Positions 1 to 54,964 of a stretch of DNA of 54,964 nt are shown in pieces (position 1 is the stretch's first letter; every line of letters begins with the position of its first letter). The notes under the pieces are model-generated. The model did not search any database. It saw only the letters and a program-made list of their open reading frames with translations, and was not told the DNA's origin. The DNA comes from Acidimicrobiales bacterium. Lineage in GTDB: Bacteria > Actinomycetota > Acidimicrobiia > Acidimicrobiales > RAAP-2. Location of the stretch: NCBI GenBank assembly GCA_017883065.1, contig JADGOG010000003.1, forward strand, positions 1 through 54,964, in the 5' to 3' direction. A program made the translations under genes and the position numbers.

Positions 1-1040
1 GCCAGTTCGGCCGCCACCAACTCACGCAACGCTCCGAGGTCCGGGGGTAGGTCCCGATCGGCGGGGACGACCCAGGCCACCACCCGTTCACCCCACTCCG
101 GATCGGGCCGCTTCCAGACGGCCACCTCCCGGATGCCGGCGTGCCGGGTGAGCACCGCCTCGACAGGTGCGGGCCACACCTTCTCCCCTCCGCTCACGAC
201 GACCTCGGCCATGCGGCCGAAGATCGCCACCGTCCCGTCGGGCTCGACTCGCCCTCCGTCGCCGGTGGGCAGCCATCCCTCCGCCAGGTGGGGATCGGTG
301 CCGTCCCGATAGCAGCGGAGGAGCATCGGTCCGCGAACCAGGACCTCTCCCTCGCCTCCGGTCCGACCGTCACCGATGCGCACCTCCACGCCGTCGAGCG
401 GCCGCCCGTCATAGGCGACCCCCGACCCCGTCTCGGTCATGCCGTAGGTGGTCACCACGTTGTCGGGCAGATCCTCGGGAGGCGACGAACCCCCCAACAA
501 CACCCTCCGGTACCCCGACGCATCGCACCGCCGCAGTGCGGTGGCCACCAGCGAGACCAGCGTGGCGCCGCCCCGGGCCAATCGTTCGACCTCGGCGGCG
601 TCGAACCGCTCGAGAACCGTGCAGGGAGTGCCGGTGGCCAGGGCCCGGGTGAGCACGGAGAGCCCTCCGATGTGAGAGAAGGGGAGACAGGCCACCCAAC
701 GGTCCATGCCGGCGTCGACGGCGAGGGCGGTGGAGCTGGCCATGGCGGAGGTGCGCACCGCTTCGTGGGTGAGGACCACGCCCTTGGGCGCGCCGGTGCT
801 ACCGCTGGTGGCGACGACCAGGGCGTCTCCCGGTACGGTCGGGACCCCTCCGCCACGGGAGTGCACGCCGTCTGCATCCACCACGGTGCTGGGACGCAGG
901 GTGTCCACCAGGAGCCGGACGGCAGGGCCCGGGAGCCGTTGATCGAGGGGCAGCACGGCGTCACCGGCATCCCAGGTGTTGAGCAGGGCATCGACGAACG
1001 CCTGGCCGGCAGGGAGATCGAGCGCTACCAACTCCGGCAT
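1..1040 (-). CDS. menE: O-succinylbenzoate--CoA ligase MenE (3' end off window)
   Basis: Adenylate-forming enzyme that activates o-succinylbenzoate to its CoA thioester in menaquinone synthesis. The ORF track misses it because it runs off the left edge, but reading the minus strand from the ATG at 1040 gives about 346 residues without a stop. The P-loop-like AMP-binding motif TSGSTGAPKG lies at about residues 78-87, followed by TTYGMTETG and GWLPTGD, all typical of acyl-CoA synthetases. The assignment to MenE rather than another ligase rests on the divergent menB gene 40 bp away and the menA/menH/menD cluster. The short N-terminal part fits the roughly 360-residue actinobacterial MenE form. 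A TAGGCT hexamer lies 6 nt before the ATG, so the mRNA is probably leaderless. The C-terminal end is missing. Confidence 0.88.
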   Translation of the reverse strand, partial: MPELVALDLPAGQAFVDALLNTWDAGDAVLPLDQRLPGPAVRLLVDTLRPSTVVDADGVHSRGGGVPTVPGDALVVATSGSTGAPKGVVLTHEAVRTSAMASSTALAVDAGMDRWVACLPFSHIGGLSVLTRALATGTPCTVLERFDAAEVERLARGGATLVSLVATALRRCDASGYRRVLLGGSSPPEDLPDNVVTTYGMTETGSGVAYDGRPLDGVEVRIGDGRTGGEGEVLVRGPMLLRCYRDGTDPHLAEGWLPTGDGGRVEPDGTVAIFGRMAEVVVSGGEKVWPAPVEAVLTRHAGIREVAVWKRPDPEWGERVVAWVVPADRDLPPDLGALRELVAAEL

Positions 1041-1045
1041 GGAGC

Positions 1046-1052
1046 TAGCCTA
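1046..1052. promoter_or_regulatory. overlapping divergent -10 elements (menE/menB)
   Basis: The heptamer TAGCCTA reads TAGCCT on plus (1046-1051) and TAGGCT on minus (1052-1047). On minus it sits 6 nt before the menE ATG. On plus it would start menB transcription near 1058, leaving a short leader containing AGGAG. Only 40 bp separate the two genes, so a shared bidirectional promoter is likely. This is inferred from sequence only. Confidence 0.5.
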
Positions 1053-1080
1053 GGCGACCGTACGAGCAGCGACTCTAGGA

Positions 1081-2034
1081 GTGAATGGTCGAATGGTTGC
1101 ACCCGAACGGACCGACAGTGGTGCGACCGGAGGGATCTCCCCGGTGGAGACGGTGATCACCGGTCCCCCGGTCGATCCGGTCGAGCGGTTCCGGGAGGAG
1201 CCGCTGCCCACCTGGGAGCGCCGGGGTGCCTATCGCGACATCCATCTCGACGTGGCCGAGGGCATCGCCAAGCTCACCATCAACCGGCCCGAGGTGCGCA
1301 ACGCCTTCCGCCCCCAGACCCTCTTCGAACTGTCCGACGCCTTCACGGTGGCCCGGGACGATCCGAGCGTGGGGGCGATCATCCTCACCGGCCAGGGCCC
1401 GGACGCGTTCTGCTCCGGTGGGGACCAGAAGATCCGGGGGGACGACGGGTACATCGGGGAAGATGCCGTCGCCCGACAGGGCATCGGCCGCCTCAACGTC
1501 CTCGACCTGCAGATCCAGATCCGGCGCCTGCCCAAGCCGGTGGTGGCCATGGTGGCCGGGTACGCCATCGGCGGCGGGCACATCCTCCACCTGGTGTGCG
1601 ATCTGAGCATTGCCGCCGACAACGCCCGCTTCGGTCAGACCGGGCCGAAGGTGGGCAGCTTCGACGGAGGGTACGGGGCCAGCCTCCTGGCCCGGACCAT
1701 CGGGCTCAAGCGGGCCAAGGAGGTGTGGTTCCTCTGCCGTCAGTACGACGCGGCCACCGCGCTCGACTGGGGACTGGTCAATGAGGTGGTGCCTCTGGCC
1801 GACCTCGAGCGGGAGACCGTGGCGTGGTGTCGCCAGATGCTGTCACTTTCGCCGCTGGCCCTGCGCATGCTCAAAGGCGGCCTGCACGCCGCCGACGACG
1901 GATTGGCCGGCCTCCAGCAGTTCGCCGGTGACGCCACCATGCTCTTCTACATGAGCGAGGAAGGCCAAGAGGGCCGCAACGCCTTCCAGGAGCACCGCCA
2001 ACCCGACTTCGGCCGCTTCCCCCGTCGCCCGTGA
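1081..2034 (+). CDS. menB: 1,4-dihydroxy-2-naphthoyl-CoA synthase MenB
   Basis: Crotonase-fold enzyme that cyclises o-succinylbenzoyl-CoA to 1,4-dihydroxy-2-naphthoyl-CoA. The protein is 317 aa as called. MenB-specific signatures are visible: SGGDQ at about 112-116, the oxyanion-hole region [10 protein letters not shown] near 160, GSFDGGYG near 185, and the C-terminal [14 protein letters not shown] tail. Ordinary enoyl-CoA hydratases lack SGGDQ and this tail. The GTG at 1081 is the first start. An in-frame ATG at 1093 has AGGAG 11 nt upstream and is an equally reasonable start, giving 313 aa. It is divergent from menE, and menA follows after 22 bp in the same direction. Confidence 0.95.
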
Positions 2035-2056
2035 TCGGTCGACACCCGGGCCGCGG

Positions 2057-3058
2057 GTGGGCGTGAGCACCGGCAAGGTGCCGGTGGAGGTACCGGCTCC
2101 ACCCGGACCGATCAAGCGGTGGGTCCTCGGGGCGCGACCCAGGACCTTGCCGGCCGCCATCGTGCCCGTGCTGGTCGGGACGGCGGCAGCCCATCCACTC
2201 AGCCCTCGAGTGTCGAGCGCGGTGGCTCCGCTGGTCAGCGGGTCCACCCCGCGGATCAACGCGTGGTGGTGCGCACTCGGGGCCATGGTGGTGGCTCTGG
2301 CCATCCAGGTCGGCACCAACTACGCCAACGACTACTCCGACGGGATCCGGGGAACCGATGACGCCCGGGTCGGACCGGTGCGCCTGGTGGCCTCGGGGTT
2401 GGCGTCGCCGTCCTCGGTCAAACGGGCGGCCTTCACGGCCTTCGGGATCGCCGCCGTGGTCGGCCTCGGACTGGCCCGGGCCACGTCGTGGTGGATCCTG
2501 GTGGTGGGGGCAGCCTGCCTGGCGGCCGGATGGTTCTACACCGGCGGCCCCCGCCCGTACGGCTATGCCGGACTGGGTGAGCTCTTCGTGTTCGTCTTCT
2601 TCGGACTGGTGGCGACGGTGGGCAGCTTCTACGTGCAGACGCTCAGCGTGGACTCGGCGGTGGTCTGGTACGCCGCCGCCGGCGTCGGGCTGTTGGCCAC
2701 CGCCCTGCTCTTGGCCAACAACCTGAGGGACATCGCCACCGACACCGAGACCGGCAAGCGCACGGTGGCCGTCCGGGTCGGGCGCCGGACCGCGGGCTGG
2801 TGCTACGTCGCCTGTGTCGGGCTGCCCTTCGTCGGCGTACTGGTGTGGGCCGTGTGGTCGGTGGCCGACCGTGCGGTGGCCCATCCGGTGGCGGCATTCC
2901 TGCCTCTGGTGGCGCTCCCCCTGGCCGTTGCGCCGGTCCGCCTGGTCACCAGCGGGGCGTCGGGCCGAGCCCTCCTGCCGGTGCTGGCGGCCACGGGAAG
3001 GCTGCAGCTGGTCTTCGGTGTGCTGCTGTCGCTGGCCGTGTGGCTGTGTGTCACGTGA
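2057..3058 (+). CDS. menA: 1,4-dihydroxy-2-naphthoate prenyltransferase MenA
   Basis: Integral membrane UbiA-family prenyltransferase that attaches the polyprenyl tail to 1,4-dihydroxy-2-naphthoate, giving demethylmenaquinone. The 333-residue sequence opens with a soluble segment and the conserved ARPRTLPAA, followed by about eight or nine hydrophobic helices. Both Asp-rich substrate/Mg motifs are present: NYANDYSDG near residue 98 and NNLRDIATDTETGKRT near 219. The length fits MenA. The start is GTG at 2057; a second in-frame GTG at 2063 is possible. The gene sits 22 bp after menB and is probably in one operon. It converges on menH with 22 bp between stops. Confidence 0.95.
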   Translation: MGVSTGKVPVEVPAPPGPIKRWVLGARPRTLPAAIVPVLVGTAAAHPLSPRVSSAVAPLVSGSTPRINAWWCALGAMVVALAIQVGTNYANDYSDGIRGTDDARVGPVRLVASGLASPSSVKRAAFTAFGIAAVVGLGLARATSWWILVVGAACLAAGWFYTGGPRPYGYAGLGELFVFVFFGLVATVGSFYVQTLSVDSAVVWYAAAGVGLLATALLLANNLRDIATDTETGKRTVAVRVGRRTAGWCYVACVGLPFVGVLVWAVWSVADRAVAHPVAAFLPLVALPLAVAPVRLVTSGASGRALLPVLAATGRLQLVFGVLLSLAVWLCVT

Positions 3059-3080
3059 TCGACCATCGGGTGGACCCCGG

Positions 3081-3872
3081 TCACTCCGGCGGGGGCAGGG
3101 ACCGGATCACCGTCGCCACCGAGCGGGGGTGTTCCAGGTGGGGCGCGTGACCGGCCCCCGGAATCACCACGTGCTCGGCGTTGGCCCCGATGGCGTCGAC
3201 CATCCGCGCTCCGAGCGCAGTGAACTTGGAGTCCTCCTCACCGGTGACGACCAGTACCGGCATGGACAGCCGGCCGAGGAGGCCCCACAAGGGACGTTGG
3301 GTGCCGGTGCCGGCCAGGCGCAGGCTGGATGCCAGTCCCGGTCCGGTGTTGCGCAGGCGCTCCTGGATCCCGTCGGCATCTGGCTCGAGGTTCGAGAACA
3401 TGGGCTGGGCCATCCACTGGCGCAGGAACGCCTCGAGGGGAACGGGCGGCTCCGGCGATGCTTCCGGCGGGTCCAGCCGGTCGGCCAGCGCCATGTCCGA
3501 GTTCCGCCGTGCTCGCCGTTCGTCGTCGTCGTCGATCCCCGCGGTCCCGGAGATCAAGACCAAGGCGTCGACTGCGTCAGGTCGGGCCAGGGCCGCGTGC
3601 AGGCAGAAGCGCGCCCCCATCGAGTAGCCGACGTAGGTGGCCCTTCCCCCCACGTCGACCAGCCCCAGTGCGCCGTCGACCAGCGTGGCCCCGATGCGGG
3701 CAGAGTCACCGTGGCCGGGCATGTCGACCTGGACCACCTGGTGGTCCGAGGTCAGGCGGTCGTCCATGGTGCCCCACAGGCGACCGGTCTGGGTGAACCC
3801 GTGGGCCAGCACCAGGCGGGGACCGTGTCCCCGGATCTGATGGTGGAGCGAGGTGGTCGGCGGGGTCGGCAT
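3081..3872 (-). CDS. menH: alpha/beta hydrolase, probable SHCHC synthase MenH
   Basis: A 263-aa alpha/beta-hydrolase. The nucleophile elbow GYSMGAR (Ser about 84) and the C-terminal GAGHAPHLEHP with the catalytic His are clear, and the oxyanion region LAHGFTQTGRLW is MenH-like. MenH removes pyruvate from SEPHCHC in menaquinone synthesis. Single-domain hydrolases of this family are hard to tell apart, so the call leans on position: it lies between menA and menD. The ATG at 3872 is only 11 bp from the divergent menD ATG, so the promoters of the pair must lie at least partly inside the opposite gene. It could instead be a generic esterase. Confidence 0.78.
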   Translation of the reverse strand: MPTPPTTSLHHQIRGHGPRLVLAHGFTQTGRLWGTMDDRLTSDHQVVQVDMPGHGDSARIGATLVDGALGLVDVGGRATYVGYSMGARFCLHAALARPDAVDALVLISGTAGIDDDDERRARRNSDMALADRLDPPEASPEPPVPLEAFLRQWMAQPMFSNLEPDADGIQERLRNTGPGLASSLRLAGTGTQRPLWGLLGRLSMPVLVVTGEEDSKFTALGARMVDAIGANAEHVVIPGAGHAPHLEHPRSVATVIRSLPPPE

Positions 3873-3883
3873 AGGGGTCGTCG

Positions 3884-5731
3884 ATGAGCGTACCGACCGC
3901 CCCGGTGGACAGCGGCGATGCCGATACCCAGGCCGCCTTCGCCGCCACCGTCGTCGACGAATGGGTGCGCGCGGGGGTGACGCACGCGGTGGTGTGCCCA
4001 GGTTCGAGATCGGCGCCCCTGGCCCTCGCCCTGGTCGCCCATCGCGGCATCACCGTCCATGTCCGCCTCGACGAACGTTCCGCCGGGTTCACCGCGCTGG
4101 GCATGGGACAGGCCACGGGCCGGCCGGCCCTCGTGGTCACCACCAGTGGTACCGCCGCCGTCGAATTGCACCCGGCGGTGGTCGAGGCAGACCTGTCTGG
4201 CGTCCCGCTCATCGCCTGCACCGCCGACCGACCTCAGGAGCTCTGGGATGTCGGCGCTCCCCAGACCGTCGACCAGACCCACCTGTTCGGACGCTCGGTC
4301 CGTTGGTTCGCCGACCCCGGTGTGCCGATCACCGCCACCCGTGCGACCTGGCGTTCGCTGGCGTCGCGGGCCGTGGCCGAAGCCTGCGTGGGTGCCGGGG
4401 GACCCGGACCGGTCCATCTCAACCTTCCGTTCCGCGAGCCCCTGTTGGGGGATCCCGCCGCGGCCGGGGGAGCGAGCCCGGGCCGTCCCGACGGCCGGCC
4501 ATGGCACGAAGTGGTGGCCGGCGCCACGGAGCCCGCTGCCGCATGGGTGAGGTCGTCGATCGAGGAGGGCGTGGTGTCGCCGGCACGCCGGGGACTCATC
4601 GTGGCCGGCGCCGGCTGTGGCGACCCGACGGCCGTCTTGGCGCTGTCGGCGGCGTTGGGATGGCCGGTGCTGGCCGAGCCCAGATCGGGGCTCCGTGTCT
4701 CGGAACCGACGGTCGTCGCCACCGCCGATGGGATCCTCCGGTCGGCGGCATTCGTGCGGGCACACGTCCCCGAGGTCGTCCTCCGCCTGGGCGAGCGGTG
4801 GGTGTCCAAGGTGGTCAACGGCTATCTGTCCGGGTCCGTCGCCGACGGAGCGGCGGCCATCGTGGTGGCACCGGCCTGGCGGTGGACCGACCCCGAACGG
4901 GAGGTGGCCACCTTCGTCCGAGCCGACCCGACGTCGTTTTGCGCCGAGGTGACCCGCACCCTGGGGGAGGCGGTGACGAGGGGGAGCCACGGCGGCTGGC
5001 TGAGGTCGTGGCAGGCAGCGGAGGCAACCGCCCGCCGCGTCATCGGCTCGGCCCTGGACGGGGAATCGCCGGCGGCCGCGGCCGGGTCGCCGCTGCACGA
5101 GCCGGCGCTGGCCCACCGCCTCTTCGCCCGAATCCCGTCGGAGGCCACGCTGGTGGTGTCGTCGTCCATGCCCGTCCGCGACGTGGAGGCGTTTGGCCTG
5201 CCGCGGGCCCGACCGCCTCGGGTCCTGTCCAATCGCGGCGCCAACGGGATCGACGGTGTGGTGTCGACCGCGCTCGGAGTGGCCCTCGCCTCGAGCGCAC
5301 CGACGGTGGCCCTGGTCGGAGACCTCGCCTTCCTGCACGACGTGTCGGCACTGGTGCGCTCCGACGGGATCGACGCCGATCTCACCGTGGTGGTGGCCGA
5401 CAACGGCGGGGGTGGCATCTTCTCCTTCCTCCCTCCGGCCTCGGCCCTCGACGCCGCCACCTTCGAGGAGCTGTTCGGAACTCCGCAGACCCCGGACCCC
5501 GCCGCCGTGGCCGCCGGCTTGGGCTGGCCGGTGGACGAGGTGGGTCCGGACTCGCCGCCCGGAACGTTCGAAGCGCTGTTCGACCACCGGGTGGGTTCAG
5601 GTGGGCTGTCGGTGATCCGGGTGCTCCTACCCGACCGGGACGAGAACGTCGCCGTGCACAACCTGGTCAACGTCGCCGTGGTCGATGCCCTCGACGCCGA
5701 AGATTCCGCCGGAGGTCACGTCCGGGGCTGA
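3884..5731 (+). CDS. menD: SEPHCHC synthase MenD
   Basis: Thiamine-diphosphate enzyme that condenses isochorismate with 2-oxoglutarate, the first committed menaquinone step. The 615-aa ORF has the MenD order of domains: an N-terminal pyrimidine-binding part with CPGSRSAPLALAL and DERSAGFTALG (the cofactor-activating Glu), a central domain, and a C-terminal diphosphate-binding part with GDLAFLHD and NGGGGIFSFLP. TSGTAAVELHPAVVEA is also typical. The ATG at 3884 is the only reasonable start. It is divergent from menH and convergent with the LCP gene, with 15 bp between stops. No menF or menC is present in the window. Confidence 0.95.
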   Translation: MSVPTAPVDSGDADTQAAFAATVVDEWVRAGVTHAVVCPGSRSAPLALALVAHRGITVHVRLDERSAGFTALGMGQATGRPALVVTTSGTAAVELHPAVVEADLSGVPLIACTADRPQELWDVGAPQTVDQTHLFGRSVRWFADPGVPITATRATWRSLASRAVAEACVGAGGPGPVHLNLPFREPLLGDPAAAGGASPGRPDGRPWHEVVAGATEPAAAWVRSSIEEGVVSPARRGLIVAGAGCGDPTAVLALSAALGWPVLAEPRSGLRVSEPTVVATADGILRSAAFVRAHVPEVVLRLGERWVSKVVNGYLSGSVADGAAAIVVAPAWRWTDPEREVATFVRADPTSFCAEVTRTLGEAVTRGSHGGWLRSWQAAEATARRVIGSALDGESPAAAAGSPLHEPALAHRLFARIPSEATLVVSSSMPVRDVEAFGLPRARPPRVLSNRGANGIDGVVSTALGVALASSAPTVALVGDLAFLHDVSALVRSDGIDADLTVVVADNGGGGIFSFLPPASALDAATFEELFGTPQTPDPAAVAAGLGWPVDEVGPDSPPGTFEALFDHRVGSGGLSVIRVLLPDRDENVAVHNLVNVAVVDALDAEDSAGGHVRG

Positions 5732-5746
5732 TGGGTCAGGCGGGGA

Positions 5747-7144
5747 TCAGCAGGGTCGGGGGTCGTAGGACGGAATGTTCTTGGCTGCCGGCGACGTGGT
5801 CGGCGTGGACTTTCCCGACGAGGTGACGTTGGTGACCGGTGGCGCCGCCGAGACCGGCGGCAGCGTGGTGGTGGGGACGGTGAGGGCGAGGGGGTTGCCG
5901 TAGGCGTCGATCGGCGGCGTGGTGATCGATCCGAAGGGGCCGCCGAGGAACTGGGCGATCTTCTGGGATGCCGATTCGGGTTCGACGACCTCGACCGCCG
6001 ACCCCCCGGAGGTGTAGGTCGGGGAGGTGGGCAGGGTGTACGCCTGGAGCTGGGATCCTGAGAAGGCGTGGAATCGTTCGGCCAGAGCGTAGAGGTCGTT
6101 GGGGGTCAGGGCGTCGTCCTTGCTGAAGTCGTGGACCACCGAGGTGAGCAGCGAGTTGAGGCTGAGCGGGTTGTAGGTGGACCTGGCCTTGTCCAGCGCC
6201 GCCGAGATGATCAGGTTCTGGCGGGTGATCCGCCCGAGGTCCGAGCTCGGGTCGTAGTTCCATTCGCCGTTGGCGTAGTACTGGTAGAAGCGAGAACGGG
6301 ACAGGGCCAGCGCCTGTTGACCGTCGAGCACCTGGCACCCGGCCGTGGGGATGTCCAGCCCGGAATTGTTGTAGCAGACCCCGGTCTGGCAATCCCGGTC
6401 CCGAACCGGGTAGGCAAAGTCCATCTTGATCCCGCCGAGGGCGTTGACGGCGTCCTGCAGCCCGAAGAAGTTGATCACGATGTAGTGGCTGATGCTGATC
6501 CCGAAGGTGTTCTGGATGGTCTGGATCAGGGCGTCGGGTCCCCCGCTGAAGGCGGAGTTGATCTTGTTCTGGCTGGACAATTGGCTGTCGGCCGGCAGGC
6601 CGGAGAGGGTCACGTAGGTGTCCCGCGGGATGGACATCGACGACGCGGTGCCGGTGGACGGATTCACGTGGACGATCTTGATGGTGTCGCTCCGTTGGCC
6701 ACCGGCGTTGGACTGGTTGCCGAACTGCTGGGCCTCGGCCGCCGTCTCGCCGACCCGGCTGTCCGAGCCGATCAACAGCACGTTGTAGGGGGCACCGTTG
6801 GCGGCGGCCACGCACGTCGTGCAGGGGGCCGACGCCACCTTGCTCCACTGGTAGCGGAAGTACCCGTAGCCCAGACCGGCGATGACCAGGATCACCACCA
6901 CCAGCACGATGAACACCCGGAGGATCCGCTCGGCCGGCCGCCGTCTTCTCTTCTTGGCGCGGTGGCGCTCCCGTCTCGAGGGGACGGCCACCTGGCCGCC
7001 GAGGATGGGTCCGGGGAACTCGGGACTGATGCCGGGGCGTCGCGTCGATGGAGGCGAGGAAGCGCGCGGCCGCCCAGTGGGCCTCCCCGAGGAGCGTCCG
7101 CTGGGGCGTGAAGCGCCTGGTGTGGATGGATCGTTGGGTGGCAC
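5747..7144 (-). CDS. LytR-CpsA-Psr (LCP) family cell-wall ligase
   Basis: LCP proteins transfer undecaprenyl-linked glycopolymers such as arabinogalactan or teichoic acid to peptidoglycan outside the membrane. The 465-aa protein has a Pro/Arg-rich cytosolic N-terminus, a basic stretch, and one signal-anchor helix (ILRVFIVLVVVILVIAGLG, about residues 74-92). The LCP domain follows, with NVLLIGSDSR, RSDTIKIVHVNP, SIPRDTYV, NKINSAFSGG and ALALSRSRFY; these contain the conserved Arg and Asp residues. The tail is Pro/Thr-rich and ends in Cys. Five or more extracytoplasmic cysteines, including CTTC, could form disulfides. The start used is GTG at 7144, with no clear Shine-Dalgarno, so the exact start is uncertain. 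Confidence 0.9.
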   Translation of the reverse strand: MPPNDPSTPGASRPSGRSSGRPTGRPRASSPPSTRRPGISPEFPGPILGGQVAVPSRRERHRAKKRRRRPAERILRVFIVLVVVILVIAGLGYGYFRYQWSKVASAPCTTCVAAANGAPYNVLLIGSDSRVGETAAEAQQFGNQSNAGGQRSDTIKIVHVNPSTGTASSMSIPRDTYVTLSGLPADSQLSSQNKINSAFSGGPDALIQTIQNTFGISISHYIVINFFGLQDAVNALGGIKMDFAYPVRDRDCQTGVCYNNSGLDIPTAGCQVLDGQQALALSRSRFYQYYANGEWNYDPSSDLGRITRQNLIISAALDKARSTYNPLSLNSLLTSVVHDFSKDDALTPNDLYALAERFHAFSGSQLQAYTLPTSPTYTSGGSAVEVVEPESASQKIAQFLGGPFGSITTPPIDAYGNPLALTVPTTTLPPVSAAPPVTNVTSSGKSTPTTSPAAKNIPSYDPRPC

Positions 7145-7276
7145 GGTGGGAGTGGAGACGGCCTGTCTGACCGGGTCGTGGATCGAGCGACGACGGGCGC
7201 CGCTGTGCTGTGCAGGAGAAGGTCAGTTTCCCATGATCGGGTCTCCATCGGGTGGCACCCTCGACGGGGGCCCAGG

Positions 7277-8623
7277 TCAGGAGTCGGTCGGTACCCACGA
7301 TCCGTGGAAACCGAAGGGCACCCGGGCGGGGAGGTGGACGGTGGCTACCGGCGGCCCGGCGAACGAGGTGGCGTCGAGTATGACCAGGTCACTGGCACCT
7401 CGGGTGGCGTCGAAGACGACTGAGAGGACCCATCCCTCGTCCTCGCCGCGACCGTCGGCAGCCTTGACGAAGACGGCCTCGCCGGGCGAGTGGTACTCGC
7501 CCGGATCGAATCGGGTCGACTCGTCGCGGACCAGGTCGTACTTGACCAGCCCCTCGAAGGAGGGATCCTCGGGGCGCTCGCCGAGTCGGGTGCAGTAGCC
7601 GTAGCGATGAGGCCGGCCGGCCACGGCGTCGTCGATCCGGGGGAACTCGACGGGGACGTCGTCGAGACGCTGCTCGGTCACCCGGTTGGCCGACGGATCG
7701 ACCGTCCATCGGGCCAGCATCGGAAGACCCGATGCGATGGCCTCGCCCGGCGCGGTGTCGAATGCACGGTCGTAGCGCAGCACGTCCATCACCACGGCAT
7801 CGCCGGCGTCGTAGGCATTGAGCACGTGGAACACGTAGACCGGGTCGATGCTGATCCATCGGACGTCATCGCCGCCGCCTGAACGGGGCATCACCCCCAG
7901 CCGTGCACCGGCCTCGGGCATCCACCGGTACGGGAGCGGTCGACCCACGGCGGCGAGCTCGAGGTCGAAGACCACCGGGAGGTCGAGGAAGACCACTCGG
8001 GAGGAGGTGACCCCGAAGTCGTGCATCATGGTGGCCCGAGGCACCTCGATCTCCTCGGTCTGGACCAACGCCCCTGCGGCGTCGACCACGTGGTATCGGA
8101 GGAACGGCGGCCCGAAGACGTCGCTCCCGAAGAAGACCAGTTCGCCGGTGTCCGGGTCGAGCTTGGGGTGGGCGGTCATCGGCGAGGCCAGCCCTCCGTC
8201 GAAGTCGTGGACCCGCGCCCGCCCCAGATCGTCGGAGAGCGCATGGGGGAATCCTGATTCGACCAGGGCGAGGGTGGTCCCGCCGTGACGGATGACGTGG
8301 GTGTTGGCGGGACCGTCGAGAGGTTCACTCGGCCCGTTCGGGAGGGACGTCCCCAGTTTGGAGGAGAGCGATCGGGTGCGCACCCACCGGTTGCGGTAGC
8401 CGGTGGCCTTGCCCCCGGCCAGGGAGATGGCGTGGATCATCCCGTCGCCGCTGAACCAGTGGTAGTCGGCCTCGTCGTCCGCGACCACCGCGGGATTGGG
8501 ACCGTTTCGGAGGAGTCGCCCGTTGAGGTCCGGGGGGACCACCCCGGTCACCTCGAGCTCGTGATCGTCGCTCCGCTCGTCGAGGACTGGCCCGAAGTTT
8601 CCGTGGAGATAGGGGTTGACCAA
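7277..8623 (-). CDS. carotenoid cleavage oxygenase (RPE65 family)
   Basis: Non-haem iron dioxygenase family that cleaves carotenoids or apocarotenoids. The four iron-binding histidines are visible in order: THVIRHGG, MTAHPKLDP, MMHDFGVT and FHGSWVP at the C-terminus. RNGPNPA, FSGDGMIHA and SPGEAVFV are also family hallmarks. The ORF track starts at 8815, but those first 64 residues are Arg/Ser-rich and unlike the family. The conserved NPYLHGNFGPV begins right after a TTG at 8623 preceded by GGCGAGGA with 7-nt spacing, so I start there (448 aa). The substrate cannot be told from sequence. The enclosing gene neighbourhood holds no carotenoid biosynthesis genes. Confidence 0.88.
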   Translation of the reverse strand: MVNPYLHGNFGPVLDERSDDHELEVTGVVPPDLNGRLLRNGPNPAVVADDEADYHWFSGDGMIHAISLAGGKATGYRNRWVRTRSLSSKLGTSLPNGPSEPLDGPANTHVIRHGGTTLALVESGFPHALSDDLGRARVHDFDGGLASPMTAHPKLDPDTGELVFFGSDVFGPPFLRYHVVDAAGALVQTEEIEVPRATMMHDFGVTSSRVVFLDLPVVFDLELAAVGRPLPYRWMPEAGARLGVMPRSGGGDDVRWISIDPVYVFHVLNAYDAGDAVVMDVLRYDRAFDTAPGEAIASGLPMLARWTVDPSANRVTEQRLDDVPVEFPRIDDAVAGRPHRYGYCTRLGERPEDPSFEGLVKYDLVRDESTRFDPGEYHSPGEAVFVKAADGRGEDEGWVLSVVFDATRGASDLVILDATSFAGPPVATVHLPARVPFGFHGSWVPTDS

Positions 8624-8630
8624 CGCGGGC

Positions 8631-8635
8631 TCCTC
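8631..8635 (-). promoter_or_regulatory. Shine-Dalgarno deciding a TTG start (carotenoid oxygenase)
   Basis: Minus-strand GAGGA lies 7 nt before the TTG at 8623. It selects that TTG over the upstream in-frame ATG at 8815, which would add an implausible Arg-rich leader. Confidence 0.6.
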
Positions 8636-8753
8636 GCCGTGGCGGTCGGAGAGGATCCGACCGATCGAGCACCGATCGTAGCGTCGGCGTCTGCGGGTGC
8701 TCCCACTGCGCGGGAGCGCCGACCCGGCGTCCCCGACGTGGCAGGCTGACGTC

Positions 8754-10040
8754 ATGGCCGAGCTCGCCGAGGACCTCCGGTTCCGTGGACTGATCCACCA
8801 GATGACCGATCCCACGCTCGAGGAACGCCTCGACGGTGACCGGCTGACCGCCTACAGCGGCTTCGACCCCACGGCGGACAGCCTGCACGTGGGCCACCTC
8901 CTCCAAGTGTGCAATCTGCGAAGACTCCAGCTGGCCGGCCACCGACCGATCGCTCTGGCCGGCGGGGGTACCGGGTTCGTCGGCGACCCCGGCGGCAAGT
9001 CCGAGGAGCGGACACTCCTGTCCGAGGAGGCCCTCCACACCAACCTCAAGGGGATCCACGGTCAGCTCGAACGCTTCCTCGACTTCGACGGGGGAGGGTC
9101 CGGTTCGTCGGCCCTGCTGGTCAACAACGCCGACTGGCTCGAGCCGTTGACCCTGTTCGGGTTCCTGCGCGAGGTGGGGAAGCACTTCACGGTCAACCAG
9201 ATGGTGGCCAAGGACTCGGTGAAGTCCCGCCTGGTCCGCGCCGACCAGGGCATCTCGTACACCGAGTTCAGCTACATGCTCCTGCAGGCCTACGACTTCC
9301 TCCATCTGTTCGACGCCTTCGGATGCCGGCTCCAGCTCGGCGGCAGCGACCAGTGGGGCAACATCACCACCGGCATCGAGCTGATCCGCAAGGTCCGCCA
9401 CCACGAGGCATGGGGTCTGACCACCCCGCTGGTGCTGAAGGCAGACGGCACCAAATTCGGGAAGTCGGAGTCCGGCACCGTCTGGTTGGACGAGGGGCGT
9501 ACCAGTCCCTACCAGCTGTACCAGTTCTTCTTCCGGAGCGACGACGCGGTGGTAGCCACCTACCTCCGCTACTTCACCTTCCTCTCCCACGACGAGATCC
9601 GCGGGCTCGACGATGCCACTGTGCTCCATCCGGAACGTCGGGACGCCCAGCGGGCGTTGGCCCGGCAGGTGTGCACGCTGGTCCACGGCGAGTCGGAGAC
9701 GGCACGGGCCGAGGAGGCTGCCAACGCCCTGTTCGGGGAAGAGGTGGCCGCACTTGACGAGCGAACCCTGCTCGACGTCTTCGCCGATGCGCCGTCGACC
9801 AGGGTGTCTCGAGGTCGACTCGACGACGGCTCACTGGCCCTGGTCGACCTGTTGGCGGAGACCCGTCTGGAGAGCTCCAAGAGCCGCGCCCGAGCCACGG
9901 TCGGCCAGGGTGGGATCTACGTCAACAACCGTCGCGAGGGTGATCCGAGCCGGGTCCTCACCACCGACGACCTGCTGGCCGACCGCTACGTGGTGCTCCG
10001 ACGGGGCAAGCGCGACTACCACTTGGTGCGTTTCGGCTGA
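8754..10040 (+). CDS. tyrS: tyrosyl-tRNA synthetase TyrS
   Basis: Class I aminoacyl-tRNA synthetase that charges tRNA-Tyr. The 428-aa sequence carries the HIGH-type motif HVGH near residue 46, the tyrosine-binding segment LQAYDFLHL and GGSDQWGN, the KMSKS-type KFGKSES, and a C-terminal S4 RNA-binding domain from about residue 360 (SKSRARATVGQGGIYVNN). I use the ATG at 8754. The ORF-track start at 8697 adds 19 non-conserved residues. CAGGCT lies 6 nt upstream of the ATG, one mismatch from the TANNNT element seen before other genes here. It is divergent from the carotenoid oxygenase with a 130-bp intergenic region. Confidence 0.96.
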   Translation: MAELAEDLRFRGLIHQMTDPTLEERLDGDRLTAYSGFDPTADSLHVGHLLQVCNLRRLQLAGHRPIALAGGGTGFVGDPGGKSEERTLLSEEALHTNLKGIHGQLERFLDFDGGGSGSSALLVNNADWLEPLTLFGFLREVGKHFTVNQMVAKDSVKSRLVRADQGISYTEFSYMLLQAYDFLHLFDAFGCRLQLGGSDQWGNITTGIELIRKVRHHEAWGLTTPLVLKADGTKFGKSESGTVWLDEGRTSPYQLYQFFFRSDDAVVATYLRYFTFLSHDEIRGLDDATVLHPERRDAQRALARQVCTLVHGESETARAEEAANALFGEEVAALDERTLLDVFADAPSTRVSRGRLDDGSLALVDLLAETRLESSKSRARATVGQGGIYVNNRREGDPSRVLTTDDLLADRYVVLRRGKRDYHLVRFG

Positions 10041-10064
10041 TCGGAGGGTCGGGCCCCCCGGTCC

Positions 10065-10070
10065 TACACT
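10065..10070 (+). promoter_or_regulatory. -10 TACACT of leaderless DUF3151 gene
   Basis: TACACT ends 7 nt before the ATG at 10078, so transcription would start at or next to the start codon. Confidence 0.6.
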
Positions 10071-10077
10071 GCTGGAC

Positions 10078-10551
10078 ATGACCAGCACAGGAGCCGACCC
10101 ATCCGGACTGTCCCCGGTGCGCCTGACCACTGGTCTGCCCGAGACGGTGCTACCTGAGGAGTCGGGCGCGGTCATGGCCGGACTTCGGTCCGCCATGGAG
10201 CAGCCCGGCGAGCGGCGCCGCCACGCGGTGTCCGACGTGGTGCGCTCCTCGCCACGTTCGCTGGCCGCGTGGGCCGCGCTCGGGTCACTGGCCCGAGACG
10301 ACGTGGAGGCCTACGCCTACTACCGGGTGGGCTATCACCGTGGGCTCGACGCCCTGCGCGCATCGGGATGGAAGGGGTCGGGCCTAGTTCGGTGGGCGCA
10401 TGAGTCGAACCGGGGCTTCCTGCGGTGCGTGGACGGCCTACGCTCGGCGGCCGGTGCCATCGGCGAGCACGCCGAGGAGGAACGGTGCGCCCAGTTCCTC
10501 CGTCAACTCGATCCGGCCTGGAGGCCGGACTGGACGGGCATCCCCACCTAG
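10078..10551 (+). CDS. DUF3151 family protein
   Basis: A 157-aa cytosolic protein of unknown function, widespread in Actinobacteria. The family signature is strong: DVEAYAYYRVGYHRGLDALR, then GWKGSGLVRWAHESNRGFLR, then IGEHAEEERCAQFLRQLDP. The family is small, alpha-helical and tetratricopeptide-like in appearance (my impression). The ATG at 10078 is preceded by TACACT plus 7 nt and no Shine-Dalgarno, indicating a leaderless mRNA. The ORF-track entry (9613) adds out-of-frame tyrS sequence and is too long. A lipoprotein gene follows, overlapping by one base (TAGTG). Confidence 0.85.
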   Translation: MTSTGADPSGLSPVRLTTGLPETVLPEESGAVMAGLRSAMEQPGERRRHAVSDVVRSSPRSLAAWAALGSLARDDVEAYAYYRVGYHRGLDALRASGWKGSGLVRWAHESNRGFLRCVDGLRSAAGAIGEHAEEERCAQFLRQLDPAWRPDWTGIPT

Positions 10552-11108
10552 TGACCACCGCTCCGCCCCCGTTGCCGAGGCCGCTTGTTCGGGAGGTGGG
10601 CCCGTGGTCGGTGGCGATCGTGCTGGTACTCGGTACGGCGGTGCTGGCCGGCTGTGGCGGACCACGGGCCTCGGCGCCCACGGCCAGCCAGGTGTCGACA
10701 TGGATGACCACCGCCAACGCCGGCACCGCCATCGGCCAGGTCGAAGCGGACAGCCGCAACATCGACCACGTGCTCGCCAGGCATGAACCGGCCTCGGCGA
10801 TCAAGGCGGCGTGTGCCCTGCTGACCACGGACGCCCTGACCGCCATCGGCAATCTCCCCTCGCCGGACATCGCGCTGACCAACGCGCTGAACACCGCCTA
10901 TCAGGTTGCGTCGGCGGCGGGCAGCGACTGCTTCACGGGGGCATCCGGGAACGACAAGGCCCTCTTCCGACGTTCGGCCCGGGAGCGGGCCAGGCTCGTC
11001 CCGCTCTTGACCGCCGCCGCCGATCGCTACAGGACCCTGACCGGGCACACCCCGAGCACGTCGACCACCCTGGCACCGCCCATCTCGCCCGATCCGTTCG
11101 GCAACTGA
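10551..11108 (+). CDS. putative lipoprotein, unknown function
   Basis: No family recognised. The GTG at 10551 shares its G with the TAG stop of the DUF3151 gene, so the pair is translationally coupled. The 185-aa product starts with a Pro-rich stretch, a hydrophobic segment (WSVAIVLVLGTAVLAGC) and a lipobox LAGC with Cys about 37. A helical Ala-rich domain with two further Cys (KAACALL, SDCFTG) and a Thr/Pro-rich end follow. It is predicted to be exported and lipid-anchored on the outer face of the membrane. An interaction with DUF3151 is only suggested by coupling. Confidence 0.75.
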   Translation: MTTAPPPLPRPLVREVGPWSVAIVLVLGTAVLAGCGGPRASAPTASQVSTWMTTANAGTAIGQVEADSRNIDHVLARHEPASAIKAACALLTTDALTAIGNLPSPDIALTNALNTAYQVASAAGSDCFTGASGNDKALFRRSARERARLVPLLTAAADRYRTLTGHTPSTSTTLAPPISPDPFGN

Positions 11109-11162
11109 TGCGGAGCAGTCGGATGAACACCGCCGGGTCTGCGGCATTGGGTGCGGAGCATC

Positions 11163-11771
11163 ATGCCGGCTCCTGAACATTCGGTGGGGCCGATCCCGGC
11201 CGGGCGGGATGCCGACCAGTACGACCGGGAACGTCGACGGGTGCTGTGGTCGATGCCCTCCGGACTGTTCGTCCTGGGCAGTCGGTTCGAAGGGCGCCTC
11301 AACATGATGACCTGCAACTGGGCGATGCAGGTGGCCACGGTGCCCAAGCTGGTGGCGGTGTCGGTCGAGGCGGGATCGCTGACCAGAGTGCTCATCGACC
11401 GGGGCGGTTCGTTCAGTCTGAGCGTCCTCCCCCGGTCCGAACGGGCGGTGATCCGTCGCTTCGTCAAACCGGTCGACGGCATCGATCTCGACGTGGACGG
11501 CCGGGCGACCTCCCTCCAGGGAGTGTCTGTGTTCGAAGTGGCCGACGGGCTGCCCTGTGTCTCGTCGGCGCTGTCGTGGCTGGCCTGTGTGGTTCGGCAC
11601 TCCATCGACTGGGACGCGGACACCGACGCGGACAGCACCGACGGCGCCAGTCACGTCCTCTTCGTGGGTGAGGTGGTCGACGTCGGGGAGCGGGCCGAGG
11701 CCGACGGACGTGCCGCTGATGAGTCCGAGGCCCTTCAGATGGGGGACACCCGGATGAACTACGGGGGCTGA
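11163..11771 (+). CDS. flavin reductase-like FMN-binding split-barrel protein
   Basis: A 202-aa protein resembling flavin reductase domain proteins. Visible features are SGLFVLGSRFEGRLNMMTCNWAMQVA, PKLVAVSVEAGSLT and a late HVLFVGEVVDV strand, the usual split-barrel pattern of FMN-dependent reductases or oxygenase components. The partner enzyme is unknown; no monooxygenase is adjacent. I chose the ATG at 11163. A GTG at 11151 in frame is the longer option. GGAG lies only 4 nt before the ATG, which is close. It is 54 bp after the lipoprotein gene and may be in that operon. Confidence 0.75.
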   Translation: MPAPEHSVGPIPAGRDADQYDRERRRVLWSMPSGLFVLGSRFEGRLNMMTCNWAMQVATVPKLVAVSVEAGSLTRVLIDRGGSFSLSVLPRSERAVIRRFVKPVDGIDLDVDGRATSLQGVSVFEVADGLPCVSSALSWLACVVRHSIDWDADTDADSTDGASHVLFVGEVVDVGERAEADGRAADESEALQMGDTRMNYGG

Positions 11772-11882
11772 CCGGTGGCGTCTCGCGTCATTGGCGTGCC
11801 GCGCTGCTCCGCCCTGTGCCGGCCATGGAGCCCTGCCGAGCGCCGGTGCCGATCAGCGATCCACCGAGCGACCGGTCGTGCC

Positions 11883-12119
11883 TCAGGGCCCCGCAGGTGC
11901 GTCGTCAGGACGGAGATCGATCCGCAGCGTGAGGATCCCGTCGTCGATGGTCGCCTGGGCGTCGGCGAGCATGGCGAAGTCCATGAAGTCCGTCTGTGCC
12001 TGCTTCTTGAACCGCTCCCGGTCTGGTCCCTCGACCGGCGGGAGCCCTCGGGTCCTGACGGCATCGGCCCTGTTCCGGAACCGTTCCACCATGGCCTGTG
12101 GGTCGAATTGATCGGGCAT
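11883..12119 (-). CDS. small conserved-looking protein, unknown function
   Basis: A 78-aa acidic/basic mixed protein starting MPDQFDPQAMVERFRNRADA, with no Cys, signal peptide or membrane helix. It is judged real because its third codon positions are strongly G/C, it lies in a convergent slot not explained by another gene, and it has a well-placed TACCAT exactly 6 nt before its ATG (leaderless pattern). The sequence contains a helical N-half and a DGILTLRIDLRP strand. No function can be assigned. Confidence 0.65.
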   Translation of the reverse strand: MPDQFDPQAMVERFRNRADAVRTRGLPPVEGPDRERFKKQAQTDFMDFAMLADAQATIDDGILTLRIDLRPDDAPAGP

Positions 12120-12125
12120 GGCGCG

Positions 12126-12131
12126 ATGGTA
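12126..12131 (-). promoter_or_regulatory. -10 TACCAT of leaderless small ORF
   Basis: On minus, TACCAT is followed by 6 nt and the ATG at 12119. Confidence 0.5.
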
Positions 12132-12171
12132 CCGGTGGGGACGACGCGCTACGAATGACCACGTCCCGCAC

Positions 12172-12177
12172 TACACT
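12172..12177 (+). promoter_or_regulatory. -10 TACACT and 5' leader of the small Cys gene
   Basis: TACACT would place a transcription start near 12184, about 77 nt ahead of the GTG at 12261. The leader ends in a short hairpin (CCACC/GGTGG, 12230-12243) directly before the AAGGAG ribosome-binding site, which could gate translation. Confidence 0.4.
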
Positions 12178-12260
12178 GGTCCCCGTTGGTGAACGGCGGT
12201 CAGCCCGCAGATCGAGCGTCGGGTAGATGCCACCCCCGGGTGGGGCAAGGAGTTGTTTCC

Positions 12261-12470
12261 GTGAAGAAGGGACGCCATCGCCGCTTCGAAGAAGCGCGCA
12301 GTTTGAAGCGGTCCGTGGCGACCGCCAATCGGAGCTGTCCTGAGTGCAGCGCCGAGCCGGACGACAAGCACGCGTCCTGGTGTCTGGCCACCGAGGACGA
12401 TTACGACGAGATCCTGGGCACGGCGCCGAAGAGTCCCTCCTACGCGGAGGACGACCCGCTGGCCGAGTAG
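12261..12470 (+). CDS. small basic/acidic protein with putative zinc-binding Cys cluster
   Basis: A 69-residue protein. I start at GTG 12261 because AAGGAG lies 8 nt upstream; the longer ORF-track start at 12186 has no ribosome-binding site. The N-half is very basic (KKGRHRRFEEARSLKRS). The middle has CPEC followed by HASWC, a CxxC...HxxxC arrangement that could hold a zinc ion. The C-half is acidic. Small proteins opening with GRHRRFEEAR-like sequence occur in Actinobacteria, but I know no function. Confidence 0.65.
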   Translation: MKKGRHRRFEEARSLKRSVATANRSCPECSAEPDDKHASWCLATEDDYDEILGTAPKSPSYAEDDPLAE

Positions 12471-12508
12471 GACGAGGTCCTGGTCCGGGCGGCCCGGCAG
12501 GGCCCGAC

Positions 12509-13294
12509 TCAGCGGCGGAGGGCCGGAGGGGGAAGCAGGGTGACCTGGGCCCGGGGTGCCATGCGTTCATCGAGATATGCGGCCAGCCGCTTGTAGACCT
12601 TCTTGCCGGCCATCGTCTCCAGCTCCGTACGCATGCTCACGTACACCGGTTCGTGCCCGACGAATGCGTCCGGGTCTTCGGTGCACCACCAATGGAACTC
12701 CTCGCCTCCTGCACCCCAGTGGCGTCGTTCCCACTGACGGACCACCGAGGTGACCCGTCCGTCGGGGGCGGTCTCGTCCTCGCGGCGCAGGGGTAGCTGC
12801 CAGCAGACTTCGGGCTTGAGCTCGACATGGCTCCGACCCTGGGCCTCCGCCGCCTTGTGCAGGGCGCAGCCGGCGCCGGCCGGGAAGCCGGGTCGGTTGA
12901 GGAAGATGCAGGCACCGTCCACCATCCGGGTGCCGAGATCACCGTCGGCCAACTTCTTGACCACGCCCTTTTGGCCCTGCTTGTGGAATTGCCAGAGGTC
13001 GGGGGTGAGTTCGGCGGCGGCGCGTTCGACGGTGCGGGCGTCCTTCTTGCCGGTGAAGTGGGCGCCGTAGGAGCAGCAGCCCTGGACCAGCTCGGGTGCG
13101 GGTCCGGTGAGGACGCCCTGACAGCCCTGTCCGAAGATGCACATCCAGGCACTGGCCAGGAAGGTGACGTCGAACATCCAGGTGCGCTCCTCGTCGGGGT
13201 CGTCGAAGCTGACCCATTCGTGGGCGGAGAGTGGGGCGTGCTTGAGGTCGGGTTCGTGCTTGAGGTCGGGTTCGTGCTTGTGGGTAGATGGCAC
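12509..13294 (-). CDS. conserved Cys-rich protein, possible metal/Fe-S binding (DUF3109-like)
   Basis: A 261-aa cytosolic protein not securely recognised. It carries at least eight cysteines in clustered motifs: CIFGQGCQG, GCCSYGAHF, GACIFLNRPGFPAGAGCALH and EVCWQLPLRR. The CC pair and spacing recall DUF3109/YkgJ-type proteins that bind zinc or iron. I start at GTG 13294; the long ORF-track entry reads antisense through the nfu gene. The N-terminus holds an 18-bp tandem repeat (KHEPDL twice). It is divergent from an NfuA-type Fe-S carrier gene 18 bp away with overlapping promoter elements, which suggests a link to Fe-S biology, but that is inference. Confidence 0.72.
   Translation of the reverse strand: MPSTHKHEPDLKHEPDLKHAPLSAHEWVSFDDPDEERTWMFDVTFLASAWMCIFGQGCQGVLTGPAPELVQGCCSYGAHFTGKKDARTVERAAAELTPDLWQFHKQGQKGVVKKLADGDLGTRMVDGACIFLNRPGFPAGAGCALHKAAEAQGRSHVELKPEVCWQLPLRREDETAPDGRVTSVVRQWERRHWGAGGEEFHWWCTEDPDAFVGHEPVYVSMRTELETMAGKKVYKRLAAYLDERMAPRAQVTLLPPPALRR
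13238..13280. repeat. 18-bp tandem repeat, two copies plus partial
   Basis: The unit gtgcttgaggtcgggttc occurs at 13238-13255 and 13256-13273, with a 7-nt partial third copy. On minus it encodes KHEPDL repeats near the N-terminus of the Cys-rich protein. Its whole-codon length means copy-number change would keep the frame. Confidence 0.9.
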
Positions 13295-13299
13295 GCCCT

Positions 13300-13306
13300 T
13301 ATGATG
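13300..13306. promoter_or_regulatory. overlapping divergent -10 elements (Cys-rich gene / nfu)
   Basis: Plus TATGAT (13300-13305) is followed by 7 nt and the nfu ATG at 13313. On minus, CATCAT (13306-13301) is followed by 6 nt and the GTG at 13294. Both transcripts would be leaderless. Confidence 0.5.
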
Positions 13307-13312
13307 ACAGGC

Positions 13313-13969
13313 ATGAGTGAAGACCGTGAGGACATCCGTCCGGTTCTGGGGATCACCCCCGAAGCCCGTGCCACCGTGCTCGAGGTGCTGGCCAACGAGT
13401 CCGAGTCGGACACGCTGGCGCTCTGGCTCGAGGTGAGCGGTGAGACTGACGGGGCTTACGCCTACGACATGTACTTCCAGGCGCTTGCCGACGCGAGTGG
13501 CGGGGACGTCGTCCAGCACGGCGACGACCTGCCCGTGGTGGTGCCGGCAGACAGCGTCGACCGGCTGCAGGGAGCGACCCTCGACTTCGTCACCGACTCC
13601 TCTGGCGAGGGTGGTCTGGTCATCGTCAATCCCAATACCCCGCCGGTCCCGACGCTCAAGGGCATGGCCCCTGGGCCAGACGTGGACCTTTCGGATCCCC
13701 TCGCCCAGCGGGTGGTGTTGGTCCTCGAGGAGCAGGTCAATCCCAGCATTGCCGCCCACGGCGGCCGGGCCGATCTGGTCGCCGTGGAGGAATCCTCGGT
13801 ATATCTGCGCCTGAGCGGCGGATGCCAGGGGTGCGGAATGGCCAAGGCCACCTTGTCCCAGGGGATCGAGGTGATCCTCCGTGAGGCGATCCCGGAGCTC
13901 GCCAACATCGTCGACGTCACCGATCACGCCGACGGGACCAACCCCTTCTACGAGCCGGCGCACAGCTGA
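13313..13969 (+). CDS. NfuA-type Fe-S cluster carrier protein
   Basis: A 218-aa two-domain protein. Residues 1-110 resemble an A-type (IscA/HesB) scaffold fold that has lost its cysteines. Residues about 130-200 form a NifU-like domain (VLEEQVNPSIAAHGGRADLV) with the cluster-ligating CxxC in GGCQGCGMAK. NfuA proteins deliver 4Fe-4S clusters to target enzymes. The ATG at 13313 has TATGAT 7 nt upstream and no Shine-Dalgarno, so it is probably leaderless. The ORF-track start at 12827 reads antisense through the neighbouring gene. A strong inverted repeat follows the stop. Confidence 0.9.
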   Translation: MSEDREDIRPVLGITPEARATVLEVLANESESDTLALWLEVSGETDGAYAYDMYFQALADASGGDVVQHGDDLPVVVPADSVDRLQGATLDFVTDSSGEGGLVIVNPNTPPVPTLKGMAPGPDVDLSDPLAQRVVLVLEEQVNPSIAAHGGRADLVAVEESSVYLRLSGGCQGCGMAKATLSQGIEVILREAIPELANIVDVTDHADGTNPFYEPAHS

Positions 13970-13973
13970 CCCG

Positions 13974-13993
13974 GGTGCCGGCCTGCCGGCACC
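13974..13993 (+). terminator. inverted repeat after nfu, likely terminator
   Basis: GGTGCCGGC and GCCGGCACC form a perfect 9-bp inverted repeat starting 4 nt after the nfu stop. There is no U-tract, which is common in high-GC Actinobacteria. Confidence 0.5.
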
Positions 13994-14093
13994 GTGATCC
14001 GTCGTCGAGCCGGGGCACGCCCGGGGCCATCGGAGCACGGCGAGCGTTCGGCGCCTCGCGTGCATGATGCCCGTTGCGGCCATTCCCGTCTTG

Positions 14094-14099
14094 TACGTT
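14094..14099 (+). promoter_or_regulatory. -10 TACGTT of leaderless prepilin peptidase gene
   Basis: TACGTT is followed by exactly 7 nt and the GTG at 14107. Confidence 0.55.
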
Positions 14100-14106
14100 G
14101 CGGTAG

Positions 14107-15036
14107 GTGAACGGCTTGCTCATCACCGGTACGGCACTCGCCGGGCTGGTCATCGGAGGGGTCCTCGACCCGATCGGCCAGATGCTGGCTGACCTCAGTC
14201 GGGTCCAGGACGATCGTCGGCGTGCCGAACGCGCCCGACAGGCCGTCGACGAGGAGCGCCTGCGGCTGGGTGGGCAGGTGCCCACCGCTCTCCCCCCCGA
14301 GGGAACGGCGCTGCCCGTCGAGCCTCTCGGGATCGGCGAGGCCCTCCTACCGGCTGCGCCGGGCGTTCCGGCCGCGCCGGGCGTTCCCGATGTTCCCGTA
14401 CCGGCTGACTCGCCAGCGGCGGACAAGGCCGAGCCGGAGGCTGTGCACCATCTGCTCGCCGCCGGGAGGTCGCCGGCCCGGACCGTGTCTGCGGCGATCC
14501 TCACCGCCATCCTGTTCGGTGGAGCGGCCTACCATTTCGGGCCACATGTCGTCGTCGCCCCCTTCTGCGCGTTCTTCGCACTATTGGTGACGGTGTCGGT
14601 CACCGACCTCTCGCACCGCCTGGTCCCCCGATGGCTGATCTACGGAGGCCTGGTGGTGATCGTCCCGTTGTTGATGGTGACGTCCGCGGTCGGCCACTCG
14701 TGGCACAGCCTCACCGGCTCGGCCATCGCCGGCGTCGTCGCCTTCAGTCTGTTCTTCGCCGTGTGGTGGTTCGTCCCCCGGGGGATGGGCTTCGGCGACG
14801 TGCGGCTGGCCGGCACCATCGGTGTGGCCGTCGGCTACCTCAGCCTGCTGCACGCCTACATCGCCTTCCTGGCCGGGTTCGTGGCCGGCCTGGTCTTCGG
14901 CCTGGCGGTGATGGCCACCTCCGCCTCGGGACGCAAGACCCGTATCCCGTTCGCGCCGTCGCTGGCCCTCGGCGCGGTGTTCTCGGTCTTCTGGGGTGGA
15001 CATGTGGCCCAGGCCTTCTTTCCCGTGGGGAGCTGA
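14107..15036 (+). CDS. prepilin peptidase (A24 family), lacking the usual Cys domain
   Basis: Membrane aspartyl protease that cleaves type IV pilin-like signal peptides. The two catalytic Asp motifs are visible: VTDLSHRLVPRWL and GMGFGDVRLAG. About seven hydrophobic helices fill residues 125-300. The N-terminus (309 aa in all) has one membrane segment with GLVIGGVLDPIGQM, reminiscent of PilD's first helix. The stretch after it is a charged and Pro/Ala-rich linker with an AAPGVP duplication, and contains no cysteine. The zinc-binding Cys domain linked to N-methylation is therefore absent. GTG 14107 is supported by TACGTT plus 7 nt. No pilus genes are adjacent; aroC follows, as near pil loci in many bacteria. 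Confidence 0.88.
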   Translation: MNGLLITGTALAGLVIGGVLDPIGQMLADLSRVQDDRRRAERARQAVDEERLRLGGQVPTALPPEGTALPVEPLGIGEALLPAAPGVPAAPGVPDVPVPADSPAADKAEPEAVHHLLAAGRSPARTVSAAILTAILFGGAAYHFGPHVVVAPFCAFFALLVTVSVTDLSHRLVPRWLIYGGLVVIVPLLMVTSAVGHSWHSLTGSAIAGVVAFSLFFAVWWFVPRGMGFGDVRLAGTIGVAVGYLSLLHAYIAFLAGFVAGLVFGLAVMATSASGRKTRIPFAPSLALGAVFSVFWGGHVAQAFFPVGS

Positions 15037-15154
15037 GCCCGGTGCCCGCGGACGGAGCACTGCTGGGTTGTCGGCCGTCCTGTCTGTGGGCGGCCCGAGC
15101 CACGCACGGACCGGACGAGCGAGCCAGCCACGAGGGCGTCCCGGTGAGCCCGAG

Positions 15155-15160
15155 TAGATT
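15155..15160 (+). promoter_or_regulatory. -10 TAGATT of leaderless aroC
   Basis: TAGATT is followed by 7 nt and the ATG at 15168. It is the likely promoter of the aro-pepQ-efp operon. Confidence 0.6.
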
Positions 15161-15167
15161 TGCCTGA

Positions 15168-16394
15168 ATGCTCCGCTATCTGACCGCCGGTGAGTCGCAC
15201 GGCCGCGCCCTGATGGTCATCCTCGAAGGGATGCCGGCCGGCCTGCTGGTTACCGCCGAGGACATCCAACGAGGACTAGCCCGCCGGAGGCTCGGATTCG
15301 GTCGGGGCCCCCGCATGCGTTTCGAGGTCGACGAGGTGAGCCTGGTCGCCGGTATCCGGCACGGCCGGACGCTGGGCTCGCCGGTGGCCATCGAGATCGC
15401 CAACACCGAGTGGCCCAAGTGGGAATCCGAGATGTCGCCCGGTCCCGGACTGCCCTCCTCCGTGCTGACCAAGCCCCGCCCGGGCCATGCCGACCTCTCC
15501 GGCATGCTGAAGTACGGGCTCGACGATGCACGCGACGTGCTCGAACGGGCCTCGGCCCGTGAGACGGCGGCGCGGGTGGCCGCCGGCACCCTGGCCAAGT
15601 TGCTGTTGCAGCAGATCGGCGTGGACGTGCTCAGCCACATCGTCCAGCTGGGATCCGAGCGGGCCACGGTCGAGACCCTCCCCACCATCGAGGAACTGCC
15701 CCGCATCGACGAGTCCCAGGTGCGCTGTGCCGACCCCGGTGCTGAGGCCCGCATGGTGGCGGCGGTGAAGGCGGCGGCCAAGGACGGCGACTCGTTGGGT
15801 GGAGTGGCCGAGGTCATCGCCTACGGCGTTCCGGTTGGCCTCGGAAGTCATGTGCACTGGGACCGGCGCCTCGACGCGTTGCTGGCCCAGGCGCTCATGA
15901 GCATCCAGGCGATCAAAGCGGTCGAGTTCGGCGACGGGATCGACGTCGCCGGACGGCGGGGATCGGAGGCCCACGACGCCATCCGGATGGCCGACCCCAG
16001 CATCGACGCCGACGAGACCGCCGGGCTGCTCAGTGGCGGCTACGTACGCGACACCCACCATGCCGGCGGGGTGGAGGGCGGCATCTCCACCGGTTCTCCC
16101 ATCGTGGCCCGGGTGTCGATGAAGCCCCTGGCCACCCTCAACCGACCGACACTGGGGACGGTCGACGTGGTGTCCAAGGAGTCGACGGTGTCGTTCAAGG
16201 AGCGCACGGACGTGACCGCGGTTCCGGCCATGGGAGTCGTCGCCGAGACGATGATGGCGTTGGTGCTGGCCTCCGAGGCCCTCCGCAAGTTCGGTGGGGA
16301 CTCGGTCGCCGAGTTCCGGCGCAACCGACTGGGCTACCTGGCTGCACTGGGCGAGACGCCCTCGGCCGCGCCGATGCCGACGACCGATGGTTGA
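15168..16394 (+). CDS. aroC: chorismate synthase AroC
   Basis: Converts EPSP to chorismate using reduced FMN as a catalytic cofactor. The 408-aa sequence has the AroC signatures GESHGRALMVILEGMPAG at the N-terminus, the KPRPGHADLSGMLKYG block, ERASARETAARVAAG, and the C-terminal GGYVRDTHHAGGVEGGIS and RTDVTAVPAMGVV. Its length is slightly above the 360-400 norm. The ATG at 15168 follows a leaderless-type TAGATT element. It is first in a run of aro genes and overlaps aroK by 8 nt. Its product feeds aromatic amino acids and, upstream in this window, menaquinone. Confidence 0.97.
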   Translation: MLRYLTAGESHGRALMVILEGMPAGLLVTAEDIQRGLARRRLGFGRGPRMRFEVDEVSLVAGIRHGRTLGSPVAIEIANTEWPKWESEMSPGPGLPSSVLTKPRPGHADLSGMLKYGLDDARDVLERASARETAARVAAGTLAKLLLQQIGVDVLSHIVQLGSERATVETLPTIEELPRIDESQVRCADPGAEARMVAAVKAAAKDGDSLGGVAEVIAYGVPVGLGSHVHWDRRLDALLAQALMSIQAIKAVEFGDGIDVAGRRGSEAHDAIRMADPSIDADETAGLLSGGYVRDTHHAGGVEGGISTGSPIVARVSMKPLATLNRPTLGTVDVVSKESTVSFKERTDVTAVPAMGVVAETMMALVLASEALRKFGGDSVAEFRRNRLGYLAALGETPSAAPMPTTDG

Positions 16395-16926
16395 CCGAAT
16401 CATCCTGATCGGGATGATGGGGGCGGGGAAGACCACCGTCGGCCGACTCCTGGCCGAGCGCCTGGGGTGGCAACACGTCGACTCTGACGCCCAGGTGGTG
16501 GCGACCACCGGGCACACCGTGCCCGAACTGTTCGAACAGCAGGGGGAGGACGCCTTCCGGGCCGAGGAGGCGAGGGTGTTGGCCGAGGCCCTCTCCGGCG
16601 AACGACCGGTGGTGGTCTCCGCCGCCGGGGGGGTCGTCCTGGCTCCGTCCAACCGGGCCCTGATCGCCCGGGCGGGAACCGTGGTGTGGCTCCGGGCCGA
16701 TCCCCGCCTGCTGGCTCGCCGGGTAGGGACCGGGCGCGGGCGCCCCCTGCTCGAGGACGACCCCGGCAGACATCTGGCCGAGCTGGACGAGGCGCGCAGG
16801 CCCTTCTACGAGGAGTTGGCCGAGGTGGTGGTGGACGTGGACGCGCTCACGCCCAGCCAGGTGGTGGACCAGGTGCTGTCCGACCCGGTGTTGGCGGCGG
16901 CCGTCGGCTCGGTCGGCCTCCCGTGA
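16387..16926 (+). CDS. aroK: shikimate kinase AroK
   Basis: Phosphorylates shikimate at the 3-position with ATP. The real protein is 179 aa from ATG 16387; the ORF-track start at 16294 lies inside aroC. The Walker A GMMGAGKTTVGRLLAERL is at residues 8-25, DSDAQVV follows as the substrate Asp region, FRAEE supplies the substrate Arg, and SAAGGVVL is the conserved Gly-rich turn. GTGRGRPLL is the lid. It overlaps aroC by 8 nt and aroB by 4 nt (GTGA), so it is translationally coupled on both sides. Confidence 0.96.
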   Translation: MVDRIILIGMMGAGKTTVGRLLAERLGWQHVDSDAQVVATTGHTVPELFEQQGEDAFRAEEARVLAEALSGERPVVVSAAGGVVLAPSNRALIARAGTVVWLRADPRLLARRVGTGRGRPLLEDDPGRHLAELDEARRPFYEELAEVVVDVDALTPSQVVDQVLSDPVLAAAVGSVGLP

Positions 16927-17993
16927 CCGTCGTCCCCGTCGAGCTCGGAGAGCGCCGATACGAGGTGCTGATCGGGGACGGCGTCCGACACCAGCTGGCC
17001 GACGTGGTGGCCGAGACGGTCCCCGGTGCGATCAGGGCGGCCGTCGTCACCCAGGCGGGTATCGGCGTCGAGGTCGATCCGGGCCTCCCCGTGGAGCGCT
17101 TCACGGTTCCCGGCGGGGAAGACGCCAAGTCGCTCGCCGTGGTGGAACACCTGTGCCGGGGCTTCGCCCGGTCGGGGCTGAGCCGGTCCGACGTGGTCAT
17201 CGCCGTGGGCGGGGGGGTGGTCACCGATCTCACCGGGTTCGCGGCTGCCTCCTTCCAGCGTGGGACCTCGTACGTCAACGTGGCCACCAGTCTGCTGGCC
17301 CAGGTCGATGCCGCCGTCGGGGGGAAGACCGGCGTCAACATCCCCGAGGGCAAGAACCTGGTCGGCGCCTTCTGGCAGCCCCGGGCCGTCCTGTGCGACA
17401 CCGAGGTGCTGGCCACCCTCCCTCCCCGCGAGTGGGCATCGGGCCGCGGGGAGATGGCCAAGTACGCGTTTCTCGGCACCGGTCTGGCGGGCGGTGCCGC
17501 TTCGTCCCTGCTCGGGCAGCCCCTGGCCGAGCAGGTGGCGACGTGTGTGGCCATCAAGGCCGACGTGGTGGCCTCCGACGAGCGGGAGGGCGACCGACGA
17601 ATGCTCCTCAATTACGGCCACACCCTCGCCCATGCCCTCGAGGCTTCGGCCTTCGAGCCGACCGGAACCCTCGATCTCCGCCATGGGGAGGCGGTGGCGG
17701 TGGGCCTGGTCTTCGCCGCGCTGCTGGCCCGCCGTCTCGGTCGCATCGGGGACGAGGGTGTGGAGCGACATCGACAGGTGGTCGGCGAGTTCGACCTGCC
17801 CTGGTCCTTGCCCGCCGGTGTCGAACCGGAGCGGCTGGTCTCGTTCATGGCGCGGGACAAGAAGGCCCATCACGACCTCACCTTCGTGCTCGACGGCCCC
17901 GACGGGGTCGAGGTGGTCCGTGGCGTCGGTGCGGACGACGTCCTCGCTACCCTTGCGGAGATGCGGGCATCGGAGACAGGAGATCGGCCATGA
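16923..17993 (+). CDS. aroB: 3-dehydroquinate synthase AroB
   Basis: NAD- and metal-dependent cyclisation of DAHP to 3-dehydroquinate. From GTG 16923 the protein is 356 aa. Signatures include PGGEDAKSLAVVEHLC, GGGVVTDLTGFAAASFQRG, ATSLLAQVDAAVGGKTGVN and the metal-binding NYGHTLAHALE and RHGEAVAVG. The start codon overlaps the aroK stop as GTGA, and the aroB stop overlaps the aroQ ATG as ATGA. Confidence 0.97.
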   Translation: MTVVPVELGERRYEVLIGDGVRHQLADVVAETVPGAIRAAVVTQAGIGVEVDPGLPVERFTVPGGEDAKSLAVVEHLCRGFARSGLSRSDVVIAVGGGVVTDLTGFAAASFQRGTSYVNVATSLLAQVDAAVGGKTGVNIPEGKNLVGAFWQPRAVLCDTEVLATLPPREWASGRGEMAKYAFLGTGLAGGAASSLLGQPLAEQVATCVAIKADVVASDEREGDRRMLLNYGHTLAHALEASAFEPTGTLDLRHGEAVAVGLVFAALLARRLGRIGDEGVERHRQVVGEFDLPWSLPAGVEPERLVSFMARDKKAHHDLTFVLDGPDGVEVVRGVGADDVLATLAEMRASETGDRP

Positions 17994-18448
17994 ACGGACG
18001 GGGTCTGATCCTGGTGCTGTCGGGGCCCAATCTCAACCTCCTGGGCGAACGGGAGCCGGCGATCTACGGCACCCAGACCCTCGACGACCACGTCGCCACA
18101 GCGTCGGAGGCCGCCACCGCCACCGGCTTCACCATCGAGCACCGCCAGACCAACCATGAAGGCGACCTGGTTGAGGCGGTCCAGGGCGCCCGCGGGCGGG
18201 CCGTCGCCATCATCGTCAATGCCGGGGCACTGTCCCACACCTCGTGGTCGCTGCACGACGCCCTGGCCGCCTTCGACGGCGTGGTGGTCGAGGTGCACCT
18301 CTCCAATCCGGCGGCCCGTGAGCCGTTCCGTCACACGTCGGTCATCGCACCGGTGGCCGCCGGGTGCATCGCCGGATTCGGCGGTCTCGGGTACCGGCTG
18401 GCCGTCGAGGCCGTGGACCAGCTGATCGCCGGATCGACCGGGTCCTGA
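17990..18448 (+). CDS. aroQ: type II 3-dehydroquinate dehydratase AroQ
   Basis: Dehydrates 3-dehydroquinate to 3-dehydroshikimate by the anti-elimination route of the dodecameric type II family. All landmarks are present in 152 aa: SGPNLNLLGEREPAIYG with the catalytic Tyr, QTNHEGDLVEAVQ, VNAGALSHTSWSLHDAL and EVHLSNPAAREPFRHTS. The ATG overlaps the aroB stop (ATGA). The pepQ ATG overlaps its own stop (TGATG). Confidence 0.97.
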   Translation: MNGRGLILVLSGPNLNLLGEREPAIYGTQTLDDHVATASEAATATGFTIEHRQTNHEGDLVEAVQGARGRAVAIIVNAGALSHTSWSLHDALAAFDGVVVEVHLSNPAAREPFRHTSVIAPVAAGCIAGFGGLGYRLAVEAVDQLIAGSTGS

Positions 18449-19662
18449 TGACGGCGAAGGTGACGAACGGCCCGGGGGCGGACCTGGCCCCGTTGCAGGT
18501 GGCCGGTCGACTGGACCGTCTTCGCCGACTCTTCGACACAGCCGGAGCGGGCCCAGGCGGAGCGGGCCCAGGCGGAGCGGACACAGGCGTCGATAGCACC
18601 GGATCGGTGGACGGGGTGTTGGTGACCACGCCGGCCAACATCCGGTGGCTGACCGGGTTCACCGGGTCGGCCGGGCTGCTGCTCGTCACCCGCGACCACG
18701 CCTTGTTGACCACGGACGGCCGGTACCGGACCCAGTCCCGCGAACAGCTGACGGCGGCCGGGGTCGACGGTTCGATCGAGATCACCGTCGGCGGGGTCGT
18801 CGCCCAACGGGAGGCCCTGACCGGCAGCGCAGCCGGAACCGGTGTGCTCGGACTGGAGGCCGACCACGTGAGCTGGGCGGCCCAACGGTCCTGGGACGAG
18901 CTCTTCGCCGGATGCGTCCTCACCCCGACCCGCGGCCTGGTGGAACGACTCCGTACGGTGAAGGACCCCGGGGAGGTGGCCCGGATGGAACGGGCGGCCA
19001 CCATCGCCGACGAGGCGCTCGGCTCGGTGCTCCCGTTACTGGCCGCGGTCGGTTCCGGCGCGGACGACGAGCTGTCCGAGGCACGGTTCGCCGCCGCCCT
19101 CGATCACGCCATGCGGCTGCTGGGGGCGGAGGAGAGCGCCTTCGAGACCATCGTGGCGTCGGGCGCGAACTCGGCCAAGCCCCACGCCCGACCGGGCGAC
19201 CGGCGGATACGGCCGGGCGATCCGGTGGTGGTCGACTTCGGTGCCGTCTTCGACGGATACCGCTCGGACATGACCCGCACCTTCTGCGTGGGCGGCGAGC
19301 CCGACGGCGAGCTGGCCACGGTCTTCGACGTTGTGGCCGTCTCCCAGCGCACCGGGGTGGGCGCGGTCGAGCCGGGCGTGACCGCTGGAGCGGTCGACCA
19401 GGCCTGTCGTGAGGTGATCGCCGCCGCCGGATGGGCCGAACGATTCGAGCACGGGACCGGTCACGGTGTCGGCCTCGACATCCACGAGGGCCCGTCGGTG
19501 GGTCCAGGGTCTACTGCTATCCTCGTCCCCGGCACCGTGGTCACCGTGGAACCGGGGGTGTACCTGCCAGATACCGGCGGGGTCCGTATCGAGGACACCC
19601 TGGTGGTGACCGACAACGGCAGCCGTCCGCTCACTCGTTTCCCGAAGGAAGTTGCCGTCTGA
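18448..19662 (+). CDS. pepQ: M24 family Xaa-Pro aminopeptidase/dipeptidase
   Basis: Metallopeptidase that cleaves Xaa-Pro bonds in the cytosol. The 404-aa protein has an N-terminal creatinase-like domain (ANIRWLTGFTGSAG, TDGRYRTQ) and a C-terminal pita-bread domain with the metal ligands in VVVDFGAVFDGYRSDMTRT, GTGHGVGLDIHE, VTVEPGVY and GVRIEDT. The N-terminal region contains a duplicated AGPGG stretch encoded by a 15-bp repeat. Its place between aroQ and efp is the conserved actinobacterial order. Its TGA overlaps the efp ATG. The gene symbol could equally be pepP. Confidence 0.93.
   Translation: MTAKVTNGPGADLAPLQVAGRLDRLRRLFDTAGAGPGGAGPGGADTGVDSTGSVDGVLVTTPANIRWLTGFTGSAGLLLVTRDHALLTTDGRYRTQSREQLTAAGVDGSIEITVGGVVAQREALTGSAAGTGVLGLEADHVSWAAQRSWDELFAGCVLTPTRGLVERLRTVKDPGEVARMERAATIADEALGSVLPLLAAVGSGADDELSEARFAAALDHAMRLLGAEESAFETIVASGANSAKPHARPGDRRIRPGDPVVVDFGAVFDGYRSDMTRTFCVGGEPDGELATVFDVVAVSQRTGVGAVEPGVTAGAVDQACREVIAAAGWAERFEHGTGHGVGLDIHEGPSVGPGSTAILVPGTVVTVEPGVYLPDTGGVRIEDTLVVTDNGSRPLTRFPKEVAV
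18543..18587 (+). repeat. 15-bp tandem repeat inside pepQ
   Basis: The unit ggagcgggcccaggc occurs twice and once more in degenerate form, encoding a Gly/Ala/Pro-rich insert near residues 33-46. It keeps the reading frame. Confidence 0.8.
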
Positions 19663-20222
19663 TGGCCATCTCCACCAACGATCTCCGAAATGGCATGACG
19701 CTCAACCTCCCCGAAGGGCTGTTCGCGGTGGTCGAGTTCCAGCACGTCAAGCCGGGCAAGGGCGGCGCCTTCGTGAGGACCAAGCTGAAGAACCAGCGGA
19801 CCGGCGCAGTCATCGAACGCACCTACCGTGCGGACGAGAAGCTCGAGCAGGCGATCATCGACAAGCGGGAGATGCAGTTCCTCTACCGCGACGGCTCCGA
19901 GTACGTGTTCATGGACACCACCTCCTATGAGCAGCTCCAGGTGGACACCGGCCTGCTCGGCGACTCCGCCAACTACCTGAAGGAGGGGGACGACGCCGTG
20001 CTGCAGTTCTTCGGCACAGAGATCGTGGGCGTCGACCTGCCCGCTTCCGTGGAGCTCACGGTGACCGACACCGAGCCCGGCCTCCAGGGCGACCGGGTAT
20101 CCGGTGCCCGCAAGCCGGCGACGCTGGAGACCGGCCTGGTGCTCCAAGTGCCTCTCTTCGTCAATCCCGGCGAGAAGATCAAAGTGGACACCCGCTCCGG
20201 GGAGTATCTGACCCGAGCCTGA
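19662..20222 (+). CDS. efp: elongation factor P
   Basis: Relieves ribosome stalling at polyproline stretches. The 186-aa protein has the three beta-barrel domains and the loop HVKPGKGGAFVRTKLKN, whose Lys sits at the tip that contacts the P-site tRNA. The C-terminal PLFVNPGEKIKVDTRSGEYL is the classical EF-P signature. The start ATG overlaps the pepQ stop by one base, with GAAGGAAG upstream. No lysyl- or rhamnosyl-modification enzyme gene is adjacent. Several proteins in this window are Pro-rich (LCP tail, cold-shock protein tail), so its targets are plentiful. Confidence 0.97.
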   Translation: MAISTNDLRNGMTLNLPEGLFAVVEFQHVKPGKGGAFVRTKLKNQRTGAVIERTYRADEKLEQAIIDKREMQFLYRDGSEYVFMDTTSYEQLQVDTGLLGDSANYLKEGDDAVLQFFGTEIVGVDLPASVELTVTDTEPGLQGDRVSGARKPATLETGLVLQVPLFVNPGEKIKVDTRSGEYLTRA

Positions 20223-20283
20223 ACCGGCCGGATCCGGGTGACCGGACCGACCGGCGCCGCGGTGCAGACCACTTCGACCATCC

Positions 20284-20679
20284 ATGGATCCCGCACCTCG
20301 CCACCAAGCCCGTGAACGGGCCCTGACCCTCCTCTACGAGGCCGACGTGAAGGGGGAGCTTCCCGAGTCGGTCCTCGACAACCTGGCGGTGGCTCCGGAT
20401 CCGTACACCACCACGGTGGTGACGGCCGTCGGTTCCCGAAGTGCGGAGATCGACGGGATGATCGATGCCGCGGCCATCGGATGGGATCTCGAACGCATGG
20501 CCGTGGTCGACCGCAACGTGCTGCGCCTGGCGGTGGCCGAGCTTCTCGAGTGCCCCGATGTGCCCACCGCTGTGATCCTCAATGAGGCAGTGGAGCTGGC
20601 CGTGGCCTACTCGACGGATGATTCCGGCCGGTTCGTCAACGGCGTGCTGGCCACCCTGGCGAACCGGGTGCGGGGCTGA
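20284..20679 (+). CDS. nusB: transcription antitermination factor NusB
   Basis: Helical RNA-binding protein that joins NusE/S10 at boxA for rRNA antitermination. The 131-aa sequence shows RHQARERALTLLYEAD at the N-terminus, DRNVLRLAVAELLECPDVPTAVILNEAVELA in the middle and RFVNGVLATLA at the end. It lies 61 bp after efp, the conserved efp-nusB pairing. The pyr promoter follows 17-46 bp after its stop. Confidence 0.96.
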   Translation: MDPAPRHQARERALTLLYEADVKGELPESVLDNLAVAPDPYTTTVVTAVGSRSAEIDGMIDAAAIGWDLERMAVVDRNVLRLAVAELLECPDVPTAVILNEAVELAVAYSTDDSGRFVNGVLATLANRVRG

Positions 20680-20695
20680 ACCCACCGACGGCCAC

Positions 20696-20725
20696 TTGGT
20701 CCTGAATCGGGGAACCGGGTAGAGT
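20696..20725 (+). promoter_or_regulatory. promoter of the pyr operon
   Basis: A -35-like TTGGTC (20696-20701) is followed by 18 nt and a -10-like TAGAGT (20720-20725). The predicted start near 20732 leaves a leader of about 47 nt that contains the PyrR element. Confidence 0.5.
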
Positions 20726-20742
20726 AACGGTCTGACCGTGAA

Positions 20743-20762
20743 GCGGGTCCCGTGAGGCCCGT
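20743..20762 (+). promoter_or_regulatory. PyrR-binding RNA hairpin, translational attenuator
   Basis: GTCCCGTGAGGC at 20747-20758 matches every fixed position of the core RUCCNGNGAGGY of the PyrR-binding consensus known from Bacillus. Flanking CGGG and CCCG close it as a stem-loop. The pyrR ribosome-binding site GGAGG begins about 10 nt downstream, so PyrR binding could block translation, as described for mycobacteria. No terminator hairpin with U-tract is seen, which favours translational over transcriptional control. Confidence 0.75.
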
Positions 20763-20778
20763 ACGGACAGGAGGACCA

Positions 20779-21348
20779 GTGGCCGAACGAGAGCGCAGTC
20801 ATACCCGCCCGCGGGGTGCTGTCTTCGTTCCCCGGGCCCAGGTCATGTCGGCGGACGATGTGCGGCGGGCGATCACCCGGATGGCACACGAGATCGCCGA
20901 GCGCAACCGAGGTCTCCACCACGTCGTGCTGATCGGGTTGCAGACCGGCGGTGTGGCCATCGCCGACCGCCTGGCCGCCACGCTGGCCGAGGTCGAGGGG
21001 GCATCGCTGCCGGTGGGCACCTTGGATGTGGCCTTCTACCGGGACGACATCGGGCTGCGGCCGGTGCTTCCCGAGGCGGTCACCGACATCGGCTTCGACC
21101 TCACCGGCGCCACCGTGGTGCTGGTGGACGACGTGCTCTTCACCGGTCGGACCATCCGCGCCGCGCTCAACGCCATCGGTGAGTACGGGCGGGCCCAGGT
21201 GGTGGAGCTGGCGGTGATGGTCGACCGCGGCCACCGCGAGCTGCCCATCCGGCCCGACTACGTGGGCAAGAACCTCCCGACCAGCCGAGACGAGATGGTC
21301 GACGTGTCCGAGGACGGCGTGTCGCTCGGGGAGTTGGTCAGCCGATGA
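20779..21348 (+). CDS. pyrR: pyr operon RNA-binding regulator / uracil phosphoribosyltransferase PyrR
   Basis: UMP-sensing RNA-binding protein with a phosphoribosyltransferase fold. I start at GTG 20779 (189 aa), with CAGGAGGA 4-6 nt upstream. Signatures are [16 protein letters not shown], the PRPP-binding [19 protein letters not shown] and [21 protein letters not shown], which is PyrR-specific. It is first in the operon and lies directly behind a hairpin matching the PyrR RNA consensus, so autoregulation is likely. Its stop overlaps the pyrB ATG (ATGA). Confidence 0.96.
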
Positions 21349-22316
21349 GCCCCTTCCCCGCCCATCTGCTGAGCATGGACGATCTGGACGCCGAGGACAT
21401 CGCCGAGGTGCTCCGGGTGGCCGACTCGTTCGTGGAAGTGGGCCGACGGGCCAACCCGAAGGTCCCCACCCTCCGGGGGCGCACCGTGGCCACCCTCTTC
21501 TTCGAGGACTCCACCCGCACCCGCATGTCGTTCGAGACCGCGGCCAAGCGCATGTCGGCCGACGTGCTGTCCTTCGCCGCTGGGTCGTCGTCAGTGAAGA
21601 AGGGCGAATCGCTGCGTGACACCATCGAGACCATCGAGGCGATCGGCATCGACTCGGTGATCATCCGGCACGGCTCGTCGGGGGTACCGGCCCAGGTGGC
21701 CAGGTGGGTGGACCACTGCTCGGTGATCAACGCCGGGGACGGTTGGCACCAGCACCCCACCCAAGCCCTCCTGGATCTCTACACGGTGCGCCAGGCGTTC
21801 GGTGGCGGCGACGTCGGCCTGGCGCGATTCGAAGGGCTTCAGGTGGTCATCGTCGGTGACATCCGCCACAGTCGGGTCGCCCGCTCGCAGATCACCGCCT
21901 ACGCGGCCCTAGGCGCCCAAGTGACCCTGGTGGCGCCGGCCACGCTGCTGCCTCCCTCGCTGGAGGGATGGCCGGTCGTCACTGTCACCCATGATCTCGA
22001 CAAGGTCCTGCCCAAGGCAGACGTGGTGTCCCTGCTCCGGGTGCAGGCTGAGCGTGGGAGCGGGGAGTTCGTCCCGACCTTGCGCGAGTACACCGCCGGC
22101 TACGGCCTCACCGTGCGGCGGGCCGCCGCCCTGCATCCCGATGCGGTGATCCTCCACCCGGGACCCATCGTCCGGGGCGTGGAGATCGCCTCCGAGGTCG
22201 CCGAGCTCCCGGCCGCCCTGATCACCGAGCAGGTGAGCAACGGTGTGGCCATCCGCATGGCCGTGCTCTTCCTCCTTCTCGGCCAGGTCCCCGTGGGAGG
22301 AGCCCACCGTGTCTGA
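21345..22316 (+). CDS. pyrB: aspartate carbamoyltransferase catalytic subunit PyrB
   Basis: Makes N-carbamoyl-aspartate. The 323-aa protein has the carbamoyl-phosphate site [24 protein letters not shown], the aspartate-side [17 protein letters not shown] and [11 protein letters not shown], and HPGPIVRG. No regulatory PyrI gene is present, consistent with the Bacillus-type enzyme. It overlaps pyrR by 4 nt and pyrC by 8 nt. Confidence 0.97.
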
Positions 22317-23628
22317 CTCCACCGACGGACTCCCGGCCACCGTGTTGATACGGGGCGGCACGGTGGTCGACCGGGACGGCGAACGGCGGGCCGATGTGCT
22401 GATCGAGTCGGGCCGGGTCGCTGCGGTCGACGGTGACCTGACCGCGCCCCGGGGAGCCACCGTGCTGGAGGCCGGCGGGTGCGTCGTGGCCCCGGGCCTG
22501 GTCGATCTCCACACCCACCTCCGCCAGCCCGGCCGTGAGGAGTCAGAGACCGTCGAGTCCGGGGCCCGCGCCGCTTCCCTGGGCGGGTTCACCGCAGTGG
22601 TGGCCATGCCCAACACCGAGCCGGCACTCGACTCGGCAGAGGCGGTGCGCCATGTCCTCCAGCTCGGGGCCGGTGTGTCCGCCGAGGTGGCGGTGGCGGC
22701 GGCCATCACCGTGGGACGGGCGGGTGAGCGACTGGCCCCGATGGCCGAGCTGGCCGGACTCGGTGTCCGCCTGTTCACCGACGACGGTGCCGGCGTGCAG
22801 TCGGCCGGGCTGATGCGACGGGCCTTCGAATACGCCACCGATCTCGGCGTGATCCTGGCCCAGCACTGCGAGGACAGCTCACTCGCCGCGGCGGGCGCCA
22901 TGCACGAGGGGGCATGGTCGAGCCGACTGGGCATCCCGGGGATGCCGTCCGCGGCCGAGGAGGTGATGGTGGCCCGCGACATCGCCCTGGCCCGGACGAC
23001 GGGCGGTCGGATCCACTTCCTCCACCTCTCCACCGCGGGATCGGTCGAGCTGGTCGGTCGGGCCAAGCGGGAAGGACTTGCGGTGACCGCCGAGGCCGCA
23101 CCCCACCACTTCTCCCTGACCGACGGGTGCGTAGCCGGCTACGACCCCCTCTTCAAGGTCAATCCTCCCCTGCGGCCCGCCGACGACGTGGCCGCGGTCA
23201 AGGCCGGACTGGCCGACGGGACCATCGACGCCATCGCCACCGACCACGCCCCACATGCACCCGAGCTCAAGGACCTCCCCTTCGACCAGGCGCCGCCGGG
23301 CATGCTCGGCCTGGAGACCGCGCTGGCCCTGGCCATCACCGAGCTCGACCTCCCTCTGGCCACCGTGCTCGGCCTGTTGAGCTGGCAGCCGGCCGCCATC
23401 GCCGGGCTGGATCCGGCCAGTGGCGGGGAGCACGGCGGACCGGTCGCCGCGGGCTCGGCGGCCAACCTCTGCGTGATCGATCCCACCGCCACCTGGACGG
23501 TCGACCTGTCCCGGCTGGCCAGCCGGAGCCGGAACTCTCCGTACGGCGGACGAACGCTCACCGGGCAGGTCCGCCACACCCTCTTCCGGGGTGAGCCGGT
23601 GGTCGTGGACGGGGAGGCCCGGCGATGA
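22309..23628 (+). CDS. pyrC: dihydroorotase PyrC (type I)
   Basis: Zinc amidohydrolase that closes carbamoyl-aspartate to dihydroorotate. I start at GTG 22309 (439 aa), with GGGAGGAG just upstream; the ORF-track start lies inside pyrB. The zinc-binding DLHTHLRQPG, the FTAVVAMPNTEP block, AQHCED, EAAPHHF and ATDHAPH are all present, as in type I dihydroorotases. It overlaps pyrB by 8 nt and carA by 4 nt. Confidence 0.96.
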   Translation: MSDSTDGLPATVLIRGGTVVDRDGERRADVLIESGRVAAVDGDLTAPRGATVLEAGGCVVAPGLVDLHTHLRQPGREESETVESGARAASLGGFTAVVAMPNTEPALDSAEAVRHVLQLGAGVSAEVAVAAAITVGRAGERLAPMAELAGLGVRLFTDDGAGVQSAGLMRRAFEYATDLGVILAQHCEDSSLAAAGAMHEGAWSSRLGIPGMPSAAEEVMVARDIALARTTGGRIHFLHLSTAGSVELVGRAKREGLAVTAEAAPHHFSLTDGCVAGYDPLFKVNPPLRPADDVAAVKAGLADGTIDAIATDHAPHAPELKDLPFDQAPPGMLGLETALALAITELDLPLATVLGLLSWQPAAIAGLDPASGGEHGGPVAAGSAANLCVIDPTATWTVDLSRLASRSRNSPYGGRTLTGQVRHTLFRGEPVVVDGEARR

Positions 23629-24757
23629 ACGGTCGCAACCGCACTCAGCACCGCGAGGATGCGCTTCTGGTGCTGGCCGACGGTACCCGGTTCGAGGGTG
23701 AGGCGGTCGGCGCCGTCCCTGAAGGAGGGGTGACCACCGGCGAGGCGGTCTTCAACACGGTCCTCTCCGGCTACCAGGAGGTCCTGACCGACCCCTCCTA
23801 TGCCGGTCAGGTGATCGCCTTCACCTACCCCCACATCGGAAACTACGGGGTCAATCCCACCGACGACGAGGCGGTGCGACCGCACTGCCGCGGGATGATC
23901 GTGCGTTCCCTGACCGACCGTCCCAGCAGTTGGCGGTCGACCGAGTCCCTCGAGTCGTTCCTGGTCCGCTTCTCGATCGCCGGCATCACCGGGATCGACA
24001 CCCGCCGTCTCACTCGCCACCTCCGGGACCACGGCGCCATGCCGTGCGCCTTCGGGACCGCCGGCGAGGCCGAGCTGGTGGCCGCCGCGGCCGCAGCCGT
24101 TCCCACCGACGGCCAGGACCTGGTCTCGACGGTCACCACCGCGGAGAGCTACCGGAGGGGGCACGGCCCCTACCGGGTGGTGGCCTACGACTTCGGGATC
24201 AAAGAGGCCATGCTGCGCCAGTTGGGGGAGCTGGCCACCATCACCGTGGTGCCCGCGTCGACCCCTGCCGACCAGGTCCTGGGTCTCGAGCCCGACGGGG
24301 TCTTCCTCTCCAACGGCCCCGGCGACCCGGCGGCCCTTCCCGCCATCATCGACGAGATCCGTGCCCTTGCCTCCGACGGCACCGTCCCGGTGTTCGGGAT
24401 CTGTCTCGGTCACCAGCTCCTGTCGAGCGCCCTCGGGGCCACTACCTACAAGCTCCCCTTCGGCCACCATGGCGGCAACCACCCGGTGCAGCGACTCTCG
24501 ACCGGGCGGGTGGAGATCACCTCCCAGAACCACAACTACGCGGTGGCCGAAGGGTCGCTGACCTCGGCCGAGGTCACCCACGTCAACCTCAACGACGGTG
24601 TCATCGAGGGGATCGCCAGCCGCCACTCGCCGGTCTTCAGCGTCCAATACCACCCCGAGGCCGGCCCCGGCCCCCACGACGCCCGCTACCTCTTCGAGGA
24701 GTTCCGGCTCCTGATGGACGCCACGGGGGCCCGCAGGCGAACAGGAGCGAACGGCTG

Positions 24758-24758
<1 letters not shown>
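23625..24758 (+). CDS. carA: carbamoyl-phosphate synthase small subunit CarA
   Basis: Glutamine amidotransferase subunit that supplies ammonia to CarB. The 377-aa protein has an N-terminal CPSase small-chain domain ([24 protein letters not shown]) and a class I glutaminase domain with the nucleophile in GICLGHQLL and the His/Glu in [20 protein letters not shown] marks the oxyanion strand. It overlaps pyrC (ATGA) and carB (TGATG). Confidence 0.97.
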
Positions 24759-28072
<3,314 letters not shown>

Positions 28073-28076
28073 GCCG

Positions 28077-29069
28077 ATGAGCCCACCCCCGGGCAGGAGT
28101 GCCGCCGATCGGGTCCGCCACGCCTGGCGGGCGGTGAGTGCCGGCGACGTGGACCTGTCGGTCCCGGTCGGTTCGCTCGTCCTCCCGAACCCGGTCATGA
28201 CCGCCTCGGGAACCGCCGGCCACAGCGACGAGCTCCAGCCCTATCTCCCCCTCGGTTCGTTGGGCGCCGTGGTGGTCAAGTCGCTCTCGGCCGACCCGTG
28301 GCCGGGCAACCCCGCCCCCCGTGTCCACCAGACCGCGTCGGGGATGCTCAACAGCGTGGGTCTCCAGGGCCCCGGCGTCGAGACCTGGGTCGTCGACGAC
28401 CTGCCCCGACTGGCCGCCACCGGCGCCCGGATCGTGGTCAGTATCTGGGGCCAGCGGGTGGAGGACTTCGCCCGGGCCGCGGCCCGGTTGGCCGCGGTCG
28501 AAGGCCTGACCGCGGTCGAGGTCAACGTCAGCTGTCCGAACGTCGAGGACCGCAAGCGCATGTTCGCCCACTCTCCGACGGCCACCGCCGAGGTGATGGG
28601 GGCCGTGGGGGAGGCCTGCCCCGGCCTCCCTCTCTGGGCCAAGCTGAGCCCCACGGTGGCCGATCTGGCCGAGGTGGCCGGAGCTGCGCTCGGGGCGGGA
28701 GCAGAGGCGGTGACCTTGATCAACACCGTCCTCGGCATGGTGATCGACATTGACCAGCGGCGCCCGGTGCTGGGCTCCGGCCCGGGGGGTGGGGGACTCT
28801 CGGGACCGGCGATCCATCCTGCGGCGGTCCGGGCCGTGTTCGACGTGCGGGCAGCCCATCCCGATGCCACCATCATCGGAGTGGGTGGGGTGATGACCGG
28901 GACGGACGCCATCGAGCTGGTGATGGCCGGAGCCGATGCGGTGCAGGTTGGCACGGCCACCTTCCGGGACCCTCGTGCACCCGCCGTCGTGCTGGACCAG
29001 ATGGAGGCATGGTGCTCGCGCCACGGCGTCCGGCGGGTACGGGATCTGCGGGGCACCGCCCATGCCTGA
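28077..29069 (+). CDS. pyrD: dihydroorotate dehydrogenase, class 1B-like catalytic subunit
   Basis: FMN enzyme that oxidises dihydroorotate to orotate. The 330-aa sequence looks like class 1B: NPVMTASGTAGHSDELQPY, NSVGLQGPGVE, the catalytic Cys in NVSCPN, and GGLSGPAIHPAAVRAVFDV. Class 1B normally works with the Fe-S/FAD subunit PyrK, but no pyrK lies in this operon; only 4 nt separate carB and pyrD. There is no N-terminal membrane segment as in class 2. It overlaps pyrF by 8 nt. Confidence 0.93.
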   Translation: MSPPPGRSAADRVRHAWRAVSAGDVDLSVPVGSLVLPNPVMTASGTAGHSDELQPYLPLGSLGAVVVKSLSADPWPGNPAPRVHQTASGMLNSVGLQGPGVETWVVDDLPRLAATGARIVVSIWGQRVEDFARAAARLAAVEGLTAVEVNVSCPNVEDRKRMFAHSPTATAEVMGAVGEACPGLPLWAKLSPTVADLAEVAGAALGAGAEAVTLINTVLGMVIDIDQRRPVLGSGPGGGGLSGPAIHPAAVRAVFDVRAAHPDATIIGVGGVMTGTDAIELVMAGADAVQVGTATFRDPRAPAVVLDQMEAWCSRHGVRRVRDLRGTAHA

Positions 29070-29922
29070 GTCTCCCGGATCACCGAGCTTCGGCGACCGG
29101 GTGGCCTCGGCCGTGGCCGGTACGGGCCCACTGTGCGCCGGCATCGACCCGTCCGCCGAACTGCTGGCGGCGTGGAATCTGACCGACGACGCCCGAGGCG
29201 TGCTCGAATTCGGGATGCGGTGCGTGGAGGCGTTCGCCGGCGTGGTGCCAGTGATCAAGCCCCAGGTGGCGTTCTTCGAGCGGCATGGATCAGCCGGACT
29301 GGCCGCACTCGAATCGGTGCTGGCAGAGGCGAGAGATGCGGGGTTGGTGGTCATCGCCGATGCCAAGCGGGGGGACATCGGGAGCACCGTGGCGGCCTAC
29401 GCCTCGGCATGGCTGGGTCCGGACAGCCCGCTGGCCGCCGATGCGGTCACCGCCCTGCCCTACCTGGGCCTGGGGTCGCTCCAGCCGTTGTTCGACCTGG
29501 CCGGCGCCCACGGCCGAGGGGTCGTCGTGGTGGTCCGGAGTTCGAATCCCGAGGGGCGTGCCCTCCAAGAGGCGGTGACCGACCGAGGGAAGGGACCCTC
29601 GGTGGAGGACATGCTCCTCGGACAGATCGCCGCCCTCAACCACGGTGGTGCCGTCCCGCCGGGCACGGTCGGTGTCGTGGTCGGCGCCACCCTCCAACCG
29701 TCGGGCTTCCCGCTCCCCGAGTTGGGAGGAGTGGTGCTCGCACCCGGGGTGGGCGCTCAGGGTGGGGGAGCGGCCGAGGTGGCCGCACTGTTCGCCGGGT
29801 GCCCACCCGGGTCGGTAGTGGCCAGTGCCTCCCGCTCGCTGCTGGCCTCCGGTCCCGACGTCACCGCACTGGCGGCCTCGGCCCGTCAGATGCGCGACGA
29901 GATGGGTGATGCCCTCCGCTGA
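29062..29922 (+). CDS. pyrF: orotidine 5'-phosphate decarboxylase PyrF (type 2)
   Basis: Final UMP-forming step. From ATG 29062 the protein is 286 aa, the longer type 2 form. The catalytic Lys/Asp array is in VIADAKRGDIGSTVAAYA, preceded by CAGIDPSAELL and IKPQVAFFERHG. The C-terminal phosphate-binding region is LAPGVGAQGG. It overlaps pyrD by 8 nt and ends the operon. orotate phosphoribosyltransferase (pyrE) is not present in the window. Confidence 0.95.
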   Translation: MPESPGSPSFGDRVASAVAGTGPLCAGIDPSAELLAAWNLTDDARGVLEFGMRCVEAFAGVVPVIKPQVAFFERHGSAGLAALESVLAEARDAGLVVIADAKRGDIGSTVAAYASAWLGPDSPLAADAVTALPYLGLGSLQPLFDLAGAHGRGVVVVVRSSNPEGRALQEAVTDRGKGPSVEDMLLGQIAALNHGGAVPPGTVGVVVGATLQPSGFPLPELGGVVLAPGVGAQGGGAAEVAALFAGCPPGSVVASASRSLLASGPDVTALAASARQMRDEMGDALR

Positions 29923-29956
29923 GCAGCCGGTCGGAGGATCGAAGGGTCGGACCCGG

Positions 29957-30565
29957 TCAGCGGTCGGCGGTGGGCAGGTCCGTGGCGAACTCGATGAACG
30001 GCGACGGGGGAAGGTACTCCGCCGGGATCTCGCCGCCGTGCCGGTAGGAGTCGACGTCGAAGATATTGGACACTCCGGGTTGGTCGACCGTGCCGCTGAG
30101 ACCCGCCTCATGGGCGTCGAGGAACGCCTGCCTTCCGTCGATGGCGCCGGACAGGAGCGAGTCGAAGGTGGAGTGGGCCACCCGGGCGACGAGCGAGTAG
30201 ACGCAACCGTCGTCGGTGGCGCCGACACGCCGTCCGATCATGCAGTGGAGGGAGCCGTCGTCGATGACGTAGACCGCGGCATCGCCCTCTCCCACACAGG
30301 CCCGGATCCGCCCGGGGTGACCGACGTGGAACCACTGTTCGTGACGTCGTTCCTTCATCGCCCAGAGTGGGCTCGGTGGAATGACGCCCTCGGGCTCGTC
30401 CTCGCTGAGCGGAGTGGCGTTCTCGGGGGCGGTGACCGGAAAGACGCTGGCCGCCGTGTCCGGGGTGAAGTGGAGTTGGCCGTCGGCACGCGACTGAAAC
30501 AGCTCGTCGCCCCCGGCGGCTCCGCTCTCTCGTCCGTCCTCGCCGGTTGGCTCTTCGATGCCCAC
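29957..30565 (-). CDS. hypothetical protein, unknown function
   Basis: A 202-aa soluble protein that I do not recognise. The GTG at 30565 has GGAG with 5-nt spacing. The central part is compact and likely folded (EQWFHVGHPGRIRACVGEG, VYVIDDGSLHCMIGRRVGA, STFDSLLSGAIDGRQAF). The N-terminus is Gly/Glu-rich. No signal peptide or membrane helix is seen. It is convergent with pyrF and lies downstream of the 5-oxoprolinase genes on the same strand with a 135-bp gap, so it may share or have its own promoter. Confidence 0.7.
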   Translation of the reverse strand: MGIEEPTGEDGRESGAAGGDELFQSRADGQLHFTPDTAASVFPVTAPENATPLSEDEPEGVIPPSPLWAMKERRHEQWFHVGHPGRIRACVGEGDAAVYVIDDGSLHCMIGRRVGATDDGCVYSLVARVAHSTFDSLLSGAIDGRQAFLDAHEAGLSGTVDQPGVSNIFDVDSYRHGGEIPAEYLPPSPFIEFATDLPTADR

Positions 30566-30700
30566 TGGGGCTCCTCTCGTCGCAGGATCACCTCGTCGGC
30601 GGCGTTCCTGCCGGCCCGTGCCGGCATGCCACTCTCCCAGATCTGACCGGTTGGGGTGGACCGGTCGGGGTGGACCCGTAGTGGCACGTGCCGGCCGCGG

Positions 30701-32440
30701 TCACGTGCCGGCCGCGGTGGGGAACCATCCACGGACCCGGCCGTTCAACAGGCGCACCCGCTCCTGCCAGGCCCGCTGCGCAGCAGCCAGGTCGACTTCT
30801 ATGAAGGTGAGCTGGTCACCGGGTGCGAGCTGCCCGACCGCGGCCAGGTCGGCGGCGATGACGCAGCCGATGACCGGGTAGCCGCCGACCGTGGCGTGAT
30901 CGGGCAGCAGGATGATCGGCCGCCCGTCGGGAGGGAGCTGGATGGCGCCGGTGATCATCCCGGTCGATGCGAATCCGGTCGGTGCCGTGACCGGCAGGTC
31001 CGAGACGGTGGCCTCGTCGTGCAGAGGCCCGCCGGGCCCGACCAGACGGACCCCGATGCGATTGGAGGCATCGTCGACCGTCCACCGATCCTCCAGGAGT
31101 TGCCGCCAGGTCCGGTCGTCAGCGTGGTGGGGTCCGGCCAGCACGCACACCTCCCGAGGTGAGCCGGGCGATGCACCCCGCCCGACGTCGATCAGTGACC
31201 CGTGGGGTCGGACCGGAGCACCCAGTCCGAGCTGGTCGCCCACCATGAGCGGTCCGGGTCCCAATCCGCTCAGGAGGTCCGAGGACCGGGAGCCCATTAC
31301 CGGCGGTGTCTCGAACCCGCCCGCCACGGCCAGACAGGCCCGCAGCCCGGCGCGGATCCGACCGATGGCCAGCACCTGGCCGGGCGCCACCGGCACCACC
31401 GTCGAGTCCGGGCAGGGCCGGCCGTCGAGCTCGACGTCCACGGCGCCGCCGGTGGATCCCACCACCGCCACATGGGCATCGGAGGCGAATCGGAGTGTGG
31501 GACCTACGGCGGTGAGCTCGATGACGGCGGCGCCGTCCGGGTTGCCGACCAGGCGGTTGGCCAGGAGCAGGGCGTCGGGATCGGCGGCGCCCGCCCCCGG
31601 CACACCCACCCCGGCCACACCACGGCGACCCTCGTCCTGCACCAGGCTCAGCAGTCCCGGATCGACCACCTCCACCCACCGCCCGCCACGGGCCTGGAGC
31701 GGCGGTCGACTGCCGACCTCGCTGCCCACGCCCTCCGATGCAGGCAGTGGTCCCGCCTCCGTCGGGGTCCGGAGGTGACGGAACCGCACCTTGTCGCCGG
31801 CACGGACCAGGGCGTACGGGGGGCGGCCCGGGTCGAACAGCGGGACCGTGGTAGTGCCGACCACCATCCAGCCGCCCGGCGTGGCCCGGGGGTAGACCGA
31901 AGCGAATCCTCCGGCGACAGCCACCGATCCGGCCCGCACCGACGGACGTGGCGTGTCCCGGCGACGGATGGCGGCCAACTCGGGCGGGAGGCCGGTGAGG
32001 TAGGGGAAGCCCGGGGCGAAGCCGAGGAAGGCAACCTCGAGCTCGACCCCGGTCAGGAGCTCCACGACCCCGGACTCGCCGGTCCCGATGGCCGCCGCCA
32101 CCTCATGGAGGTCGGGTCCGTCGAAGACCACAGGGATCTCCACCACCCGGGGACCGCGCTTCCCGATCCGCTCCGCCCCGGCGGCAGTGACCGTTGGGCC
32201 GTCCCGAAGGCGGAGGACCACCTGCTCCACCCATGTGGTGAGCGACCCGCCCGGTCCTTCCGGCTGGTCGAGCAGGACCACGACGTTTCCGAATCCCACC
32301 ACGACCCCGGTGATCTCCCGGGCCAGACCGTCGGCGGTGATGGCCGACTCGACGGCTGAAGCCATCCGATGGGCCGAGTCGACCGAGCCCAGGTCGACCA
32401 GCAGCGCCCGGTCGCCGTAGCGACGGACGACCGGGCGCAT
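30701..32440 (-). CDS. 5-oxoprolinase subunits B and C, natural fusion (PxpB-PxpC)
   Basis: ATP-dependent 5-oxoprolinase recycles 5-oxoproline (pyroglutamate) to glutamate. The 579-aa protein joins two usually separate subunits. Residues about 1-230 are the PxpB/KipI half (RRYGDRALLVDLG, FLGFAPGFPYLTGLP, RPSVRAGSVAVAGGFASVYP). Residues about 255-579 are the PxpC/KipA half (VVDPGLLSLVQDEGRRGVAGVGVPGAG, LAVAGGF, IILLPDHATVGGYPVIG). The start ATG at 32440 overlaps the pxpA stop (TGATG); a GTG at 32443 is also possible. Both halves keep their motifs, so the fusion looks functional. The ORF-track start adds out-of-frame pxpA sequence. Confidence 0.9.
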   Translation of the reverse strand: MRPVVRRYGDRALLVDLGSVDSAHRMASAVESAITADGLAREITGVVVGFGNVVVLLDQPEGPGGSLTTWVEQVVLRLRDGPTVTAAGAERIGKRGPRVVEIPVVFDGPDLHEVAAAIGTGESGVVELLTGVELEVAFLGFAPGFPYLTGLPPELAAIRRRDTPRPSVRAGSVAVAGGFASVYPRATPGGWMVVGTTTVPLFDPGRPPYALVRAGDKVRFRHLRTPTEAGPLPASEGVGSEVGSRPPLQARGGRWVEVVDPGLLSLVQDEGRRGVAGVGVPGAGAADPDALLLANRLVGNPDGAAVIELTAVGPTLRFASDAHVAVVGSTGGAVDVELDGRPCPDSTVVPVAPGQVLAIGRIRAGLRACLAVAGGFETPPVMGSRSSDLLSGLGPGPLMVGDQLGLGAPVRPHGSLIDVGRGASPGSPREVCVLAGPHHADDRTWRQLLEDRWTVDDASNRIGVRLVGPGGPLHDEATVSDLPVTAPTGFASTGMITGAIQLPPDGRPIILLPDHATVGGYPVIGCVIAADLAAVGQLAPGDQLTFIEVDLAAAQRAWQERVRLLNGRVRGWFPTAAGT

Positions 32441-33246
32441 CACGGGTCGCCGGTGGGTGCGCGTCGACCGTGGCCCGACCGGTCGGAGGCGTCCGATGCG
32501 AGGAAGGGACCCACGGTGATCCCGTCGGCTTCGAGGGACGCGCGCACCGAGCGAGCCGTCACCTCGGCGTCGGGGGCGTCGCCGTGGATGCACAAGGTGG
32601 CCACCTCGATCGGCACCCAGGCCCCGTCCACCGCGTCGACGCCGCCGCGGCGCACCATCGAAATCGCCCGCCGACCGGCGACGTCCGGATCGTCGACCAT
32701 GCCGCCGGGGAGATGACGGGGGGCCAGGCGGCCGTCACCGAGGTAGCCGCGGTCGGGGAAGCCCTCAGCCACCACCTCCAGGCCGGCGGCCCGGGCCTGA
32801 TGGAAGACGACCGTGTCCGGCTGGGCCACGAGCACGCCGAGGTCGAGCCGGACCAACGACTCGACCACCGCGTTCGCGATGGCAGGATCGACTCCCATCT
32901 GGTGGTACAGCGCGCCGTGCGGCTTGACGAAGGTGACCGCACCTCCGACGGCGGTGGCCTCGACGGCGAGTGCTCGGCACTGCTCCACAAGGTCGTCGAT
33001 CAACTGCGGAACCTCGACCGACACCACCCGTCGGCCGAAGCCCTGCCGGTCACGGAACGAGACATGGGCACCGATGACCACACCGCGCTCCACACATGCC
33101 GCCGCCGCACCCCGCATCACCGCCGGTCCGCCGGCGTGGAATCCGCACGCCAGGCTGGCACTGGTCACCGCGTCGAGTACCGCCAGGTCCCGTTGTGTGA
33201 GCGTGTCTCCCTCGGCCAGATCAGCGTTGAGGTCGACCGACGTCAT
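32440..33246 (-). CDS. pxpA: 5-oxoprolinase subunit A PxpA (LamB/YcsF)
   Basis: Subunit of ATP-dependent 5-oxoprolinase. The 268-aa sequence starts at the ATG at 33246, six residues after the ORF-track start, because the family's DLNADLAEGD begins right there. SLACGFHAGGPAVM, GAHVSFRDRQGFGRR, VKPHGALYHQM and CIHGDAP are further LamB/YcsF hallmarks. It is first in a two-gene operon with the fused pxpBC. It is divergent from mihF with 146 bp between starts. Confidence 0.95.
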   Translation of the reverse strand: MTSVDLNADLAEGDTLTQRDLAVLDAVTSASLACGFHAGGPAVMRGAAAACVERGVVIGAHVSFRDRQGFGRRVVSVEVPQLIDDLVEQCRALAVEATAVGGAVTFVKPHGALYHQMGVDPAIANAVVESLVRLDLGVLVAQPDTVVFHQARAAGLEVVAEGFPDRGYLGDGRLAPRHLPGGMVDDPDVAGRRAISMVRRGGVDAVDGAWVPIEVATLCIHGDAPDAEVTARSVRASLEADGITVGPFLASDASDRSGHGRRAPTGDP

Positions 33247-33379
33247 GTCCCCAGTATTGAACATCGTGGCTGTTGCGGCCGGGCCCCGGGGGCCGGGACC
33301 CGACGGTTGGATGGCTGCTCGCCGGTGCGCCGCTCCGGTGCCCAGGTGCGATTCGCATGACCGACGTGCCCGGAGGCGC

Positions 33380-33385
33380 TATCGT
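33380..33385 (+). promoter_or_regulatory. -10 TATCGT of leaderless mihF
   Basis: TATCGT is followed by 7 nt and the ATG at 33393. Confidence 0.55.
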
Positions 33386-33392
33386 CTCGACC

Positions 33393-33710
33393 ATGCCGCA
33401 ACCGCCCGCACTCACGCCCGAACAGCGCCAGGCTGCCCTGGCCAAGGCAGCGAAGGTCCGCCGTGAGCGGGCCGAAGTGAAGGAGAAGCTCAAACTCGGC
33501 TCGATCACGCTGTCCGAGCTCCTCACCACTGCCGACACCAACGAGACCGTTGGCAAGATGAAGGTGCTCTCCGTGCTGGAGTCACTTCCCGGTCTGGGCA
33601 AGGTGAAGGCTCGACGCCTGATGGACACGGTGGGGATCAGCGAGAGCCGTCGCCTGCAGGGTCTGGGGAGCAACCAGCGCGAGTCGCTCCTGCGCGAGAC
33701 CGCTCGCTGA
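33393..33710 (+). CDS. mihF: actinobacterial integration host factor (mIHF)
   Basis: Nucleoid-associated DNA-binding protein found only in Actinobacteria. From ATG 33393 the protein is 105 aa. The hallmark sequences are PPALTPEQRQAALAKAAKVRRERAEVKEKLK and the helix-two-turn-helix-like SLPGLGKVKARRLMDTVGI. The longer ORF-track start has no support. TATCGT lies 7 nt upstream, so the transcript is likely leaderless. Position before gmk is conserved in Actinobacteria and is strong taxonomic evidence. Confidence 0.95.
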   Translation: MPQPPALTPEQRQAALAKAAKVRRERAEVKEKLKLGSITLSELLTTADTNETVGKMKVLSVLESLPGLGKVKARRLMDTVGISESRRLQGLGSNQRESLLRETAR

Positions 33711-33751
33711 ACCTCGCGGACGGGGGGGCGTCCGAGGCCGGTCCCGCACCG

Positions 33752-34378
33752 TTGATCTTCGTGCTGTTCGGCCCGGGCGGCGCCGGCAAGGGCACGATCG
33801 CCAAGCAGCTGGTCGCGAGGGATCCCTGGCTCTGGCTCAGCCGGTCGTGGACCACCCGGCCGCGTCGCCAAGGTGAATCCGAGGACGCCTATGTCTTCGT
33901 GGACCGGGCGACCTTCGAATCACGTGCCCGTGGCGGTGGGTTCTTCGAGTGGGCGGAGTTCCTGGGGAACTACTACGGGACCCCGCTGCCGACGCCGCCG
34001 CCGGGTCGCGACGTCCTTCTCGAGATCGATCTCCAGGGAGCCAGGCGGGTCAAGGAGTTGGAGCCCGACGCGACGTTGATCCTGCTCAGACCCCCTTCCG
34101 TCGAGGTGCAAGCGGCGCGCATGCGGGCCCGGGGCGACGACCCGCAGCACATCGCCAAACGCCTGGCGGCCGGAGCTGCCGAAACGGAAGAGGGCATGGC
34201 CATCGCCGATGAGGTGGTGGTCAATCACGAGATTGGGCAGGCCACTGCCGAAACGGCCGGTATAGTGGACCGTTACCGTTCTGCCGCCCGCGAGGGTGGC
34301 GGGAGTTGCGGAGGCACCACGGGCACCGTCGGCCCACCCTCCGATCCCACACCCGACAACCCAACCGAAGGATCGTGA
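33752..34378 (+). CDS. gmk: guanylate kinase Gmk
   Basis: Phosphorylates GMP to GDP. P-loop GPGGAGKGTIAKQL is at residues 7-20; the usual Ser of the GPSGxGK motif is Gly. SRSWTTRPRRQGESEDAYVFV and EWAEFLGNYYGTP are the GMP-binding parts, and DVLLEIDLQGARRVKE is diagnostic. The lid between GTP and GRDV is short. TTG 33752 is the start used, without a good ribosome-binding site; an in-frame CTG at 33707 overlaps the mihF stop as CTGA and would add 15 residues. The last ~37 residues are Gly/Thr/Pro-rich and lie over the rpoZ promoter. The stop overlaps the rpoZ ATG. Confidence 0.9.
   Translation: MIFVLFGPGGAGKGTIAKQLVARDPWLWLSRSWTTRPRRQGESEDAYVFVDRATFESRARGGGFFEWAEFLGNYYGTPLPTPPPGRDVLLEIDLQGARRVKELEPDATLILLRPPSVEVQAARMRARGDDPQHIAKRLAAGAAETEEGMAIADEVVVNHEIGQATAETAGIVDRYRSAAREGGGSCGGTTGTVGPPSDPTPDNPTEGS
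34261..34266 (+). promoter_or_regulatory. internal -10 TATAGT for rpoZ
   Basis: TATAGT sits inside the 3' end of gmk, about 110 nt before the rpoZ ATG. No clear -35 is present. The resulting leader has a small hairpin (CCGCC/GGCGG). Confidence 0.35.
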
Positions 34379-34740
34379 TGGCTCAGAATCCGACCACGCT
34401 GATGGACCCGCCGATCGAGGACCTCCTCGACAAGGTCGACTCGAAGTTCACGCTGGTCGCGTTGGCCTCCCGCCGGGCACGCCAGGTGAACAGCTACTAC
34501 AACTCGCTGGGTGAGGGTCTCGGCGTGGTGGTGCCGCCCCAGGTGGCCTCGGCGTCGGGCAAGCCGCTGTCGATCGCCTTCGAAGAGGTCGCCGCCGGCA
34601 AGGCCACGTACACCCGTCCGGACCCCGAGGAGATCGCCCTGGCCGAAGCGGCCGCGCTGGCGCTGCTCGAGGGTGAGGGTGAGGGCGATGGTGAGGGCGA
34701 GGTCGCCGAGGCGGTCGTACCCGACGAGACCGCCGAGTAG
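34378..34740 (+). CDS. rpoZ: RNA polymerase omega subunit RpoZ
   Basis: Small core RNA polymerase subunit that chaperones beta'. The 120-aa protein carries MDPPIEDLLDKVDSKFTLVALASRRARQVN, the omega signature, followed by an ELTTEEIALAE-type helix here as DPEEIALAEAAALALLEG. The C-terminal tail is a Gly-Glu repeat (GEGEGDGEGE) and acidic. The ATG at 34378 shares its A with the gmk stop. It is followed by coaBC after 64 bp with its own ribosome-binding site. Confidence 0.94.
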   Translation: MAQNPTTLMDPPIEDLLDKVDSKFTLVALASRRARQVNSYYNSLGEGLGVVVPPQVASASGKPLSIAFEEVAAGKATYTRPDPEEIALAEAAALALLEGEGEGDGEGEVAEAVVPDETAE

Positions 34741-34804
34741 CTGACCGGATCCGATCGGCCCTGGGGGGCGGGATGAAGGTGGCCGAACAGAAGGACGGAG
34801 GAAC

Positions 34805-36028
34805 ATGACCTCCGAAGGTGGAAGCGGGAAGCCGTTCGTGGTCCTGGGCGTGTCCGCCGGGATCGCCGCATACAAGGCGATCGAGGTCTGTCGGAGGCTG
34901 GTCGACGCCGGGGTGCACGTCGCCCCGGTCCTCACCGAACGGGCCACCCGGTTCGTCGGCAGGGCCACGTTCGATGCGCTGGCGTCCGAACGGGTCCAGA
35001 TCGGCCTGTGGGACGAGGCGTCGCCGATTCCCCACACCCGCCTCGGCCAGTCGGCCGATCTCGTGGTCGTGGCCCCGGCCACCGTCGACCTGCTTGCCCG
35101 GTACGCCGGCGGCTTCGCCGACGACCTGCTGACCACGACCCTGGTGGCCACGGCGGCGCCGGTCCTGGTGTGCCCGGCCATGCACACCGAGATGTGGGAA
35201 CACCCGGCCGTCCAGGAGAACCTGGACACCCTCCGCCGCCGAGGGGTCACGGTGATCCCGCCCGGGGACGGACGCCTGGCGGGCGGGGACGTGGGCACCG
35301 GCCGGCTGGCCGACCCTTCGTTGATCGTGGCCACGGTCCTCGAGATGCTCGGTCGTGGCGAGGCCGTCGGCGCCGGGGATCTCGACGGGGTGCGGATGGT
35401 GGTGTCGGCCGGAGGGACTCGCGAGCCGATCGACCCGGTCCGGTTCATCACCAATCGATCGTCGGGAAAGCAGGGGCACGCGCTGGCTGCCGCCGCTCGT
35501 CGTCGTGGGGCCGAGGTGGTGCTGGTCACATCCAGCGCACTGCCGGCCGCCCAGGGGGTCGAGGTGGACCGGGTGGAGACCGCGGCCGACATGGAGGCGG
35601 CGATGCTGCACCGTGCGGAGGCGGCCGATGTGGTGGTGATGGCCGCCGCCGTGGCCGACTTCCGGCCCAAGGAGGCCGGGACGTCCAAGATGCACAAGTC
35701 CGACGGCGTGCCCGACCTCGTACTGGAGGCGACGCCGGACATCCTGGCCGAGCTGGGCCGTCGGAGGCGGCCCGGCCAGGTGCTGGTGGGCTTCGCCGCC
35801 GAGACGGAGCAGCTCTCCGACCGGGCCAGGGCCAAACTAGCCTCCAAGGGTGTGGATCTGATGGTGGCCAACGACGTGTCGGCCCCCGCCGTGGGATTCG
35901 ACCACGACACCAACGAGGTGACCATCTTCGGGGCGGACGGGTCCATGTTCCCGGTGGCCCTGCGCACCAAGGACGCGGTGGCGGACGCCATTTTGGATAG
36001 GGTGAGCGCGCTGTTGTCGCCATCATGA
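34805..36028 (+). CDS. coaBC: bifunctional phosphopantothenoylcysteine decarboxylase/synthetase CoaBC
   Basis: Two sequential steps of coenzyme A synthesis. The 407-aa protein has the FMN-binding decarboxylase half (CoaC) with [12 protein letters not shown], the [14 protein letters not shown] block and the catalytic-lid [12 protein letters not shown]. The synthetase half (CoaB) starts near residue 195 with [24 protein letters not shown] and has [15 protein letters not shown] lies 4 nt before the ATG at 34805. Confidence 0.96.
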
Positions 36029-36051
36029 CCTGTCGGCCCACTCCACTGTCG

Positions 36052-36080
36052 TGGACAAGCGCCGGCCGGCACCCTACGGT
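36052..36080 (+). promoter_or_regulatory. promoter of metK
   Basis: TGGACA (36052-36057), 17 nt, TACGGT (36075-36080): a standard sigma-70-like promoter with a leader of about 57 nt. The leader is too short for the known SAM-I or SAM-IV riboswitches and I see no SAM-II core. Confidence 0.55.
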
Positions 36081-36143
36081 GCGCCTGCCCCGACGCCCGG
36101 AACAGAGAGTTCGACCAGACCGCCGATCAGATTGGATCATCCT

Positions 36144-37340
36144 GTGAGTACCCGATACACCTTCACCTCCGAGTCGGTCACCGAGGGCCATCCCGACAAG
36201 ATGGCGGACCAGATCTCCGACTCGGTTCTCGATGCCCTGCTCACCGACGACCCGGACAGCCGGGTGGCCTGCGAGACCCTGCTGACCACCGGCCTGGTGC
36301 TGGTGGCCGGGGAGATCACCACCTCGACGTACGTGGACATCCCCAAGCTGGTTCGCAAGACGGTGCTGGACATCGGGTACGACGACGATGCCTATGGGAT
36401 CGACGGCAACACCTGCGGCGTGATCGTGTCGATCGACGAACAGTCTCCCAACATCGGCCAGGGTGTCGACAACGCCTTCGAGGTGCGGGCCGGCACCGGG
36501 GGCGAGGACCTGCTGAACGCTCAGGGCGCCGGTGACCAGGGGATGATGTTCGGCTACGCCTGCGACGAGACCCCGGACCTGATGCCCCTGCCGATCTGGT
36601 TGGCCCACCGGCTGGCCCAGCGCCTGTCCCAGGTCCGCCGGGTGGGTGTGCTCCCGTACCTGAGGCCGGACGGGAAGACCCAGGTCAGCGTCACCTACGA
36701 GGACGGACGTCCGGTGGCCCTGGAGACCGTGCTCATCTCCACGCAGCACGACCCGGGCGTGGATCTCGAGACCCTGCTCCTCCCCGATCTGCGCGACAAC
36801 GTGATCACGCCGCTGCTGCCGCCCGAGCTGGACACCGATGGCCTGCGCATCCTGGCCAACCCGACCGGGGTCTTCGAGCTGGGGGGGCCTCACGCCGACA
36901 CCGGTCTGACCGGCCGCAAGATCATCGTGGACACCTACGGCGGGATGGCCCGGCACGGCGGCGGGGCCTTCTCGGGGAAGGACCCCTCCAAGGTCGACCG
37001 ATCGGCGGCCTACGCAGCCCGGTGGGTGGCCAAGAACCTGGTCGCCGCCGGTGCAGCCACCCGCTGCGAGGTACAGGTGGCCTACGCCATCGGCGTGGCC
37101 AGGCCGGTCTCGGTGCTGGTGGAGACCTTCGGCACCGAGCGGGCGGACCCCGTGCGCATCGCCGAAGTGGTCGACGAGGTGTTCGACCTCCGACCGGCAG
37201 CCATCGTCCGCGATCTCGATCTGAAGCGGCCCATCTACCGGAAGACCGCCGCCTACGGGCACTTCGGTCGGTCGGAGAAGGAGTTCACCTGGGAGGACAC
37301 CTCCCGGGCCGACGACCTGAAGCAGGCCCTCGGACTCTGA
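36144..37340 (+). CDS. metK: S-adenosylmethionine synthetase MetK
   Basis: Makes SAM from methionine and ATP. I start at GTG 36144 (398 aa), where the conserved [19 protein letters not shown] begins; the ORF-track start adds 31 non-conserved residues covering the promoter. [12 protein letters not shown], the P-loop-like [21 protein letters not shown] and the C-terminal [10 protein letters not shown] are present. It lies between coaBC and priA as in other Actinobacteria. Confidence 0.97.
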
Positions 37341-37399
37341 TCCGGCCGAACCCGACCGCCGGACCGATCGGGGACGATCCCGCAACGCCGCACCGGATC

Positions 37400-39166
37400 G
37401 TGCGGGTGGCGCCCGACGTGCCGGCCATCCACCGCCGGTTCGACTACTCGGTGCCTCCGGCCATGGCGACGGCCGTCCACCTCGGATCTCGCGTACGCAT
37501 CGAACTCAACGGGCGCCGAGTGGCGGCCTGGGTGGTGGAGGACGACGTCCCGCCCACCCCCGGGGTGACCGTCAAGGCCCTGGCGGCGTCGAGCGGCGAG
37601 GGACCGCCACCACCGGTGCTCTCACTGGCGGAGTGGGCAGCGTGGAGGTGGGCGGGCCCGATCACCTCCTTTCTGGGAACGGCATCGCCGGAGCGGGTGG
37701 TCCGCCGACCTCGCTCCACGGCCGGCGAGGGCGTGGCCTCGTCCTCCGGACCGCAGTCTCCGGGCGGCGGCTCGGTCGACCTGGTGTCCGAGGCACTGGA
37801 GGGCGGTCCCGGTCCTGCGGTGATTCGGCTGGCCCCGGCCCTCGACGCCTCGTTGGTGGTGCTCGAGCTGATCCACCGGACCGGACCGGCCGGCGTGCTG
37901 GTCCTGGCCCCGTCGCACCTTCGGGCCTCCCAGCTGGCCACCCGTCTCGACGAGGCCGGAGTCCCGGTCACCCTGATGCCCGACGGCTGGGCGGCGGCGT
38001 CGACCGGTCGGCCGGTGGTGGTGGGGACACGCGCCGCCGCCTGGTCCCCGCTGACCCGCCTGCGTGCCGCCATCATCCTGGACGCCCACGACGAGGCCTA
38101 CCGCGAGGAGCGGTCTCCGACCTGGTCGGCGGTGGACGTCACCATCGAACGGTGTCGACGGGACGGAGCGCCGGTGCTGCTGGTATCGCCATGCCCGCCG
38201 GTGATCCTCACCGAGGGCGCCACCGTGGTGACCACGTCGCGTGCGGTCGAACGGCGGGGATGGCCGGTGGTCGAGGTCGTCGACCGGGTCGGTGACGACC
38301 CGCGCACCGGACTGTTCTCCGAGCGGCTGGCCCACGCACTGCACGCGGTGCTGGATCGGCCCGAGGGTCGTGCGGTCTGCATCCTCAATCGGACCGGTCG
38401 CATCCGGCTGTTGGCCTGCGGGAACTGCGGAGCCCTGGCCCGCTGTACCCGGTGCGGTGGCGCCCTGGCCCAGGATGCCGCCGGTGACGGCCTTCGCTGC
38501 CGGCGCTGTGGCGAGGTCCGTCCGGCGGTGTGTGCCGAGTGCGACTCGACCCGGCTCAAGGCGCTCCGGGTCGGGGTGACCCGCGCCGCCGAGGAGTTGA
38601 CCGCGCTGACCGGCGTCGTCGCGGTCGAAGTCACCGGTTCGACCGACCGGGGTCCGCTGTCCGGCAGCCGACTGGTGGTCGGGACCGAGGCCGCGCTCCA
38701 CCGGATGGATCGGGCCGACCTGGTGGCCTTCCTCGACGTCGATCAACACCTGCTCGCCCCGCGGTTCGGAGCGGGAGAGGAGGCGCTGGCCCTGCTGGCC
38801 CGAGCGGCCCGGCTGGTGGGATCCCGGCCAGCCGGCGGTCGGGTGCTGGTGCAGACCCGGGTCCCGGATCACGAAGTCCTCGCCGCCGCCGTCCACGCCG
38901 ACCCCGACCTCCTGGCTCGCCCGGAACGGGAGCTCCGCCTGACCATCGGCCTGCCGCCTTTCGGGGCGGTGACCGTGCTGCGTGGACCGGGGTCGGCCGA
39001 GTACGCAGTCGGGCTCCGTGCCCTGGGGTCGGTGGAGGTGTCGTCGGTGGAACCCGAGCGATGGATGGTCCGGGCCCCCGATCACATGGCGATGGCCGAC
39101 GCCCTGGCGTCGGTCCCCCGGCCGACAGCCCGGCTTCGGGTGGAGGTCGACGCCACCGACGCGTGA
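37400..39166 (+). CDS. priA: PriA-like primosomal protein N', helicase-defective type
   Basis: Restart primosome protein, here in its actinobacterial degenerate form. The 588-aa sequence keeps the N-terminal 3'-DNA-binding domain (VAPDVPAIHRRFDYSVPP) and the zinc-binding CGNCGALARCTRCGG...CRRCG...CAEC cluster. No Walker A GKT is present and the DEAH box is LDAHDEAY, so ATPase activity is not expected. Actinobacterial PriA proteins are annotated as probable inactive helicases. The GTG at 37400 gives the usual N-terminus; a CTG at 37337 overlapping the metK stop is also in frame. No good Shine-Dalgarno is visible. Confidence 0.9.
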   Translation: MRVAPDVPAIHRRFDYSVPPAMATAVHLGSRVRIELNGRRVAAWVVEDDVPPTPGVTVKALAASSGEGPPPPVLSLAEWAAWRWAGPITSFLGTASPERVVRRPRSTAGEGVASSSGPQSPGGGSVDLVSEALEGGPGPAVIRLAPALDASLVVLELIHRTGPAGVLVLAPSHLRASQLATRLDEAGVPVTLMPDGWAAASTGRPVVVGTRAAAWSPLTRLRAAIILDAHDEAYREERSPTWSAVDVTIERCRRDGAPVLLVSPCPPVILTEGATVVTTSRAVERRGWPVVEVVDRVGDDPRTGLFSERLAHALHAVLDRPEGRAVCILNRTGRIRLLACGNCGALARCTRCGGALAQDAAGDGLRCRRCGEVRPAVCAECDSTRLKALRVGVTRAAEELTALTGVVAVEVTGSTDRGPLSGSRLVVGTEAALHRMDRADLVAFLDVDQHLLAPRFGAGEEALALLARAARLVGSRPAGGRVLVQTRVPDHEVLAAAVHADPDLLARPERELRLTIGLPPFGAVTVLRGPGSAEYAVGLRALGSVEVSSVEPERWMVRAPDHMAMADALASVPRPTARLRVEVDATDA

Positions 39167-39199
39167 TCCGTTGTGGGCACGACAGGCCGCCGGCCGCCG

Positions 39200-39205
39200 T
39201 AGAAT
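39200..39205 (+). promoter_or_regulatory. -10 TAGAAT of leaderless def
   Basis: TAGAAT is followed by 6 nt and the ATG at 39212. Confidence 0.6.
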
Positions 39206-39211
39206 GCCTCC

Positions 39212-39757
39212 ATGTCCTCGTACTCCGTTCGCGTCTATGGCGACCCGGTCCTGAAGCAGATCGCCCGCGAGGTCGATGAGGTCGACGGATCGCTGGTCCG
39301 TCTGGTGGACGACATGGTGGAGACCATGTACGGGTCCGAGGGCGCCGGTCTGGCCGCCCCTCAGGTGGGCGTGCAGAAGCGCCTCTTCGTCTACGACGTG
39401 GGCGAGGGGCCCGAAGCGGTGATCAACCCGACCATCGTGGAGTCCGAGGGCGAGTGGTACCACGACGAGGGGTGCCTCTCGATACCGGGTCTGCGCCTGG
39501 GTATCGTCCGACCGGACCGGGTGCACCTGCGAGGCTACGACCTCGACGGCGAGGAGATCACCATCGAGGCGGACGAGTTCCTCGGGCGGGTCTTCCAGCA
39601 TGAGGTGGACCATCTCGATGGAGTCCTGATGATCGAGCGACTCGAGGACGACATGCGCAAGCAGGCACTCCGGGTGTTGCGCGACCGTGCCCTCGGGATG
39701 GACACCTCGGCAATGGAGGCCAAGTTGGTCTCGGCCGGCAGCGAGCAGGAAGTCTGA
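39212..39757 (+). CDS. def: peptide deformylase
   Basis: Iron/zinc enzyme that removes formyl from nascent N-termini. All three motifs are present in the 181-aa protein: GAGLAAPQVG, EGCLSIPG (metal Cys) and HEVDHLDG (metal His pair and Glu). The ATG at 39212 has TAGAAT 6 nt upstream and no Shine-Dalgarno, so it is probably leaderless. fmt, its partner in initiator formylation, follows after 47 bp with its own leaderless-type promoter. Confidence 0.96.
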   Translation: MSSYSVRVYGDPVLKQIAREVDEVDGSLVRLVDDMVETMYGSEGAGLAAPQVGVQKRLFVYDVGEGPEAVINPTIVESEGEWYHDEGCLSIPGLRLGIVRPDRVHLRGYDLDGEEITIEADEFLGRVFQHEVDHLDGVLMIERLEDDMRKQALRVLRDRALGMDTSAMEAKLVSAGSEQEV

Positions 39758-39792
39758 GCCGACCACTCCGCCACCGGTCCCGATCCGACCGG

Positions 39793-39798
39793 TAGCGT
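39793..39798 (+). promoter_or_regulatory. -10 TAGCGT of leaderless fmt
   Basis: TAGCGT is followed by 6 nt and the ATG at 39805. Confidence 0.55.
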
Positions 39799-39804
39799 CC
39801 ACCC

Positions 39805-40704
39805 ATGGCTCGGTTGGTCTTCTTGGGCACGCCCGACGCGGCGGTGCCGCCGTTGCGTGCGTTGGCGGCAGCCGGGCACGACATCGCCCTGGTCGTGACC
39901 CGTCCGGACAAGAAGCGTGGACGCGGCGGGGCACTGCTCCCCAGCCCGGTGAAGGCCGCGGCCACCGAGCTCGGCCTCGCGGTGACCGACTCCCTGGACG
40001 AGGTGGCCGGCGCCGGCGCCGAGCTGGGGGTGGTGGTCGCCTACGGCAGGATCATCCCGGTGGCCGTTCTGGACCAGCTCCCCATGGTCAACCTCCACTT
40101 CTCGCTGCTGCCCCGGTGGCGGGGGGCGGCCCCGGTGGAGCGGGCCATCCTCGAAGGTGACGCCGAGACGGGCGTCTGCCTGATGGCAGTCGAAGCGGGA
40201 CTGGACACCGGTGCCGTCTACGCCGAGGCGAGCGTGGTCATCGGTGACGAGGAGACCGCCGACGAGCTCCGGGCCCGTCTGGTCGACCTTGGGTGCGCGC
40301 TGTTGGACGAGCACCTTCGGGCCGGCCGAGCGGGGCTGCCCCTGGGGCGCGACCAGGTGGGTAGCCCGACCTATGCCGAGAAGATCCGGCCGGGCGAGCT
40401 CCACCTGCTCTGGGAGCGGCCAGCCATCGAGCTCGCCCGGGTGATCCGGCTGGGTCGGGCGTGGACCACCTTCCGGGGTCGCCGGCTCGGCATCGTCCGT
40501 GCCACCGGCCGGGTCGACGACACCGGCGCCGACGAGACGCCCGGTGTGGTCAACCCGGGCACGCTCGACGGGACGGAGGTGGTGGCCGGCGACGGCCATC
40601 GGATCCGGCTGATCACCGTGCAGCCGGAGGGCAAGCGACCCATGGACGCTTCGGACTGGCGTCACGGCGTGCGCCCCCAGGCCGGCGAGGTCCTGGGCGG
40701 CTGA
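39805..40704 (+). CDS. fmt: methionyl-tRNA formyltransferase
   Basis: Formylates initiator Met-tRNA using 10-formyl-THF. The 299-aa sequence has the N-terminal FLGTPDAAVPPLRAL, the catalytic NLHFSLLPRWRGAAPVERAIL and the C-terminal domain ending VQPEGKRPMDASDWRHG. Its length is slightly short for the family (about 310). The fmu/rsmB gene that follows fmt in many Actinobacteria is missing here; rpe comes next. Confidence 0.96.
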   Translation: MARLVFLGTPDAAVPPLRALAAAGHDIALVVTRPDKKRGRGGALLPSPVKAAATELGLAVTDSLDEVAGAGAELGVVVAYGRIIPVAVLDQLPMVNLHFSLLPRWRGAAPVERAILEGDAETGVCLMAVEAGLDTGAVYAEASVVIGDEETADELRARLVDLGCALLDEHLRAGRAGLPLGRDQVGSPTYAEKIRPGELHLLWERPAIELARVIRLGRAWTTFRGRRLGIVRATGRVDDTGADETPGVVNPGTLDGTEVVAGDGHRIRLITVQPEGKRPMDASDWRHGVRPQAGEVLGG

Positions 40705-40714
40705 CCCCGTCGAA

Positions 40715-40737
40715 GGCCGGACGGTGGCCGCCGGCCG
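40715..40737 (+). terminator. GC-rich inverted repeat after fmt
   Basis: GGCCGG at 40715 pairs with CCGGCC near 40732 in the fmt-rpe gap. No U-tract; a weak terminator candidate. Confidence 0.25.
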
Positions 40738-40775
40738 GCCTGGCCGATCGGCCCGTTGGGGCACGGTGGCGCCGA

Positions 40776-40781
40776 TAGGCT
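40776..40781 (+). promoter_or_regulatory. -10 TAGGCT of rpe
   Basis: TAGGCT is followed by 8 nt and the ATG at 40790, one nt more than elsewhere; nearly leaderless. Confidence 0.5.
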
Positions 40782-40789
40782 CACGTCCG

Positions 40790-41485
40790 ATGGAGACGAC
40801 CCCGCCACACCCATCTCTGCGTGTGGCGCCGTCGATCCTCTCGGCCGACTTCGGTGGACTCTCCGACGCCGTCGACGAGATCACCCCGGGCACGGACTGG
40901 CTCCACATCGACGTGATGGACGGCCACTTCGTGCCCAACCTGACCGTCGGGCCGCCGGTGGTCTCCTCGCTGCGCAAGCACTCGGCGCTCTTCTTCGACA
41001 CCCATCTGATGATCACCGAACCCGATCGCTACCTCGAACCGTTCCGCGACGCCGGGGCGGACGGGTGCACGGTGCACGTGGAAGTTGGAGGAACCGGCGC
41101 CCTGATCCGTCAGATGCGGGACCTCGGGCTGCGGGTCGGGCTGGCCGCCAACCCCGACACGCCCTTTGAGGCGCTCGAGCCCTTCCTCGACCAGGTCGAC
41201 CTGGTGTTGTGCATGACCGTGTTCCCGGGCTTCGGCGGACAGTCGTTCATCGCCGGCGTGATGGGCAAGGTGCGCCAGGTGCGCCAGGCGGTCCGGGCCG
41301 GAGGCCTCGCCGTCGACGTGGAGGTCGACGGCGGCATTGACGAACAGACCGTGGTCGAAGCGGCCCGGTCGGGCGCCAACGTGTTCGTGGCCGGATCGGC
41401 GGTGTTCGGCCGACCCCATCCCCTGGAGGCCGCCGAGGGGATCCTCCGAGCGGCCGAGTTGGCCGTGGCGGGCGAGCCGTCCTGA
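40790..41485 (+). CDS. rpe: ribulose-phosphate 3-epimerase
   Basis: Interconverts ribulose 5-phosphate and xylulose 5-phosphate; ribulose 5-phosphate is also the substrate of RibB downstream. The 231-aa TIM barrel shows APSILSADFGGL, HIDVMDGHFVPNLTVGP, DTHLMITEP, VFPGFGGQSFI and EVDGGI. The ATG at 40790 is chosen over the ORF-track start, which adds antisense-looking Arg/Gly sequence. ribD starts 14 bp after its stop. Confidence 0.96.
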   Translation: METTPPHPSLRVAPSILSADFGGLSDAVDEITPGTDWLHIDVMDGHFVPNLTVGPPVVSSLRKHSALFFDTHLMITEPDRYLEPFRDAGADGCTVHVEVGGTGALIRQMRDLGLRVGLAANPDTPFEALEPFLDQVDLVLCMTVFPGFGGQSFIAGVMGKVRQVRQAVRAGGLAVDVEVDGGIDEQTVVEAARSGANVFVAGSAVFGRPHPLEAAEGILRAAELAVAGEPS

Positions 41486-41499
41486 GTGCCGATCCGGCA

Positions 41500-42543
41500 G
41501 TGAGCGGTCCGGACGACGCCGTCTGGATGGCCCGGGCCGTCGAGGCGGCCGAGTCGGTCCGTGGGCGCACCTCGCCCAACCCCTGGGTGGGCGCAGTGGT
41601 GGTCCCCGACGGAACCGTCGCCGGTGCGGGTACCGCCGCCGGTGCGGGATTCATCGGTGCCACCGCCCCCCCGGGAGGACCCCACGCCGAAGTGACCGCG
41701 CTGGCCGCGGCCGGGACGTCGGCCCGATCGGGGACCATGTACGTCACCCTCGAACCGTGTGCCCACCAAGGCCGCACCCCTCCATGCACGGACGCGATCA
41801 TCGCGGCCGGGATCCGACGGGTGGTCGTCGCCGTCGAGGATCCCGACCCCCAGGTGCGTGGTCGAGGCATCGACGTGCTCCGGTCGGCGGGCATCGATGT
41901 CGAGGTGGGGGAGACCGCCGCCGCGGTCCGAGCCCAACTGGCCCCGTATCTCAAGCACCGCCGCACCGGGTGCCCCTGGGTGGTCCTGAAGCTGGCTGCC
42001 ACCCTCGACGGCGGAACTGCAGCCCCGGACGGCTCCAGCCGGTGGATCACCGGCGAGGCCGCCCGACGGGACGCCCATCGACTGCGCTCACAGGTCGACG
42101 CGGTGGTCGTCGGTGCGGGGACGGTCCGAGACGACGATCCCTCGTTGACGGTCCGACTGCCGGCCGGGGACCCCTGGTACCGGGGACCCGACGAACAACC
42201 CCTCCGGGTGGTACTTGGCCGGATCCCACCCGGTGCTGCCGTCGAACCGGCCCTCGAGTGCGACGGCGACCTCGATGACATCCTCGCCCGGCTGGGTGAT
42301 CGGGGGATTGTGCAGGTCCTGGTGGAGGGTGGGTCCCGGGTGGCGTACGCCTTCCATTCGTCCGGCCTGGTCGATCGCTATGTGCTCTACCTGGCGCCGG
42401 CGCTGTTCGGGGGGAACGACGCCCGCCCGCTCTTTGCCGGACCAGGTGCTGCCACCATCGACGGCCTGTGGCGGGGCCGGATCCTCTCGGTGACTAGCCT
42501 GGAGGGCGATTTGCGGGTGGAACTGTCCCCTGCAGACGACTGA
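41500..42543 (+). CDS. ribD: bifunctional riboflavin deaminase/reductase RibD
   Basis: Deaminates then reduces the pyrimidine intermediate of riboflavin synthesis. The 347-aa protein has the N-terminal cytidine-deaminase-like zinc site GGPHAEVTAL and TLEPCAHQGRTPPCTDAII, and a C-terminal dihydrofolate-reductase-like domain with KLAATLDGGTA, SSRWITGEAARRDAHRLR and LVEGGSRVA. GTG 41500 is the first start after rpe and the pair is likely co-transcribed. In the usual order ribE (riboflavin synthase) would follow; it does not. Confidence 0.94.
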   Translation: MSGPDDAVWMARAVEAAESVRGRTSPNPWVGAVVVPDGTVAGAGTAAGAGFIGATAPPGGPHAEVTALAAAGTSARSGTMYVTLEPCAHQGRTPPCTDAIIAAGIRRVVVAVEDPDPQVRGRGIDVLRSAGIDVEVGETAAAVRAQLAPYLKHRRTGCPWVVLKLAATLDGGTAAPDGSSRWITGEAARRDAHRLRSQVDAVVVGAGTVRDDDPSLTVRLPAGDPWYRGPDEQPLRVVLGRIPPGAAVEPALECDGDLDDILARLGDRGIVQVLVEGGSRVAYAFHSSGLVDRYVLYLAPALFGGNDARPLFAGPGAATIDGLWRGRILSVTSLEGDLRVELSPADD

Positions 42544-42775
42544 GGGAGTCCTGCCCGACTGCAGAAATTGCCTAAGGCCGGACCATTGCCGGCCGACAGT
42601 AGTAACAGCTGGACCTGCGGATGCAGGCGACAGATGCCGGCGCTGTCGGCCACGGGGTCGCCAGCGCAGCACGGCGTGGCACGGCGTCGCAGCACGGCGC
42701 AGCAACACGGTGTCGCAGCGCCGACGCAGAACGAGAAGTAGCCAGAAGTACGGAACAGAGGGAGACGAAGGGTCG
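42544..42775 (+). promoter_or_regulatory. structured, repetitive leader between ribD and ribBA
   Basis: A 232-bp gap without a supported gene. It holds a GGCCGG/CCGGCC hairpin (42576-42594), then CCTGC/GCAGG (42614-42627), then a GACAG/CTGTC arm, then a repetitive tract. No FMN riboswitch core is recognisable. It may hold a terminator for ribD and a promoter plus regulatory leader for ribBA. Confidence 0.45.
42665..42719 (+). repeat. imperfect cacggcgt repeat tract
   Basis: Two imperfect copies of a roughly 25-bp unit built from gcagcacggcg and cacggtgtc-like words. It lies in the ribBA leader and is not coding in any convincing frame. Confidence 0.6.
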
Positions 42776-43996
42776 ATGCCCTTTTCAGCAGTGGAGAATG
42801 CGATTGCAGCGATCGGCCGCGGAGAGATCGTGGTCGTCGTGGACGACGAGGATCGCGAGAACGAAGGCGACCTGATCATGGCCGCCGACGCGGTGACGCC
42901 CGAGAAGATCGCCTTCTTCCTTGCCCACACCTCGGGCCTGATCTGCGTCCCCCTCACGCCGGAACGGGTCCAGCACCTCGACCTCCCCCTGATGGTGACC
43001 AACAACACCGAGATCCAGCGCACCGCCTTCACGGTGAGCGTCGACTACCGGCACGGGACCACCACCGGCATCTCGGCGTCGGATCGGGCGGCCACCATCA
43101 AGGCACTGGCCGACCCCCATCTCCGACCATCGGATCTCAGCCGACCCGGGCACATCTTCCCCCTCCGGTACCGACCGGGGGGCGTGCTCAAGCGGGCCGG
43201 TCACACCGAGGCGGCCGTCGACCTGGCCCGTGCGGCGGGTATGTCCCCGGCCGGCGTCCTGTGCGAGGTGGTCAACGAGGACAAGACGGGGATGGCCCGA
43301 CTGCCCGAGTTGGAGGTCTTCGCCAAGAAGCACGGGCTCCTCATGATCTCCATCGCCGACCTCATCCGCTATCGCCGGCACAAGGACAAGTTGGTCCGAC
43401 GCATCGCCGATGCCAGGATCCCAACCGACTACGGCGAGTTCACCGTGTACGCCTACGAATCCGTGCTGGACGGAGAACATCACGTGGCGCTGGTCAAGGG
43501 CGACATCGCCGGTCAGCCCAACACCCTGGTCCGGGTGCACAGCGAGTGCCTCACCGGAGATGTCTTCGGCTCGCTCCGTTGCGACTGCGGCCCCCAGCTG
43601 CACGGGGCCATGTCCACCATCAACGAGAACGGCAGCGGGGTGCTCGTCTACCTGCGCGGCCACGAGGGCCGGGGCATCGGCCTGGCCCACAAGCTCCGCG
43701 CCTACAACCTGCAAGAGGAGGGCTTCGACACGGTCGACGCCAACCTCGAGCTCGGCCTTCCCGCCGACTCCCGCGAGTACGGGATCGGGGCGCAGATCCT
43801 GGTCGACCTGGGGGTCACCACCATGCGTCTGATGACCAACAACCCCACCAAGTACGGCGGCCTCGAGGGCTTCGGTCTCGACATCGTGGAGCGGGTGAGT
43901 ATCCAGCCGACAGCGACGCCGGAGAACATCGAGTACCTGCGCACCAAGCGAGAGCGGATGGGCCACCTGCTCGAGGGCCTCGATGACGTCCTCTGA
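42776..43996 (+). CDS. ribBA: bifunctional DHBP synthase / GTP cyclohydrolase II RibBA
   Basis: Makes both starting compounds of riboflavin. The 406-aa protein begins at ATG 42776. The RibB half has VVVVDDEDRENEGDLIMAA and HTEAAVDLARAAG. The RibA half begins near residue 205 and has the zinc-cysteine motif HSECLTGDVFGSLRCDCGPQL and RGHEGRGIGLAHKLRAYNLQ. It overlaps ribH by 14 nt. Confidence 0.96.
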   Translation: MPFSAVENAIAAIGRGEIVVVVDDEDRENEGDLIMAADAVTPEKIAFFLAHTSGLICVPLTPERVQHLDLPLMVTNNTEIQRTAFTVSVDYRHGTTTGISASDRAATIKALADPHLRPSDLSRPGHIFPLRYRPGGVLKRAGHTEAAVDLARAAGMSPAGVLCEVVNEDKTGMARLPELEVFAKKHGLLMISIADLIRYRRHKDKLVRRIADARIPTDYGEFTVYAYESVLDGEHHVALVKGDIAGQPNTLVRVHSECLTGDVFGSLRCDCGPQLHGAMSTINENGSGVLVYLRGHEGRGIGLAHKLRAYNLQEEGFDTVDANLELGLPADSREYGIGAQILVDLGVTTMRLMTNNPTKYGGLEGFGLDIVERVSIQPTATPENIEYLRTKRERMGHLLEGLDDVL

Positions 43997-44567
43997 TCTG
44001 ACTGCGCTCCCCGCAGGCGCCAAGAAGCGAGCCGCAGCCCGCGTGGGCAATTCCATCGACGGGGTCGCCCTGGTCCCGGGTGCAGCCTCCGGCTTGCGCC
44101 TCGGCTTCGCCTGCGCTGAGTTCAACGGCGGGATCACCGCCCGACTGTTGACCGGAGCCCTCGATGCACTGGAGGAGGCCGGCGGTGGCCTCTCCGATGC
44201 CGTGGTCACCTGGGTGCCGGGTGCCTTCGAGCTACCGCTGGTGGCGCAACGACTGGCCGAGTCCGATCACATCGACGCGGTGATCTGCCTCGGGGCGGTG
44301 ATCCGCGGCGACACCGGGCACTACGAGTTCGTGGCCGGCGAGTGCGCATCCGGCCTGCAGCGGGTGCAACTCGACACCGGTAAGCCGGTGGTGTTCGGAG
44401 TCCTCACCACCGAGACTGTGGAACAGGCCTTGGTCCGCTCCCAGCCCGACGAGACCAACAAAGGTCGCGAGGCGGCACGCACCGCGCTGCAGACCGCCGC
44501 CGTGCTCTCCGCTGTCTCCACGGTGTCGGGCGGGTCCCGGGTCGGATTCACGACGGGGAGGCGCTGA
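43983..44567 (+). CDS. ribH: 6,7-dimethyl-8-ribityllumazine synthase RibH
   Basis: Penultimate riboflavin enzyme that assembles into 60-mer or pentamer shells. The 194-aa protein has an unusual ~37-residue N-terminal extension, then FACAEFNGGITARLL, VPGAFELPLVAQRLA, GAVIRGDTGHYEFVA and GVLTTET. It overlaps ribBA by 14 nt, and its stop shares the A of the hisG ATG (TGATG). Riboflavin synthase (ribE) is absent here. Confidence 0.95.
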   Translation: MTSSDLTALPAGAKKRAAARVGNSIDGVALVPGAASGLRLGFACAEFNGGITARLLTGALDALEEAGGGLSDAVVTWVPGAFELPLVAQRLAESDHIDAVICLGAVIRGDTGHYEFVAGECASGLQRVQLDTGKPVVFGVLTTETVEQALVRSQPDETNKGREAARTALQTAAVLSAVSTVSGGSRVGFTTGRR

Positions 44568-45463
44568 TGCTGCGCCTGGTCCTGCCCAAGGGGTCGCTGG
44601 AGAAAGCCACTCTCGACCTCTTCGCCTCCGCTGACCTGGCGGTCATGCGGTCCTCGGAGGTGGACTACCGGGCCACCATCGATGATCCGCGGGTCGACGA
44701 CGTGAGGATCCTTCGGCCTCAGGAGATCCCCCTCTATGTGGCGGACGGCCTGTTCGACGTGGGCATCACCGGGCGGGACTGGATCGAGGAGCGGGGGAGC
44801 GACGTGACCTCGTTGGGGGTGCTCCACTACTCGAAGGCGACCGCCAAGCCGATCCGGGTGGTTCTGGCGGTCCCCTTTGACTCGCCGGTCACCTCGGTCG
44901 CCGATCTGGCCACCACCGCCACGGGTGAGGGTGGTGCCCTCCGGGTCTCAACCGAATACCCCGAGCTGACCCGTCGGTACCTCGAGGCGCACGGGGTCAG
45001 CGCCGAGGTGAGCCTCTCCTACGGGGCCACCGAGGCCAAGGTGCCCGACATCGCCGACTGTGTGGTGGAGATCACCGAGACGGGACGCGCACTTCGGGCC
45101 GCCGGACTCAAGATCGTCGAGACCCTGCTCGTGTCGCACACCGAGCTGATCGCCAATCCGGCCGCAGCCAAGGATCCCGAGAAGCGCCACGCCATGCAGC
45201 AGCTGTTGACCCTCCTGCAGGGTGCGCTGGAGGCCCGGGGAAAGGTATTGGTCAAGCTCAATGTCGCTGCCGAGCAGCTCCCCGGCGTGATCGAGGTGCT
45301 GCCGTCGCTGCGCTCACCGACCGTCTCCGAGCTCTTCGGTGGGGGTGGGTACGCGGTGGAGACGGTGGTGCCGAAGTCGGAGATCAACGTGCTGATTCCT
45401 GCGCTCAAAGATCGCGGGGCGATGGACATCATCGAACTCTCCTTGTCGAAGATCGTGCACTGA
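44567..45463 (+). CDS. hisG: ATP phosphoribosyltransferase HisG (long form)
   Basis: First enzyme of histidine synthesis, feedback-inhibited in this class. The 298-aa protein has the catalytic LRLVLPKGSLEKATLDL, the PRPP region GATEAKVPDIADCVVEITETG and the C-terminal regulatory ACT-like domain (from about 215) typical of the long, HisZ-independent form. It is coupled to ribH by a TGATG overlap. hisE, its usual partner, and the other his genes are not here. Confidence 0.95.
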   Translation: MLRLVLPKGSLEKATLDLFASADLAVMRSSEVDYRATIDDPRVDDVRILRPQEIPLYVADGLFDVGITGRDWIEERGSDVTSLGVLHYSKATAKPIRVVLAVPFDSPVTSVADLATTATGEGGALRVSTEYPELTRRYLEAHGVSAEVSLSYGATEAKVPDIADCVVEITETGRALRAAGLKIVETLLVSHTELIANPAAAKDPEKRHAMQQLLTLLQGALEARGKVLVKLNVAAEQLPGVIEVLPSLRSPTVSELFGGGGYAVETVVPKSEINVLIPALKDRGAMDIIELSLSKIVH

Positions 45464-45476
45464 GGAGATCGACGCA

Positions 45477-46397
45477 ATGGCAATCCGGAAGAGCAGTCGA
45501 TTCGAGCTCGTGCCGGTGGGCGACGCCGTGATGGTGGGCGACGTGGCCGAGTTCGACGAGCCACGAGGCATCGGGATCATCGAGTACGGGTCGGGGAACA
45601 CCCTGCCCTTCCACTGCACGGCGATCACCGACGGCTCCCGGCAGATTCCTGTCGGCTCGGTGGTGGCCTTCGTGGTGGCCGCCGGTCGGCTCGGACGGCT
45701 CGAGGCCCAGACGGTCCGGCCTCTGCCGGGCGTGGTGCGACCCGGCTCGCGACTGGCTGCGGACACGGTCGGCACGCGTCCGACCGGCGAGGCCGCCGGC
45801 ACGCGTCCGACCGGCGAGGCCGCCGGCACGCGTCCGACCGGCGAGGCCGCCACTGGTCAGGCGTTGGGGTCTCCCGAGCCGTCACCGGCGGTCCGGTCAT
45901 CCTCGGTCGACCACGCTGCCCCGGTCTTCCCCGCTCCGGCCCGCTTGGCCTCGGTGCCCGTGCCTGTGGCATCGGTACCGGTGTCGCCGGTGGTCCCCTT
46001 CACGGTCGTGCCGCCCTCTCCTTCGTCCCCGCCGGAGGCGTCTTTGCCGCCCTCCACCCCCACTCCCGTGCCAGTGGCGTCGCTCGATCCCGCCGACCCC
46101 ACGCCGGCCGCCGGGGTACCCAAGGTTCCCTCGCTCGGCTCACTCGGGCCCCTCGGACTACTGCCCCCGACCGGGGCTTCACCGCTCCCGGCCTCCGACA
46201 CCCCGATCGAACCACCAGCGGACGAGGGATCGGCCGAACCGGATCGCGACGACTCGCCCCACCCCGACTTCTGGTCCCCGTTCGCCAGATCGACCGGTGG
46301 CCCACCGCCGACCTGGCGGACACCGGTGACGCCGTCGGCACCGCCGCCGTCACCACCACCACCACCACCACCGTCGTCACCGCCGGACGACGACTGA
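45477..46397 (+). CDS. cold-shock-like domain protein with long Pro-rich tail
   Basis: The first 85 residues look like a nucleic-acid-binding cold-shock domain: VMVGDVAEFDEPRGIGIIEYG, then LPFHCTAITDGSR and VGSVVAFVVAAGRLGRLEA. The tail (about 220 residues) is Pro/Ser/Thr/Val-rich and contains three perfect GTRPTGEAA repeats and ends in a run of prolines and DDD. A short aromatic island (DFWSPFARSTGG) near the end suggests a conserved end motif. The 3' 541 bp overlap the MFS gene on the other strand; neither frame has an earlier stop. It follows hisG by 13 bp. How much of the tail is translated is untested. Confidence 0.75.
   Translation: MAIRKSSRFELVPVGDAVMVGDVAEFDEPRGIGIIEYGSGNTLPFHCTAITDGSRQIPVGSVVAFVVAAGRLGRLEAQTVRPLPGVVRPGSRLAADTVGTRPTGEAAGTRPTGEAAGTRPTGEAATGQALGSPEPSPAVRSSSVDHAAPVFPAPARLASVPVPVASVPVSPVVPFTVVPPSPSSPPEASLPPSTPTPVPVASLDPADPTPAAGVPKVPSLGSLGPLGLLPPTGASPLPASDTPIEPPADEGSAEPDRDDSPHPDFWSPFARSTGGPPPTWRTPVTPSAPPPSPPPPPPPSSPPDDD
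45771..45851 (+). repeat. 27-bp tandem repeat, three perfect copies
   Basis: Unit starts ggcacgcgtccgaccggcga and is 27 bp long. It encodes GTRPTGEAA three times and keeps the frame. Each copy contains an ACGCGT site. It lies just upstream of the antisense stop of the MFS gene (45857). Confidence 0.95.
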
Positions 46398-47992
46398 TCT
46401 TCAGGACCGGCTCCTGTCCCCCGTGCCGGTGACGGGGGAGCGCCGTGGGGAGGGTCCTCCTCATAGGGGTTGCCCAGGATGTTGCGGGCCATGTCGATGA
46501 CCACCGCGCTGTCGGCGTCCTCCTCGGTGACCACGCCGAGCAGGGGCGCGGCGAGGAGCCCCGTCACAATGCCCGTCTCGGCCATGGACTCGGCCTGGAC
46601 CACGCTCCACTCCCACAGCCGAGTCACCATGTCGGGGCTGGAGGCGCGTTTGGGAGGGAACTTGAGCCAACAATTGACGGCAGCGTGGGCGAGACCGGTG
46701 GCCGCCGGAAACACCCAGATCAGCCGGTAGTTGCCCGTGGCGTCGATGACTACGGCGGCGAGATAGGCGAGGATCACGCTGCACAGGTTGAACGGGGCCA
46801 GGAGGACGCCGATCCGCTCACCGAGGCCCCCGGCCCGGGGCAGAAGCTGGAGCAGCAGAGGCGCCAGCACGATGAGGTAGGCCCCGATGAACGGTGCCCC
46901 GATGTAGCTGAGGAGCACGGCCTGCCAGAGATGGGTGTCGAAGTACTGCACCCCGGCCAGGATGGCCCCGATCAGTGGGGCGCCGATGGCCAGCTGCATC
47001 GGGGAGAGCCGTCGGCTGAGAGGGACCCCGAGGCCGATGCCGATGAAGAAGACAGGCAGCCCTGTGACGAAGCCGGCGATCGTCTGTGCGCTGGCCCCGG
47101 CATGCAGGACCCGTTGAAAGAACAAGATGGCCACGTAGGCGGTCGACCCCACCCCGGCCCAGAAGAGGAGCGAGCCTGTGACCAGCACCTTGGCGTTGGG
47201 CCCGGAGAGGATGTCCCGGAGCTCGTCCCGGGCCGGTCGGGCCCGCTGCTTGCGGTCGGCTTCGGCGCCGTAGGTGGCGGCGGGTGCCTCACGAACCAGT
47301 ACCAGAATGGCGATCCCCACGCCCACCAGGATGACGGCGGCCAGCTGGAAGGGCAGGTTCCAGCTGGCGGGGTCGTTCTGCTTCCAGGTGGCGATGACCG
47401 TGCCCTTGATGGTCAGACTGGCCAACGTCCCCAGCACCGTGGTGAGGAGCAGCGCCTTGATCCAACGGCTCCGTCCGAACACCTCGGGTACCACGGCCAC
47501 GTTGGTCAGGGTGAACACGGCCGCCGCCTGTCGGGCGATGACGATGAACAGCACGAGGAGCCAGTAGCCCTTGACGACAGTGAACATCCAGGTGGCTGCG
47601 CCCATCATGATGAGGCTGCCGGCCATGTAGGGGGTACGTCGGCCCACTCGGCTCTTGGTGCGGTCGCTGAGCCGTCCGGCCACCGGGTAGGTGAGCCAGC
47701 TGAGGAGTCGGTTGGCGGTCAGGGCGAAGGTCACCGCCAACGCCCCGGATGCTCGTTGTTGCACGAAGAGGGTGATCACTACCCCGGAGACAGCCAGATT
47801 GGCCCGGGGCCCGACGAGCCCGATGGACAGCCCGATGAAGCTCCGGACCCGGGAGGCGTCGATCGGCCCGGCAGGTGTCCTGCCGGCCGGTCGCCCCACA
47901 TCCGACGGCGCTCCCGGGGCCGGAGCCCCGGGTTCGGACGGCACGGCCGGCTGCGGCCCTGGAAAGGGCGGTTCCCCGATGCCCCCGGTCAC
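45857..47992 (-). CDS. MFS transporter with long low-complexity C-terminal tail
   Basis: Major facilitator superfamily membrane transporter. The first ~450 residues hold about twelve hydrophobic helices and the loop motif AGRLSDRTKSRVGRRTPYM, as in GPH/sugar-type MFS carriers. After helix twelve a ~60-residue helical stretch (TRLWEWSVVQAESMAETG) and a 180-residue Gly/Ser/Thr/Glu-rich tail follow (711 aa in all). GTG 47992 overlaps the DUF1844 stop (GTGA), so both are co-translated. The tail lies antisense to the cold-shock gene with third codon positions coincident, so GC3 cannot tell which frame is under selection. The substrate is unknown. A plus-strand 565-aa ORF across it is a shadow. Confidence 0.82.
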   Translation of the reverse strand: MTGGIGEPPFPGPQPAVPSEPGAPAPGAPSDVGRPAGRTPAGPIDASRVRSFIGLSIGLVGPRANLAVSGVVITLFVQQRASGALAVTFALTANRLLSWLTYPVAGRLSDRTKSRVGRRTPYMAGSLIMMGAATWMFTVVKGYWLLVLFIVIARQAAAVFTLTNVAVVPEVFGRSRWIKALLLTTVLGTLASLTIKGTVIATWKQNDPASWNLPFQLAAVILVGVGIAILVLVREAPAATYGAEADRKQRARPARDELRDILSGPNAKVLVTGSLLFWAGVGSTAYVAILFFQRVLHAGASAQTIAGFVTGLPVFFIGIGLGVPLSRRLSPMQLAIGAPLIGAILAGVQYFDTHLWQAVLLSYIGAPFIGAYLIVLAPLLLQLLPRAGGLGERIGVLLAPFNLCSVILAYLAAVVIDATGNYRLIWVFPAATGLAHAAVNCWLKFPPKRASSPDMVTRLWEWSVVQAESMAETGIVTGLLAAPLLGVVTEEDADSAVVIDMARNILGNPYEEDPPHGAPPSPARGTGAGPEDQSSSGGDDGGGGGGGDGGGADGVTGVRQVGGGPPVDLANGDQKSGWGESSRSGSADPSSAGGSIGVSEAGSGEAPVGGSSPRGPSEPSEGTLGTPAAGVGSAGSSDATGTGVGVEGGKDASGGDEGEGGTTVKGTTGDTGTDATGTGTEAKRAGAGKTGAAWSTEDDRTAGDGSGDPNA

Positions 47993-48552
47993 CCGTCGCC
48001 GTCAGTCGGGGTGTCGCCGACCGGTCCAGCGTCTCCCGTTGCGGAGGACTCCGCCGTCGTGTCTCCCGTCGACCCGCCATTGGTACCGGCCTCCGAAGCG
48101 GCCTGCGCCCCGGCACGCTGGGCGCCGTCGATCTGGACGTAGGCCAGCCGGAGCTGGCTGAGACCGTCCTTGAGCTGCTCCTCGGCCTCGCCGAGCCGTC
48201 CCTCGAGACCGCCGAGTATGGCGCCGAGCGCATCAATGGCCAGGCGGGCCTGGTCGAGCAGCGGGGGCAGTTGGGAGAGGTAGACGGCGGCCAGCTCGAA
48301 GAGGCCGTAGCAGTGGTTGGCCAGCACCACCTCGACGGGCGATTTGGCCAGTTCCTCCCGCATGGCGGCAACCTGCTCTGCGAGGGCTTCCTCGTCCGCC
48401 TCGTCAGCGTCGTCCGTGGATAACGGGGCGTCGGCAGCCGAGCCGCCCGAACCGCCGACGGGACTGCGGGGGCCGCCGTCAGGCGGCGCACCACTGCTCT
48501 GGTCGGGTCGTCCGACCGGTCGTTCGCCATCGGGTGTCCAAAGTGAGCTCAC
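47989..48552 (-). CDS. DUF1844 family protein
   Basis: A 187-aa soluble protein. The core LDQARLAIDALGAILGGLEGRLGEAEEQLKDGLSQLRLAYVQI fits DUF1844, a helical family of unknown function; proteins of this family lie next to infC in other Actinobacteria. The N- and C-termini are Gly/Ser/Asp-rich and probably disordered. The GTG at 48552 has TAGGCT 7 nt upstream (leaderless). It is divergent from infC and coupled to the MFS gene by GTGA. Confidence 0.72.
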   Translation of the reverse strand: MSSLWTPDGERPVGRPDQSSGAPPDGGPRSPVGGSGGSAADAPLSTDDADEADEEALAEQVAAMREELAKSPVEVVLANHCYGLFELAAVYLSQLPPLLDQARLAIDALGAILGGLEGRLGEAEEQLKDGLSQLRLAYVQIDGAQRAGAQAASEAGTNGGSTGDTTAESSATGDAGPVGDTPTDGDG

Positions 48553-48558
48553 GACTGG

Positions 48559-48565
48559 TAGCCTA
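48559..48565. promoter_or_regulatory. overlapping divergent -10 elements (DUF1844/infC)
   Basis: TAGCCTA reads TAGCCT on plus (48559-48564) and TAGGCT on minus (48565-48560), the same heptamer as between menE and menB. On minus it lies 7 nt before the GTG at 48552. On plus it would start the infC transcript near 48571, giving a leader of about 180 nt. Confidence 0.5.
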
Positions 48566-48587
48566 AAGCACTGATAGACGAGGAAGC

Positions 48588-48610
48588 GGGGTCTCTAAGC
48601 AGAGAACCCC
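48588..48610 (+). promoter_or_regulatory. hairpin at the 5' end of the infC leader
   Basis: GGGGTCTCT, loop AAGC, AGAGAACCCC: a nine-pair stem with one bulged A. It lies about 17 nt from the predicted transcript start and 144 nt before the infC start. Confidence 0.55.
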
Positions 48611-48622
48611 CACCTGGCCACA

Positions 48623-48757
48623 ATGGACTTCTCCTGTGTGCGCCGGGTCGATGGGACCGGCATCCGACGTGAGTCGGGCTGTTCGGTGGTGGCTCCGCTC
48701 CTTATTCATCGGCTACGGGAAGTCCGTGGCCCGAAGACAGGGAGTGAAGTCGAATAG
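48623..48757 (+). CDS. possible 44-codon upstream ORF in the infC leader
   Basis: ATG 48623 opens a 44-codon frame (MDFSCVRRVDG...) that ends at TAG 48755-48757, overlapping the proposed AUA start of infC (48754-48756). No good Shine-Dalgarno precedes it and its second half has poor GC3, so it may be chance. If translated it would deliver ribosomes exactly to the infC start. Confidence 0.25.
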   Translation: MDFSCVRRVDGTGIRRESGCSVVAPLLIHRLREVRGPKTGSEVE

Positions 48758-49560
48758 CAGCCACCGTTACCACCAATGAGCCTCGCATCAATGATCGCAT
48801 CCGTGCCCGTGAGGTGCGTCTGGTCGATCCCGACGGAGAGCAGCTTGGCATCAAGTTGCTGCCCGAGGCACTGGCTATCGCCCGTGACCTCGACCTCGAC
48901 CTCGTCGAGGTCGCTCCCGGCGCCAACCCGCCGGTCTGTCGCATCATGGACTATGGGAAGTTCAAGTTCGATGCGGCCCAGCGGGCCAAGGAGTCGAGAC
49001 GCAAGGCGGTCCACGTAGGGATCAAGGAGATGAAGTACCGGCCGAAGATCGGTCCGGGCGACTTCGACACCAAGACCCGACAGGTGGCCAAGTTCCTCGA
49101 AGAGGGTCACAAGGTCAAGATCACCATCATGTTCCGCGGACGTGAGGTCTTCCATCCCGAGTTGGGCAAGAAGATCCTCGACCGCATCGCCGACGAGATG
49201 GACGGCATGGGTAAGTCCGAGTCCGTGCCACGCCTCGACGGACGCAACATGGTGATGGTGCTGGCGCCGGACAAGCGGGCGAAGCAGTCGGCAGCGTCAC
49301 GGGGAACGGGTCACGACCAGGGTGGTCATGACGGCGGTGCTCCGAACGGGTCCACGCCCGACGCAGCGAACGCGGCACCACCGGCACCGGCACCGGCGGC
49401 AGCACCGGCACCCGCAGCAGCAGCACCGGCACCGGCAGAAGCAGCACCGGCGGAAACAGCGCCGGCAGAGAAGTCAGGATCGACGTCGGAGACGTCGGCG
49501 GCGGCACCCGCAACCGGGGAGCACCCTCCGACCACCGGCACGGACGAAGGAGAGGGATGA
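48754..49560 (+). CDS. infC: translation initiation factor IF-3, apparent AUA start
   Basis: IF-3 binds the 30S subunit and discriminates start codons. The ORF-track start (GTG 48814) cuts off the conserved NEPRINDRIRAREVRL segment. In this frame the only open codons upstream, back to a TGA at 48745, are AGT CGA ATA GCA..., so the best start is ATA 48754, with GGGAG 9 nt before it. That gives 268 aa. The body shows LLPEALAIARDLDLDLVEVAPGA, MDYGKFKFD, and IKEMKYRPKIGPGDFDTK. The C-terminus has a ~95-residue Ala/Pro-rich extension, common in actinobacterial IF-3. Confidence 0.93.
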   Translation: MAATVTTNEPRINDRIRAREVRLVDPDGEQLGIKLLPEALAIARDLDLDLVEVAPGANPPVCRIMDYGKFKFDAAQRAKESRRKAVHVGIKEMKYRPKIGPGDFDTKTRQVAKFLEEGHKVKITIMFRGREVFHPELGKKILDRIADEMDGMGKSESVPRLDGRNMVMVLAPDKRAKQSAASRGTGHDQGGHDGGAPNGSTPDAANAAPPAPAPAAAPAPAAAAPAPAEAAPAETAPAEKSGSTSETSAAAPATGEHPPTTGTDEGEG

Positions 49561-49564
49561 CGCC

Positions 49565-49759
49565 ATGCCCAAGATGAAGACAGACAGCGGTGCCCGCAAA
49601 CGGGTCAAGGTCACCGGGACCGGACGCCTCCGTCGCCGAAAGGCGTTCGCTGCGCACCTCCTGGAGGGGAAGTCGAGTACACGGAAGCGCCGACTCGGGC
49701 GCGAGACCGACTTCGCCCCCGGCGACGAGAAGCAGATCAAACGGATGCTCGGCAGGTAG
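49565..49759 (+). CDS. rpmI: ribosomal protein bL35
   Basis: A 64-aa, strongly basic 50S protein. MPKMKTDSGARKRVKVTGTG, then RRRKAFAAHLLEGKSSTRKRRL and KRMLGR at the end are the bL35 pattern. The ATG at 49565 is 4 nt after the infC stop. The ORF-track start at 49322 lies inside infC out of frame. Confidence 0.96.
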   Translation: MPKMKTDSGARKRVKVTGTGRLRRRKAFAAHLLEGKSSTRKRRLGRETDFAPGDEKQIKRMLGR

Positions 49760-49985
49760 CACCCGAGGCGCCTCCAGGTCGCACCGATCGATTTCCGACC
49801 GGGTCCATGCGGTCGTCGGAGGTTGTCCGGCGCGCAGATCCGGTGTGCACCGGCGCTGTCGTCCCGACGTCGCCCGGCCGATCGGACCGTCGCCGGCCCA
49901 GCGTCTCGCCTCATGATGTCCGGGTCCGGCCTCGCCGCCGGTCCCACCCAGTTTCGACAAGGCCCCCCACGAAAAGGAGACCCCC
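49760..49985 (+). other. 226-bp gap between rpmI and rplT
   Basis: rpmI and rplT are usually almost adjacent. I see no convincing ORF, no clear promoter and no U-tract terminator here. It may be a leader that controls rplT. Confidence 0.4.
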
Positions 49986-50372
49986 ATGGCCCGAGTGAAG
50001 CGCGCAGTACACGCCAAGAAGCACCACCGCGCCGTTCTCGAGCAGGCGCAGGGCTACTACGGCAACAAGAGCCGTTCGTTCCGCGCCGCCAACGAGCAGG
50101 TGATGCACTCGATGCAGTACGCCTACCGGGACCGCCGTGCCCGGAAAGGCGACTTCCGTCAGCTGTGGATCCAGCGCATCAACGCCGCTGCCCGCCTGAA
50201 CGGGACCAGCTACAGCCGATTTATCGCCGGCCTCCACCGGGCCGAGGTGGAGGTGGACCGGAAGGTGTTGGCCGATCTGGCTGTCACCGAGCCGGAGGCG
50301 TTCGCCTCGCTGGTCCAGGTGGCCAACGATGCCCTGGCCGATGCCGGGTCTCATGCCGAGGCCGGTTCCTGA
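49986..50372 (+). CDS. rplT: ribosomal protein bL20
   Basis: 50S assembly protein and, in several bacteria, autogenous regulator of infC-rpmI-rplT. The 128-aa sequence begins [26 protein letters not shown] and has [24 protein letters not shown], the bL20 signature. AAGGAG lies 5-6 nt upstream. Its stop overlaps an in-frame CTG (CTGA) of the methyltransferase gene. Confidence 0.97.
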
Positions 50373-51286
50373 GCCAGGTCGCTCTCTCCTTCACCCACCA
50401 TCGGGTCCGCCGGGTCCGCCAGCTGTTGCGAAAGCGCAGTCTGCGGAGCGCCGAGGGGACGGTGGTGGTCGAAGGTGCGGAACTCCTCTCGGTCGCCTTC
50501 GAGGCGAATCAACCCGTCGATTCGGTGTACGTCGCTCCTGAAGGGCGCACCAACCCGGCGGTGGCAGCGGTGGTGGACCGGGTGTTCGACTCGGGAGTCC
50601 GTGTCTTCGACCTGGCCCCCGGGGTGATCGAGCGGATCGCCGACACGGTCTCCCCGCAACCGGTGCTGGCCCTGGTGGGCTTCGCTCCGGCAGTGTTGGA
50701 CGACATCAGGGATGTGTCGATGGTCATGGTGTGTGTGGATGTGCGAGATCCAGGAAATGCAGGAACGATGATCCGGACTGCTGACGCGGCCGGTGTCGGT
50801 GCAGTGGTCTGTTGCGAAGGGACGGTGGACCCGACCAACCCGAAGACCGTGCGGTCCTCGGCCGGGTCGCTCTTCCACGTCCCGGTCGTGGCCGGTGGTG
50901 AACCGCTCGAGGTGATCGAGACATTGCGGGAGTGGGGCTTCACCGCGGTGGGCACCGCGGTCCGAGGAGGCACCGACTACTCCGAGTTCGACTGGAATCA
51001 GAAGGTGGCATTGGTGTTCGGCAATGAGGCCTCCGGATTGGGGTCTGAGGTCATGGACCACCTCGATACGCTGGTCTCGGTACCCATGGCCGGCCGTGCG
51101 GAGTCGCTCAACGTCAGCGTGTCAGCTGCGGTGTTGTCCTTCGAGGCCCTGCGACATCGGAGATCCGCTGGCGGTCCGATCGGGACCGCAGCGGCGAACC
51201 CGCACCCTACGATTCCGGGCATGGAGTCCTCGACCACTTCTACGACCGGTCCCGCGGGACCGGATGAGGATGGAGCCACACCGTGA
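50369..51286 (+). CDS. SPOUT-family RNA 2'-O-methyltransferase (TrmH/TsnR type)
   Basis: Methylates a ribose in tRNA or 23S rRNA using SAM. The three SPOUT knots are visible: [31 protein letters not shown] and [16 protein letters not shown]. An N-terminal substrate-binding domain ([30 protein letters not shown]) precedes them. No ATG, GTG or TTG fits between the rplT stop and this domain. The in-frame CTG at 50369 overlapping the rplT TGA is the best start, giving 305 aa. The C-terminus has a ~35-residue Ser/Thr/Gly-rich tail. pheS overlaps it by 4 nt (GTGA). Confidence 0.88.
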
Positions 51287-52347
51287 GTGACACTCTCGAC
51301 GTCGATGGCCTGGTTGAACAGGCCAGGGCGGCGGTGGCCGCTGCCACGACCACGGAGGAGATCCGCGAGGTGATCGCCTCGGTCGCGGGCAAGAAGTCAC
51401 CCATCGCCCAGGCCGGCCGGAGCCTCGGCGGACTCGAGCCCGACGCCCGAAAGGAGTTGGGCCAGAAGCTCCACGCCGCTCGGGCCGTCATCGAACAGTT
51501 GGTCGAGGAGCGCCGATCCCAGATCTCCGCCGAAGAGCTGGCGCGCGACATGGAGGCCGGCCGGATCGACCTGACCGAGTTCATCGAAGGGTCGATCCCC
51601 GCACCGGCGACCCGCGGCCACCTTCATCTGGTCACCCAGACCCGTGATGCCTTGGAGGATGTCTTCGTCGGCATGGGGTTCGAGGTGGCCGAGGGCCCCG
51701 AAATCGAGACCGACTGGTTCAACTTCGGCGCACTCAACATCCCTCCGGCCCACCCGGCCCGCGGGATGTGGGACACCTTCTATCTCGACCTCGGCGCCCC
51801 GGAGAGCACGCTGTTGCGCACCCACACCTCTCCGGTGCAGATCCACCTGATGGAGGAAGCCGTGAGCAGCGGTGGCCTCCCGATCCATGCAGTGATGCCG
51901 GGGCGGTGCTACCGCCGGGACACGCCCGACGCCCGCCACCTACCGGTCTTCCACCAGATCGAGGGTCTGGTGGTCGACAAGGGAATCACCTTCGCCGACC
52001 TGGCCGGCACCATCGAGGTGTTCACCAGCGCCTACTTCGGCCCGGACATCCACTCCCGGCTCCGACCGGCCTACTTCCCGTTCACCGAGCCGTCCGCCGA
52101 GTTCGAGGTGACCTGCACGATCTGCCATGGCGAGGGATGCCGGACCTGTTCCCAGACCGGTTGGATCGAGCTGGGTGGCTGCGGCATGGTGGATCCCGCC
52201 GTGTTCGGCGCCGTCGGTATCGACCCGGACCAATGGACCGGATTCGCCTTCGGGTTCGGCATCGACCGGTGTGCACAGATGCGCCATCAGATCGCCGACA
52301 TGCGGGCCCTGATCGAGAACGACATCCGCTTCCTGCGGCAGTTCTGA
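51283..52347 (+). CDS. pheS: phenylalanyl-tRNA synthetase alpha subunit
   Basis: Class II synthetase subunit of the (alpha-beta)2 enzyme. The 354-aa protein has an N-terminal coiled-coil arm and the catalytic domain with GFEVAEGPEIETDWFNFGALN, LLRTHTSPVQIH (motif 1/2 region), MPGRCYRRDTPDARHLPVFHQIEGL and the motif 3 FGFGIDRCAQMRH. GTG 51283 overlaps the methyltransferase stop. It is followed by pheT after 24 bp. Confidence 0.97.
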   Translation: MSDTLDVDGLVEQARAAVAAATTTEEIREVIASVAGKKSPIAQAGRSLGGLEPDARKELGQKLHAARAVIEQLVEERRSQISAEELARDMEAGRIDLTEFIEGSIPAPATRGHLHLVTQTRDALEDVFVGMGFEVAEGPEIETDWFNFGALNIPPAHPARGMWDTFYLDLGAPESTLLRTHTSPVQIHLMEEAVSSGGLPIHAVMPGRCYRRDTPDARHLPVFHQIEGLVVDKGITFADLAGTIEVFTSAYFGPDIHSRLRPAYFPFTEPSAEFEVTCTICHGEGCRTCSQTGWIELGGCGMVDPAVFGAVGIDPDQWTGFAFGFGIDRCAQMRHQIADMRALIENDIRFLRQF

Positions 52348-52371
52348 TGCGCGGGACCTGAGAGGAACGAC

Positions 52372-54945
52372 GTGCGAGTACCGCTTTCGTGGCTTCGAGA
52401 CTTCGCCCCCTTCACCGCTGAGCCGGCTGAATTGTCGGCGACTCTCGACGACCTCGGACTGGTGGTCGAAGAAGTGGAGCTGGTCGGTGAGGGGCTCGGC
52501 GACGTGGTCGTGGCCCGGGTCGACGAGATCGCCGCCATCGACGGTGCCGACCGGATCCGCAAGGTGGTGGTCGACGACGGGAGCAGATCGGTCGAAGTGG
52601 TCTGCGGCGCGTCGAACTTCGCCGTGGGGGATCTGGTCGCACTGGCGCCGGTGGGGGCGGTCCTCCCCGGCGGATTCGCCATCGGACGGCGGAAGATGAA
52701 GGGCGTGGCGTCAAACGGGATGCTCTGCTCCGGACGGGAGCTCGGCCTCACCGACGACCACGAGGGCATCCTCATCCTCAACGACGTCGAGGGCGCAGCG
52801 GTGGGGCGACTGTTGGTCGACGCGCTGGGCATCGAGCCCGACGTGGTCTTCGACGTGGCCGTCGAGGCCAATCGTCCCGATGCCTGGAGCATCGCCGGGG
52901 TGGCCCGGGACCTGGCGGCGCGGTTGGGTGTGCCCTTCTCGATTCCGGAGACGTCGGCTCTCGGAGGTGCTGTCGGCATCCCGGCAGGTGGCTCGAATGG
53001 CGTCGGTCCTGACCCGGTCGGTGGAGCCCCGATCGAGACGCTGGCGTCGATCCGGGTGGACGACCAGGAACTGTGCCCCAGGTTCACCGGCCGGGTGATC
53101 ACCGGGATCACCGTGGCGCCCTCGCCCCGGTGGCTGACCCGTCGGCTCACGCTGGCCGGCATGCGACCCATCAACAATGTGGTCGACGCCTCCAACTACG
53201 TCATGCTCGAACTGGGACAGCCGACCCATCCATACGACCTCGACCGCCTGGCGGGCCACGGTCTGGTCATCCGTCGTGCACGGCCGGATGAGACTCTCAC
53301 CACCCTGGACGGGGTGGTGCGCACCCTGGGTCGTCCCGGACCGGGCCTCGGGGACACCGGGCAGGACTGCCTGATCTGCGATGCCGAGGGAACGCCGGTG
53401 GCCATCGGCGGCGTGATGGGTGGCGCGTCATCGGAGATCGAGGCCACGTCGAGCCGGGTCCTCCTCGAGGCGGCCTACTTCGTCCCGATGGCCATCGCCC
53501 GCACGTCGAAGCGGCTCACCCTGCGCACCGAGGCCTCGGCCAGGTTCGAACGGGGGTGCGATCCGGCCGGCATCGATCGCGCCGCCACTCGCTTCTGCGA
53601 ACTGCTGGCCCTGACCGCCGGTGAGGCGATGTCGGTGGCCCCGGGAGTCATCGATGTCACCGGTGACGTCCCCACGCCTGTCGAGCTCACCGTTCGGCCG
53701 GCGAAGGTCAACGCCCTCCTCGGGTCGAGCTTCCCGGCATCCCAGATCGTCGATCTGCTCGCCCCGTTGGGCATCGGCGCCGCACCCGTCGACGCGTCGG
53801 ACGGCGGCGCACTTCGGGTGACCGTGCCTACCTTCCGGCCCGACATCCGCCCCGCCCCGATGGGAGAGGCGGACATCGCCGAGGAGGTGGCCCGGACCTA
53901 CGGGTACGCCCGTATCGCCAGGAGGACCCCCTCATGGCCGCAGCCCGGTCGCCTCACCACCTACCAGAAGGACCGCAGGCTGCTCCGAGAGGTGCTGTGC
54001 GGAATCGGTTCCACCGAGGCCTGGACCGAGGCGTTCGTCTCCGAGGCCGACCAGGGGTACTCCGGCGTGGAGCCGCCCTACATCGAGGTGACCAACCCGC
54101 TGGTCGAGTCGGAGCGGTTCCTCCGGTCTTCGATGATGCCCGGCCTGCTCCGTGCCCTTCGCTACAACGCCGAGCGTCGTCAGGGTGATCTCCGGCTGTT
54201 CGAGGTCGGATCCACCTTCCTCTATCCCGAGAGCCCCCCATCGGCCCCTGAGGTCGGTCCGCCGGGGGACACGTCGGAGCGTCTCACCGCGGTGTTCGCC
54301 GCCGAGGGCGACGACTCCTGGACGACCGTGTCCGCCTGGCACACCATCGCCGACGCATTGGGCATCGCCGAGTGGGCCATGGGTGACCGACCGCTGCTCG
54401 GCCACGTGGCCCGGGTGGTGCACCCGTTCCGTTCCGCGTCCATCCACAGCATCGTCAGTACGGAGCCGGACGAGAACGGGATCGCCGAGCAGGCCACACT
54501 CTTAGGCGTGGTGGGCGAACTCGATCCCACCCTCGTGGGTCTGTACGGTCTGCTCAACGCTGATGGCCGGCCCCGCCGTGTGGGATGGCTCGACCTCGAC
54601 ATCGCCACGCTGCTGGACCGGGACCTGGTCCCCCGACGATCCGAGGAGTCGCGGCCGATCAGCCGGTTCCCGTCATCGGACATCGATCTGGCCTTCGTGG
54701 TCGACGAGGGCATCCCCGCCGGCTCGGTCGAGCGCACCCTCCGGGTCGCCGGTGGGGACCTGCTCGAGGCCCTGGCGCTCTTCGACGTCTACCGGGGCCC
54801 ATCGGTGGCCGAGGGTTCCCGGAGCCTCGCCTTCCATCTGCGTTTCTGTGCACTGGATCGCACACTCACCGACGAGGAGATCAGCGACATCCGTGCCGCC
54901 TGCATCCGGTCGGTCGAGCAGAAGCACTCGGCCACCCTGCGCTGA
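52372..54945 (+). CDS. pheT: phenylalanyl-tRNA synthetase beta subunit
   Basis: Non-catalytic beta subunit with editing and anticodon-binding functions. The 857-aa protein is complete in the window: an EMAP-like tRNA-binding domain near residues 40-150, the B3/B4 editing region (FDVAVEANRPDAWSIAGVARDLAA, TLRTEASARFERGCDP), B5, the core (EADIAEEVARTYGY), and the C-terminal anticodon-binding fold ending SVEQKHSATLR. GTG 52372 has AGAGGA 6 nt upstream. Only 19 bp remain after its stop. Confidence 0.96.
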   Translation: MRVPLSWLRDFAPFTAEPAELSATLDDLGLVVEEVELVGEGLGDVVVARVDEIAAIDGADRIRKVVVDDGSRSVEVVCGASNFAVGDLVALAPVGAVLPGGFAIGRRKMKGVASNGMLCSGRELGLTDDHEGILILNDVEGAAVGRLLVDALGIEPDVVFDVAVEANRPDAWSIAGVARDLAARLGVPFSIPETSALGGAVGIPAGGSNGVGPDPVGGAPIETLASIRVDDQELCPRFTGRVITGITVAPSPRWLTRRLTLAGMRPINNVVDASNYVMLELGQPTHPYDLDRLAGHGLVIRRARPDETLTTLDGVVRTLGRPGPGLGDTGQDCLICDAEGTPVAIGGVMGGASSEIEATSSRVLLEAAYFVPMAIARTSKRLTLRTEASARFERGCDPAGIDRAATRFCELLALTAGEAMSVAPGVIDVTGDVPTPVELTVRPAKVNALLGSSFPASQIVDLLAPLGIGAAPVDASDGGALRVTVPTFRPDIRPAPMGEADIAEEVARTYGYARIARRTPSWPQPGRLTTYQKDRRLLREVLCGIGSTEAWTEAFVSEADQGYSGVEPPYIEVTNPLVESERFLRSSMMPGLLRALRYNAERRQGDLRLFEVGSTFLYPESPPSAPEVGPPGDTSERLTAVFAAEGDDSWTTVSAWHTIADALGIAEWAMGDRPLLGHVARVVHPFRSASIHSIVSTEPDENGIAEQATLLGVVGELDPTLVGLYGLLNADGRPRRVGWLDLDIATLLDRDLVPRRSEESRPISRFPSSDIDLAFVVDEGIPAGSVERTLRVAGGDLLEALALFDVYRGPSVAEGSRSLAFHLRFCALDRTLTDEEISDIRAACIRSVEQKHSATLR

Positions 54946-54964
54946 CCGGCGCTCAGCCCGAGTG

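Follow-up and report, generated by a model that had tools for sequence, protein, structure and literature searches.

In several bacteria infC, which encodes translation initiation factor IF3, has been described as having a non-AUG start codon. In Escherichia coli infC begins with AUU and IF3 represses its own synthesis, as the initial annotation of the DNA studied here had stated and as the literature bears out (Butler, Springer and Grunberg-Manago 1987, as cited in PMC9845219 and PMC5559785; the ATT start with IF3 autoregulation is also given in PMC5472188). AUU starts of infC have been reported as well in Xanthomonas, where there is peptide support (PMC5559785), in Listeria (PMC13068326) and in Bacillus subtilis (PMC6097659). 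In Streptomyces infC starts with ATC and its annotation is usually wrong (PMC5472188), and in Staphylococcus aureus an AUA start of infC was mapped by retapamulin ribosome profiling (PMC13009471). A further gene of Streptomyces, sigR, has a GTC start that is repressed by IF3, as determined by IF3 overexpression and with infC mutants (PMC5472188). Our literature search found no paper linking Acidimicrobiia with infC.

In this study, we analysed infC in a stretch of 54,964 nucleotides (hereafter the window) from an uncultured actinobacterium of the order Acidimicrobiales. Its AUA start is well conserved and joins an established class of infC starts; it does not represent a new mechanism. The locus resembles that of E. 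coli in having, on the same gene, an SD-led, near-cognate start with a third-base difference from AUG, but the codon there is AUU rather than AUA or AUC, and autocontrol was shown there whereas here we infer it. Streptomyces infC shares phylum, gene and an ATH start with this locus, and gene finders misannotate both, although the Streptomyces codon is ATC whereas ATA is commoner than ATC in the order of the window. The S. aureus gene has the identical AUA codon with SD support, yet belongs to another phylum, and its start was mapped by experiment, ours by comparison. The sigR gene is a different gene for which repression was demonstrated; its likeness lies in a third-base-mismatch start under IF3 control within the Actinomycetota, and it resembles the GTA and GTC starts of infC in two families described below.

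The infC locus and its reading frame

The window is contig 70 of a draft genome that comprises 3.1 Mb in 235 contigs and whose closest named relatives are Acidimicrobiaceae metagenome assemblies. It contains the gene order infC-rpmI-rplT, and infC is present in a single copy in the genome. Read from ATA, infC (48754..49560, + strand) encodes an IF-3 of 268 residues with the predicted N-terminus IAATVTTNEPRIND..., which matches the TIGR00168 infC equivalog with a score of 208.6 bits (cut-off 60), the match beginning at profile position 2. As the initial annotation had stated, the frame has no canonical start ahead of the conserved N-terminus: an in-frame TGA (48745..48747, + strand), which lies within a conserved GGAG-TGA stretch, closes it upstream, and no ATG, GTG or TTG occurs between this stop and NEPRINDRIR. 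After the TGA at 48745 the codons are AGT CGA ATA (48754) GCA GCC ACC GTT ACC ACC AAT GAG CCT CGC ATC AAT GAT. The claim that the ORF caller, by choosing an internal GTG, drops 20 conserved residues also stood, since a protein started at GTG 48814 scores 187.7 bits, 21 bits less, with profile positions 2–15 and the 20 residues lost. At its other end, C-terminal to the conserved domain, the protein has a long Ala/Pro-rich tail (49285–49557), a region in which the open frames of relatives differ widely in length.

The GGGAG noted earlier 9 nt before the ATA is part of a Shine-Dalgarno sequence, AGGGAG (48739..48744, + strand), with that same spacing; the anti-SD sequence used here is an assumption, as the exact 16S rRNA 3' end was not found in the organism's own draft genome. 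SD runs of 4–7 bases precede the start in 162 of 177 order-level loci, the commonest spacing being 9 nt (87/177), and SD-like runs occur in 24.5% of control stretches taken 40–100 nt farther upstream. In 95 of these 177 loci an in-frame stop precedes the start by at most five codons. The conserved TGA that follows the SD in the order loci (GGAG-TGA-T; 48740–48750 in the window) resembles the extended anti-SD complement GGAGGTGAT minus one G, and the full GAGGTGATCAC precedes ATA in some members of the class (L178, L182). In S. aureus, extended SDs reportedly aid weak starts (PMC13009471). Overlapping the infC start, an out-of-frame GTG opens a very short frame (48744–48779), and such short GTG or ATG frames are probably by-products of the SD-TGA stretch. 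Searches for other signals found no Rfam match to an RNA element at E ≤ 1 within 48300–50000 and no sigma-70-like promoter in 48500–48850, and folding of the start region was not better than that of shuffled sequence (z 0.06).

Conservation of the start codon and selection upon it

Comparison with relatives was based on infC loci from family, order, class, phylum and named genome contigs, which were aligned by tblastn at NEPRIND. At order level the start was called by SD strength with a choice among ATA, ATC, ATT and ATG only, so that GTG and TTG could not be returned, and on this basis 119 distinct loci start with ATA and 58 with ATC (n = 177). The alignment of the start region across relatives that the initial annotation had proposed as a check thus gave ATA or ATC in 177 of 177 loci, and the printed alignments of the order relatives agree. 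An earlier automatic call by best SD energy over many codons yielded some spurious GTC, and the order figures exclude it. The case that the annotation had named as refuting its reading, relatives with ATG or GTG in place of the codon at 48754, did not occur among the 177 order-level loci, and independent assemblies carry the ATA, so that the codon is neither a coincidence nor a sequencing artefact. ATT, the choice of E. coli, is absent among the 177 order-level starts, an absence that a simple feedback model does not explain.

Canonical codons do not offer a conserved alternative. Between the upstream stop and the NEPRIN anchor, 115 of the 177 loci lack any ATG, GTG or TTG, and the in-frame canonical codons near the anchor are few and scattered in the order, except in a sub-clade with GTG at −2, where the GTG sits downstream of an SD-spaced ATC. 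The second residue of IF3 is Ala in 139 of the 177 loci. The neighbouring ribosomal protein genes served as controls and have ATG starts: rpmI (L35; 49565..49759, + strand) has an aligned first codon of ATG in 182, GTG in three and TTG in two of 190 loci, and the corresponding numbers for rplT (L20; 49986..50372, + strand) are 168, 13 and two of 183.

The direction of change at the start codon was followed on a single infC gene tree, built from a 480-base IF3 core from which the start codon was excluded; its figures are parsimony counts and not formal probabilities. On this tree the start codon (48754..48756, + strand) changed at least 16 times, every change being between ATA and ATC, with G and T never gained. 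For comparison, 26 fourfold-degenerate columns were followed in this gene on this tree; there, changes between A and C make up only 12% of the total, and changes from A lead to G in 46%, to C in 34% and to T in 20%. A change from ATA to ATG was never seen on the tree, though this transition would be expected to be easy. In addition, ATA accounts for 67% of order-level starts (119/177), whereas within the IF3 core 2.6% of Ile codons are ATA, as measured in infC of relatives; therefore, the start does not follow ordinary Ile usage. Judged from sequence, the pattern would be difficult to account for if AUG were not selected against or if the codon served as an ordinary Ile codon. It also fits the retention of ATA as a weak start, consistent with a putative self-repression by IF3. 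Closed frames, SD placement, order-wide conservation, the lack of a conserved canonical alternative and substitutions that avoid AUG together support the AUA at 48754, which is almost certainly the start codon of infC in this actinobacterium.

Self-control by IF3 and competing explanations

We propose, with a probability of roughly 0.88, that initiation at AUA 48754 is carried out by the ordinary fMet-tRNA, guided by the SD and subject to feedback by IF3, both in vivo initiation at this codon and the feedback being predictions from the comparisons above. The initiator tRNA with anticodon CAU would start infC at the AUA, led to it by AGGGAG, and the third-base mismatch of AUA with CAU would cause IF3 to reject the start. 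Such rejection would scale with free IF3, so that infC would be repressed when free IF3 is plentiful and translated when it is scarce, and selection would hold the third base at A or C, preserving the feedback. The genome itself encodes a tRNA-Met with anticodon CAU and an initiator-type GGG...CCC anticodon stem. The base in which AUA departs from AUG is the pairing partner of the first base of the anticodon. Weak third-base pairs are disfavoured by IF3 in vitro (PMC10158994), and this property, along with the autocontrol of E. coli infC, makes the same working as in E. coli most likely. The logic suggested in the initial annotation, that IF3 rejects its own non-AUG start, hence appears to be the best explanation here, with the feedback step as its conjectural part. 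Probably, AUA and AUC have been retained across the order so that IF3 can limit its own production.

Of the competing explanations, the one that survives best, although it is unlikely, is that AUA is a weak start that merely fixes IF3 output at a low level with no feedback by IF3. Weak starts generally lower expression, with ccpN and cvfC1 as cases in S. aureus (PMC13009471). However, an SD or a promoter could equally set a low output, and some lineages would then be expected to have canonical starts, of which none was called in the 177 loci (ATG being the canonical codon that the call could return). Moreover, IF3 itself is the factor that rejects such codons.

Translation from the internal GTG (48814..48816, + strand), the choice of the ORF caller, would deprive IF3 of its first 20 residues and is very improbable. 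This GTG is the first ATG, GTG or TTG in the frame, but the same column in relatives holds GTC in 64, GTG in 40, GTT in 39, GTA in 12 and other codons in two of 157 loci, as is expected of a Val codon rather than of a start. The position of the first canonical codon inside the IF3 core varies widely among relatives, and the part that would be lost is conserved and matches the IF3 profile. An internal GTG start was rejected, as the codon is not conserved.

Still less credible is a frameshift into the infC frame from the out-of-frame frame that opens with GTG 48744 (GTG AAG TCG ... CAA TGA 48779). A GTG at −10 is found in 84 of the 177 order loci and an ATG at −7 in 49, but each is missing from part of the loci, both derive from the GGAG-TGA(TG) stretch itself, and both lie only 0–3 nt from the SD, too near for efficient initiation; a frameshift is not supported by this distribution. 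That an ATG or GTG start is hidden by a sequencing or assembly error has a negligible chance, for although the window is a single contig of a 235-contig draft, independently assembled relatives of 89–96% identity have the identical ATA and SD at the corresponding place, which refutes an error.

Start codons of infC elsewhere in Actinomycetota

Beyond the order, the best-scoring infC starts in the rest of the class were ATC in 28, ATA in 16 and ATT in three loci, with one ambiguous (n = 48). In the remainder of the phylum they were ATC in 33, ATA in 25, ATT in three, GTA in eight, GTC in five, TTG in four, GTG in two and ATG in two (n = 82), some of the GTC, TTG and GTG calls being uncertain. 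Two families have valine-type codons at the infC start position. In family f88 (loci L192-L194, L199, L200, L202, L263, L280, L328-L331 and L342-L369) GTA occupies it in 29 of 29 distinct loci, 25 of which have closed frames without a canonical start. In family f84 (L201 and L332-L341) all 11 loci have closed frames with GTC (eight) or GTA (three) at this position. The start architecture is kept in both families with a well-placed SD, as GAGGAGTGGTGCACA-GTA-GC in f88 and AGGAGGTGATGCGGG-GTC-TC in f84, and their genomes have a tRNA-Met with anticodon CAU and an initiator-type stem. We found no paper in the literature that describes infC as starting with GTA or GTC; for GTC, the known example is Streptomyces sigR.

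Because f88 and f84 combine GTA and GTC with the same architecture and an ordinary CAU initiator, the constant element appears to be the third-base A/C mismatch and not isoleucine. It is therefore likely, though less firmly so than for the AUA start itself, that in much of the Actinomycetota what is conserved is a third-base mismatch with the initiator anticodon CAU (AUA, AUC and rarely AUU, with GUA and GUC in the two families), and that GUA and GUC are genuine IF3-controlled starts at which an ordinary initiator tRNA is used. Apparent canonical infC starts were observed at a few loci: ATG at L322 and L324 and TTG at L326 (all f115), TTG at L323 (f108) and GTG at L325 (f101). The mismatch rule is thus not universal in the phylum, and self-control through the start codon may have been lost in those three families.

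Our analyses correct the start of infC for a large and mostly uncultured order, in which gene callers limited to ATG, GTG and TTG truncate IF3. The order also allows IF3 self-control to be tested cleanly by comparison, as AUA and AUC replace each other at the start whereas AUG does not arise. If the GUA and GUC starts are true, these families would lengthen the list of natural start codons, family-wide and in an essential gene, and would mark the third-base mismatch as the target of selection.
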